Positions 1-64,000 of a DNA stretch of 64,000 bases are shown piece after piece. The stretch covers positions 20,306,975 through 20,370,974 of the forward strand of contig OZ018409.1 of assembly GCA_963969595.1 (NCBI GenBank). The letters run 5' to 3'. The position numbers were made by a program, and so were the translations under genes. This DNA is from Neckera pumila (Eukaryota; Streptophyta; Bryopsida; Hypnales; Neckeraceae). The notes under the pieces were generated by a model. It ran no database searches. It worked only from the letters and a program-made list of their open reading frames with translations, and was not told the origin of the DNA. Positions within the stretch are counted from its first letter, which is position 1. Each line of letters starts with the position of its first letter.

Positions 1-2990
1 TGGAACTTTTAGTTTTTTAGAGCTTTGTGCAAATCGATGTACAAATGTCGCAATTTTTGGCAGCCCGAATCGATCGGGCCACTTTAATGAAACTGAGAGT
101 ACCAGCTAGCTGGCCTCGGGCATGGTTCCATGCATGCTCTACGCTTACTCAACACTTTTGAACAAGCGTCCTGCCGCGCTTTCCCTGATTTCAGCTAATA
201 TCTGTCTGTGATTAATTCCCTCACAAATTTGATCGAGTTCATGTCAGGATTAAGAAGCGTTAAAAGACTTGCTCCTCACGGTGCTTCCCTACTCGATCTG
301 TCAGTGGCTGCTGTAAATGTAGTTAAATAACTAATTAAGACACTGATCGAAATTAAAATATATGGAGGCACTCGTGTTACTGACGTTCTGGAATTCGAAG
401 TTATTTATATAATAAGATACGTAGTGGACTTATGTATCGATCAAATTAATTATTTGTGGTAAATAGGCTACTACTTTATATATAGTTATGAACTATATTA
501 AGTGAACTGTTCAATTTAACAGAAAATCAATCATGTGTGTTTGAAGTGTAACTTAACTATAGCTAGTCCCTCAGCTAGCTGTTACGCCTCAGTGCTATGC
601 TGCTAACTAGGCATTGCAATGGTATATGCTGTTTTGTTCAGTGTGTCTCTTCCCGTTGCACACGTCCAACCCAACATCCGACATCAGTGCTTGAAATCCT
701 TAACAACCCTACAACAACATGGGAGTTGTTGGTCATACGGTGGCGGGAGGTGATGTGATATATGGAATGCTGGCAGAATGAGCTCTTTCACAGCCTCTGA
801 GACTCCATTGTTGCCATAATACCTATTGACTAAGGAGACCAAGGAGTGCCGAGGCGCTTGGAGGGCACAACAAAAGACCAATTCTTGCCATACGAGAGCC
901 AAGAAATGTCATGCTTGAAAATGTAATGTGCTGTTAGCATTAGGAGTGAGTTTCCATTGCTATTTTAAGACCCATGCATAACTTATTGTACTAACACAAT
1001 GCTTTAAGCTCAAAGGAGTCTAAAGCATAAATGGGCAATTTCATTAAAATGGTGGTATTCTAAGTGTCACTTTGACAGTGTGCCATTTTCACCATCTAGG
1101 ATAGGTATAGATTTAGAACAATTGTTCTGAACTATTTTCACGCCATTTAAAAAAGATATCACCATTTTCATGAAATTGCCCATATGATAAATATTTGAAT
1201 GTATAGTTTCAATTGGATTTTTGTTAGACAAGCACGAAAAGACCAATAGTATGAGTAGACTATTGCCATATGCCCATATCGATGATTTGAGGCTGACTGT
1301 GCCACTAGGTGAAAATTAGGTACTGTAGAACTGATAAAATGCCCAAAAAATTAAATGATGATAATGTCAGTTACCTTATGTTGGTAGAATTCTACAACTT
1401 TAATTTGGTGCATTTAATGACGCCGGCTTGAAACAAAGATCTCTACTAGTCTATTAGCTATAGGTTTTTTTGGCCCCTTCTAATTTTTAGAGCTTTGTTG
1501 AGATGAATGTCACAATTTTGGGCACCTAGAATTGTGCCAATTTTAACAAAATATATGCATATGGATGTTCTCATCTTCAAGCTTGTGCGCATTTCATTTC
1601 TTGGAATAGCATTCCCGATTCTTTGATAACAAAAGTGATAGAGAAGAGGACTTGGATATATTGAAGTGCAAAATTTTAGAGATGAGAGTGATTGCAAGAA
1701 ACATTTGTGTTACTTTTTGGCCAGGGACTCAAGGAGAAGGTACATTAGTACATAGGGCTATTTCACACCTTTTATAAAGTCTTTGCATATTCCAAATTTA
1801 TTTTATTTTTTATAAAAGTTTGATTGGGTGTCTATACTCCAATTAGCTCATTTGGGATTAATACTTTTTTAATAGCCACCAAAGGAAATATAGAAGATCG
1901 AAAATAGGAATTTGAAGTCATGAACTAGGATAACAAAAAACGAAACCTCATGTACAAAAAGAGCGTTACTTTGAATACTTCACAGTAGTGAAATAAACCG
2001 GTTCAATGTGGGAATTGAAGGAAAATAGCCGGTAAAACTCAAATAAACTTCCGGAACGCTGGACTGATGAGGTACAAGTGTTTCTTGCTTGGACCCGGAA
2101 TGGCCTGTAACTTGCTTGGAAGCCCGAGAGTGAGAGTCGGTGATTAACCTGAGAGTCTGAGACATGCTGCCAGTCTGCCACAACCGAACGAATTCAACTG
2201 TTCATTCCTACAGGTTGTTTATACACCATCTAGTCGCCTACTAGCTAGATGTAGTAACTTCCTTCAGTTCATTGTTTATTTTTTCTTTCTTTTGGAACTT
2301 TAATTCATTGGTTACATTTCATTCCTTTTGCAATTGCGTGCCAGGGTCCGTCTTAACTTGTACCGAAATTGCCAGTGCGCAATAAATACAAAATTAGACT
2401 TTGAACGACATGAATTCTGTCTCCTGGCACCTTGCCGTAGTTCTTGCTGGCAGCTTTCCGAATTCAGTGATGGACAGATCGAAGACTTGGGAACCCCGTT
2501 TCCAGCTGGGTGCACAAGTTCAGTAGTCAACTCAAGGAATCGGTAGTTCCGTATTTCGCATCGAGTGATGGATGTAAGCATCCGCGATGGGTTCGATCAG
2601 TTGATGAGTAGTAGTACCAATACTAGTAATTCATCCCGAGTGATGGATGCTTCAATCAGTCTGTGGCTGTGGCTGCAGAAGTCTTGCAGCTAGTACTGTA
2701 GTCAGGGTTTCTGTGGTTTCGGAAGTCAACTAGAAGTGCCGAACAGGAAAGCCTGATTGAGCGACAGACAAACGGACAGTCTGTGTGCACTCATGAAACC
2801 CCAAGTCCCGAACTCTGGAAAAATAGAACTTCGGTTGTCGCACTGGAGAGCTGGGAACAGTCTGTACGCGGATACCATACTGTACAGTACTGTACAGCTC
2901 TTTACAGTTGGACACTTGGACCTCGGTAGGTCGGTAGGTGTTAGGGGTTTTAAAGTTGGTGAAAAAAGAAATGGAATTATTTTGCCAAAG
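1..2990. other. Gene-free spacer
   Basis: I see no supportable gene here. Open frames are short, lack recognisable motifs and overlap on both strands. The sequence is AT-rich with many short palindromes, including a GTACTGTAC-type repeat near 2880-2895 and the phrase GAGTGATGGATG repeated near 2563 and 2638. No promoter or RNA gene is convincing. Confidence 0.6.
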
Positions 2991-2994
2991 GAAT

Positions 2995-4225
2995 GATTTG
3001 AATTGGTCGAGTTTATAGTAGTTCAACGAGCCTCTTGTGGAGGGAGGCCGTTCTGCACACACCCCACCCCCACCCCCGGTTATCCCCTAAGAAAAACGTA
3101 GGAACTTTTTATTTGCAACGCATGATAAAATTTGCACATTTTGAGTTCATATTTGCACCAAATCAGTAGCTAGGAGTTGTGTTAACAATACAATTAACCC
3201 CTGAAGTTTCATGACTATGTTTTCACCGAAAATGCTCAAAAATTGCCATTTTTAGAACAAGTACAAAGATTTTGAAAAAATCTTTTTTTGATACATCTAA
3301 TCATAGGATCTTGTAGTATGCTAACTTGAGAACATGTGGTAAAAATTTCAGAATTTTCCACCGCATGGATTGCAAGATATATAAGAATTCAAATTTATTA
3401 AAACCATTTTTTGGGACCTTCTAAAAACAGGGCAGCTACACTTCACAACCTCACTTTTCTATAAAAAAATGTCCAAAATGGTGGTGCTTCTTTGGTTTCC
3501 TTTTCCTAGATAAGTTGGCCACATGCTTGAAAAATTTCACATCATTTGAAATTGTATAACATATACAAAATAAATAGTAAATAGATAGAAGTAGAGAATG
3601 ATTCAAATACTAAATTTGTTAAGATTTTAGTCAAGGAATTGAAAAATTCCAGTCCCAATGGTTGTAATGTTATAATAAACAATCTTCACCTTATGATTTT
3701 ATTTTTTTCAAAAGTTATTGAAAATTGAGTAAGATAAAGGACTTCAAAGTTTATTTTAGAATAGAGAATTCATAACTGCCAACAAACAAAAAATCCTCAT
3801 AACTTTTGACTCATTCATTGAAATAGAATGACTCAAAGCTTTCCACATATATATAACTCTAGAAAATCAATTTAAAATTTTTGTTTTTGAAAAAAGTGAT
3901 TTTTGCTGATTTGCCCGGACTGCCCAGTTATAAAAAAAAGTAGCATATTAGGCCATAACTTTTGACTTGTATTTCCAAATGTCATGAAATTTGATGCGTA
4001 TGAAAGATATTCCTTGCCCCACCTTCTATTAAAATTTGGGACAAAAATATGAAAATCTCTAGTCACATGTACCTGCCTAAAATTTCTATATAGCCAAATA
4101 ACACACGTTGACTTGGTCCTTTAGGGATTAACATGGCACAAAATAGGAGGTCTTTCTCTTTACATTCACCCTTGGTTGGACCTCCACAAGAGGCTCGTTG
4201 CACTACTATAGACTTGACCATTTGA
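2995..4225. mobile_element. TIR-bounded element with a nested repeat
   Basis: The ends are inverted copies of one another. The left end near 3013-3046 reads TATAGTAGTTCAACGAGCC followed by TCTTGTGGAGG. The right end near 4181-4209 is its reverse complement with few mismatches, and weaker similarity continues outward. This is the structure of a non-autonomous DNA transposon about 1.2 kb long. No transposase frame is visible inside, and a second repeat (3194-4131) lies within it. Target-site duplications could not be settled. Confidence 0.6.
3194..4131 (+). repeat. Dispersed repeat A, copy 1 (TTAACCCCT ends)
   Basis: About 938 bp, starting TTAACCCCTGAAG and ending CTTTAGGGATTAA, so its termini are inverted repeats. 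It aligns along its length with copy 2 at 30754-31686 in the same orientation. Shared tracts include CACCGAAAATGCTC versus CACCAAAAACACTCC near the left end and a GTCCAAAATGGTGG phrase in the middle. It is non-coding. TTA/TAA at the borders would fit a PIF/Harbinger-type target site, but this is inference. Confidence 0.65.
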
Positions 4226-4976
4226 ATTGTAACTGTACAAATTCAAACCAGATGTGTTAGAGATCACATAGGAAAAGAAAAGACAACAATATCACTTATG
4301 GATTGAAGATTATATTGTTTGATTAAGAAGTTGCTAAAACTATGATAGTGATTTGAAGTCTTTCAATCCACTTTTAGAATTTCTACATGTCAAATCTAAA
4401 ATTGAGGTCACGAAAAAAATATGAGGCTAAAGGACGTAACATGAAAAACTATAATTGATTCATAGCTCCTCAAAAATCTCCTCTACAATTTTCTTAAAAG
4501 AAAATTTAATGTGATATCCTCTAAGATTTAGTGTATTTGAGGCTCATCTCCAGGAGCCTTTAATACTAAAAAAATTGAGATTTGCAATAGACCCCCTTGC
4601 ACAAAATTTGCAAAAGTAAAATCAATACAAATTTTTCAAAATTGGATTTTTTGATCCTTGATATGAACTTCAAAGGATACTGAGTAAAGAAGGAAAAGAC
4701 TAAAAATAGCATTTTGGTAAGATTTTATTTTATTTGAACAAATGGAAAATCCATTGCATTAAAAAAAACGACATACAAAAGAACCAAGCCAGAAGGCTAG
4801 ACAATGAAGAGAGAAAGAGCACTGAGGGCAAAAGAAACCAAACGGAAACTAAAAAGAGACTACAAAAACTGACAGTAGAAGGAACCCATCTCAGTTGTTC
4901 CACCTAATGTAATAAGATTTTATTTAACTTCAAAGTTTAACACCAAAATATGGTGCCTCAGGTATTTACAGGTTAA
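4212..4976 (+). repeat. Dispersed repeat B, copy 1 (interrupted)
   Basis: Homologous to repeat B copy 2 (28175-28828). Both carry AATTGTAACTGTA near the left end, then CACATAGGAAAAGAAAA, and close with GGTGCCT followed by TTTA, a G-rich tract and TTAA. This copy lacks a clean left terminus and is interrupted at 4731-4913 by an insertion that copy 2 does not have. Confidence 0.6.
4731..4913 (-). mobile_element. Retro-insertion (LINE 3' end or SINE) with target duplication
   Basis: A 183-bp insertion flanked by the 12-bp direct repeat AAGATTTTATTT (4719-4730 and 4914-4925). The paralogous repeat at 28175-28828 shows the uninterrupted site near 28763-28775, so this is an insertion and not ancestral sequence. 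On the minus strand it ends in AATGCAATGGATTTTCC and then an A-rich tail, like the 3' ends of plant LINEs. It is too short to code for anything. Confidence 0.65.
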
Positions 4977-6668
4977 TGTCGTTATTTTTGTTGATGCATT
5001 GGATACTTCAATATTTTGAAGCATTAAGGTAGATCTCCCATTTCCGATCACTTAAGCATTTCAGCATATGTGTGATTGAGCAATGGTGGAGGAAAATTTT
5101 CTCCAGTGAACAAATAGGAATAAGAAAGATTGCCATCTTTTGGTAATTTTTCATCAATTGTAGAATTAGTAAAAATTAAAGAAGTGGAAAAGTCAAGGTT
5201 TCCTATTTCCGATCAATAAGCAAGCCCATTCTTGATCAATGGCAACTTATTAGTTGTCAATGTGTCATTCATTACAGAAGAAACAAATAAGAATCGAATG
5301 GCCTATAAAGCTATGGTTACAAATGGGTCAATCTATTGATCGGAAATGGGAGGGCGATTGGAAAGAGTTTTGATCATGGAAAAGATCACTTTGATGGCTT
5401 GATGGCTTCGATGTATTCATCGAATCCCAAACCTTTCTGCAGTTTCCTTTAGACCAATGCATCATTACAAGGTCAAATTTGTCTATAAAGAGAGAGTTCA
5501 AAGAACTCTTTGGTGTAGAAATTTTGCAAGTTGCAAGAATAAAAAGGGGATTAAGTTACTGGCATGGAGGGGATGGCGAGATTTCGTACTATTCATCTCA
5601 CTCAGTACAGTACCATGTCCTCCAAGAATCTCGAATCTCAGGCCAGGATCAAAGTCCTGTTTTTAGATTGAAACGTTGAAACATGGACTCGTCTTGTCGT
5701 AGATGACAACAGCTCTAAAAATTGATTGGCGCACGACGCCAATCGACAGAATATATTGGAATAAACATTGGAACACACGGCAGTACCTCACGAGCACTTA
5801 GAGATGCATCAAATGTACAGTTCTCTCCATGAACTGTTTGGAATGTCCAATAAATAGTGCAATTTGTTCCAGGCTCTACGTAACAGAATTTTGAAAAACA
5901 GGACCACAGAGTAACAGTAAACTTCTAAAGGAATATACTACTCAATCTTCACTTTGTGAAGGGAGATGGTAAAACTAAAACTCAAAAGTACATATGGTCA
6001 AAGCAGGCCATTTGGGAACTTGATAATGACTTTCCTGAGAATCCTAGCCACCGAAATTTCATGCTGCCAGCCGAGTTGGGGAAGAAAAAACGAAACCTCT
6101 CTCTAAGAGATCGTGGTACCAATAGCCCACAGAGCATTCCACCCAAGGCGCTTTCTAAATGTAGACGGAGGAACAGTCTTCAATGATAAGAGATTATGAT
6201 CGTCGCACAAATGCACATTGGTACAGGAACTTGAGTATTGATTATGGTGGCGATCTATCAGCAGCATTAGGCCCAGATATGTGAAGACGAACTGGTTGAT
6301 GCAGAACCGAAGCAAAAGCAGACTCCAAGGTAACAAAGTGTTCTGGCTGCTGAAACTTTCTTACAAACAGAGAAGATGCACTTACACATACCTCGAGCTC
6401 AGCCAACCTGGAAGAAACTGATACCAAGGATCCCTGCATGGAATAAACACCAGTATCAATATACTGTGAATATTTGCCAAAAGAGTTGGGACTCGGCATA
6501 AAACAATTACTATCTTCTTTTCGAGACTCACAATGTGAAAAGAAGGAAACAGGATAGTAAATGACATTCGAATAGGAATAGTGATCATCCGATGTATTTG
6601 CAAAAAAAGAAGATCGAGACCTAAAACAACTTAAAAGAACAGATTCACAATCCGTTCCACCTATTGAG
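4977..6668. other. Spacer, probably containing the 3' UTR of the exonuclease-MutS gene
   Basis: No gene is supported. A plus-strand frame of 76 codons at 5956-6186 has no recognisable motif. The right part lies immediately downstream of the minus-strand stop at 6669 and probably holds its 3' untranslated region. I could not fix a polyadenylation site. Confidence 0.4.
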
Positions 6669-9600
6669 TTAGTGTTGCACCTTCTGCCTCAGAAGTGCCT
6701 GAGTAGCTGGTTGGTTCTGCAAGGCCATGTAAACTCGCTCCCATACCTCATCCAGCTGCTCTCTTGAGTACCCACTTTCTTCATGTACCTTTGATTGCTC
6801 TGAGGGTTCCAGTTGCGCATACGAACTCACTTCGTTGTCTTCGTTGTCTTTTGAGGGGTCAAATCCGATGTCGTCGAACTCTTTTGATGTCGTTGAGCTC
6901 ATGACAGAACTCACTTCCTCCAAGGAACTCGACTCTTGTCTATTATCAGGAACCACGTTTCTCACAGGAATTTCCGACGCTAGGGGGATTAATAAGTCTC
7001 TATTTACATTTCCCGCCTCAGTACTGAGGTTGGAAAAATTATCCAAGACGTCTCCAAACAAGTACACCAGACTTCTCCAAACCAATATTAGTTCCATTTC
7101 TCCAAGTCCTCCCAGATTCGGGTCAGGACTACCCTTTAGTAAGTCCAGTTCCAAACCGTTATTTGGAGCGTGAGTCTCCACATTGCAATTTGCATTCTCA
7201 GTAACCTCGTCAAGTAAAATCCCGATTTTCGTGTCCTGTACTTCGCTGTTTCCGCAATCCTCATCCGATTCATTCTCCAGGGTACTCGTCTGCAACGCTG
7301 GTATTCCAAATTGCTCCCTAGAATCATTCAGATTTGCACTTGATCCTTCTTCAAGGGCAAGGATTTCAGAAGCTCTGTTACACACCCAATCCGGTAATCC
7401 AGCACCTCTACCAATGGCAATAGCATAAGACCTCACAGCATTGCCTGGCTTCACAGCATGGTCGAACATCACTTCACCGTTCTCCAGTTCAGTTGCCTGG
7501 AAGTGGTAATTCGTAATGTTGGGATAATCTTGATCCAATATGTGAAGGTCATGATAGTGAGTTGAAAAAATGGTCCGAGCACGCACTATCTGGGACAAGT
7601 ACTCGATTATTGCTCGGGCAATAACACCTCCCTCCTGAGAGCTGGTTCCTCTACCAACTTCATCCAAAAGAACTAATGAATGAGCAGTTGCACGGTTGAG
7701 GATGTTAGCAGACTCTAACATCTCAACCCGGAAAGTACTCTGGCCAGCAGCCAAATCATCTACTGCACCAACACGAGTATAAAGCCCGTCTGCTAGTGAT
7801 AACTGGGCAAATTTAGCAGGAACAAAACTGCCAGCCTGAGCTATCAATTGAATGAGGCCTATTTGCCTCAAATAACAACTCTTCCCGCTGGCATTTGGGC
7901 CTGTTAACAAAACAAGATCAGCACGTGGCCACCACTTCTCACTTTCATCCGTTAATTCCTCCACCGTTTTTGCCAAACTCGACTTCTCGTCACGTTCCGT
8001 ACCTCCAGTAACGGAATCCTCCTCCGAGACCGTATCAAACCCTAGGTAAGCAGAGTTTGCTACATAACACAGATCCTCTGATAGCGACAATTCTACCACA
8101 GGATGTCGACCCCCAATTATAGTTATCTCTCGACCTGTTTCCATCATATGCGGACGGCAATAGTCCCTCTTCACAGCCAGATCTGCAACAAATTTAGTTA
8201 TTAGGTTACAGCACGGGAGCGAAGAAGAAGTGCCAAGGTTCGAACATTATATCAATTGAAAGGCACAATCCTGAAGCCCTCTTGACAAATCAGCCAAGCC
8301 TATATCATTAATGAACTCACCCCGAGCTACATCGTACGCTTCCTTTCCTCTGCAGATCTTTTACTACGTGTACATAAACCAAACAAGATAGCAGTATACA
8401 AGAGAATAACTCAAAAGAAGCAGAGAACATAAACCGAGTCAATGCAGAAGAATACAATGTACCTGCAAAGGTGCACAGCACATCAAGAGTAGCCACTGCT
8501 TGACTATATTCTCGAACAGACTCCAACAAGGATACTATCTCTTCCTTCAAGGTTCTCAGAAGCTCTTCCTCACGCTCGTAAACCCTTGCCTCAGCAGCCA
8601 TTCTTCTCGACTCACAATTCAAAAGGAGTGGAGTGACAAACCTCTCCTCGGCTTTCAAGCTCTGAAGTCTCTGATAGTCATCAGGAATGGAACCCTCTTT
8701 AAGCTTGTTCTTCCTGATGCTAATATAGTGGCCATTGTTCTTAGTGTACCCAACCTGCAATTACAAGTTACACATATGCTGATGAAACATTGAGTTTATC
8801 AAAGACAGGAAGACACTGTAGCCCAAATCCCCGTACAGTCAAAATCAAAAGAGTGAAAACCAACTAGAAACTCTGTCGTAAACACCAACATCCGGGAGGA
8901 GAAATCTACGAACATCTACCAGGCCCCTCCAATAGTACGACAATAGACTTACTTAAAGATGTCATAACAATTTGCAGCAGATTCACTCAAACAAATCAAT
9001 GGTAAATCTAACCTCCAACGAAGGAATGCCCAGGCGTAAGCGTTCTTGCTTCTCATACTCTTCAAGCCAAATCATCGTCACCTGCACTTCTTGCCGAAGG
9101 ACATCTAAGGTCGGATCGGCACCTGCTTTCACCACTTTCCCTGCTTGTATACCATTCCCAAGCTCCTCCGTCACCATATTCTACTCATCCAAAAACCAAA
9201 AGGCACTCAATCAATCAAGTCATATAACTGCACATCCAGTACGATATACCCCTTCACGATCCCTTGAAATGAGATCTGCTGGCAAAGTTACTTTCTCTGT
9301 TTCTAACGGTCACCCAGGTTAGATGGAAAATTATTCTTACTTCAACTTTGTTGGCCCATTGCACAGCAGATGCGGGAGTATGAGAGGCAGCCACAAAATA
9401 ATCGTTGGCTGATGCTCCCTCTATAAGCTCAGCCAAGCTCGGCAAACCCTTGATTGATTGGGCCAAAGTCAATAAATCCCTAGAAGAAAGACAAACCAGA
9501 TGTGCTCAACCAGATATGCAAATTCACCCAATACGTTCACTAGACAGAAATAAATCATCACTACTTGTCTACAGTCACTCTACATAATGGGTAAACTTCA

Positions 9601-12600
9601 TCCTGGACGAATCACGAAGATAAATAAGCTCAACTTTCAACGTACAAACTGCCTACAATCAATAGAATCTCCTTCTCAGGTAGTCCAGTCATGAACCGGT
9701 CATGAAAAAACATGTCTACATAAGTTGACATGTTCAATGTTTAATCGACACCAACAATCCTTGGGTTCATGTCAATACCTTGAATCAGCACGCTTCCATG
9801 CAATGCGAGAAGCTAAACGCTCAATGTCTGATATACTCTCCAGTTTGCAGCGGAACTGCGAGCGCAGTACATGATTCTTGACAAACACCTGAAATGAACA
9901 TGAGATGATCAATTTTGATATTATTTCTGGAATGGTTTATATCACCAGAACCACACAAAATATCTAGTAATAAGAACAATTTCTTAGTCTAATCTCATTC
10001 CTAGTCCATCCAACCCACCAATATCCCTAACCCACACTACAACCTCTATACAAGGAACTAATTTCCAATGACGGAGCGGTTTATTACCATAGGAATTAAG
10101 AATCGTGAGAAAATAGAATTAGGAAGGGCAAGTCCCCAGGATCCATGCATTCTGAATAAGAAAATCACCTCAACGGCATCGTGTCTTCTACAAATCAGCT
10201 CATGATTAATGAGAGGCCAGAGCAACCAACGACGAAGTAATCTGCCCCCCATTGCTGTCTGCGTGTGCCCCAAAGCCCACACAAGAGAACCCTCCACCTT
10301 ACCCCAGCGCGATGTCTTCAGCAACTGACATACAAGTGCAAGAGTCCAGAAGCATTATGTCAGCAACGCATTTGCTTATCTAGAGCAACAAATACTGCAT
10401 ACTCTTTCTCCAAACAAGTAGAAACTTGAGCGCTCATTTGCAAAATTACCTCTAAATGGTTTCGTACAGTGTCATCCATATGCATTGTATCTAATGTGGA
10501 ATAACAGCTGGGTTTTTGAAGAGGTATCTCTTCGTTACTCAGCTTCTGTGTTTCCTGAACATATCTGTCAGCACAATGCACATCAGAGGGAATTAATACC
10601 GAATAGGATGATCATACAAAATTCAGTCAGAGGACAAGATAAACAGGGCCAAGCTTCTTAAACCCAAGACAAATGTGACCCATGAGGTGCAACAAGCAGT
10701 ATAATGTAAGAAACGAGCAAGGTCACTGAAGCGAAATGTGAAAAAAAATTAATAAGATTCCTAGGGAACTGCATAGTGCTTCTAAACATGTGTGTGGACC
10801 TGCAAACTAGTGAAGATTCCAAGAAAATACAATCCCACATACAAGAATCTTGACTCCTGGAAATATTTCTGACAAGATGCAAACTTTGATATACTGAACG
10901 TCAAATACTATGAATTGAGAATTAAAAAAAAAACTAATATAAGAAAAGACTCGCATGATGAGATATAATCACCTTGAGTGACATAAGTGAAAGTCTGTAC
11001 GTCAAAATTCGCCCCTATGACACACATCTAATCCAGTTTATGAAGATCCATATGTTATCAAGAGGAAACAGACTGAGCTCGATGAAAATGAAGGATAAGA
11101 AATTAAACGCGACGCTTACCCCAACAGGCCTCCTGCTGCCCGAATAGCATGCGGTGATCGGAGCAGACCAAAGGCCTCCAAGGCCTCCTCCCCAAAACTA
11201 GCGTGTAATCTCTGGAAACCAGCATAGAAAATATAAAAAGTTAGGCAGCTACAGAATCACATAATATAGATATGCACAATGCACATCTAGACTAGCCGCT
11301 TCAGAGTAGGCTCGTATGTGATGTATGCATAACATGCTTGAGGCCACAAAACATATACACACTTCACATCAACTAGAATCCCCGTTCCTCAGCCAAACGA
11401 CAGGTAATATTTCAAGAGGTAGTATGCAAGTCTTTCTTAAAAATGTACTCATGATGCAGCTCAGATATATCGAGCTAACTTGAAGAAATGAGACATGTTC
11501 GCAGCATGACATAATTCATCTCTAAATGAAATTTGGACTAGAAGAGCTCTTACAGTACCTTCTCAGCAGCCGCTGGGAAGAATTCCGAAGTTGGGCGGCT
11601 GGAATAGCACAGTTCACTTGGCATTCCAAATGGTCGTAGTACCTCGGTCTTCTTATTGATAGTGCAGACGACCTGCAATTGAGTAAGATGTTGTCATACA
11701 CAAGCAACCAACTCAGACTCTCAAGTTCACTTAGCCTTGAAACTTCCTCCAAACGTATTGCTGTCATTTATTTTTATTATTAAAACTTTCTATACTTCAA
11801 GACATGAACGCTGATACCATCTAGCACTGCTTAGATTAAATGCATCATCTCTGCAACTACATGCTATCTGGATCGGACGGTAAAATCCAAAGATAGCAAA
11901 AAGAAACATCGACTTCCAGATGCCTCTGCATACTCATGAATTGTTTAATCCTTCAAATGCATCAGGTCGTATCACATAAAGATATGCCTTGCAGAAGGGG
12001 CAACAAGCTTACATTTGCAGGAAAGATGACCTCCGAAGGTTGTAAACGTTGGAGCTCGTGTAGCAAGGAAGATCTACCCTGTCCTTGTGTTGCCTGAAAC
12101 TCTCCTGCCACACCCAACATAGTTAAAGTCTACGACCTGATCAACAAACCAAGACGTATTATGTATGTGACTATGCCTGTGACTATATGTAGTGCGTACG
12201 TGCGTGCAAGTGTGTATAAAAGTTACATCATCACTTAGAATTGAGCGAAGGAAGCCCAGTGGTCACCTAAAACTCAATAAAATTGAAACCGCGTTTCCAA
12301 TTTTCTAAAAGATCATAGGAGCAGTACCTGTTGAAATATCAGAATAAGCAAGACCCCAAATTCCATTTTCATCCGCATGAGGAAAGATAGCAACCAAGAA
12401 ATTGTTGCAAGATTCTTCCAGCATGCCCTCGTCCAAAAGGGTGCCCGGAGTGAGCACAGCAGTGACTTGACGATCGATTATCGTTCCTCCTTTAGAATCT
12501 GCGGTATTGACCTGCAAAATTTGACCCTTGTGCTCTTTAGAAAAATACGTACGTCCAGCTTCTTCGAACTAGACAATAGACTCCAGGCAATAGATGAAAG

Positions 12601-15600
12601 ATGTCTACGAAGAATGCAGCTTGCATTTAAGGATGAAGTGAAAAAATCTGTGTTTTCAAAACCAAGAAAATACAAAGCAATGCATGAGGCAGCAAGGAAA
12701 TTACCTGATCTTGCTTGACAACAGCAATGCCTTTCTTCATCAGAGTGCGAAGGTAAATATCAATTTTATGGTAAGGAACTCCCGCCATGGGCACCTTCCG
12801 TTCCAGCATCTGCCACGAAAGGGCACATGACCAGTTTAGACATAAAATTACTGGTGAGCGGTGGTCACAGCAGCATAAGATCAGCCACAGCATGCAAGGC
12901 TATCACGAAAATTGCAAAAGTTTGCATACAGCTATGAATATGGAATACAAGATGCTTCTCCCAAACATGCTGAATATCAAGCACCACCTTGACTGCCACA
13001 AAAAGCCCTGCACTCTGAGCCATTCGATATTCGATTGTAAATTCCAAAAATTGAGAGCACAAAGACAGTAATGATTCACATAACGATGAGACGATCAACT
13101 TCGTACCTTCCCTCCATCCACGCCCGACAATCGAATGTTACAAGCATGCGCCAAAATTCCTGCATCTTCAAAAAATGCCTGCAGATATAATCCTTCGGTA
13201 AAGACTGAGAAGTGGCATACCTATTGCAGGATTAAAACACGCCAAACCGAATAAGCTCTACTTATATGCAACCCACTGTTAGAAAATTTCGAGTACCTCA
13301 TAAAAATCCCCGACCCTTGAGAGCAGAAGGAATTTCGGTCTTTGCCGTTTTGTCTCCACATACTGTTTCATCATGGGACTCAGAAGAGACAGATTAACAG
13401 AACTCGTAAGCAACTGTTCCGGTGTAACTATCTGCTTCTGTTCCTCAACAGTTTGTAAAGAGCCATTTAATTCCTGGTCTATAGCTGGTTGAACAGGTTG
13501 TATGCTTTGTCTAATATTAACTGTAGCCTCAGCAAAGAATAGGTGCTCCTCAGAGTCAGCCACAGTATGCGCTATATTCCGTGTAGCTGTTGTCTGTACG
13601 TCACCTGTCCCTCGCCTCCTACCTCTCTTTTTACTCATCAATGTACCGCCAATATTCAAAGGCTGAAGCATTCCATCCCCTACAGCTGGGGTCAAAGGCC
13701 TACTCTGCCGAGCTAATTCCGAACCCTCTAGGTCTCCATTTTTCATCAAATCTTCCATGCGACTAACTTCGCTAGGAAGCAGACTACTAAACCTCAGTTC
13801 TTCATCACATTTACTAGGTAACAAGCTAGAGATTGAGGATTCTTCTGAAAGTGATTCTTGCAAGTCATCTAATGTCGACATGTCTCCAGGAACAAGAGGA
13901 CTAGTCATGGCAGAGTCCTTTTCGAGCTGATTAATAATGGAGGGTACCAATGTACTTGTAGCCATACTTTCTTCATTGCCCAGGACTAAACCCAAAGCAT
14001 CTTCAAATTCAAATACTTTATTGTCTTGTGCATTATCCAAAACAAACTTGTCTTCCCAGGAGGACATAGTTGCAGTTTTCGGAGCAGAAGGTTCCCTTGA
14101 CAATTCTAAAAGATCTTCAACAGCAGTGGCGGGGAAGGGCGCTTCAGTGACATTGACTGCCTCTACATCTGATTGGATAACCCCAAGAAGAACATCTTCA
14201 GCCCCGGTAGTCAAGCCCGCATTCGACAAGTCCTCAGAATGACTAGGATGTCCATCTCCTAGTGACTGAGCAGCAGAAGCAGGAAGGGGTATTATTAACC
14301 TCTCATCCTCCTTCAAAACCGGTTGATGAGTTTCCTCCGAACAAGCAGAAGAATTCTTGTTCATAAGGCCTCTGCTGAGAGACACCATGCTTGCAGAAGA
14401 GTCCCAAAGCTCTTCAGTCTCGAAGTATGATGAACTGGCTTTTTCAGCTTCAAAGTCCTGTCCTTGGCCAGATCGCTCTGACAGAGTGTCCAACTTGCTA
14501 TCTAATTGTATATCTACGTTCCGTTCATAAATTCTAAGCTCCGACAGAGATTGCTCTATGAGGGTCTCGTCTAATTCTTTTGATAGAGATGTGTACCTGT
14601 CATTATTTTCTCGTAAGAGAAGGCCTGGTTTCAGCTCTATATCACTCGCTTTAAAAGCTTGATCCAGAAGCTCACAAACAGGCATCTCAAGGTCCATTAA
14701 CAATTTTCCGAACACGCTGGCTAGCATATCCACATCCACACCCGCACGATGAGCATCCTTAAGGCGTGGTAGATTGTAGCAATCATAGTACAGATATTGC
14801 AGATTATATAATTTCGTCTTTCCTGCAGAGAAAGTACGTAAGAATAGGATGGCAACAGAATGATAAGTCCATTGAGCGAAGAAGTGTATACGATATGGTA
14901 AGCAGCCCACATACACAAAAATTGCACGACCGGCATATTTCTACAAACAATCAAACAGACGCAACCATCGAATTTGCTCAAATCTTAATCTTAACGAGCT
15001 ACAATAGGCAAAGCACCAGAGTGAAAGTTCATCGTACCAAATCTCTTCTTCAGCATTATCTTGGCGAGGTCAATAGTGTCCAGGAAATACCAATGAGCAG
15101 GAATTTCCATGGAGCATTCATAGCACTCCTTCATAATAAATGGCACGTCGAATCTTTTCCCGTTGTGAGCAACTAAGATAACTCTCTCGTCTCCCTTTCG
15201 CCGACCCTCAACAAAGTCGACAAACGCAGTCATAACTTCTGTCCAGCTGCCATGCAAAGGTCACTTGACTTGACGGCCTTCATAATTTCTAAAGTATATT
15301 TGTAACCAAATAAGTTCATTGAACGGCATTCAAAAAATCAACCTTGAAAGTAAAACAAAGCAAGGACTACTGCAACAATATTCTAGACGCACTAACAGCA
15401 TCATACCATGTACAAAGAATACCTTGGAATGTCATCCCGATTTACCATTTCAGAGGTAATCTTGTGAACAGCTGTGGATGCCAATGGCACGGGTTGAGAT
15501 GGATTCACCAAAGTCTCCAGTGTACTGCGGTCTCCTCCAGCAAGATCCCGACATGCCAGCTCCACGATCTTACTCCCAGAACTTAGAAACCCTGTTGTTT

Positions 15601-16557
15601 CTATGTCAAACACTATGATTGTTGGATCAGCTTGCGATTCGATTGGTACCTTCTGTTCTCCCTCGTTGAAGGACCCTTCTTTTAACTCTTCAAAACTTAA
15701 GTCAGATACAGAAGCTCTTTCACTAGCACACTCTGCCTCCTCTGATAAACTTCCAGTAGGGGCAATTGTTCCTTCCCAGACAATCTCCTCTGCAAAATCG
15801 GACGTCAAAGCTACTTTCGATGATCCATCTTCTTCAACAGAGGCTTGATCACGTGATGGAGCCACGCATTCTGCCAAAGATCCTGAATTTTGAATCTTCA
15901 CTATGCTTCGTGAGTTTAATTCCCGCACGAGGGAACTACATCCGGCTAAACTAGGCCAACCATGAAAGGAGTATGGCCGCAGATGTTTCATATGTACATT
16001 TCTGGTATCAATAAAATAACGGAAACCTAAACGAGATTTACTTTCCACTTTTCTGTTCACTGCATCGAGGTTTACTCTGCTACTCCTGCCTCCAACTCTG
16101 TGAAACCTGCGCCAAGAGTCATAAAAGAATTAGAAACACAGCATTTCAAAGAATATACATAAAGGCACTAAGGTGATAGAACCTGCCCTAATCTAAGATC
16201 TAAATCGATACAAAGGCTCATTAATTCCATAACTTACCTCAAATGGTGCCTTGACAAGGAATAAAACCCTAAAGAGGGTCGATCACTATATCCCGGACTG
16301 ATGCCGCAAAATCCTAACTTTCTACCAGTTTCCACGCATGGTATAGGTCCTAAACGCTCCAAGACGCAAGGCATTGTAGACAACTTCGTTGTCGGTTTAA
16401 TTCTTCCTGGCGCTCGCAGGGAAGTGTCGAATTCGCCTTTTATCGAGCTTCCATCAACCTTGCCCGAGCGCTTCCCAGCCAGCCCTGTGTGTCTGAAAGC
16501 TGTCATGCTCCCGAAAACAGAAGCCCGTCGATGCAGAACTGGCCATCGTTGGCTCAT
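6669..16557 (-). CDS. Organelle-type MutS fused to an N-terminal DEDDh exonuclease
   Basis: Predicted 1963-aa mismatch-recognition ATPase joined to a 3'-5' exonuclease. Exons: 16557-16238, 16106-15423, 15246-15038, 14822-13297, 13178-13107, 12809-12705, 12511-12328, 12104-12013, 11672-11559, 11211-11120, 10564-10450, 10324-10169, 9888-9779, 9479-9341, 9180-9013, 8754-8463, 8182-6669; total 5892 nt, all phases agree. The ATG follows an in-frame TGA. Residues 1-110 are Arg/Ser-rich, like a transit peptide. Exonuclease, about 268-440: FDIETTG (D274, E276), HNGKRFD (D368), HRAGVD (H429, D434). Residues 450-885 are an acidic, Ser-rich linker. MutS, about 890-1740: GDFYE (F911, E913), connector, lever and clamp, GPNASGKS 1554-1561, LLDEVGRGTSS (D1633, E1634), STHYHD (H1668). 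The 220-residue tail is acidic and has no GIY-YIG domain, unlike plant MSH1. The MutS part resembles cyanobacterial MutS1, so plastid ancestry is inferred. Targeting is predicted only. Confidence 0.9.
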
Positions 16558-18092
16558 CCTGCCCGCTCATCGTCTCTACTCATAGTCGATCAGCTGCGCT
16601 CACAATGAACTCCACAATATTCAAACATAACTCAAAGAATTTGTTCAACTATGCATTATCCCCTTCAAATCCATATGATAAATAAGAGCATACTTGAACT
16701 TAGCCCCACACAAACATGACCTAATACACAATAAAGAAGATGACAAATACAGAATAAAAAGTAAAATCAGAAGGACGCATTCCTTAACGCGGAATGGCGA
16801 ATATCGACAATTTGACCACAACTGGCTAGAAAGGAACGCAGCTCATACACCTAAATACTGTAGATTACGAAACTAGAAACTACAATGTGACCTCATAGAC
16901 TTGCACTCAAACAAATCTGGTAATAATTAACACAACTGATATCGAGTGCCAAAATACTTTGCACAGAGAATTCTCGGTTTCTACTGGACTATGCTCCTCG
17001 ATTAAGATTAAGAACAATGCCCCAGAGTCGAACTGATAAGTAGGCAGAATGTCAAATTGGAACGAATTCTACCTCGAGCGGACGTACAGTCTCCTCTCAA
17101 GAAAGGATCTCGCCATCTACTAAATCTATAAAGGACTAAACCATTCAAAGAATCTCACCAGCCTACGAACCTCAATAGTGTAGATGACGAAATAGAACTA
17201 CAGAGCGGGATTTCATAGGCTTACAAAAGCTGGTAATAAGAAACACAAATGATTTCAGGTACCACAACAACCTGCCCCCGAGAGTTTCAGCTTCTACTAA
17301 ACTACGCTCTTCAATTAAGATTGACAATGCACCAGCGTCGACGTGATAAACAGGTAAAACAGAGTGCAAATGCAAATGCACGTTATAATACCTCAAACCA
17401 GCGTAAAATCTCTCGCCAATCCAAAAATTTACAAATAACGACAAGACTTAACCAAGAATCTCACCGCACAAACTCGGTCAATCAAAACCGCCCTTCAACC
17501 GCACACGCTCAACCCTAAGCGAACAAATTCAGCTCCACAAATTTAGCTCCACATATTGAGGTCCGCAAGAGAAGCTACGAACGCGAAAGCGATAGCGTAA
17601 GTGCGGAGCAGCTGATAAGGTTTGCAAGCACACGCGACCTAATTCCCGTAGTCAGTGGAGGACAAGCAAAAATGTGATTGAGCTTGAAGAAAGAGCTTGA
17701 CAGTGTGAATGAGCTCGACAGTGGAGAGACAGTGCCGTGCCCGGTGCAAAAATTTTGGGGCCTGCCCGACCCTGAAATATCGGACCGTTGTCTTCCCCGA
17801 CTCAAACCTTAGGGTCTTTCTCCATTTGCTTCTATATCGTCGTTCTAAGCTTTCCGTGCGGTGTTTTCTCGTGCGCTTCTCGCGTTGTCGCGTTGTTCCT
17901 GAGCCAGAGGTTCGATTGCACATTGTTATGCGGGATGGCAGGCCGCAATCGTTTGGCGGAATGAGTTTGCACTTTGATACTGCGAGGGCGTTGTGAGGGG
18001 GGAGGGGTAAAAGGCGGAAGCGGAGATCGGAAGGGTTTTGGTAGGGGTGGGGGCGGGGGAGGGTAATCAGCCCGGTGGGAAGACATATGGTC
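16558..18092. promoter_or_regulatory. Divergent intergenic region between the fusion gene and the ubiquitin protease
   Basis: The two genes diverge from this 1.5-kb spacer, which must hold both promoters and 5' UTRs. It contains a degenerate tandem duplication: about 16860-17150 matches about 17181-17465 (period near 321 bp), sharing GATTAAGATT, CTGGTAATAA and AAAGAATCTCACC/CCAAGAATCTCACC tracts. The stretch 17990-18070 is G-rich. I could not assign a TATA box with confidence. Confidence 0.5.
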
Positions 18093-20234
18093 ATGGGAAG
18101 TTCGGGTTCGAAGCTGGAGAAGGCATTGGGCGACCAATTTCCAGAGGGGGAACGCTACTTTGGTCTGGAGAATTTCGGCAACACGTGCTATTGCAATAGT
18201 GTTTTACAGGTATCCATCGCTTGGTTTTTCTTCAGGGTTTTATAGCCGGTGTTCGCTTTTCCGATGTCCGATGTTCCGTCGATGTGCGCCGATGGTGTAT
18301 TGCTACCCTCGGGTTTCAATCCCTAAATGAGTACTCTGTCGGCAGGAGTGTCTGTGTGTTTCGCCTAATCAATTCTACTTTCTTATTGTTTGTAGGCTCT
18401 CTACTTCTGTGTACCATTTAGGGATCAATTGTTGGAGTACTGCGGTCAGAATAAAAGTGTTGCCGAAACAGAGGAGAATCTTTTGACCTGTTTGTCCGAA
18501 CTATTTACGCAGGTAAGCGACAACTTGGTAACCTGCTTGTCGTTAGGTTTTTGTATCAGCTTTGCGGGTGTTCTATAGAGAGGGATCTTCCACTTTTAAT
18601 TCATTTCTAACCCCCGTCTTTTAGGTTTTCCGTTTGCTTTTTGTATTTCTGCATGACAAATTGAAGTAGTAGCGCGTTTCATAGTTTAACTATGGTACGA
18701 ATTATTGTGCGTAGATTAATTCTCAGAAGAAGAAGACGGGTGTAATTGCCCCAAAGCGTTTTGTCCAAAGGGTTAAGAAGCAGAATGAGCTTTTCCGGAG
18801 TTACATGCATCAGGTGATTACAACCGCGCCTTATTCAATCTTGTTTAATTCTCCTGTCTGCATGCATGAAATTCTCATTGTCTATATCTAAATGCTTTTT
18901 GGTAAGGATGTCCGATTTGTCAGTACAGCATGCAGCTCTAAAACCCCTGTTCCTGTTTGGACAGGATGCCCACGAGTTTCTGAACTTTCTCCTGAATGAG
19001 CTGGTCGACATTCTTGAAAAGGAGGCGAAAGCAGTCAAGTCTGATTCAGGCCCTCAGTCTTCTCCTGAAAAAGTGTCTAATGGGTCGATCAATGGATTGG
19101 CAAACGGGAACCATAAGGCACCGGTTGTTACCTGGGTGCACAAGATCTTTCAGGTATGATTCCTAATTTTATCTATTAGTAGGACCAATGCTCTGGACTT
19201 GGACAATGATCTGACGTTTCTAGGGAAATGTACTAGTAGACCCTCCCCTTGTGTCCCGTTTTCTGAGAGGTCTCTGTCCATTTTGTGCAGGGCACTTTGA
19301 CAAATGAAACCAGATGTTTGCGATGTGAAACTATCACTGCCCGTGATGAGACCTTCTTAGATCTCAGCCTCGATATTGAGCAGAACAGCTCTATCACTAG
19401 TTGCCTCCGCAATTTCAGTTCGACGGAAACATTGAACGCTGAAGACAAGTTCTTTTGTGACAAATGTTGCAGGTGGGTTTGCTACTGACTGTCCCATGCT
19501 GAGGTCTTGAACATGGTGTTTTTTCGTAGTAATGCACTTGTTTCCTAAGATCATTACACCAGCGTACGAGTGGATGACCTGTTTTCATCAGAGATTACTG
19601 AGGGCTTTTAGCTGTTCACACTGAAACAGAATGAAGCATATGAGGCAGAGTTTCGTTTTAGAACGGGTATTTTTGTTTATTACCGTCTTATTATTATTTG
19701 ACAAGTGAATTGATCATGCCCCACCATTAACAAGGACAAATGCAAGTCTAGAATTGTCGATCGTTTATCATATTATGTCTCTGTAAGTGATTGAAATAGT
19801 GACATCAAAGTTCTTTTCTTATCAGTTTGCAGGAGGCTCAAAAGAGGATGAAGATTAAGTCACCACCTCGCATTCTTGCGCTACACCTCAAGCGGTTCAA
19901 GTACATTGAGCAGTTGGGTCGTTACAAGAAGTTGTCTTACCGTGTAGTGTTCCCGCTGGAACTGAAGCTCTGTAACACAACTGATGATGCACCTGGCTCG
20001 GAGGCAGAGTACTCGTTATTTGCTGTGGTGGTGCATGTTGGGAGTGGCCCAAATCATGGTCACTATGTGAGTCTGGTGAAGAGCCATAACCACTGGCTGT
20101 TTTTCGACGATGAGAACGTTGAGATTATTGACGAGTCAGTCGTACAGACATTTTTTGGGTCCACTCAAGAATATTCTAACAACACCGACCATGGCTACAT
20201 TCTCTTTTACGAGAGCTTGGAGCAGAAGAACTAA
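18093..20234 (+). CDS. UBP3/4-like: Ubiquitin carboxyl-terminal hydrolase, UBP3/UBP4 (USP12/USP46) family
   Basis: Cysteine protease that removes ubiquitin from proteins. Exons: 18093-18209, 18396-18512, 18715-18813, 18965-19153, 19291-19472, 19826-20234; total 1113 nt, 370 aa, almost the length of Arabidopsis UBP3. The N-terminus [20 protein letters not shown] is nearly identical to UBP3/UBP4; Gly2 makes N-myristoylation possible. An ATG two codons upstream (18087) is the alternative start, but the family begins at MG. Catalytic Cys32 sits in [12 protein letters not shown]; the His box is NHGHYVSL and the Asp region [11 protein letters not shown] CxxC pair (CLRC in exon 5, CDKC at the end of exon 5) forms the zinc site of this clade. 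The exon 5/6 join gives CDKCCS followed by [11 protein letters not shown]. Plant members are nuclear and act in pollen development; that role is family knowledge only. No defects seen. Confidence 0.95.
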
Positions 20235-20403
20235 CATCCGGAACCTAACAAAACTTAGTTCCTTCTCAAGGAAATCTTGCTATCGGCCACTTCTTCCCTT
20301 GTGCAGGGCAGGGGATGCGTAGTAATGGTAGCAGGTACGTGACAGGGGTTGCGAAGGAATGTGCGGGACGAATTGTGCTCGTGGAGTTTTTACTTTGTAG
20401 AGT

Positions 20404-20430
20404 TGATGATGATGATGATGATGATGATGG
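20404..20430 (+). repeat. (GAT)n microsatellite
   Basis: About eight consecutive GAT/ATG units, 170 bp downstream of the ubiquitin-protease stop and probably inside its 3' UTR. On the opposite strand it makes a spurious His-run frame that I do not consider a gene. Confidence 0.85.
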
Positions 20431-23400
20431 TGAAGAGCGTAATTTGGGAGTGTTGTAGTGTCCAATCGTTGTGGTAGGCAATGGTTCATGTCTCCTCTCA
20501 GACGCACTGATTCACAAGCAAGTGAAAGTGCTACAGGTGTAGTAATAGGTGGAGCAACTCGGACCCTCTTGTTGCTGTACACACTGCGACAGACGACAAC
20601 AACCGTCACGAGAACAATCTCTATCATAGCTTGTGTTAAATTGTAGGAGTTGCTTTCTGTAAATGTTAGAGGACCCTTGCCTGGATGGGTCTTGGATTAT
20701 TGACTTTATTATCATTCTGTTTAGAAATTTACATCCGCGTATGTGGCCCTCATTCATGCTTGTTCTTTTGATCATCAAAGTCTAGCTCCTTGGAGATGCT
20801 GTTCGGAATATACTTGCGGTGCTTTTGCGGCAATCGAGCTTGGAAGCATCCTCTGCAGTCTCAGTACTGACAACCCCTAATTGGTGGTACACAGAGATTC
20901 TCGAAACTGAACTGACATTCCCTGATTAGTGGTATACAATGACTCACGAAACTGACATGAGTGTTCTGGACATTTGTACTCACAAAGCCATAGCACAAGA
21001 ATGAATGAAGGAAAAGTGTGAATAGAGAAGTTGTAATATGTGAGGTACTCCACACTTCTACAAAAATTTGAAGCAAAATGTAATCCTAGTCTAGAAGTTA
21101 ATGAATTGCAAAATCTGCAACTTGCAACTCAAATTTGGCCTTTGTTTTTAAAAGTGTTGCAAACAAATTTTAAAATTTCTTTCTCAGTAGTACAAAATTA
21201 GTCACATACCTTGGCATGTCTTTATACATTCTATAACACCCACCTTCAGTGAAATTTTCAAAAATTAACTTTTTTACATTTGAAAATTATTTAGAACTTT
21301 GAAAATGCATTTGGTACTTGTATAAATGGAATTTGAGGACTTTTGATTGACTAATGGAATAGGATATTCTTGGAAATCTTAAAGAATCTATGAATTGTCT
21401 AAAAGCCATTGCTTGATTTGAAATTGCAATGTTTTTGATATAAATGTCATATTGAAAAAACTTTAATAATTTGTTAAATATATTATGTTTTTCAATCATG
21501 TACCCACTTTTCACTATTGAAATTCAGTAATGATGTTAGTGTTCAAAAATGACAATTCCCTTGACACATTGGATTGTATCTAATGAAAATAATTACAAAC
21601 AATAAAACATTGACAAATCTTTCTAGAACATGGATAAAGAAGAATTAAACAAGACTTTCTTCTCCTAGCAACAATATATGTTTCAAGTCATGCTATCAAA
21701 ATGGCAGCAATCAATACCAATTGTTACATATGGACAAGTAGAAAATGCAATGTCAAGGAAAACTACGAGTCACTAACTAGTGCACCCAACATTTCAGTTC
21801 CATCAACTATTAAAACATCAAATTTAGTTTGAAACAAGCAAATTTTTGCAACCTCAGATTTTATTTTACAAAAGGATTAGTTTATTTATACATTATTTAT
21901 AATATACATGGTAAGAATATTATAGGTGGTTTAGAAAAACGTCATCTCAAATCCCTTGATATTTTGACTTTCCACCAATAATAAGTTGTCAAGTTAGAAA
22001 ATACTTAAATCCACCACTTTTTTTCCTATGAATAGTTTCTATTAATAGCTTGGTAAAATTTTGATATTTTATGGTTGCCAAATGATAGTTGATTTCAAGC
22101 ACTAATTAAAGAACACATCATTTGTATCCCCTATGCAAAAACTATGAAGAATGCATCACTTACATACTTGTGTGTTTGTAAAAATTATTGTTAATATTTC
22201 ATTTAATTAGAAAACAGATAGTGCTATGAAATCTAATGAAAGATTAAAACTTTGCTCACAAAAGTTTTAGAGCACAAAGTATCTTTACAACATCCATGGT
22301 CTATTTATAGACAATCAAATACAGCATTCTAAAATTGGATGTATATATATATAGACTCATTTGTTTTAGCACATATTTAAAAATTTGTTTACCTTCCTTT
22401 TGCTTCTAAAGTAACTTGAATTTTGAATAGGCTTGCTAGCATGCAACTTTACATTCATCTACAGTTATATAGAAGCCTAAGCTTCTTGCATATGGTTCTA
22501 TAATTCATGAGGTTCTTTAGGACAATAGAATACACATTCAATTGCCATTTGAGGTTAGTCTACACATGTTTAATGATTAAAGTCCAGTGATTGTATAGGC
22601 TACTCTATAATGGAATATTGTTGCTTTGAGAACCATTTCTAAATAATTTTCATTGTGTGTGAAGGCACATTATCTAGCTAAAAAATACTCCAATCAAAGA
22701 TCAAAGTCATCAAAGTGCTAAACAATTTCCCTTGCAACAACTCAAGATAACCTAAGGCATTGAGTGTCCTCTCAATCTTGCAAACTCTTGTTGTTATACA
22801 ATGCTAAAGCATCAATGAATCTCCGCCATATTTCCTGTTTCAATTCAGATTGGATGATTCTTTTTATCACTAATCCAACACCAATCCAAATCATTAGAGT
22901 TGAAATGATTGATCCTTGTTTCATCACTAAAAAACAAACCTCTCTTAGTCAATTTTTGTCCAATCTTTGTGCAAATGAGCAAATTCTAATTTTGCTTTCA
23001 CATTTTTGGTAGACAAAGCCAACTTAGAAGTCTTATTAAATGAACCTAAGCTTGCTTCTTTCAATGTGTTTCTCATTGTTTCAATAGAGAACTCAATTTC
23101 CAGTGCGCTCTTCAATTTTCCTGTTGATTCACTCAATGTCGTAGGTTATCTTGTTATATTGCACTATTGATCCTATTTACAATAACCAAATGCGCTACAT
23201 ACTACTTCTCCCAATATGTTAAAGTTTGTAGACTCCTTGCTCATTGCATGGCAATATTTTCACAATATCTTCTTAATCCTATTCATATTAAATTATGACA
23301 ATCCAACAGCTTATGATAGTTCTCACTACTTAGGTATGAGCTTCTTCAATATTTGAGAAATCATGCTCAACTCTTTTTTAGACAAAATCTTCCTTATCGT

Positions 23401-26239
23401 GCCTAACAACCTTTGTACACAATAGGGAGCCTCTACGTCTCCAATTGAATACCACCTACAAAAAAATTGACTCAAAAATGGTCATTGAAGAGGACAAATC
23501 TCTCATGAAATTTCTTCAAAAGTGCTCAAATAATTGAATAAATGAAGGCACTAAACTTCTTTAGTTTTTTTAAAACCTAGAGAGTGGGTTGAAATTAGGG
23601 ATACATGATACAGTTTTACATTCTTTTATCTTCCACCTCACTATTTTTCCATTTAAAATTGCTAAAAATATGGAGATATTCTTGCTTTGCAGACTTGAAT
23701 ATAGACTCAATTATTTGAAATAGTGTACATTTTAATTGAGAAGATATACTTCAGTAAGTGGCATTGTAAGGCACCTAGTGCTTTTGGATGTCTTTACCTT
23801 AGTTTCTAAAAGCAAAACTAATTTTCATCATTGCTATTGAATCCAATGACTTATTTATAAAAGAAAAAGTAGTTTTGATGGAGTTCTTGGTCCATGCAAA
23901 ATACAATTTTTGTTGTGCTCAAAAGAATTTTTTGGTGGATTCAAGCATTAATTGTTCACTTTTCGTCCCCAAATATTAGAAAGGGCTTATTGGCCCATGA
24001 TGCTCTAAAAACATTGTTGGTAGTCGGGAAAAATTTCAACTTGCCTTGTCAAAATACAAGGTCCTTATTTGAAACAATAAATTTCTTATTTGTCCTACCT
24101 ATGCAACAATCTATTTTGATTTTCAACCAATCAATTTTTTGATACTTGATCATTTCAAAGATAAATCTAGATGTGTAATCATATATGGCTTCTTCAATTT
24201 AATAAATTAGATATTAACCTTGATAAAATTCAATTCTAACCCTTTGAGCCCCAATTCCATATTTAATGCAATTTTTACTACATTAGGATGCAAAAGAGCA
24301 AAATCGGACCTTGGATTAGAGATCTAAATTGGGTTGGGGACTATAATGTGTCTACCTACTTCAATACTTCAAGAGTGTAGATATGAGCGCATGATTAAGT
24401 ATATAACCAATGCATGTTCTAAAATACACCAAAATTAAATATAAATGCAAGAGCAAATGCAACAATATTAGCAAATCTTTCTTGCAATCATCTAATATAA
24501 CTAAAATATTCCATTAGATTTGCTTTGAGATCAAGACTTTAGTGACTTATTCATCAATTTTGGAGTGTTCGTTGTGGAATGAGGACCAAAATCACCATTA
24601 TATTCAAGAATCAAAGCATGGCCAAAAATGTAGTGGGCCTTATAGATTGATGTTCATGACTACATAATTTAAGAGCATTTTTTTTCATACCATTGGTTTG
24701 GCTATGGTAGATTGGTAGCAAAGGCCAATTCTATTGTACATAATTTAGCCAAGCAAGTATTAAGTTTGAAAGCAGTGATACTCAATTGTCTTCTTATGTC
24801 CTATATGGGCATTTTAATGGACAATTTATCATTGGAGTTGAAATCTTTCTAAAACAAGTGAAAAAAAAAATATAGAAACTTTAACCAAGGCATATTACAT
24901 AAAAGACAAAATGCAATGTTTATCTTTTATATCAAAAAATGAAATAAAGATTACATGTCACTGGAAGGAAAACTTCATATTTTAAATGTCACATTGAACC
25001 TATTTTCAATGTAAAATAATAACATTTTCAATAAAGCACATGAGGCACGTGGTGCAACAACAACATGGATTTTCACGCGAGAATTAGCATATTATTTATA
25101 TTGTTGTAATATCAATTGAGATTGTTAACTTATTGTGGCCAAGAACCTTTGAAATTCAATTGTTCAAATTTGTTCTATTCTTCTATTATGGCACTTATTA
25201 CCCCATCTTGCAACTTTGCAATTGAATTTTACTAGAATGATTACATGTTTTTGATTTGTTAGAGGTGATACCATTAAAAGTAGAATAAGTTGTTCCTTCC
25301 TTATGCGCAATCATCATAGGCAATTATTGTAAGAGATGTTCACTTCTTTTTTAATATTTATATTGTGCTACAAAATAAATTGCAAAAAAGATAAGTATTT
25401 TACTTTTGATGATGTGGTCAGTAATCCTTGTTGAATTCAATCTATTTTTAAGCTCACTTTTTGAATCTTTATGTTTTCTTCAACCCTATCCTTTGTCTCT
25501 TCAAATGTACAATGCTCATTAGCTTCTTTGCACTTTCACTATTCAAAGGTTTTGAAACTTTACGTCTCTTCAATCCCACCAATTTCCATCTTCTTTGTAA
25601 TGAGTCTAATGTGTCACAATAGTGCTTGTCTTCCATACTTGCGCTTTGCACAGAGGTGTATTGGGATTTGCAAGAATTATGATTGGCCATGAGAATTGAC
25701 ATGCCTACACAACTCCAATGTATAAGAGTGCACCTTTGCAAAGCTCACCCACAATTGCAACTCCCAATGGGCATAACCTCTAACATATTTTTTATTTTTA
25801 TTTTGAAACAAATGAAAAAATTATACCATGAATCAATGCCCACGGGGATGGCACATACCTTAATACCTTAAGACAAGTTATTTGTTTTATTTTGTTTTGT
25901 TTTGTTTGTTTGTTACTTACGTTGAGATCTCCTGGATTGTGCATCCTCTGACCCCATGCTTGATATCGTCGGAAAGCCCTCGGCGAGGTAGGGTGCACGG
26001 GCTTTGATTCGTGGCATTTGAATTTATGGTGTGAAAGTAATTGAATTTCAAAGTTTTCTATAAGTTAAAAATTCAAAAGAATTGCTTTTACTTTTGTTTT
26101 GGCTATGCTAACGGCACAGGGCACACCAGTTCATGTGAAGTGAAGCATGCCGTGATACCCGGAGAAGAAACAAAGGCGGGTAAGAAGGCCCGATGCGTTC
26201 ACTCTCCTCACGAAGCTCATGGCTATGGCGGATTCGTCC
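20431..26239. other. AT-rich, transposon-derived spacer
   Basis: Nearly 6 kb without an intact gene. It is very AT-rich, with short frames only. The recognisable content is the Tc1-like transposase fossil at about 22540-23140. A minus-strand frame at 25469-25741 (90 codons, Lys/Arg-rich end) could be another transposase scrap, but I cannot identify it. Confidence 0.5.
22540..23140 (-). pseudogene. Degenerate Tc1/mariner-superfamily transposase (DD34E type)
   Basis: Reading the minus strand through stops and a frameshift gives the Tc1-like catalytic domain. First comes STKNVKAKLEFAHLHKDWTK, the segment before the first Asp. Then FSDETRINHFNSND with catalytic Asp codon at 22923-22925. Then LDNVPSHT with Asp codon at 22672-22674, followed by KWFSKQQYSIIE, PIQSLDFNH. 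Counting stop codons as positions, the last residue falls 35 places after the second Asp, exactly the DD34E spacing, but the Glu is replaced and a stop precedes it. At least five stops and one frameshift make it non-functional. The stretch between the first and second Asp motifs is shorter than usual (about 80 codons), suggesting a deletion. TIRs were not located. Confidence 0.7.
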
Positions 26240-26248
26240 AAACCCTAA
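26240..26248 (+). promoter_or_regulatory. Telo-box (AAACCCTAA)
   Basis: AAACCCTAA lies 60 bp upstream of the metaxin start codon. In plants this motif is common in promoters and 5' UTRs of housekeeping genes and binds Myb-type telomere-repeat proteins. The motif is seen directly; its function here is inferred from position. Confidence 0.55.
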
Positions 26249-26307
26249 AATTGTCTCTCCCGTTGCCATTTCCATTTCAGGCGCATTGATCAATCGCATT
26301 TTCGATT

Positions 26308-27306
26308 ATGGACATGATGGACATGGCCTCGCCGCCGGAGACTACAGGTAGCAGCAGCGGTGCCCCTTCGTCCCTGGTGCTAGTCACTCGGCCGGCTGCT
26401 TTCGGGCTTCCCACGGCATGTCCGGTATGTCTGCCCGCGTTTCTGTATCTGCGCTTGGCTGCGGTTTCATTTGAGGTGCATGTGACTGCCGTGCAGCCAG
26501 ATAGCGAGGATCTCCCCTCGTTGGAGTACGGGGAGAATGTGGGATTCGCCAGTGAGAATGGCGGAGTAGTGGAGTTTCTGCGGAAGGAGCATGTAGTGGA
26601 TTTGGATGTGGAGTTGTCCGACAGCGAGAAAGCGGAGCTGGAGGCTTGTAAGGCGATGATGGAGTCCTGGGTGGCGCACGCTAGTGCGTATGAGGTTTGG
26701 CTGCGGGATAACGATCGGCAGTGTAAGGCCGTCTATTTCTCGGAGCTTCCGTGGCTTCTTGTTCAGGCGTTGGATTGGAAGCAGCGTCTCGCGGTGATGC
26801 AACGGTTGGGAGTTACTCCGGAGAATGCCGACTCGAGGGCGGAGGAGCTCTACAGGAAGGCCAGTCAGGCGTACTCGGCGCTCTCGGTGCTTCTTGGTGA
26901 CCAGAAGTTTTTTTTCCATAATCGACCGTCGAGCCTTGATGCGCTCGTGCTTGGTCACCTCCTGTTCCACTTGAAGGTGCCATTCGAGATTTCGACTTTG
27001 AAGGGAGAGATTCTTAAGTACCAGAATTTGGTGGATTATGCGGAACATTGGTCGAAGCAGCTGCTTGGAGAAGAAGAGGATGCTGCCTTTCGTCCGAAGG
27101 CACCACCACCTCCCCCTGCGAAGCCAGTGCCGAAAGAGAGAGAGAAACCGGCGAAGAAGCCTCGGAACGAGAAGGATATTACATTCAAGAAGCGGGCGAA
27201 GTATTTTGTGATTGTGCAGTTCGTGGCGGTGTTGGTATATGTTTTGCTTGCGGGCATTGAAGTTGATGATGGTGATGAAGACAACGCCGGGGAGGATGAT
27301 GAATGA
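26308..27306 (+). CDS. MTX: Metaxin-like mitochondrial outer-membrane protein
   Basis: A single uninterrupted 332-aa frame. Plant metaxin works with the sorting and assembly machinery (SAM50) that inserts beta-barrel proteins into the mitochondrial outer membrane. The N-terminal half has the GST-like fold expected of the family, with the PTACPVCLPAFLYLRLA segment (about residues 33-50). The C-terminal GST-like half includes FFFHNRPSSLDALVLGHLLF (about 200-220), the signature of the metaxin/Tom37 group. Next come a proline-rich stretch and a basic stretch (about 253-290, PPPPPAKPVPKEREKPAKKP), a single hydrophobic segment YFVIVQFVAVLVYVLLAGI (about 297-315) that would anchor it, and an acidic tail. 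Length suits plant metaxins. The first ATG is used; ATGs at codons 3, 4 and 6 are alternatives. The gene is GC-rich compared with its flanks. Confidence 0.88.
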   Translation: MDMMDMASPPETTGSSSGAPSSLVLVTRPAAFGLPTACPVCLPAFLYLRLAAVSFEVHVTAVQPDSEDLPSLEYGENVGFASENGGVVEFLRKEHVVDLDVELSDSEKAELEACKAMMESWVAHASAYEVWLRDNDRQCKAVYFSELPWLLVQALDWKQRLAVMQRLGVTPENADSRAEELYRKASQAYSALSVLLGDQKFFFHNRPSSLDALVLGHLLFHLKVPFEISTLKGEILKYQNLVDYAEHWSKQLLGEEEDAAFRPKAPPPPPAKPVPKEREKPAKKPRNEKDITFKKRAKYFVIVQFVAVLVYVLLAGIEVDDGDEDNAGEDDE

Positions 27307-28174
27307 GAGTCGTGACCTTACTCTTGCTGTAGGTTTTCGTAATGCAGGGATCGCAATCGATGTTCACCCTTGTAAGAAGACCAGTCTCTCTGTTCCAATT
27401 TTGACCTAATTCCTACTCATACCTTTGAAGATTCACGACCCAGGGGCCGCCCATTGCCTGCTGTTTAGATACATCAAACAAGGTATCCTCCTTTGCTGTG
27501 GTGCTACATCCAATGGAAGTGATTGCGGATCTTTTGCCTTCAAGTGCATGACATTAGGTGTTCTAGTCATTAGGTGCTGCTTTAGCAGACAGTTGCTGAA
27601 GAAGCGCTGTGAAGAGGCCATGCCCAGTCTCACTTGTGAATCTCTTTGAACACTTTCAAAGGCTTTTGACGGGCGTGAAAGACTCTGTTTTAATCCTGGG
27701 TGATCGCCGTGTGGTTAATTCAATGATGGTACAGTTTAATTCAGATTGAGGTACAGGTTTCTTCAGGGTTTAGGGTGTAGGGTGTAGGCTTGTGAAGAGA
27801 ATCATTTTGGAGCGGCAAATTTGTGTATTATCAGCTTTGAAAACATTTCTCTGTAAGTATTACTTGTAAGACAGGTTTTCAGATGATTAAAGGACGATTA
27901 ATTGCATGGAGTCATACCGGTTGGAGTTTAGAGTAAGCAGACACGTGTCTGCTGAATTGCACAAACTGTTATGCATAGTCAGTTGTCAAAATTGGTTTTG
28001 ATGTCTCAATTTCTCAATTATTTTGCTTATTTTTTGGTCGTGGCATTCTGTTCAAGGGAAATTTTCATTCTCGGGAATCGTAATTTTGTGGGTTGCAAGA
28101 CTCTTTAGACTCTTTAGTTCTGTCTACAGTTGGAACTCTAAGGTAGCCGACCCATTTCTAACCGCTTAACCCGC
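27307..28174. other. Spacer with probable metaxin 3' UTR
   Basis: No gene is supported. The first 500-600 bases after the metaxin stop keep a mixed base composition and probably include its 3' UTR. A 74-codon frame at 27425-27649 has no recognisable motif. Confidence 0.45.
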
Positions 28175-28828
28175 TTAACCCCTAAATGCCCAAGGCCTTT
28201 TTTGAACTTCTAAGAATTTGCTCTAAATTGAACAAAAAGCCAACATTTTGATAAGTTGTATCAATTTTTTATGAATTGTAACTGTATAAATTCAAACTAG
28301 ACATGTTAGAGGTCACATAGGAAAAGAAAACACAACAATATGACTTGTGAATTGAAAGATTATAATGTTTGATTATGAGGGTGTTAAAATTGCAAAAGCG
28401 ACTTGAAGTCTTTCAATTCTCTTTTCACATTCCAAATCTAAAAGTTGGTCAACAAAAAAACATGAGGTTAAAGGACCTAACTTGCATAACCCCAATCAAT
28501 TTACGGCTTCTCAAAATCTATTCTACAATTTTTTTAAATGAATTTTTATTGTGATTTTTCCTCCAAGATCTAGTGTATTTGAGGCTCATTTTGAAGAGCT
28601 CTCAACACTACGGAAAGTCAAGATTGCAATGGGTACCCTTGCACAAAATATTGAATAGAAAAAACATAATCAATCATTTTCAAGATCAAATTTTTGATAT
28701 GAAAACTAGACTTCAAAAAGAATTCTTCAAAAATATAAATTATTAAAAATAACAACTTCGTTAGGTTTTATTTAACTTCAAAGTTTTGTTGACACCAATA
28801 TTTGGTGCCTTGGGCATTTAGGGATTAA
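28175..28828 (+). repeat. Dispersed repeat B, copy 2 (intact ends)
   Basis: A 654-bp element starting TTAACCCCTAAATGCCCAAG and ending CCTTGGGCATTTAGGGATTAA, so its ends are about 20-bp inverted repeats. Its interior matches 4212-4976. It carries no coding frame of note and is a non-autonomous DNA element by structure. The TTAACCCC terminus is shared with repeat A. Confidence 0.7.
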
Positions 28829-30369
28829 GCAATTACGCATATTTTGCATACTTGGCATCTTTGGAGCGCATGTTTTTTGAGTGCGGAATTTTTTTCCGTA
28901 TATAGTAATTCAGTTTGGAAGGATTGTATACTTTTACAAAAATTTATTACACAAATGTAATTACTTTAATTTTTTAGTGAAAGATTCTCTTCGATCTATA
29001 ATGGTGATATAGACCTTTCTATTTCTAACCTTAGGCTGATTGCAAAATTGACCAAGGGCTGGTTGCAATATTGAGAGCCTTGTAGTCAATCATAATGCGT
29101 CACAACTATTCTAAAAACTGAGCCACAACTTCATGGAAAGAGAGCAATCTATAGGGGGGTGATCAGAAATGGGTTAGCTATTATATGTCACTGACTAAAA
29201 GACCAAAAGAACTCTCATCATACGTGTTTAGAATTCAATATGTGGATGTTCCTCAATCACTTGTGGACACTTCAAGATATAATGAATTATGAAATTAGAG
29301 TGTTGTAATCAAGAGATTGAGGTGAAGAGGTTCTTACAGCATTGTGGGCTCTATAGAATTTGATATTCAAGACATTGATGAAGCTTTTCACATTTATGCA
29401 TATGGATGAAACATGCAAAATATTGATGAAAACTCAATTTTTCTTCTTTCCGTGTGCATTCAATCAAAAGTGCAATCCCATCCTAAGATTTTGTATCTAT
29501 TTTATGATTTTGGAATATTCATTTTAGAATATTCAAGGACACAATCATTCAATGTCTCATGAAAACAAGAGTATGCAATACCTTTTGCCTTGCCCAATAA
29601 TCTCCACAACTATCCTAAAAGACTATAAATCTGCAATTCCTATCGGCTTGCCCAAATTCCCATGACTATTCAAAAAGACAAGAGTATATAACAATAAAAA
29701 CTCAAAAATATTTCTTAATAATGTAATGTGAAAGTTTAAAAATAATGTGCCAAGCCTTGTATCGGCAAGATTGAAAATTCCCTTAGTAAATTTTTTTCAA
29801 AGAAAACTAAGAGCCTTAACCCTTTACGGCCAAGGGTGCTCTGAAACAATTCAAGGATATTCTTAGTTAGTGGTTGTTTTCAATAAAATCTTGAAAAATA
29901 GTTTGACCTTGTGTTGATTTGTCCACATGGATGGAATGCAAACCACTACATGTCTGACAGGACTGCATCCAATAGACTGAGCTCGCATGACTATAAACAT
30001 TTGCATGACCTTGACTCATTTAGACCCCTTTCTGTGGAGTCAATATTCATCCAAAATCATTGTATATGGGCTTGTACATAGGCTCATTAGATGCACAATA
30101 TCTGTATCCTTTTATTTCATTCAAACATGGCTTATAGGTGGGCCATTGGCTAAAAATTATTTCCAAAATTTAGATTAAATTGATCAAAATGGATAAACTC
30201 GGCCCTAAATTTTAGGAATTATTAGTAGACTTTGAGAAGTTGCATATCTAGTTTTGAAGAATCACTTGAAGGTTTCAAGTATTTATATAAAATATTATAC
30301 GAGTCCCTTAGATACTAAGCAGATATATTGCTAACTTTCAAAGAAAGTTTGATTTCTACTAACTCCAAT
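28829..30369. other. AT-rich spacer
   Basis: I see no gene. A fragment near 29817-29840 (TTAACCCTTTACGGCCAAGG) resembles one terminus of the TTAACCC repeat family. The longest frame (63 codons at 29987) has no recognisable motif. Confidence 0.45.
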
Positions 30370-30372
30370 AGA

Positions 30373-30544
30373 CACTAGTAGAAAATTTAGATTTTTTGTT
30401 GATTTGGTCGCGTTGATCGAGGTCACTTTTCTGTTGACTTGAACAATAATCTGTTGATCTCAATAGATTATTGTTCAAGTCAACAGAAAAGTGACCCCAA
30501 TCAACGCGACCAAATCAACAGAAAATCTAAATTTTCTACTAGTA
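30373..30544. mobile_element. CACTA-type hairpin MITE, copy 1
   Basis: A 172-bp, almost perfect hairpin. The left end is CACTAGTAGAAAATTTAG and the right end is its inverted copy with one change at the tip (TACTAGTA). Arms of about 80 bp pair nearly throughout. The 3-bp direct repeat AGA flanks it (30370-30372 and 30545-30547), the target-duplication length of the CACTA (En/Spm) superfamily. A second family member is at 54841-55032. It encodes nothing. Confidence 0.8.
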
Positions 30545-30753
30545 AGAGGTAAGAGAAATTATTCAAGTTAATGGAAGCCATGTATGCCTATATAAAGTAG
30601 TAGTCATTTCCATAGCAAGGTGTAGCAATATAATAGCTACATCAAAAGAATTCAAGTTTCATTGATGACAAATGAACCAAATTTAGATGAATCAAGAAGC
30701 CAACAATTTTTTTTGAAGTGGACGTGATTTTTTTTTGCCTTTCAATGAAAGAA

Positions 30754-31686
30754 TTAACCCCTAAAGGTCAGAGACTATGTTTTCACCAAAAACACTCCAA
30801 AACTGCCATTTCTAGAACAAGTACTAAATTTTAGAAAAAAAAACATTTTTGGATACGTATAACCATAAGATCTTGTAGAAAACTTGTTTGAGAATATATA
30901 GAAAAAATTTCAAAATTTTCCACCCTGTAGATTGCAAGATATTAGCATTTGAGTTAACAAAACTCTTTTTATGGCCCTGCAAAAAACCGGGCAGCTGCAC
31001 TTCACAAGGTCACATTTAAATAAAAAATGTCCAAAATGGTGGTTACTCCTTGAATTCATTCTTCAAAGAAAGTTGACTACTTGCTTGAAAAATTTCAAAT
31101 CATTTGGAATTGTACAACATATAGAAAATTAATAGGTTGTAGAAAAAAGTAGAGAATGATTCAAAACACTAAATTGTTAAGAATTTAATTATGAAACTGA
31201 AAAATATCAATCCCAACGGTTGTCATGTTGCAATAAACAATATAAATCATTTTTTTTTAATTTTTTTCAAAAATGTTAAAAATGGAGTTAGATAAAGGAC
31301 TTCAAAGTTTATTTTAGAGTAGGGAATCCATACCTGCCCACAAACTAGAACACCTCATAATTTTCATCTCATAAATCAAAATGGAATAACTCAAAGCTTC
31401 ATACGTATATATAAATCTAAAGAACCAATTTCAAGTTTTTATTTTTTTTAAAAGTGTTCTTTTAGAAATTTTTTGAGTTGCCCGCCAACCGTTGAAAATG
31501 ACATATCATCCAATAACTTTTTAACCATGCAGTCAAAAGTTTTGAAAATTGTTGGGCCTTAAAGCTACTCCTTGGGCACACGTTGTGTGAACTTTTCAAA
31601 GAAAAAAAATAAAATTTCCGTTCGTAGTGAGTTGCCCAAAATCGCTATGTTGCCAAAAAAACGCCGTTTTGTCCTTTAGGGGTTAA
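30754..31686 (+). repeat. Dispersed repeat A, copy 2
   Basis: A 933-bp copy of the repeat at 3194-4131, in the same orientation. It starts TTAACCCCTAAAGG and ends CCTTTAGGGGTTAA, a 14-bp perfect inverted terminus and better preserved than in copy 1. No coding capacity. Confidence 0.7.
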
Positions 31687-33101
31687 GGGCTTTGATCATC
31701 CAATGTCCAAATTTAGATTCTTCTTGTATTTTTCTTATATAGAGTTTTTAAGAAATTCCATAATACTCTCAAATTTCAATTTTACACAAATATACTCCCT
31801 CAAATCCACTAAAAACCTCCAAATCAAGCAAAATTCTTGTCCCACTAAAATGCTCCGTTTCCTAATTTTGATTGTTGAATAAGTTTTGGCCAGGTTGGAC
31901 AACCTTGTGGGGGCAAGTCAAGCGATTAAGGAGCATTCTTCTCCTAGGTTGCTCGGCCTTGCCCATATGAAGCACCTTGTACTTGTTGTGCTCCTGAGAC
32001 AATAGTATTGACAATGTATTTGGTGATCACTTAGGCGCTATGAAAATTTGTTCATGAAGTGGTTTAGGTTTCTTTGTTGCGGGTATTTAGATTGGGGCAC
32101 ATATTTCTAGTTTTCATTGTTGCCACCAACCTTTAATGAATCAAAAATGATGGAGCTAGCAGCATTTATAACTTATGCTCAAAAATGGTACTTTCTGCAT
32201 GGCTTTTAGGTGCCTAGATGATGACGCCTAAGCTAGAGATTTTGCATAGATCTAGAGGATGGGTTATTAGTTTTTGAATGCCTATATCACTAGCAAAAAG
32301 ACTAAAATTGTAGTTAATCCCTCATTGAGAAGCTTTTTGGAGGTTATTAGTGGGATGGAGGGAGTAACAAATTCTTTTCAAGGATAGGAGTGGAGATGCT
32401 CCAATATCAAAATCTTACCATAGGATAGTTTGTATTCCATAATAATTTTAAAAATAGATGCCAAACTTTTTCGAAAAATTATTTTTGAAAAAAAAGAAAT
32501 GTATGAAAAAAAAATTGTATTAAAAGAAAATTGTATGAAAAAAAAAATGAATCGTGATGAACAGATCTCCTTTATTATCCAGAAAAAATTAAATATAAGT
32601 GCCCATCCTGCCCGTCACTTACGGTATCTGGATCTGCTGAAAGGGGATGATGGCTTTGCGCGCGGGTGACCTGGGAGCCACTGACCCGTCCCGTCCAACG
32701 CCCGCTGCGATGGACTTGGCCATGCTCCAAGTGCATTCTTTGGCCCACCAAGCCTCGGAGATGATTTGCGAGAATTCGCACAGACGAAGCGGATATGGCC
32801 ATGACAACGCCGATGCTGTTGCAAGGCTATCGAAATCACTCAGACTAATCCCCCGCCCTTGCTCTTTCCAATTTCGTCCCACTTCCTTCCAAATCCTGCC
32901 TCCCAACAAACAGACGCCCTCACTGAATCCGACCTCAGTTCTTGCAACTCCCCATCCGCTGCAATTTGCAACTGCAACGAAGCAGCTATCTTTACCTTCA
33001 GGGTTTTGAACTTATGTGAGATTGTGAGATTTTGTGATCTTTCTTTGGAGGTTTGGAAGCTCGAGACCTTGAAATTTTCGAGCTCGTGAGTGGCGAGCAA
33101 G
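31687..33101. other. Spacer and probable FtsZ promoter/5' UTR
   Basis: AT-rich to about 32590, then a sharp rise in GC to the FtsZ start. A 120-codon plus frame (32647-33009) lies in this GC-rich leader. It shows no domain and is more likely 5' UTR. No TATA box is clear, though an AAATATAAG tract occurs near 32590. Confidence 0.4.
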
Positions 33102-36100
33102 ATGGGTTCGATGGCTAGGTTGAGTCCTGGCCCGTTGGGCTCGACATTGGGCTCGACATTGGGCTCCACGCGGGGATCGACATCACCACAGTGCTGCTAT
33201 CTCAGAAGCTCGGTCGCGGCGAGGCAATGTGGGTGCGTGATTGTGGAGAGTGGGAAGCAGCTACGGTACAAGGGGCAGTTCATGGGCAATGCGAAAGGGG
33301 TCTTCAATGGCGCCCCGCGTTGGGGCTTGAGGATGCAAAATAGTAGGCGGAGTAACAGTGTGGTGGTGGCCATGAGTAGCGCTAAAATCAAGGTCATTGG
33401 GGTGGGCGGCGGGGGTAACAATGCCGTCAACCGCATGATTGGGAGTGGTATTCAGGTATGCCGTTTTCGTCCCCTTCTCAGTAATTTGCTTGAAGTTTCA
33501 ACCGAAGCCGTGAAGTCAAACATTCAGACAGGAAAAATAGAGCAAGGATTCTGGTTCATTCATGGATGGCATCATCGCTTTCAAAAGATCTCTCTGAATG
33601 GCGAATGTAGCACCTTCCCTGTCGAAACGTCTCGTCAAGGTTGAATATGAGGGCAATCTCGTACGTGAGAATCTGTGTAAATTTCTAAGGTGGTTGTCTG
33701 GTGCAATTCTTTTCTCCCCACTCCAAGATATCGTACCGGGCAGAAGGAGGATCCAAAATGTGGGGTAGGGTTTAGTAATACTGATTATCGACACAAATCA
33801 TTTTAGAGTTGATGGTTCTGTCACTGAATCAACAGTGAATCGATGGTTTTGCTGCATTAGGCATTTATCAAGGTGTTGATATGACTTAATGTTCCAGAGA
33901 CGGTAATTTAGAGGACGTACCGTGCAGACCCGGCGTTCTATAGGGTATCGAACGCAACGAAGTCCTTTCGAAGTATGGAGGACTTCGACTTTTCTCTGAA
34001 TATGGAGGACATAATGCCAAGTTGTCCTGCTAAATCAAGAATGTCTCTGTATGTATTTTCTAAGTCGATCAAAGGATTCATATTGAGACGTTAGAGCAGT
34101 ACTACCCTCTTCTGACTCACCTATGAGAGAGCAACATAGTTACCTTGAAACTAGAATCGACATTAACTATTATCATTACTACAGTTACATGAAATCAACC
34201 CATACGGATCCCTTTTGCTGAAATTTAATCTGACTCTAAGCAGGGTGGCCTGCTCGACCTTACAACCATTCCGATTTTAACACAAACCCTACTCTGAGGG
34301 TTTCTGTTTTATGAGGGTCCCTGAAGCCATTGATAGGGTCTTCATCAGCAGGGTCTTCATGCTGGGTTTCCTCCTCAGGTTCCTCTGCAGTACAATCTAG
34401 CCCCCAATATCTTTAACGTCACTGACTGACTTTAGGTGACCTGTATTAAGTATGATGACTTGAAGATTGTTCTCTACAGTAATGAAATGTCTATTTAGGG
34501 TGGCAGTGCTCAGTACTATTGCCATGATGCATTTGATGGGCTTTGAGTATCCATTTGCTTGAACATGACTTGGATTGTAGAGAACTCAACTCTGTCCTGC
34601 AGGGTGTGGATTTTTGGGCTATCAACACGGATGTCCAAGCTTTGCGGAAATCCCAAGCGGAGCATCGCGTTCAAATTGGGGAAGCATTGACCCGAGGACT
34701 TGGGACGGGTGGAAAACCTTACCTGGGAGAGCAGGCAGCCGAGGAGTCGATTGAGATCATTGCAGAGGCCGTGGTGGACGCTGATCTCGTCTTCATCACT
34801 GCAGGAATGGGAGGTGGGACAGGTTCCGGTGCTGCCCCGGTTGTAGCCCGCGTGGCCAAAGAGGCTGGACAACTCACTGTGGGCGTCGTCACCTATCCAT
34901 TTACGTTTGAAGGGCGACGCAGAAGCCAGCAGGTAATGTAAAGTCTCCATTCACCATACAGTAAGGGAGTGGTTCCATTCACCACACAGGTGAACCTTGA
35001 ACCTTTCCTTACGACAATCTAGAAACTTGCACCATCTAAACTATGCACATTTATTTTGTGATAACCTAAAAAATCAATTGCAAAAAGAAATGTCAATAAT
35101 TAAGTATTTTAAAAGTTGGCACAAATTAAGTTCCCCTGTTTGGTCAATGGAGCCTCTACCTAATGTGTTTACATTGTGTTGGTTTTAGAGCTCATGAAAG
35201 AAAGATCGTTGAAGGTTGTGATACTTTTGAGAACCATGAGTCTGCACTTTACCCTGTCCACTGACTCATTGCACATATGTTCATAACTTGGATTTTGTCC
35301 AAGCACATGGATACACAATATGACAGATTCTGAGGATATACAAGGAATTTGCATATGTGTGTGTATATCTGTGTGTCATTAGAGAGATTTGAGTGTCTTT
35401 TATCTCTGTCGCACTGGGAACCAGAAGTGAGCCCTGATGATGGGTGGATTGTGATGCAGGCAGTGGAGGCCATAGAGAACCTGCGGAAGTCTGTGGATAG
35501 TCTCATTGTCATCCCCAATGACCGTTTACTTGATGTATCTGAAGAGAAAACGCTTCTCCAGGATGCCTTTTCTCTTGCAGATGATGTTCTTCGGCAGGGA
35601 GTGCAAGGCATTTCAGACATCATCACTGTACGTGTTCAACTTTGTGATAGTCTGGATGATGTCATACTCTGCTGTCTTTCCTAACTGCACAATCCATGAA
35701 TCTACTCAGTCAGTTTCATGAGGACCAGAAGACTATGAAACTGTCACTTATCTGTTGCACTGGTTTTTCGTCGCATACATTATTTGGCATATACGTAGTA
35801 TTTCATGATTCTTTTGTATCATTGGCAACAAAAAGATCAAAAATTCTGAGATCCTGTGCTTGGTGGGGCAGACACCAGGTCTGGTGAATGTCGATTTTGC
35901 AGATGTAAGAGCTGTGATGAGCAACTCCGGAACAGCTATGCTTGGTGTTGGTTCATCAAGTGGCAAGAATCGTGCTGAGGAAGCTGCCACTCAAGCTGCC
36001 TCGGCTCCCCTTATTGAACGCTCCATAGAACAAGCAACTGGCATTGTGTACAATATAACAGGCGGCTCAGATCTCACATTGCAGGAAGTGAACACTGTGT

Positions 36101-36818
36101 CTCAGGTTTGCACTCGAGTCCTTTTTTTGGCTGTCAAAGTGTTGAAGCAAATGCTACAAAGAATGATCCAAATGAATGACACCTGTTTAGATGGGATTTT
36201 TTGGATGTGTTAACCACCCCCAATTGCCCAAGCTAGAAATGGAAAGTTCACTTTGGAAGGTAGTAGTCGACTTCAGTTACTTTCAAATTGCTCAAAAATG
36301 CAGGGTATGATTATTTCTTTCTATTAGTACATGTTGTTACCTCCTTTGAAGCTTCCTAAGTAGGTAATTTCCAGATATAGAACTAGCCACTTTCAGTCCA
36401 TTGGGCACCTAGGGTTGAAGGCGTGAGTTGAGAAAACAGAGGATACTCTTCCGATAATACTGAAAACATTAAATGTGCGCCTCATTAATTTTAAAAAACA
36501 ATCTTGTAATTTTGGGCTGACAGCATTACTGAGATGAGATATGGTGGGTTGTTGCTGTAGATTGTTACCGGCTTAGCAGATCCATCCGCAAACATCATTT
36601 TTGGAGCGGTTGTGGATGACAAATACGCAGGTGAAGTCCATGTAACAATTATTGCCACGGGCTTTTCCCACACTTTTCAGAAAGCATTAGTGGATCCGAA
36701 AGCTGGGAGGGCAGAGCCACAGGAAGCTCCAAGGAAGTCACGGGAGGTTCCTTGGAACCAACCAACTCCCACCTTGTCAAGATTTCGCCAAGGTCTTGGC
36801 GGCAAAGGCTTTTTGTAG
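33102..36818 (+). CDS. FTSZ1: Plastid division protein FtsZ, FtsZ1-like
   Basis: Tubulin-like GTPase that forms the stromal division ring of plastids. Exons: 33102-33455, 34603-34932, 35460-35627, 35872-36105, 36561-36818; total 1344 nt, 447 aa, all junctions phase 0. Residues 1 to about 90 are Ser/Arg-rich like a plastid transit peptide and include a short GSTL/GSTR repeat. The core starts at [17 protein letters not shown] (GTP-binding loop). [13 protein letters not shown] is the tubulin signature, with [10 protein letters not shown] before it and [11 protein letters not shown] as the T7-loop region. The [15 protein letters not shown] join confirms the exon 3/4 boundary. [10 protein letters not shown] and [10 protein letters not shown] are diagnostic of the FtsZ1 group. 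The C-terminus ends GLGGKGFL and lacks the IPEFL-like peptide of bacterial FtsZ and FtsZ2, which also supports FtsZ1. Start chosen at the first ATG of the open frame. Confidence 0.93.
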
Positions 36819-39038
36819 ACAGAGAGTGTTGCACACTATGATCGGTGCTTGTAGAGTTACAAAAATAAGGTAAATTTTGGACTTTTGATTACCGACTGTG
36901 ATTTCTCTCTTGACGTGGATTGTTTGTTGATCGTAGGGATTGCTCCCACTCAAGTCATGCTATCTCTTCTATGCAGCACATGCTAGCTCAGACAAAAGTG
37001 AATCAAATATTGACTGTACTGTACAGTAGGGTACCAATCAAATGGCGTTTTTGCATTCACAGGGTCTGAAATTTCACTGCTGCCAACTTTGACTCCCGAG
37101 GACTGCAAAATTGTTTTTTTATCATGAGTTTTTTTGCACGGGATCGTCTCTATGTTAATAACATGTGTGTCAAATTTCAAGGTCAAAAGATTCACACAAT
37201 AAAAGATTTTTGAAATCTTCCAACATGTGAAGTGAGAAACAATTTCACTACTACCAACTTCGACACTATCCCAAGGGTTGACAAATTATTGATTTACCAT
37301 GAAATTTTTTTCATGACATCATCTCTATGTTAATAACATGTGTCAACTTTCAAGGTCAAAAGATTCACACAAGAAAAGATATTCTAATTCTTCCAATATC
37401 TGTACTGTGAGAATGATTTTTTTAGCCCTTGGGATAGTACATTGATCATTTTTGCAAGTGAGGGTGCAAAATTAAAGTCAAATACAAATTTTTTTTACAA
37501 AAAACTATTTTTGTGGAAGTTGGTAAAACACTATAGTATTTCAACATACATTGATTCATTTATTCAACAGACAGTGTGAGTTTGGAACACTTTATAGACT
37601 TCCTACCTTATTAAACAATATGGCTAAACTTCTATTCTAGTACAAGATTAAAAGAGTCCATTGTCTACTCATTGCATGCTTTGAAGGTGGAGTCAAATGA
37701 ATGTTGCCAACAAGTGCCAAAAAATGGCATTTGGATGACTTCAGAACAATGTAGAAGATGATTGCAAAGTAGTTTTCATCCTATTCTTGTTGGGGGAGTT
37801 GTTTGAATGGAAATTGCTTAAAAATATATTGGAAATTGCTTCATTAATTGATGTATTTATTACCTTTTTAGCACAAGAAGATGCAACAAAATCAAATCAC
37901 CAAATACGTTACTTTAGTGTATTTTGGGAACTTGTTGCTCCTCATTCTAGATTTGATATTTCTCAAAAGAAAGTTAAAAAGAAAATTTGAATCCAACTGA
38001 TGAAATGAAAGTCATGCATTGTAGTTACTAAACCAATTTGAAATTTTGAAAAATTCCTAAAATTCAAATGTTTGCACTATGATATGCACTTGTGTAAATT
38101 TCAGATTTTTTGAGATAATTTTCTATTTGGTATGATAGTTTTCTTCACTTTCTCTTCAAAAGTTCTCAAAAAATTCAATTTTTCACTCAAAAAAAATAAA
38201 AAAATTGTAAGGTAAAGAAGACAACATTTAGTTGCTAAATGGAAGCATACAGGTGATGCAGTTGCAAGACAAATTTCCTTCACAAATTTCCTTTGCAACT
38301 CCATCATCATGGTCATAAGTCCGGCATTTTAGGGTCAAACAACTTTACTACCAATATTAGGATAACTCAAATATCATTTTCAAAGTTCAATTAGCTACAG
38401 TGATTTGTCCTACTGCCTCTCTTATAATTCTTCAACAGCTGTACTCTTTTATGTACGACGACCTCATGTCCAAGGCATAACCACACATACCCAAACATGA
38501 AAAATTTAATTAATCTAATGGGGGAGAAAAACATTGCGAGTGACTTAAGTGTTAAGAGTAATTGAGTCGGTCAAGGACCAGAAGCAGGTGCAAATGAGAC
38601 CCATCAGCAAAAGGTGTTTGGAAACCCACCATGAGCGGTGGATAGTGATCCTCTATTGAACGGGATTGAGCTCTGAGACCAAGTGCACCGCAAACAACAC
38701 TGGGCAGAAAACAAATATTCTTGCCGTGGCGACAGTACGTATGTGCACTCTCAAAACTTTCTGCTCACAATAATTTTGAGCAACCTTGAACTACCGAAGA
38801 TACTGTTGCCTTCTAGAAAGGTCAATGCGTCAATATTCAATGTTGGTATTGACCTTATTCGTAAATACAGTGGTCCACACTACCTGGTGCAATGGGTGCA
38901 GTACAGTATTACTATCCGTCATCTGACTACATCCAATAACCACAATCTTTCACTTTTACAGTACCTTCCTCCTACCCATCCCCGTCGTGAAAGCCAATTG
39001 CTGGTGCCTGCAGAAACGTTCAGGATCAAAAATTCGCT
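36819..39038. other. Convergent spacer between FtsZ and succinyl-CoA ligase genes
   Basis: Both flanking genes end here. A tandem duplication occupies 37073-37400. The rest is AT-rich with no recognisable frame. A 156-codon plus frame at 38683-39153 overlaps the end of the ligase gene and lies on the wrong strand. I treat it as spurious. Confidence 0.5.
37073..37400 (+). repeat. Two-copy tandem duplication, period about 175 bp
   Basis: The phrase TCTCTATGTTAATAACATG occurs at 37147 and again at about 37322, each followed by GGTCAAAAGATTCACACAA. Each is preceded by a related CTGCCAAC/CTACCAACTT tract. The copies have diverged with small indels. Confidence 0.7.
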
Positions 39039-42000
39039 TTATTTCTTCACAGCCTTCACTGCCTTCTTCGCTGCATCATCAAGATCATCAGCGGTAATGA
39101 TGGTCATCCCACTTTCCTGCACGAAGAAACACAGCATTCCACAAGTTGATTAATAATCCCACATAGAGCTGAGAATTAGAATTTCAAACAAGGAATTCCG
39201 ATAGAGAAACAGGACATTGAGAACAGAGTTTTCGTACCTTTAGAATAGTTTTCCCAACATCCACATTCGTACCCTCCAAACGTACTACAAGGGGAACCTT
39301 CAGATTCACCTGCAGATTCAATCTCTTTCCATATTAGGGGAAACTCAAAAACAACTCAATCAACTCTAGTAAATCTCCATGACAGATTATTAATGAAAAA
39401 ACAGATAAAAACTGCTCACCTGTTTGGCAGCCGCCACGATTCCAGAAGCAATGACATCACACTTCATAATCCCACCAAATATGTTCACCAGAATAGCTTT
39501 TACTCTTGCGTCAGAAGTCAGAATTTTGAAAGCTTCCACCACCTACATACCCAAAGTGAGGTTAATCAAACACCGATAAATCTATCATTCCGTGGTTCAC
39601 AATCGCGACAACTACTATCCAAAACCATATAGCTGCACTTTTATGCACTAAGGAATGGAAAATTACATGAATCCACTGAACTGATCCCCTAATTATCAAA
39701 ACCTGTGTACTTCGGTCTCTAAATCCATGAAAACTCAACACATGCAAGAGCGAGAAACTGGACCCGAGAAACCGAACCGTCGTCAACTGCGAGTATAAAG
39801 CACATGAAGCTACAAGCATACCTGTTGCTCCGAAGCGTTGCCACCGACATCCAAGAAATTGGCGGGAGTGCCTCCACTAATCTTGATAATATCCATCGTT
39901 GCCATTGCAAGTCCAGCTCCATTCACCATGCATCCGATCTCACCATCCAATCCAATATAATTCAGGTCCACTTTCGCAGCTGCAACCTGAAGAATATGCC
40001 AGTGGTGAGCGTATTGGCAAAGAGATAGAGAAACCATAAATATTAGAAACCATGAATATTAATCTTCATCAAAGTAAAAAAAGCTAATCAACCAACAATT
40101 ATATTTTCAGGTTAAAACAACAATCAACGCAAGTTTGAACGGTTTTCGAGATATTTCTGCAAATGCAGCGACATGTCAAAAGAGATTAATCATTTTTCCC
40201 GCACGTTCAGCAGAGAATCGCCAGCTATCATTATATCGTGGAAGACAGATTTCTGTCAAGTTCGCAACATACCTCACGAGGGTCTTCTTGAGTTGTGTCG
40301 CGCATGGCAAAAATCTCCTTTTGGCGGAATGCGGCATTGTCATCGAAATTAAGCTTCGCATCAGCAGCCATCATAGTTCCTGTCGACGTTTCTGCCAAGG
40401 GGTTGATCTACGGACAATTCATGGTACACAAAAAGTTTAAAAAGTGATCATATCAGTGAGAGATACCAACACTTCAAAACAATCCCCATAATGACCACAA
40501 AATAAACCCAGCGGTATCATAATTTGCCTGAAAAGGAGACGACATCAAAAGAAAAACGCGTTTCTTACGTCGTAATCTACAATAATAAAGAGATAGAGAA
40601 CCAAAACGACTACACTTTAAAGCTTGTCGGAGAATCGTACAACTCGAATTGGAGCAGGGTCTGACCTGAGGAGCTCCGAACTTGTGCCCCAAACATATTA
40701 TGGTTTTGAACCTTAACAATGAATACGATGTACTATAGCATGCTAGTCAAAGATTCTCTGAGAGGACAAACGAGATACCTCGACTTGAGTGCAATCTGTC
40801 TCTGTGAACAGCTTGTAAAACTTCTTAATTTGATCGATTCCTTGCTTCATGTCGACCTTCTTCGGGGACAAACCTTTAACAACCTTTTCAGCTTCCGCAT
40901 CTGAAATACCTTTATTGATGTTTATTGGTACCTGCGTATTAAAGACCGCAAGATCATCTCAACCGATTAGGTCAAAAAAATCCAATTCTGGAACATATAT
41001 GTCATTAAATATAGAGGTGCCTCGTTTTGTTCTGACAAAAAACAAACAGAAAGAAAAGAGAAAGCAAACCTTGATGATCATATCTGGGTACTTCTCAGCA
41101 AGATCCTCTATGCTGGTTCCTCCCTTGGCGCAAGCAATCATGACCTGTCTTTACACCACTTTCACGTTCAGTCCTAACATGACCCATCGTAATTCAAAAG
41201 TGCATCCCAAAAAGACTCAAACTAGAATTGCAAGCATTTTAAGTACTATCAATCATCCAAAAACTGAGAACACAGTAAAACCGTTTCCATCATTCCGGTG
41301 AAGGAGAAGGTAGTTTCAATACTGGAGAAAAGGAAGCAGGAAAATAACGCACTAATAACAATGGTGGATTAAAATCTTCCCCAGGAATTCTCTTGGGATA
41401 GAGACTGAAGACAAAAAACATAGGAGACGGTGCACTTACCGGACCAGCACTAGCCCGATCTAAAGCAATGGCAAAATACATCTCGTTGACCAGATCCAGC
41501 TTTTGACACAAAAACAGCTGCACCAAACGTAAAAAACTTACAATTTTAGCAATTCCAGAATGAAGCTAAAGCATGTCGCCACAAAAAAATAGTAAAAAAT
41601 ATAAATCTCTGCATGCAATGATCAATTTCTACGGAATCTGAAAAAGCAGTTCCTGATCTTCGTCAGAAAACCGTGGATTTGCACGATGCACCAAAAGAAA
41701 CCTGATAAAAGGACGCGTTTTCAGTGGGACACATTTATAAGTCACCATCAAGTGGTCAAAATCGTCACCTTATTCACTGGCTTTCCCTCCGCTCCAGTCT
41801 GCTTGGTCACCAAGACCTGCCCTAGCATTTTCCCTGCAAAAACAACACTCATCAACTCTCAGACTCCTAATCGCAAATAATCACGACGCTCCAACAGTCA
41901 TAGAGAATCATAATTATATACATCCTGTTCTGCGCATTCATAAATCGCTGCCGATTCGCAGCCTAGTAACACAAAATTATAAACTATCCTAAAAATGGTC

Positions 42001-42548
42001 AATTCGTAAGAAGAATAGGTACCTGCGATCTCCTCCACCTTGTCCCTCTTCACAATATGCACCCCACCCTTGAATTCATTCTTAAACGTCCCCAATCCTC
42101 GACCTCCCGCCAGCACTTGGCTCTTCACCACCACCTGCAAACACAAACATACTCGATCACTTATTAATCAAACTGAAACCCATTCGATCGCCCCCAAACC
42201 CTAATCCAAACCCTTACTGAAACCTCCCAAAGACCCACCTCGGCGTCATTCGGGAATTGCTCCTGGAGCACCTTGGGGATCTCCGCAGTGGAAGACACCA
42301 CCACACCCTTGGGCACATTGACTCCGAATTTGCTCATCAGTGCAGCGCCCTGAATGGGAAAATGGAAATGAGCATTAGAGATGGCGTAAAATCGGGAAGG
42401 AAAAGAAAGAAAAAACAGAGTAAGTAAGAGGGGGAAGCCGTGGTACCTGATATTCATGGATGTTCAAGGAGCGCGACTGCTGGTGTTGGCAGGGCGAGGA
42501 GCGAGGGACGAGTCGCGCCAGAAGGCGGGAGGCCGCATGGCGCGACAT
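39039..42548 (-). CDS. SUCLA2: Succinyl-CoA ligase (ADP-forming) beta subunit, mitochondrial
   Basis: Beta subunit of the TCA-cycle enzyme that makes ATP while converting succinyl-CoA to succinate; acts in the mitochondrial matrix with an alpha subunit. Exons: 42548-42447, 42349-42239, 42134-42023, 41833-41769, 41517-41440, 41144-41070, 40931-40779, 40407-40273, 39986-39822, 39542-39420, 39309-39238, 39116-39039; total 1269 nt, 422 aa, close to the Arabidopsis protein. The leader [18 protein letters not shown] is a typical presequence. SLNIHEYQ opens the mature enzyme. The ATP-grasp part includes [19 protein letters not shown] and VEINPLAET. The C-terminal ligase domain has [21 protein letters not shown] and [13 protein letters not shown], around the CoA-ligase core. 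All phases agree and I see no defect. The first ATG of the frame was used. Confidence 0.95.
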
Positions 42549-42637
42549 GGCGATGGACGAAGAGGAAGCGAGGCGAGGCGAGGCGATGGAATGGAGCGAG
42601 AAACGGGAAACAAAGGAAGTGCAGACGATGACCAAAG

Positions 42638-42646
42638 TTAGGGTTT
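42638..42646 (-). promoter_or_regulatory. Telo-box upstream of succinyl-CoA ligase beta
   Basis: AAACCCTAA on the minus strand, 90 bp upstream of the ligase start codon, in the expected promoter/5' UTR. The motif is seen; its role is inferred from plant housekeeping promoters. Confidence 0.55.
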
Positions 42647-42900
42647 AGGGGACGCAAGGTGGGCTTCTACGAGTTCCCTTGTCCTTTAGGGGTTAAAGCA
42701 CTATTTACTATTCACTTTTGTATGTCCTAATTGAACAAACTTTGGACAATCAAGAATACCCATACCCTACTTCAATGAGATTTTTGACTCCCCTTTGGAC
42801 AATCCTTAAAGCAAGTGAATGTTATAAGGATTAACTCCTTGGCATCGAAATCATTTATAAAAAAATTTTGTATTTTTGCTTATATCTTTATAAATATACT

Positions 42901-43632
42901 AGCGATAGGCGCTTGCTATGCTACGCATTCATCATTAGAATTTTATTAAAATTTTTATGTATTAGATAAAATGCAGAACAAAAATTTCAATAAATCTTCA
43001 AATAAAAATTACTAAAATCTTTGTTTAATTTTGTTTATAAGTAAGCATATATTGAAATGTACAATACAAATTTTTTGAATGATGAATGAAATATATGCAA
43101 TGGTGAATATTGTAAAGATACACATTTATTGTAATGCATTCAAAAGTTGACTCAATTGTTATGAACAATGGCAACTCAAAAACTTGGTGAATAGAAAAGA
43201 AAAACTTGTAAATCTCAAAAACTTCATGTACAACTTAATTGTTGTGAAATCCAAAATCGCTTCAATTGAATAAATTTCTCAAATCATTTGGTAGTAGCAA
43301 TAGGATTTTGAAATCAAAAAAGCTGTAAAAGCGATATTACAGAGGTGATTGCAAACTACTACTCTATTTTTGTAATATAACATTGGGTGAAAATATTATT
43401 TTTATGTATGCATGATTGAAAATATTTATGAAAATGAAATACAAAAGATGAAAATTCATTATTTCAAAGACTTATTGAAATCATTATCGAGCATTCTATT
43501 CAAATATACCAAAATTTTACTAATATGTAATACAATGAATGCGTAGCATAGCAAGCATGAACCCCTATTATTGTGATATTTGTGATAATTTTAGTAGTAT
43601 GACTAGCGATTGGCGCTTGCTTTGCTACGCAT
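42901..43632. repeat. Inverted and direct repeats around a GCTTGCTATGCTACGCATTC motif
   Basis: GCTTGCTATGCTACGCATTC at 42911-42930 recurs as a perfect inverted copy at 43537-43556. A direct, slightly diverged copy is at 43601-43632 (CTAGCGATTGGCGCTTGC, then TTTGCTACGCAT). These motifs are GC-rich in a very AT-rich setting. The 650-bp interval could be a non-autonomous DNA element, but I could not fix its borders. Confidence 0.55.
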
Positions 43633-45499
43633 TAAATATATTATTTTCATCAATTTTTCATGTGATAGAATATAGATAAACAAAGTATGTATAATCTTTA
43701 AATGAAAATATTGACATCCTCATACAATATTCTTTGAAAAATTTTATATAGTGCAATATAAAGTAATTAAAGAAAATCTTTATATCATAATTTTTTCAAA
43801 ATAACCTTTGCAAAGATGAAAACATTGCAATAAGAATAAATTAACCAAGTGAACAATGTAAGTAAAAACTTCACATTTGAATATGTAGAGTAACGCAAGC
43901 GGTTGGTGCTTCCTTATTCTTTAATATCACATTTAAAAAAGACATGGAATTTACCTATAGTTTTGCTGTTTGAAAAGTTTTTTTAAAATTTTTTAGAAGT
44001 ATCCATTTGATTTTCAAATATTCACAAAAAGAATACATAAAATATAGTGAAAAGTATCCTATGGCTATTACAAAAGCAATTGAATTTCTATAATATTATT
44101 CAAAATTGAATTGTGATATTATAGAGGTTGTTGTGATTTTAGTAGTATGATATTATATACCTCAATTTCATCAAAATTCATCAACAAAAAGTGTGGTTTT
44201 TAGAAGTCAAGCATTGGTTTGGATGAATTGGAAGTTTTATAGTCAAAAAAGCACTTGGAATCTCTTTGTTCATCATCCATAATTAGGATGTTGGAGTACT
44301 AAGGGATTAAATACTACACCATAAATTAGTAGAATATGTGACTACTTCAAAGCTTTTCACACATAGAGGAGGTGCAATAATGATTCAAATCAGAAGTGTC
44401 AATTATCATTAGTGGGCATCAAGGTTGGAAATTTGAAGCAAATCATTAGACTCTAGTTATCACTTGTGGCATGTCAAGAGTGAAAACTAAAAAAGAAACT
44501 TTGATATCCCTTCATTACGTGAGAGAAAGTAGGAGGGAACAAGGGAGCTTTAACCCCTCACCACCCAAGGATCCCAAATTTGTCCCCTTTCCAGTGTGTT
44601 TTCTGATACCCGGGGCGGCGAGGGATTAAGGAAAGAGCAAGAAGAAGAGATTTTCAAAATGCATCTCTTCTACTTCCATTTTGAAAAAACTCAAAACTAT
44701 TCAGTAATCATGACAACTTAGGTAGCTAACCTCCAATGTAGAAGAAATTGGAAGTTCAAAAATTCCTCTCATATATAGCTCCAATGCATCCTATTTGGAT
44801 TAGGCAACAAACTTTTGTCACTAGTGTATAAGTGAGGTCTTTGATTGGTATTTCATATTATTATATGTATAGATGCAAGTATTGCTAATGCATCTTGATG
44901 TCAATTGTAGTTGCATCAACTGATGAATTGTAGTTTAATTAGAGATTACTACATTGCAAATGAAGGAAATTCTGGGGTCATCACATTCATTTTGAAATTG
45001 AAATTGCATAATGAATTAATCCAAACCAAATAAATAAACTTCCAGAAATTTGGATGTACATTTTTATAGAATTATTTCCCACCCAAAAGTTTAGCAAACA
45101 TATATTTTTTTCTACAACCATGTTTAACCCTTGAAGGACAGATTGGTGACCAGGGAAATCATCCCTTTGGTTACCGTGTGAATCATTTCCTTAAAAAAAT
45201 CCAAAAGTATTTATTGGAAGTCACACTACTATAGAAGACCTCCCTTTTCACGATAAAACTCCAAGGATTTCTATCCTACTACTAGTTAAAATGATTCTCT
45301 GTCATCCATCGGACACAAAACGTCCTTACCTACATTTAAGGGTAAAAATGTTGCTCACTCTAGTCAGAGTTTAGTACTATAGAAAGGTTGAATGTCAACT
45401 TTGTAAGCACAATTTAGTGTTATCATCAACGTTACAAGTTGCTACAAATGTTTGGAATGTTGCTTCAAACGTTGCTGTAGGGTTGAATTCTAAGTTAGT
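43633..45499. other. AT-rich spacer with two small repeats
   Basis: No gene is visible. 44550-44629 is a mini-element, listed separately. 45168-45320 resembles 53250-53405: both hold TGAATCATTT, then CTTAAAA, AAGACCTC and GATTCT(C/T)TGTCATC in the same order. Confidence 0.5.
44550..44629. mobile_element. 80-bp MITE-like element with TTAACCCCTC ends
   Basis: The left end TTAACCCCTCACCACCC and the right end (reverse complement TTAATCCCTCGCCGCCC) are imperfect inverted repeats enclosing 30-40 bp. The TTAACCCC terminus is the one seen in repeats A and B, so it may be a miniature of the same superfamily. Confidence 0.5.
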
Positions 45500-45508
45500 A
45501 AGTTAGTA

Positions 45509-45689
45509 CAATCACGGCCCTTCACTGTGCCGCGATGGTGGTTTGAGTTCTCCTGTGTCTTGTGTCGGGCCTGTTGTATTTGTATGTTGTGTCTGTGCCT
45601 TCCTGCCAGGCCACCTGTGGCTGGCAGGCTTTGTACTATTTGCCTTAGCACTGAAAATCTGTTTCATTTGTGTCAAAAAAAAGAAAAAA
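45509..45689 (+). mobile_element. SINE-like retro-insertion with poly-A tail
   Basis: About 181 bp ending in an A-rich tail (AAAAAAAAGAAAAAAAA), flanked by AAGTTAGTA at 45500-45508 and 45690-45698. GGTTTGAGTTC at about 45539-45549 resembles a pol III B box (GGTTCGANTCC), suggesting tRNA-derived ancestry. The 3' part contains a small palindrome, CTGCCAGGCCACCTGTGGC then TGGCAGG. It differs in sequence from the insertion at 4731-4913. A 5'-truncated LINE is the alternative. Confidence 0.6.
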
Positions 45690-46057
45690 AAGTTAGTAGT
45701 ATAATCGTACTCAGCAAGAGCTGAAACAGGTTCTTTCAGAAATTTTCTACTGCAAAGTATTTGAAGGCAAGATTGGAGTTTATACCTTCTTGCAAATTAG
45801 GGTGCAACCCAGGCAAGGTCTATATATTATCCCTTGATCATGATGCTGGCAGTCACATAGTCTCCTGCCAATTCACATGTTGCCATTGCTTCGAGTTTTT
45901 GATAAATTGGTCGCAGATGCGAGAGTGCACGCTCAACAAAAAACGAGCATGAATTTTTGGTTCTGTTGCATTCCATCAATCAGGCCACACAGTGATCACA
46001 AGACCAGTGGAAGAGGTTCACTTCAAGGATATCTAACTACTGAGGTCGAGGCCGGCT

Positions 46058-46339
46058 TCATGTCGGAGCGTGATTTTGGGGAGATTGCCACAGAGCTGTG
46101 GAGAGATCACTTTGGGTAAAGGAGCCACGTCTGTCGAGATCAAACTTTTGCAGCTCTTGGAAGAATTCATTATGCAATTTCAAAGAAACATAGGCAGCCC
46201 CATTTACATTGATAGATGAGTGACCCTGGGCAATTAGCCAAGTCACGCTTACTAATAAGGCCAACCATGTGTTGATTAGATGAGTTGGTGGTGGTGTAAG
46301 AGATTGAATCATGTCCCAAACGAATTTATTATCGTCCAT
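46058..46339 (-). CDS. Doubtful small ORF (93 aa)
   Basis: A 93-codon minus-strand frame starting MDDNKFVWDMIQSLT with a hydrophobic stretch (THLINTWLALLVSVTWLIA) and ending near FDLDRRGSFTQSDL, which vaguely recalls an EF-hand loop. I do not recognise it. It could be a real small protein, an exon, or chance: a comparable frame overlaps it on the other strand. A run of AAACCCTAAACCCC occurs 240 bp upstream, near 46578. Confidence 0.2.
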   Translation of the reverse strand: MDDNKFVWDMIQSLTPPPTHLINTWLALLVSVTWLIAQGHSSINVNGAAYVSLKLHNEFFQELQKFDLDRRGSFTQSDLSTALWQSPQNHAPT

Positions 46340-46705
46340 CTTAGATGCAACTAAATGTCAGTCACGAAGCTAATTAGTAACCCAAATCAATCAATGCAAA
46401 TCGAAGAAGAAGAATCCCAGCCAAGGCTGGTGTAAATGAAGAGTCCATTGGCCCAAGTTCTACAAATTGCACAAATGTAGAGTCACTTGGTGTACTTCTA
46501 CGAATTCCAGCTAGTTCTATAAATTGCACCGCATGAACGCTTCCCTTGTTGCTTCATTTTGGAGGTGGGCGATTCCTAAACCCTAAACCCCTGGCAATCG
46601 CTGCTGCAGTTCGTCTAGGCTTCAACAGAAGTCGAGTCTTGCCTTGCAGGCTACTTCGAGTTGAAGGATTTCTCTAAGGGGGGTGTCGACTTATGAGCTG
46701 CAGAG

Positions 46706-49555
46706 TCATGCTTCTCGGAGCCAAGCTTGGCCATCAATCCAACTGAGCTGCAAGAAATACTGTGCTTCCGCATCGCTGAGTTCATGCGACCAGTCCACTC
46801 GTTGGGAGACGTCAGAGCCTGGTCCGGAGCATTGGTATTGCCCGTAGTACACAGTTCTGCACACCAAATATGATTGATACATGTTTCCAAAGTTAGACCC
46901 TGTGAACCGAAATAGTGAATGTCAAGATAGGAAGATGGCTTGGTGAATGGAAGCAGTGAATCTTATAATGGTCAGAAAGGAACCCCGACTACATGAAGTC
47001 ACATCCTCTTAATAGGGTAATGGAATTCTCGTCATCCTCTTCACCTACTCAACCACTTGGGTAATGGAATTCTCTTCATCCTCTTCACCTACTCAACCAC
47101 TTGGGTAATGGAATTCTCTGATTGTTTAGTGAATCCTGCAAGCTATTGATTCTTTCTGTCAATGCACTAGTGCTTCATTCGCTGACTCTCACACCCACTA
47201 ATGGTCATATGCGTTATTTTGACCAAATTTCCAGAGTTTGGGCGGTTATTCACATATGCCCTTCTAGGCTAATAGAATTCTAGGAAACATAGCTTTTTAC
47301 AGCACCTGTCCCAAAGTGAAGTACGTGGTTCAGCACGCCCGTTTGGAACTGCATCCATGCTAGCTAGTCTGAAATTAGATTTTAGAACTCCAGAGTTTCA
47401 GTAGCTAGGGCAACCCAGAACCCATCTGAGCACTTGAAAGTTTTAACTTCAGAACTTGAATCACGTTTTGGCATTCTGCAATTGGCCCCAACCTAGAAAA
47501 TACGACTATTCACCTGAAATTAAAACACATCACGAGTAATTTGGTTTACTTCTTTGTGCTGAAATGAGAGGAGGGTTAAAGAGAGAGGATTGTACCGTTC
47601 TCGAGAGGGGTTAGACCAATCGGCCCACCCTGCAGGTATGATAGTGCTGTCCATAAATGTGTACAGGAAAACGACTCGCGAATATGGTCCCCAAGCTCGG
47701 CCTAAGAACACCTGCCCTGTTCCTGATCCCGTGATCTTACAATTGATGAACACGAAGCCTGTGTTCTCGTCTGAACTCGACCTCTTTTGAGCTGTCAGCG
47801 ACCCAGAAATGTAGGCTTGTGTGGCGATCTCATGAACCTCACAGCTCTGCATCCGGTCCATAACCAAGCTCACAAGATCAGAACATGCATTCCACTGTGC
47901 AAACAGATTGAGTTGAGTAGAGGGTACAACAAGACATAAGTTTTTATATGTATGATCGGTTTGTCTAAACCTATAACTCAAGAGTTATCTGGATGAAATA
48001 CATTTTTTTACAAGTTACTAGAAATAGTCCGCATCTGGATGAAATACATGTTCCTCACTATTTCTAGTAACTTGGCTGCTTAGTTAAACTAGCTCGTGCT
48101 CAACCCTTTTATTCAATGTGAGCTCTTTGATCATCCAAAGAGTGCAGATCCAAACATTCCAGCTTCAACTAAGCAACGACCTTGGCATAATGTCGAATAC
48201 TGCCTAAAAGTGCATCATTGAAGCGAAGTTTTTGTCAGGAATTAGCTGCATTCATGCAATCTGGAAACAGAGTCTATACTTATGTAGAGTGAAACACCGA
48301 TACCTTGAAGACGGATTGACCGTTTCCAGAAATAATGTCAATGTTGCCCTCGAAGTAGCAGTCCTTGAAGTAGTGACGACCAGCAAAATCAAACAGCGTG
48401 TCTTGCCCTCCATAAAATCCACACGAGTAAAAAGCTGCCATGTCTGCAGCTAACAAAACGGCAACTGCTTGGCCATCGACTTGTCCTGGCTCTGCTGGTG
48501 GCGCATCATTCTGCAGTGATCAATCTTTCAGAGGCATATCTAAGGTACAGACTCCAATAACCATACACGTACATTAGAGACTCCATTGACCATACAAGCG
48601 AGCTTAAATTTGTGCTAAGTGAGAAATAGTTAAACTACTGACATTTATTTTTTGGCAATTGATTTTGAGCTTACCACAAAATCAATCAATGTGCAAACTT
48701 TGAGAAGATCCCGTTTCTAGATTGTAGAAGGAAAGGTTCTAGGTTCACCTGCGTGGTGAATGGAACCTCTCCCTTCCGTTACGGTGAACCGAGACTTGAC
48801 ATTAGTCTTACCATTCTCTTCTCAACACAATCGATCGAAATGCATAATGAAAAAACATAATTATTCTAGGTATTGGTTGCGAGATGGCAGCCGTAGAAAC
48901 TCCAACTACTGTCTATTTGTGTGTGCCCTACCTCTCCCTAAATAAGCTTAGGAAATGTGAATAATTTCGTCGTTAACTAGGTGGAAGCATGACGCCTGAA
49001 TTTTAAATTTGCTTGACATGAAGTAGCCGACAGCTGATAGACTTAAAACTGTAGCTAGCTAACCTGGAATCCAATGCCTTTGGCGACAAAGTTTTGTGCC
49101 CACACAGTCACAGTTGCACTGTCCGCAGTCCCGCTCGTGCTGGCAGCCTCGCGGTGAGCGATGATCGTGGAGGATCGTCCCTCCCCTTGAAGTATCAAAA
49201 AGGGCTTACTGGACGGAATGACAATCTTTTCACTGCATGGAGCAACAAGCTTTGTCGTAGGTAAGAAACTCTGGTACATTCTTCAAGGACCAAACTAGAA
49301 TAGATTAGCATGAAAATCGACATAAACATACCGGTAGACACCAGCTCGAATGGAGATTTCCACCCAGTCTGCATTGTTATCCGGAACGGCGTTCACAGCA
49401 TCCTGAACTGAACTGAAATCCGTGTTGCCTTGCTTCCCAACGGTAATATAATTGGTGTTGCTGGGGAGAGTCTGGGCATGGCCAGGAGCTGCCCATAGCC
49501 CAAGGAAGAGCAATACGCTCAGCAGTCTCAGATGGAGTTTCTTCTGATCAGTCAT
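46706..49555 (-). CDS. Pectinesterase (pectin methylesterase), secreted, without PRO region
   Basis: Removes methyl groups from cell-wall homogalacturonan; carbohydrate esterase family 8. Exons: 49555-49332, 49232-49064, 48510-48304, 47846-47596, 46856-46706; total 1002 nt, 333 aa. An N-terminal hydrophobic segment ([21 protein letters not shown]) is a signal peptide, and no PMEI-like pro-domain follows. Family motifs in order: [47 protein letters not shown] (catalytic Asp and QDTL motif), [19 protein letters not shown] (second catalytic Asp), [13 protein letters not shown] (substrate Arg/Trp), then [14 protein letters not shown]. The usual DFIFG motif reads DIISG here: the Asp is kept but both Phe residues are lost. 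The exon 4 acceptor (before SCEVHEIA) was chosen because it keeps phase and matches the family; an acceptor further upstream is possible. Confidence 0.9.
47015..47118. repeat. 44-bp tandem repeat in the last pectinesterase intron
   Basis: GGGTAATGGAATTCTC starts at 47015, 47059 and 47103, each 44 bp apart, with TCATCCTCTTCACCTACTC following the first two. Two full units plus a partial third lie in the intron between exons 4 and 5. Confidence 0.85.
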
Positions 49556-52500
49556 GGTACGCAGATACACCTTACTGTTCTTCTCTGATTTGTGGAGTTT
49601 CGTTCGACCTAAATCGATTCTTCAAACTCAAAGAAAGGCCAGCCGTGTCGAGATTCTCTAAGTGGAGTCTAATAGGTCGTCCTTCAAAGATTAAATCAAA
49701 TAGAGGAATCTCATGAACCCTAAATGACAAAGTATGCATCAAGGAAAGCTAATCAAGCAGTGCTACCTAAGAATCTAGCCAGGGAAACATAACAACAGAA
49801 CTGAAGAATTCCGGTCCCTATGAATCAAGAGTTTGCAGTTGGTCAAAATTCCACATGAAAATCAGCAAGACAGCGATCGAGAGCTCGAGAAGGTACAAGA
49901 ATCACTATTAACCCTCTCAGGAAGTGGATGCTAGCGTACACTATATTCAACGTCAAGGCAGCTCAGATTTCTACAAAAGAAATCTCAAAGCAGCTGAGAT
50001 CATGATTCCACTTCTTCCATTGTTCCATCAGCACCAAAACTCCCACCATTGCCATGAGTGAGGACTGTACCGTAAAGTCTTGTGACACAAGATGTGCACC
50101 CCCTCAGTGACAGGGTGATGGTGAATGTGAAAGCAGCAAGTCAACATTGTGCAGGCGAGAGATCTATTCTAGAATGCTTTTGCAGACCTTGAGAAGGGTG
50201 TTGAATCCCAGTTCTGCTTGGCAGGGCGCCTGACAACTGAACTCGTACTAAGGTTAGATCAGGCTAACCGCAGTGATCGATCAGTGGTATCAAGCGTGAT
50301 CAAGTCGCTAAACTAAACACTACTAAGTTAACTTAAACTCTAGTCTACATGACTGGACTAGAATTTCAAATTTAGCTTTAGTTGTATTTTTGTAGCTAAA
50401 TTTTTCGATTTGGTAGAGGTTTTGCGTAATCTAGCCGCGTTTGAGAACACTGACATGACCGCAGTAATCAAACTACTAGCTGTAGCTGATCGACAGGTAC
50501 ATCTTGGCTGATTAAGCTTAGTTACGTTCGACATTGAGACAGCACAGCTGTGGGATGCAGTAATGACAGACACCTGACAAGCTCCACATGAAAATGATCA
50601 TCTGATTCATGCTTACTGATATAATTGACTGGTACCCGGAATATTTTGAAGTTCTCATCCTACGTTCTTAGAGTGTAAACTAGCTTAAATCCTCTAGATT
50701 CTAGAAGTTAGACTTTTTTAAGCCACATCGTCAGGAAAACTCCTCTTAGAACTCCTCTTAGAACCTGTCATCTGAAAGTTGTTCAAATCGTATGTTCTAA
50801 GAATATATACCAAATCAAATGTGATTATCTTTGAGGAGATTTGGGTGTAACTCCTTGGAGCTCGCCATCACCACTCAAGGTTTACCCAAAATCGCCACTA
50901 CCTAGAAATGCATGAACGTAAATTTCAGGTAGCGATCTTGGTCACAATCGGAACCTGCAACTTACTACCATCCATTAACAGTACAGTACCATGAAAACAA
51001 GGTTTTAAATGTGTTTCCATATGAGCGTGTCCCACTGGACACACCACAATCTCCATATTCCAACTCTATAGATGGATACCCGCATTATGGATCAAAATCA
51101 CATGTGTGCTGATAAATTAATAGAATCCAAAATAACGCAATAACGAGACAAATGAGATCGACAGGAAGCTAAGAGTATCAATTAGTGGTTTGCAAACCTG
51201 AAAATGCTTGGTGGTAACCTTGAAATGCACAATACCACTAGCTGTACTGTACTCCATCTTGACAACAATTTTCAGTCGATGAGGTGTGAGTAGGAGCAAT
51301 TGTTCTCAATGTAAACATCTAAATTATAGACCAACTAGTTTTTAAGTTACTTTGTACCTCCTTCGATCAATCAATCAGGTGCCATTTCTGACTGATGGAG
51401 GGTCACAATCGTTCCCAGTTCAGCACTGCCGCAACGGCTGTGTTGAGATTAAGTTACCTCATCCAGCACATGCCTTCTGAAGTTCATGATCTGTGTGTCA
51501 GCAAACTGCCCAGGCAAAATCCCAGGCATGAACTGACCTCAGCTTACAATTTGATGATGGTAAACTTAGCAGTACTTAAGGTAGAACATCCCATTATAGG
51601 CAGAACTAGGAGTGTGCCCTCATGCCATTGCTGAATTTTTTTTTTTTAAATTCCCACATAAAGACACCTGTGAGAAATGGCAAGAGCAATTGAAATTATA
51701 TTTTTTGGACCAAGTATGAATTTGTTAAGAATTTTTGAAACGTGCTGCCTATTTGTTTGAAATGAATTAGATAAAATTTCAGCCCATGGGAGGGCTGTTC
51801 CAAGTTGATAGGCCATGCTATTTCATGCAAGGCCTGTCAAATTGGAAAAGTGCCCTTGGTGAGTAGTCAAAATTTATGTAAAGGATTATTAATTTTTTAG
51901 AATTTTGGTTCCTGCACCACTGTCACAAAAGAAATTGCTGCGCAAAAATAGGGGAAAAACTATTTTTTCAGCCCCTTCAAACTAAATTTCATGGTTCTAA
52001 AGGGGTCCAAGGAGCAGCCCTCCGGAGGGCTGGATTTTTCTCTAATGAGTTTCTAGACTACCCCAAAATCAACAAAAAAGTGTATCCATAATGGTCCTCT
52101 TATTACCTAAAGCAATCACTAATATGGCCACTACATGAAGGCTTGAAAAAAACACTTCATGCAATGCATTTACAATGAGAAGGCAAAAGTTCCTATTGTA
52201 GTCACTAATCACTCCATTATCGTTGCCTAAGACATTATCATTGTGGCCCAAATCTCATTTTAATTATTGAAAAAATAAAATTGTAATGGGGTCATTCCTA
52301 GGTGTCCAGAATCGATCTTATGTCCATGTGATGGGGTGTTCAAACTTAGTTACTTGGAATACAAAAGGTTTGTTCACTCTTGCTATTGCAAAGGCTACAT
52401 TGATTTGTCTTATTAGTGCGTGTTACAAAATGAACTTATGTAAGGTTGTAATTTTTAAATACAAGGGTGGAATTAGACATCAAAAAAACCACATTAAAAC

Positions 52501-53794
52501 CTTGAAATAAAACTTTTAAATTAAAATTTATTTTTTGTAGAATATATTTTTATCTACATAGAGCTTTTTTGTTCATTCCCTTTGAATTTTTGATGTAAAA
52601 GTTAGGAAAAGTCTTTATTCTTATGGCAATCAAAGCTTTTTAGAGAAAAATTGTTTATTTATAACATTTGATTTTGAACTCAATTTTTTACAATTTTGCA
52701 AAAAGAAAAGTTCCACTAAGTTTAGACTGCTTGCTAGAATAATTTCACAGTTAGAATTGGAATGTTTCAATTCCATCTCAAAGTTATCAACAATTTAGGA
52801 TGTCTTTCCATCTTTTATCCCACTTCAATTGTTAAAAAATTTAAAAAAATGAGGAATAGAAAGTTATTTTTTAATACCCTATATTCTGAACTCATTTTTC
52901 CATCAAAAAGGTTTTTTTACCTTAACTGTTATTATCTTGCAATCTACATGGTCAAAGCTTTTGAAATTTTTCTACACACTCTAATATTAATCATTACAAG
53001 AATTCTAAATCCTGTAAGGGGCTGCAAGTTTTTTATTTTTGGCACCCCCGCAATGTGAAAAAAAAATATTAAAAAATTTGGTTCTTTGCAATAGAAATTG
53101 GTAGTTTTAGAGTGGTTTTGGATAAAACATAGTCAATGAAATTTAGAGGTTTAAGAATTGATTGAAGGTACTGTGAACATGGTTCAGGAAAATATTAGTT
53201 TTAAATCCTTGCATGCATGATAAACAATATTGAACCTTGGAACCCTAGGCGAGTATTCTGTGAATCATTTTCTTAAAAGCAAGAACACTCATTGAGGGTC
53301 CAATTCTTGTGCAAGACCTCTTTCTATATATACAAAAATCCAGAGGTGAACATCTATATTGTCCTACATAGAAGGATTCTTTGTCATCTACTGGACACCT
53401 TTAGACCATTGTGTCAGGGTTGCTAGCATGTGAGTCTGTGAGCCCGTAAGCCTGCAAGCGGGGATTTAAGTTAGAGTTAAAAAGGGTTAGGGACCTATGA
53501 CCATGGATGTAAATAGTTTTATTTCTTTAGTAATGTCAGTGAATTCTTCCAAAATTTTGGAGACTTACAAACCTATTGCAATCAAATTTCAACATTGGAG
53601 CAACATATTGCAATCATATTTCATAGAAACATTGGAGCAACATATTACAATCAGATTTCATATAAATCACACAATAAAAAAATGTGAAGAGAAAAAATGG
53701 ATGCACAATATGTAGCCATAAAACACACAAATCCAATCAAAACAAAAATCAAAACAAAATAGTTTGACTCCCAAGATATGTCAATCTCATGAGT
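49556..53794. other. Spacer: pectinesterase promoter side, then AT-rich DNA
   Basis: No gene is supported. The first 2 kb have balanced composition and should include the pectinesterase promoter, but I could not place a TATA box. From about 51630 the sequence becomes AT-rich. The longest frame (98 codons at 52762) is Lys/Phe-rich and has no motif. 53250-53405 resembles 45168-45320. Confidence 0.45.
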
Positions 53795-54840
53795 CTAAAT
53801 CGCAATGGATTTGGTCATTGAATCCTCTGTCATAGATGACTCAAAAGTCTCTCTACCCTCTGATGCTGACCTATCAATAATCTCTAAAACATTTAAAGCA
53901 TATGTATGTTTTTGGAGTTTTGGTTTAGAGCAACCAAAGTCCACATACGCCGATGCCATTTGCTCGGCATACACGGGAAGATCAAAAGGCTTCTCTGGGC
54001 TTAAAACAAGACTTCGTTTCTTCATCAATGCATGTGATTGCATCACGCTTTGACAGCTGCAAATACAAATGAAACATTGTTAGAGTCATACAATACAAAA
54101 AAGGCCATGCAAATTAACAAATCAAAAATGTTGAAACTTACTTACGAGGTCTATCTTTCCGAATGAACTTTTGAGCCACCACAGTCATGGCGTCTGGATC
54201 TTGAGAAGCCACAACCGGCGGTAATTTAGGGTCTTAGACTTCCACTGCCATTGAGGACTGAATAGTCTTCTTTATGGATAAGAGAACGGCATTAAAAATA
54301 TTCTTGTCCTCCTCTAGAGCCACAATGTGGCGCCTTGTGCCGCGACATGCCGTGATAGATGCACCTGCGATGAGAAATATGCAATTCATTATTTTAAAGA
54401 TTCATGACATAAATTAAGATTGAAATATATTAACTTTGAATTTTGAACTTACTTGTAGATGCTGTGCAATCCAAAACTAAATCTCCTTCTTCCGTTGTCC
54501 CTTCTATGAGGAACTGCAGAAATTCCTGGGCACACAACTCCCATATTATATAGCCCTGATTATAATCACTTATAATGCATTTTAGTCCAATCCCAAAGGA
54601 CATAATTTGTTTTAATGTAGAAAATTCTTGTAGCCCTTTTAACAAGGAATCCAAAAATGCAATTATATAAATGAAATAAATATTTTTGAAGACAATAATA
54701 GCATTAAAAATCTAATTATATGAGTTTTTTTAAGACATGTATCATAGGACAAGGTACTTAACTTTTGAGGCTTTTTAATAAATGTTTAATTTTAATTGGA
54801 GGGAACTTTTTGTAAGTTATTTTAAAAACTATAGATAGGT

Positions 54841-55032
54841 CACTAGTAGAAAACACAGGAATTTTAACAGAATTTGGTTGATTTGGACGCGTTGTCTCGG
54901 TCACTGTTTTGTTGATTTCAACACAGACCTGTTAATTTTAATAGATTTCTGTTGAAATCTACAAAATAAAGATTGTGACAACACATCTGAATCAACAAAA
55001 TACTGTCAAAATTCTTGCACTTTCTACTAGTG
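54841..55032. mobile_element. CACTA-type hairpin MITE, copy 2, inside a pseudogene intron
   Basis: 192 bp from CACTAGTAGAAAA to TTTCTACTAGTG, flanked by GGT on both sides (54838-54840 and 55033-55035), a perfect 3-bp target duplication. Its interior shares GTTGATTTGG then CGCGTTG with copy 1 at 30373-30544. The arms are more diverged than in copy 1. Confidence 0.8.
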
Positions 55033-56931
55033 GGTGTTCCAATTCTTTATATATATAGTGAGGTTTTTTTCTAATATGTATAGGACCTAACGTTTTCTGC
55101 ATTTTGTTTTATTAATTTGGTCTTCACCCAACTTTTTGGTCTTTTTAATTTGATATAATTTTTACAAAAGCCGTCCTCTAAGCCTTTTTAATGCCGATGA
55201 TCCCCGCATATAATATAAGAGTTGCGTACCCGGGCAGAAATCATGTGTCCTTTTCACAAGCCCCCCTCCACGGAATTTCTGTCGTCTCGTTAACCAATTG
55301 GGCATCCTCCGTGGTGTAATTTAGTAACATGTCTTGTCGTAAAAGGTCCACTCTTCCCTTCACCATAGCATCAGTGCGCTTGAAAGAAAAGTTTGATTTT
55401 CTTTTCTAGCCGAAATTCTTCACTAATATGGTGATGGTAAACTTCAATGTCTACAAGCATTAGAAACAAATAGGCATAAGAAAAAAATAGCCCAATTTGC
55501 AATGCCAAAGAATCCTCAAATCATTTCATTTACAAAAAAGCTTACCATAGATGTCTTATTGATGGCAGAGGTTAAGTCCATACAGTTCATGCCCAACCAC
55601 TCGGACTTCTCTACAAATTTGAGGTACGCCTCAGAGAACACAACAATAATGCCCTTGGAAGCCGCGCACCGTGAATGAAAAATAATCATGCAGCCATGGT
55701 CTTGCAAATGATTCTCTGCAAACAAAAAAGCATTATTCAAGGCCTCCAACTCTGGGTTAGAGTTCCACGCAGGCACATAATTCAATGGATTAGACACTTC
55801 TGGAACTGGCAAATTTTCTTGGCAATCGAAGAAAATGAAGTCTACACCCGGATAACGGTTTATAACACCATCATATGTGCGAGCCTTCCCTGCCGCCATC
55901 TGCAAACAATTTTTTTGAAATCATTCAGTATTTAGTATATAAAAACCTACATGTCAATCAATAATAATATGCATTTTCTCATCTCAAACAGAAAAACTTC
56001 ACCTTCTTCAAGAAATCCATAACATCTGTATAGCGACTGGGAGCAGCAAGAGTCATGTCATCTTCGACGTCAATAATTGATGCGTTTAGGATCAACTCCT
56101 TCGATGTAACGTCATCATCATCACCAAGGCATATCACTTGTGTGCCTTGTGTGATCATGTCCTCAGTCAGCTCCTGAAGTACAGCCTTCCTCTTCAATCC
56201 ACCATGTGATCCGGTTTGCATTTGAGAGCCTTGGTCCACTATAGACAATGCTGGAACTTGGCCTGTACCTTCAAGCTTCTTCTTACCTTTGCCTTTTCCC
56301 TTCCCCTCTTTCTCCTTCTCCTTCTCTTTCTCCGCCAACTTTGCTACGCAATTAGCTTCTTTCTTTTCCTTGTTTGCCCGCAACTCTAGTTCCTTCTCTT
56401 CTTTCTTCTTGTCTGCAACCATTCTCCTTCCAATGGCTCTTTTCTTCTGTATATCATTCAGATCAGCAAACTCGGGAACCTCCATGTCAATGACACCGAG
56501 GCCATCAAAAGACTTCCGAAGCACGGTCTCTGAGGAATGAGTATATGGCTAGGGACAATCAATGTACCACCTTCCACCGGTAAGTGCCGCTGTTGTAAAA
56601 GTTCGAAGCTGGTTTGGAGGGTACATACACTTGCTGGAGCTCCGATCCAGCCATGTTGACAAGAATGGAGGAAGATCCATCCGTGCAATAGCATTCTTTG
56701 CTAGAAGCTTGTGCTTAAAGTAACTGCCACAAAAACAATGGAATCATGCGTATCAAGCCTGCATGAGCAATAAAAACAATTTCCAAAAAAACATGTTTAT
56801 CAATAAGAACTTTATATTTTAAGAGTAACCAACCATGAAATGGACCTAAATTAATTGTATAGCAATACTATAAAAAAATCAAAGAACTCTCATAAAAAAA
56901 TATCGAGAATAAATAAAATATTTCTCTGTAA

Positions 56932-57021
56932 CCAAAAGTGGGGGTGGCGTTAGGGACTCCAAAAACTACCTTCAAGTCTAAGAGTAGTTTTTGGAGTACC
57001 TCACGCCACCCCCAAATCTGG
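56932..57021. mobile_element. Palindromic MITE, CCAAAAACTACC family
   Basis: The left arm (GGGGGTGGCG, then GGACTCCAAAAACTACC) and the right arm (GTAGTTTTTGGAGTACC, then CGCCACCCCC) pair into a hairpin with a loop of about 13 bp. It belongs to the family also seen at 61824-61916 and 63001-63089. It lies in an intron of the decayed ParB/methylase-like gene. Confidence 0.65.
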
Positions 57022-57199
57022 TACTATCTTTCTATTTTGAAATCAATTATTAAGAACTCAGCCAAAATGATGACAGACTAGATATTAGAACTTCATGCTT
57101 GGAATTTCACAACCAAAAAATGTGAAGCAAATAATATTAGAAATTTAGACCAAAATCATAAAAATTGTGCAAAAGAAGTATAAAACATTTGCAAAACCC

Positions 57200-58015
57200 A
57201 AAAATGGAAGTAGTGAGTGGTACTCCAAAAACTACCTTTGGGTCCGGGGTCAAAGTGGGGTATTAAGAGCCACTCACGACATGGAAGAGGGTCCTTTTGG
57301 AGTTCCTTTTGGAGTTCCTTTTGAAATGTTCTACTCAAAAACCATATCAATTTCATCAAAATTAGTTCTAAAAATTATTCAAAGTTGTCAATAATGACCA
57401 CTTCTACTCAAAAAGATCATCACTTTCAATGAAGAAGTTTCTAAATCGTCTAATTTAAAATTCAACAAAGGAGTAAAAAGCACTGGTTACATGAGGTTTT
57501 TGGTGCTTAATTAAGATGAAATGATGACATCATAAACTACATAACAGTAAAACATGACACTATAACATTTATTAAATATGAAGCATATTTATTTTGGGGA
57601 GATCTAAAAAATTTGAGCTACACAATCAATAAAGGTAAAAACAAAGCAATGGTTACGGTCCAAGTTGGCTCCTAATACCTCATTTGGACCCTCCGAAGGT
57701 AGTTTTTTGAGTACCCCTCACTACCCCAGTTTTTGACTATATCCCTTATTTCTTAGAAAATGACACCAAAATTTTGGCAAAATAGAAATAGAAATAAAAT
57801 TTGGACATCATACTATGAAAATAAAAAAACATTGACTAAGCCTTCCATATATGGATAGCAACTTCAAAACATAAATCAATAAGTATTTAATAAAAATTCT
57901 TAAGAGAATGATGCAAGCAAATGAAGAATTTATGTGAAAGATGGGGTAGTGCCAGGTTCTCCTAAAACTCAAACTGGGACCAACAATAGTGCTTGGAGTA
58001 TTTAAAGGTACCCAA
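57200..58015. repeat. Three diverged relatives of the CCAAAAACTACC palindrome
   Basis: Partial copies: 57205-57300 (GTACTCCAAAAACTACC), 57655-57745 (GGTAGTTTTTTGAGTACCCC) and 57940-58015 (GGTTCTCCTAAAACTC). Arms pair only in part, so these are older or rearranged members. They all sit in the probable intron between the 58.15-kb and 56.72-kb blocks. Confidence 0.45.
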
Positions 58016-61000
58016 AGATTAGTTTTTCCTTGGACTTACTAAACTTTCATTCAAAGATGAAACAAAATGTTCCTAGACTACGAAATGAAGCTGCAAAGCA
58101 AATCTTTAAATGAATCAGAAATATAATCCTTAGGGTAACATTCTTACTGAAAAATGACGCGTTTAATGGCCAAGTCTGATCCGTCATAAGTCAAGAAGGA
58201 ATTTGACTTCCTAAAAGAATTTTGGCCCTTCAATGCAGGGCCAAAAGCTTCATTCCAAATCTTCCTCCTCCACCCTTCTATATATTCTTGAAAAGTCTCC
58301 GGCTCAAGCGGGGCTTCCATGTTGATGTTGAGGTGGTCTTTTTGCACCACATTGTCAAAATACTCCACAGCAGCATCTTCAAGCTGTATGAAGACCACAT
58401 TGATTTAGTTTTCAACAATTTAAAGGAAAATGGACAGGACAACAATTCTAAATGCAAAAATTTTAGCAATGGGCGTCAAATATATAATTTTGCAATATAA
58501 ACATCCATTTGAAATTACCCCCGCCTACTAAACGCATTTGTTAAGGAAAGGTGTTAGCTTTTCTTTGGAAACAGGCTTGCTAGAAAAACACCTTGCTTCT
58601 CTTGATGGCATGGAGGAATTCCACCACTTGAGGAATTTAATCTTGTGGTATGGCATTGTGTAGCATGTTGCAATCAACTGCAACTTCTCTAGAGTCATCT
58701 CTGGGAATTTGTTCATACTCCAATGCTTTTCAATCTGGAAAGAGATATCTCTATTTGTTATTAAGAATCACAGGATGCAATAATGAAAATCATTCAAAAC
58801 ATTATGATTATAAAAATCAGATTTACCTCCGCAAGGAATTCAGGACCAAAATCTGGATTTGCCACAGCCAGCAACTTCCCCATTTTAGAAATCAATTTGT
58901 TTGTCTTATCTTTAGCGCCCACCCTCATTGCATCAGCAATTCCCTCAGGCTGCTAGTCATCTAATGTCGTCACCTTGGTATACTTCCGTACCGCTGCATC
59001 CGCTGCATTGGCAATTTCTTGCTGAAAAAGTCCAGAAACAACACAATGCATCAGAATTTAACAAAATGGAAGAATTCAAGGCAAAAATAAAAGTTGAAAT
59101 TTAAAGAATATGTGAGATTGCATCTTCTGTTATACTCACTCTGAACTCAAAAGCCGAAAACACCTCTAACGGCATTGAATACCAATGCTCCCTCTAATGC
59201 TGCGCGGCACACCGTTTTCTCTGTGATGATCTCAACATTTCTAGAAACCGCTCCATAGGTAGAAAACCATATTTTTGTACTCGGTACAATATGTGAACCA
59301 AGTTTGTCTTCATATGGGAGTCCTCTGTAGATCTGAAAACAGGTACATGTAATTTTTTTCACATATCAAATATGATTATGTATAGAATCACCAAGAATTT
59401 GTAGGACAAATACAAATAAGCAATGAAGTCACAATATGTTTAGAAGAGATACTTACTTGTTGATGTCGTGCATCATCTGCATGACTAATTCAATACAACC
59501 CTTAGTTTCCAAAATAATGCAATCCACCTTGTTGTAGAATCTTGGATCCGCCGAGTACTTCTTGTCAATTAAATTCATCCACGCAATGCGACGGTGATTC
59601 CCGTCGCACACAAAGAATTTTAAATTCTTCATGAATGTGAGTTCAGGTACAGACTCAACAAACTCGTTGAATTGATCATTCGCTTTCTTCCACAATGAAT
59701 CCCAAGAGTTGATTTCCTCGGCTGTGAAATGGGCACTCTCACCAGCCTCATTTGTGGTGGACACGTAGAACACCGTTGCTCCTTCTCAGTATCCATGAGA
59801 AAATCCATTCTCCAATTTCACACTATCTGAAGCAAGTGTAGGTCTTACCATTAGCATGGCCACTAATCTGATTAGCGGAATGCTCAAGCGTGAATGACTC
59901 TTTGGACGCATCCTCAAACTAGTGATTGTAGCTATTGAGTCCACCTTGTTGAGACGCCGAAGCTCATCTTCAAGCAATTCATTTTCTTTGTCCTCCTCAT
60001 CTATGTCGGCCATTGCGATATCTCCTTCATCGTTGCCCTCAATCTCCGGTTGCATGGTTTCATCAGTTCCCGGTGTCATTGCTGGCTGCTCTTCTTGTGT
60101 CAAAGCAAGAGGAGTCTCATATACCTGCAAAAATAATCACACATATAAAAAACTATTCTAACCTCAAATGCTTATAACATTTTTACAAGTGAAAATGCAA
60201 TTGATAATAAATAATAATTATATTTCAAATTCATGTAACAAAATGCATTGGATTGCACAGTATAATCACAAAACAATAATAATGCAATAATCTAAGACTT
60301 GTGTAAGTAGACAAATCTAAAAAACATAACTCTTGCCATGTAGAAAATCAAATCGACTTCAATCAACATAAACGCTACAATCTGAGTTAGAACTCAGGTG
60401 AATGAAAACAAGTTCTTGCTTACCTATAATCCCACTATAGGCACAGTCTCAGAACTCTTCCAACTGAGGGCTACAAACTAAGACAAAAGAACTACTCTCA
60501 GAACTATACTTTGTATTAGAAGTCGTTGAAGAAAACACAGGTTGTTTTTGTTTTCTATTCCTTTGGCCGCTAATGCGACTACCATGTGGCTGTTCCACAT
60601 AATCGCAAGCCCGGTCACATGCATCTAAGATATCCCTCAAGCTTACCACATCGGTATTTTTTTGTCACAACGATCCGGTGCTAACCCCAAGGTTTGGAGC
60701 TATGGGAGTTAAAGACACCAAATGCATTGCACCTTGCGGAACCTCTTCAATCTCGTCCGGGACCTTTGATGTAGAAGCTCTAGCAATTTGATCTGGTATA
60801 GGATCATTCTACATATGCCTAGAGCATTATGTTAGACATTGCACACTTTGCCATATCCATTGTTTTTCCTTCATGAATTCTCAAATTAAGTGTAGAAATA
60901 GGTTTTGGAGCTCTCAATTGCAGTGAGGTGTATTTGAAAAAATTGTCTTTAACTCAATTCAAGAAGGTCAAATAAATTGATTAGTGTCATACTACATGAC

Positions 61001-61610
61001 AATTTTGTACAATGATTATAATAAAAAGGTCTTGTTAAAGGTAAAAAAGTCCAAAACGATTCAACCAAAAAGGTTTTTAAATTCAACTATAAAATATTTG
61101 ATTAAATTGTGCTTACAAAACCTAGGATCCAACTACATCTCAAAATACATGGTTCTAGAAGTCATTCAACTTCTATCTATTCTATTAGAAAGTACTTGGA
61201 ATTATGGCCAATTAAATTAGAGATCTTACACAATTTAGCATCTACTGCTCTGAATGATTTAGACTTCTCTACAAAAGCATGAATGATGATTCAACTTGAA
61301 TTCCATTATAATCAACCAAGTTCAAAGTTTAATGGATGATTACATTCCTATATCAATGCAACTTACTAAATAGCAACGCTTATGTCAATATTCATTTCAA
61401 TCCAATATCAAAGGGGAGATGAAACTAACTCTATGTCTTACATGCTGAATGACATATCTCGGAAAGAATCTAATTTTTGATATGAAAAGAATTGCCAATT
61501 GAACTCTTATAAAATCAACATTAAAGGAATGAGAAATCAGTTCTATTGTACAATTATTGACGCTTGTCTGCCTTTATTCAACATTCGGCATCTCAAACAT
61601 GTAAAAAATC

Positions 61611-61692
61611 GATTTTGGAGGTACCCCAAACACTATCGTCGGGGCCAACTGTAGTTTGTGGGGTACCATTTGGTATCCTCAGAATCGATATA
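61611..61692. mobile_element. Palindromic MITE, same family
   Basis: CGATTTTGGAGGTACCCC, then a GTCGGGGCC centre, then GTAGTTTGTGGGGTACC, closing with an imperfect inverted end. The centre GTCGG(N)CC is shared with the copies at 61824 and 63001. Confidence 0.55.
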
Positions 61693-61823
61693 AGATATAC
61701 AATGAGCAATGTTAGGCCAAATCACCATCTTCCAACGAGCCCAATACAATGACACAGATTTCTTACTGAACTTGCTTCACTGGGGTTTGAGATTACAAGC
61801 ATTTGCAAATCATTGTCAAGACA

Positions 61824-61916
61824 ACCGATTTTGGGGGTAGCGCGAGCTACCTCCAAAACTACCGTCGGACCATATGGTAGTTTTAGGGATAGCTTGCACT
61901 ACCCCCAAAATCGGTC
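61824..61916. mobile_element. Best-preserved palindromic MITE of the family
   Basis: 93 bp. ACCGATTTTGGGGGTAG at the left matches the reverse complement of the right end, CTACCCCCAAAATCGGT. Within, CCAAAACTACC and GGTAGTTTTAGG pair around GTCGGACCATAT. Almost the whole element can fold as one hairpin. Confidence 0.75.
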
Positions 61917-62173
61917 TTCATACCTCATCCAGTGAAGGATTTTGGACCAAAGACTATCAAATAAAGCCTCCGAGGATGCATGTAGAGGAATTTACTTTAA
62001 ATTACCTTCAAATTTGGAAATGAGCATCAGAGGGTGAAAGTGGGTAGTGCTATGCGGCAGGATGACTGTTCATTTCAGGCTTTTTGCAGCACCTTGCGCG
62101 GCGAAGGAGAGCGGCTACGGCAGGTTTTTCAACTAGAAGTGCCCGCGCACTGGAGGAGCGCGGATGTTGCAGG

Positions 62174-62268
62174 TTTTATAGCGAGAGGCGCAAAGCGCTG
62201 GAGCGGAGAACAAGCGTTGGCGCTGGATGTGCAAGATGGGGAATTTTGCAAGTTCGGCACTAGGGTTT
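62174..62268 (-). promoter_or_regulatory. Possible minus-strand promoter: TATA box and telo-box
   Basis: On the minus strand AAACCCTAG (62260-62268) is followed 80 bp downstream by TATAAAA (62174-62180). Both lie in a GC-rich island of about 250 bp that is abrupt in this AT-rich region. It would fire toward the decayed ParB/methylase-like gene starting near 60.85 kb, or a lost neighbour. Alternatively, the island is coding: a 106-codon plus frame (62034-62354) covers it, without a recognisable motif. Confidence 0.35.
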
Positions 62269-62354
62269 GGCTACATTTCGTCGCCGATGACTATTTTTTG
62301 GATAGCATGAGCTACCCCGAAAAATTGATCAGTTTGAAAAATCGGACTGTTTAG

Positions 62355-64000
62355 CTGCGATTCCAATCGAAATGAAGCACATTCAATTCTCGTCCGGAAA
62401 AGGAATTCCATACTTGACATTGTAAAGACAAGTGCTTATGAGGTGCATCAATGGCTTCTCTCACTTCTCCCAATATCTAGAATGAAATCCTAAATCCCAC
62501 CACCACCACATGTGAAATTGTTTTTTGATATCTTAGGAGTGCTATGAATGCTATAAATTACTGCCGTCTTGGTTAGAGTCAGGTGAAGGTCAGGAAAAAA
62601 ATCCCTGTGAAGACTAACAGTGCTGACCGGGATGTTGTCTAACTGTCCTAGATTCATTAGTCAAATTCCAATTGTAGAGCAAGATTTCTTTGACAGTTGT
62701 TACAATTTTGAGCACGACAAAATGAAATTTTATGATCTGAAGAGTCTAAGCTACAAACATAGGCGCGGGGTTTTAGTTTATCACAAACAAACTGACTAAA
62801 CAAAAACAAATTGCAAGCAGGTTTACATGCACCTTTGGGCCAGCGTAACGAGGATGATGCTACGGCTTTGTTTTTCAAGAATCGGAGCTCTACATAGATT
62901 TGCATACAGACCCCACCTGACCGTGCCTCTTTTAGTGCACAAAAGGGCATAACTTTCTCAACAAATTGAGCAACAACAAAGAGATGACCAATTTGGGAGA
63001 TGACCAATTTGGGAGCTTCCCCAAAAACAGCCGTCGGTCCCGATGGTAATTCTTGGATAGCTCACGCTACCCTCAAAATCGGTCATTTTGACTTTCCTTC
63101 TCTCAACCTTGCTCTCTCCTTTTCTTCTCGACACTGGATCTGAACTTTGCTTCTCTCGACCTCTGCTAATATTGTCTCTAAATGTTGTCCTCATCATGTA
63201 GCCACTCGCTGAAAGCCTAAAATCCTAAATCGTATTGCACATTACGGACTGTAATGTTGTCATTAGCGTAATCTTGCTGAGCTACGCATAGTCGCTTATT
63301 ATTGAATTGCTTGCAAGTTAAGAAATTTAAACTTGTCGCATTGATTTATATGAAATGGTTTCAATGCAGATAGCGATTTTCAGCTCCGAGGCTTTCTTCT
63401 CCAATGCTAGACCGGTAGCTGAGATGAGAGAGGCTCCCTTAGGCTAACGGATGCATTCCTCAACTCCTCGCTCTGGTATGACTTTCTGTTCTAAAATGTG
63501 AGGTCTCATCAATGTGTTTCTTGAATGCGAGGTCAATTTTCTAGTAGGAAGATGATGCTGGTGTCATTTTCAAGAATCTCAACTCTAAGTAGGTGGTTCT
63601 CAGAACTTTTAAACGCAGTATTGCAATCTCTGTGAGTCACGTGGATATGGCTGACCTGGTCTCATATCTACACTTCCTCACTCAGGCAAGCAGGCAGTTT
63701 AGAGCTCTAAACAAAATGGCAGTTTAGAGCTCGGTCAGGGAAGTAATTGTGAATGTTGTCAACCTTGCCAATAGCAGACAAGTTCACAACACCAAGACAC
63801 TTATAGAGCCTTGAATGGGATCCGGCAAGTCTGGCAGCGCCGCCACACTTTCAAGAGCAACTCGGCGTTTTTACATTTGAAAGTGACTGCGAAACTGCTT
63901 TCATTTATTTTCTTGTTTTAAAATAAAGTTTCCTTGGATTAGATTTCTTGTTTCTTCAAGGTTTTGCGGTTCAATCAGCCTAACAGCTATTGAGTTTGAC
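62355..64000. other. Spacer to window end
   Basis: No supportable gene. Two minus frames (62657-63007 and 62958-63197) overlap a MITE and lack motifs. From 63400 onward composition is balanced and may be upstream or untranslated sequence of a gene beyond the window. Confidence 0.4.
63001..63089. mobile_element. Palindromic MITE, same family
   Basis: TGACCAATTTGGGAGCTTCC at the left and GCTACCCTCAAAATCGGTCA at the right are imperfect inverted repeats around GTCGGTCC. The left terminus TGACCAATTTGGGAG is preceded by a tandem partial copy (about 62986-63000). Confidence 0.65.

What the first reader, a model, noticed from the sequence alone, without database searches (positions are those of the whole stretch)
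6669..16557. Exonuclease-MutS fusion: one protein predicted to sense mismatches and digest DNA
The reconstructed 17-exon frame (5892 nt, all phases consistent) places a complete DEDDh exonuclease (D274, E276, D368, H429, D434) ahead of a complete MutS (F911/E913 mismatch motif, Walker A 1554-1561, Walker B 1633-1634). In bacteria, mismatch repair recruits separate MutL/MutH and exonucleases; plant MSH1 instead carries a C-terminal GIY-YIG nuclease, absent here. A MutS carrying its own 3'-5' exonuclease could run a self-contained organelle repair or proofreading pathway without MutL. I do not recall a described eukaryotic family with this layout, but cannot exclude one.
Basis: partly seen in the sequence, partly recalled or inferred. 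Interest (0 to 1): 0.93.

Follow-up and report, generated by a model that had tools for sequence, protein, structure and literature searches.

The report
Moss exonuclease-MutS fusion with replication-type tail
This moss gene encodes one large protein that joins a DNA-chewing enzyme to a DNA-mismatch sensor, a fusion already described in mosses and other plants, and its overlooked last exon adds a small domain related to bacterial replication-machine proteins that may tell where the protein docks.

Summary
The fusion is real. Exon 4 alone (14822-13297) runs from DPD1 catalytic residues H429/D434 to the MutS mismatch motif F911/E913, so no splicing is needed to join the halves. RNase_T and MutS I-V pass their Pfam cut-offs, and the Physcomitrium patens homologue is 68% identical over the whole query. 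It is not new: Sloan et al. 2024 (PMC12292046) describe this family as DPD1-MutS1, with the same five catalytic residues at numbers shifted by two, and already suggest that the fused nuclease relates to loss of plastid-type MutL.

Its stop (6669) lies in an intron and an 18th exon (6433-6242) was missed; the corrected CDS is 6072 nt, 2023 aa. Exons 17/18 encode a conserved C-terminal domain matching Pfam PF23007 (STICHEL DnaA_N-like) and a DnaX gamma/tau model, found in 5 of 5 full-length members compared and 0 of 20 other MutS-type proteins in the list. Sloan's main text has no mention of DnaX or STICHEL. That domain is the part worth following. Its partner is unknown and no function of the protein has been shown.

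The parts
6242..16557 (-). DPD1-MutS1 gene, corrected 18-exon coding region, 6072 nt, 2023 aa
   Evidence: all 17 introns GT-AG
14710..15616 (-). DPD1-type DEDDh exonuclease domain, aa 271-442, over exons 2 (16106-15423), 3 (15246-15038) and 4
   Evidence: PF00929 1.2e-18; coordinates
13297..14822 (-). Exon 4, one open exon holding H429, D434, the linker and F911/E913
13378..14709 (-). Acid-rich linker, aa 443-886
   Evidence: composition of aa 471-878; poorly conserved
7359..13377 (-). MutS domains I-V, aa 887-1734, over exons 4-17
   Evidence: PF01624, PF05188, PF05192, PF05190, PF00488; coordinates
6681..6773 (-). First part of the C-terminal DnaX/STICHEL-type domain (aa 1930-1960, end of exon 17)
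   Evidence: PF23007; coordinates
6434..6680 (-).
6275..6433 (-). Second part of the C-terminal domain (aa 1961-2013) in exon 18, which was missed; exon 18 runs to the stop at 6242
16238..16557 (-). Exon 1, N-terminal extension, possible transit peptide (not tested)
   Evidence: first 60 aa 20% K+R, 5% D+E

Best explanation
It is the moss counterpart of plant DPD1-MutS1: an N-terminal extension with a possible transit peptide, a DPD1-type 3'-5' DEDDh exonuclease, a long acid-rich linker, a MutS1 with domains I-V, and a C-terminal DnaA_N-like domain of the kind found in bacterial DnaX (gamma/tau) and plant STICHEL. Most likely mechanism, all inferred: in plastids and/or mitochondria the MutS part binds a mismatch or loop as a dimer; ATP binding turns it into a sliding clamp; the flexible linker lets DPD1 degrade the nicked or broken strand from a 3' end, doing the work that MutL plus separate exonucleases do in bacteria; the C-terminal domain docks the enzyme on an organelle DNA-metabolism partner. 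Shown here: gene structure, domain content, conserved catalytic residues, conservation of the fusion and of the C-terminal domain. Not shown: localisation, any activity, any partner.
For: Pfam domains above cut-off; P. patens homologue 68% identical over 100% of the query, and Marchantia and Riccia homologues with the same precomputed exonuclease and MutS domains; five exonuclease residues, F911/E913 and four Walker A residues identical in 5 of 5 aligned proteins; fusion inside one exon; only two MutL-type exon hits in this genome, which read like nuclear PMS1/PMS2 and MLH1 (names from recall; a lower bound); Sloan et al. 2024 describe the family, its predicted organelle targeting in many members and the lack of cyanobacterial-type MutL in Viridiplantae.
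Against: Sloan et al. know of no study of the function of these MutS1 proteins. No targeting predictor was available. DPD1 is not expected to act without an end (Sloan et al.), so an endonuclease must act first and none is identified. One of the five aligned proteins (P0004) has a changed Walker B (DE to DG) and signature loop yet keeps the exonuclease residues and the C-terminal domain, so ATP-driven mismatch repair may not be the conserved role in every lineage. Sloan et al. also report ferns and Zygnema with one or both FXE residues lost. Cyanobacterial affinity of the MutS part was not tested here (no title among the 80 loci is cyanobacterial).
Confidence: 0.55

Rival explanations
1. Recombination surveillance: the MutS part senses heteroduplex or D-loops between imperfect repeats and DPD1 trims the invading 3' end, so the protein rejects ectopic recombination rather than correcting replication errors.
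For: Sloan et al. 2024 offer it as the second possibility (passage). A 3'-5' exonuclease suits an invading 3' end. P0004, with a changed Walker B, keeps the exonuclease residues and the C-terminal domain.
Against: The complete MutS domain I with F911/E913 (5 of 5) points to mismatch recognition, though heteroduplex rejection could use it too. No recombination phenotype has been measured.
Confidence: 0.33
2. Programmed organelle DNA degradation, as for standalone DPD1 of seed plants, with MutS serving only as a DNA-binding handle.
For: Sloan et al. call the exonuclease part orthologous to DPD1, which degrades organelle DNA in Arabidopsis pollen and ageing leaves; the catalytic residues are conserved.
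Against: A bare handle would not need domain I with FXE and an intact ATPase, which 4 of 5 aligned proteins keep.
Confidence: 0.08
3. Two adjacent genes merged by a wrong gene model.
For: No transcript data are at hand.
Against: Exon 4 is one open exon across both halves; the same fusion is in 4 of 4 full-length homologues.
Confidence: 0.02

Closest known systems
DPD1-MutS1 of Physcomitrium patens and other Viridiplantae (Sloan et al. 2024, PMC12292046)
   Same: Same order, DPD1 exonuclease then MutS I-V; five catalytic residues at numbers shifted by exactly two (276/278/370/431/436 against 274/276/368/429/434); FXE motif; 68% identity to the P. patens protein over the full query.
   Different: Nothing essential. 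The C-terminal PF23007 domain is in the P. patens protein too but that paper's main text has 0 occurrences of STICHEL, DnaX, DnaA and tau (its supplement and figures were not seen).
Arabidopsis DPD1 (standalone exonuclease)
   Same: DEDDh 3'-5' exonuclease type; orthology of the plant fusion domain is stated by Sloan et al..
   Different: Standalone in seed plants (PMC12079397, passage), no MutS.
Plant MSH1
   Same: MutS fused to a nuclease domain, acting in organelles (Sloan et al.).
   Different: C-terminal GIY-YIG endonuclease and separate origin (Sloan et al.); no GIY-YIG match here.
C-terminal domain of DnaX gamma/tau and of STICHEL (PF23007)
   Same: About 85 aa: a STICHEL profile gives 25.4-33.0 bits and a cyanobacterial-type DnaX profile 15.0-27.3 bits on 5 of 5 members; the best of 1000 shuffled decoys give 6.6 and 9.0 bits.
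   Different: No clamp-loader ATPase part. The protein ends soon after the domain, without the long tail with an A(E/D/N)FFNGE-type motif seen in all eight DnaX proteins compared. Mean identity about 23% to either group.

Membership tests
DPD1-MutS1 | N-terminal RNase_T/DEDDh domain | tested here: met
   PF00929 1.2e-18 at aa 271-442
DPD1-MutS1 | Five catalytic residues D, E, D, H, D | tested here: met
   identical in 5 of 5
DPD1-MutS1 | MutS domains I-V with FXE motif | tested here: met
DPD1-MutS1 | Both halves in one reading frame | tested here: met
   exon 4; transcript not tested
DPD1-MutS1 | Close kinship to a described member | tested here: met
   P. patens, 68% identity, 100% of query; no tree built
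DPD1-MutS1 | MutS part of cyanobacterial type | tested here: inconclusive
DPD1-MutS1 | Plastid or mitochondrial targeting | not testable with these tools
   only the composition of the N-terminus was computed
Plant MSH1 | C-terminal GIY-YIG domain | tested here: not met
   no PF01541 among the families at E <= 0.01, nor in the C-terminus at E <= 10
STICHEL/DnaX C-terminal domain (PF23007) | Score over the curated cut-off of 27 bits | tested here: met
   36.7, 32.6, 31.6, 29.1, 28.0 bits, 5 of 5 C-terminal pieces
STICHEL/DnaX C-terminal domain (PF23007) | Kinship to bacterial DnaX | tested here: met
   (PRK14948, 1.3e-07 and 3.1e-06). Against: PF23007 rang in 0 of 14 control genomes, Synechococcus elongatus among them
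STICHEL/DnaX C-terminal domain (PF23007) | DnaA domain I-like fold | tested here: inconclusive
DnaX/STICHEL protein | Clamp-loader ATPase | tested here: not met
   no such family at E <= 0.01

The most novel reading that the evidence does not exclude
DPD1-MutS1 is a three-module repair enzyme: a proofreading-type exonuclease, a mismatch sensor and a DnaX(tau)/STICHEL-type adaptor. The C-terminal domain recruits it to an organelle DNA-synthesis or helicase complex, so that mismatch sensing and strand removal are physically coupled to replication without MutL or a sliding clamp.
Probability: 0.25. Interest if true: 0.72.

Novelty: new member of a known kind. Interest (0 to 1): 0.4.

Why it matters
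The gene is another intact moss copy of a protein family whose function Sloan et al. say no study has tested. The corrected 3' end shows that the members compared carry a conserved domain related to DnaX/STICHEL C-termini. If this domain binds a partner, it is a direct handle for finding what the enzyme works with, and it turns the open question of how Viridiplantae organelles might repair mismatches without plastid-type MutL into a pull-down and knockout experiment in Physcomitrium.

Tried and rejected
Two separate genes: rejected, exon 4 spans both halves. Stop at 6669 as the true end: rejected on the homologues and the in-phase exon 18. Exon 7 acceptor at 12568: rejected on the homologues.

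Origin of the C-terminal domain: undecided. The family is equally distant from STICHEL (mean identity 23.0%) and from cyanobacterial-type DnaX (22.6%); no tree was built. The exon 17/18 intron (QALLRQK|GSLVS) lies about 12 residues upstream of the intron that I infer by eye in three moss STICHEL-like genes, so it gives no sign of a simple exon transfer from STICHEL. Before the profile test five partial STICHEL-type pieces (P0088, P0156, P0095, P0102, P0113) were dropped, and the DnaX pieces of P0127 and P0190 were cut anew around one motif; groups used were 5 family members, 14 STICHEL and 8 DnaX. Only one of the eight DnaX rows (P0189) is named Cyanobacteriota by its source; the others are called cyanobacterial-type from likeness. 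One search listed the best 120 of 2221 hits.

Results against the reading: PF23007 rang in 0 of 14 control genomes, Synechococcus elongatus among them, and the own-genome search with it listed four exon hits (three STICHEL-like loci) but not the window's own split domain. The DnaX profile scores most STICHEL domains low (-1.3 to 12.2 bits). The C-terminal domain matched nothing relevant among solved structures by sequence (one row, E 1.2), and no DnaX/tau chain is among the listed structure rows, which shows nothing either way.

Searches that led nowhere: the C-terminal alignment against prokaryote contigs, 97 pattern matches and no relative. A region search with the C-terminus found only two moss-like fragments among 266 candidates. 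The MutS search of prokaryote contigs returned no locus titled cyanobacterial. RNase_T in the own genome gave three hits that by recall read like oligoribonuclease, ERI1-like and SDN nucleases; it did not list the window's own split domain, so absence of a standalone DPD1 is not shown. The protein query meant to settle that did not complete.

Literature on the C-terminal domain: and word searches in Sloan et al., showed no paper linking plant MutS to DnaX or STICHEL. Listings were partial: 20 of 48 papers, 12 of 118, 10 of 417, 10 of 33. Subscription papers, preprints and the Sloan supplement were not searched.

Full report
What is there. The region is a nuclear-type, intron-rich gene on the minus strand of a 339.5-Mb genome in 18 contigs. 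Its closest named relative is from the moss Physcomitrium patens, so I take the genome to be a moss; it is not named in the data. The N-terminal half has an RNase_T domain at aa 271-442; the C-terminal half has MutS I (887-1000), II (1009-1143), III (1167-1459), IV (1326-1417, inside III) and V (1551-1734), all above Pfam's cut-offs. A sequence search against solved structures puts the exonuclease with PolC, exodeoxyribonuclease, TREX1 and DnaQ-type enzymes.

The fusion test. Exon 4 (14822-13297, 1526 nt) is one open exon encoding aa 405-913. It holds the catalytic residues H429 and D434 and the mismatch motif F911/E913. Such an open stretch is expected by chance at about 2.6e-11. Four homologues have the same order: P. 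patens (P0001, 68% identity over 100% of the query), Marchantia polymorpha (P0002, 56% over 44%), Riccia sorocarpa (P0003, 48% over 55%) and an unnamed one (P0004, 46% over 44%) (best local alignments). The five exonuclease residues, F911/E913 and the four Walker A residues checked are identical in 5 of 5. Only a transcript would be final proof.

The missed exon. The matching sequence lies at 6433-6242, preceded by an AG acceptor and in phase with a GT donor after 6681. The corrected gene is 18 exons, 16557..6242, 6072 nt, 2023 aa, and all 17 introns are GT-AG. Two further moss-like ORFs leave the conserved sequence at the same point, after a V-x-H shared with the window's intron start.

The C-terminal domain. 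The last ~100 residues match PF23007, 'STICHEL, DnaA_N-like alpha-beta domain', in 5 of 5 members, 28.0 to 36.7 bits against a cut-off of 27. In NCBIfam the window's domain matches PRK14948, DNA polymerase III gamma/tau, at 1.3e-07 and the Riccia one at 3.1e-06, both far below that model's whole-protein cut-off, as expected for one domain. I then obtained STICHEL and DnaX proteins by searching with a STICHEL-like gene of the same genome (best 120 of 2221 listed). Seven of the eight DnaX-type proteins taken from that list carry PF23007 in the precomputed column. A profile of 14 STICHEL domains scores the five members at 25.4-33.0 bits; a profile of eight cyanobacterial-type DnaX domains scores them at 15.0-27.3 bits; the best of 1000 shuffled decoys score 6.6 and 9.0. 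The domain is in 5 of 5 full-length members compared (window and P0001-P0004) and in 0 of the other 20 MutS-type proteins in the result list (P0005-P0024) at an independent E of 0.1 or better with any of three profiles. Against this, PF23007 rang in none of 14 control genomes, Synechococcus elongatus among them.

What the C-terminal domain may mean. In E. coli tau, domain V, and within it residues from 611 on, binds the polymerase III alpha subunit (PMC11470591, passages). The eight DnaX proteins compared carry a long tail after the domain, each with an A(E/D/N)FFNGE-type motif near its end. DPD1-MutS1 ends soon after the domain, so polymerase III binding cannot be carried over, and plant organelles use other polymerases (recall). 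I infer only that it is a docking domain with an unknown partner. Whether it came from STICHEL or from a cyanobacterial DnaX could not be decided.

How it most likely works. MutS1 finds a mismatch or heteroduplex, DPD1 on its acid-rich linker (18% D+E, 8% K+R over aa 471-878) removes DNA from a 3' end, and the C-terminal domain places the enzyme. Each step is inference from domain families. Recombination surveillance is a serious rival. P0004, with a changed Walker B (DE to DG) and signature loop but intact exonuclease residues and C-terminal domain, suggests that the ATPase cycle is not essential to whatever keeps the protein in that lineage.

What is known. Hofstatter and Lahr 2021 (PMC7884376, passages) report a MutS of cyanobacterial origin in some photosynthetic eukaryotes and apparent loss of chloroplast-type MutL in green algae. 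Sloan et al. 2024 (PMC12292046, abstract and passages) describe the DPD1 fusion in Viridiplantae, list the P. patens residues 276/278/370/431/436, note that only red algae among the lineages with this MutS1 keep a cyanobacterial-like MutL, propose that DPD1 does the chewing back or acts on invading strands, and know of no functional study. A 2025 review repeats that the function remains to be explored (PMC12079397, passage). In this genome two MutL-type exon hits were found, reading like nuclear PMS1/PMS2 and MLH1 (names from recall); the search is exon by exon and a lower bound.

Verdict. A genuine, well-conserved member of a family published in 2024. The new points are the corrected 3' end and the recognition of a DnaX/STICHEL-type C-terminal domain, which I did not find in the papers that I could search.

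Noticed in passing
window 14007-13978 (aa 677-686): Inside the otherwise poorly conserved linker a short motif, FEDALGLVLG here and FEKSLGLSLG in liverworts, is kept in 4 of 5 aligned proteins (not P0004); possibly a binding motif.
   Followed up: no
window 7091-7041 (aa 1824-1840): A hydrophobic stretch, LILVWRSLVYLFGDVLD, in the C-tail has a counterpart in the moss-like fragments P0071 and P0072 but falls largely in a gap of the P. patens protein.
   Followed up: no
P0004 (unnamed source, 1761 aa): A DPD1-MutS1 homologue with Walker B changed from DE to DG and a changed signature loop, but intact exonuclease residues and C-terminal domain: possibly a member whose MutS ATPase is dead.
   Followed up: partly
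G000:C6:23682839-23683505 and 23770374-23771029 (L005, L006): Two MutS-type loci about 87.5 kb apart with near-identical match scores, looking like a recent duplication of another MutS gene.
   Followed up: no
P0029 and P0052 (PolC-type by their Pfam list), N-termini: The STICHEL C-terminal profile weakly matches the N-terminus of PolC-type proteins (independent E 0.006 and 0.0036), hinting that a related small domain occurs there.
   Followed up: no
P0011 (1496 aa, named Elusimicrobiota MutS by its source): One bacterial protein whose precomputed Pfam list holds both MutS I-V and MutL-type domains (PF01119, PF08676), an apparent MutS-MutL fusion.
   Followed up: no
window 33090-33644 +: Frame with [21 protein letters not shown], which looks like part of a plastid FtsZ gene (Tubulin/FtsZ 0.0044, below the cut-off).
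   Followed up: partly
window 26305-27306 +: Metaxin/Tom37-like mitochondrial outer membrane protein: GST_N_4 5.4e-18, GST_C_6 2.7e-17, Tom37 2.2e-08.
   Followed up: partly
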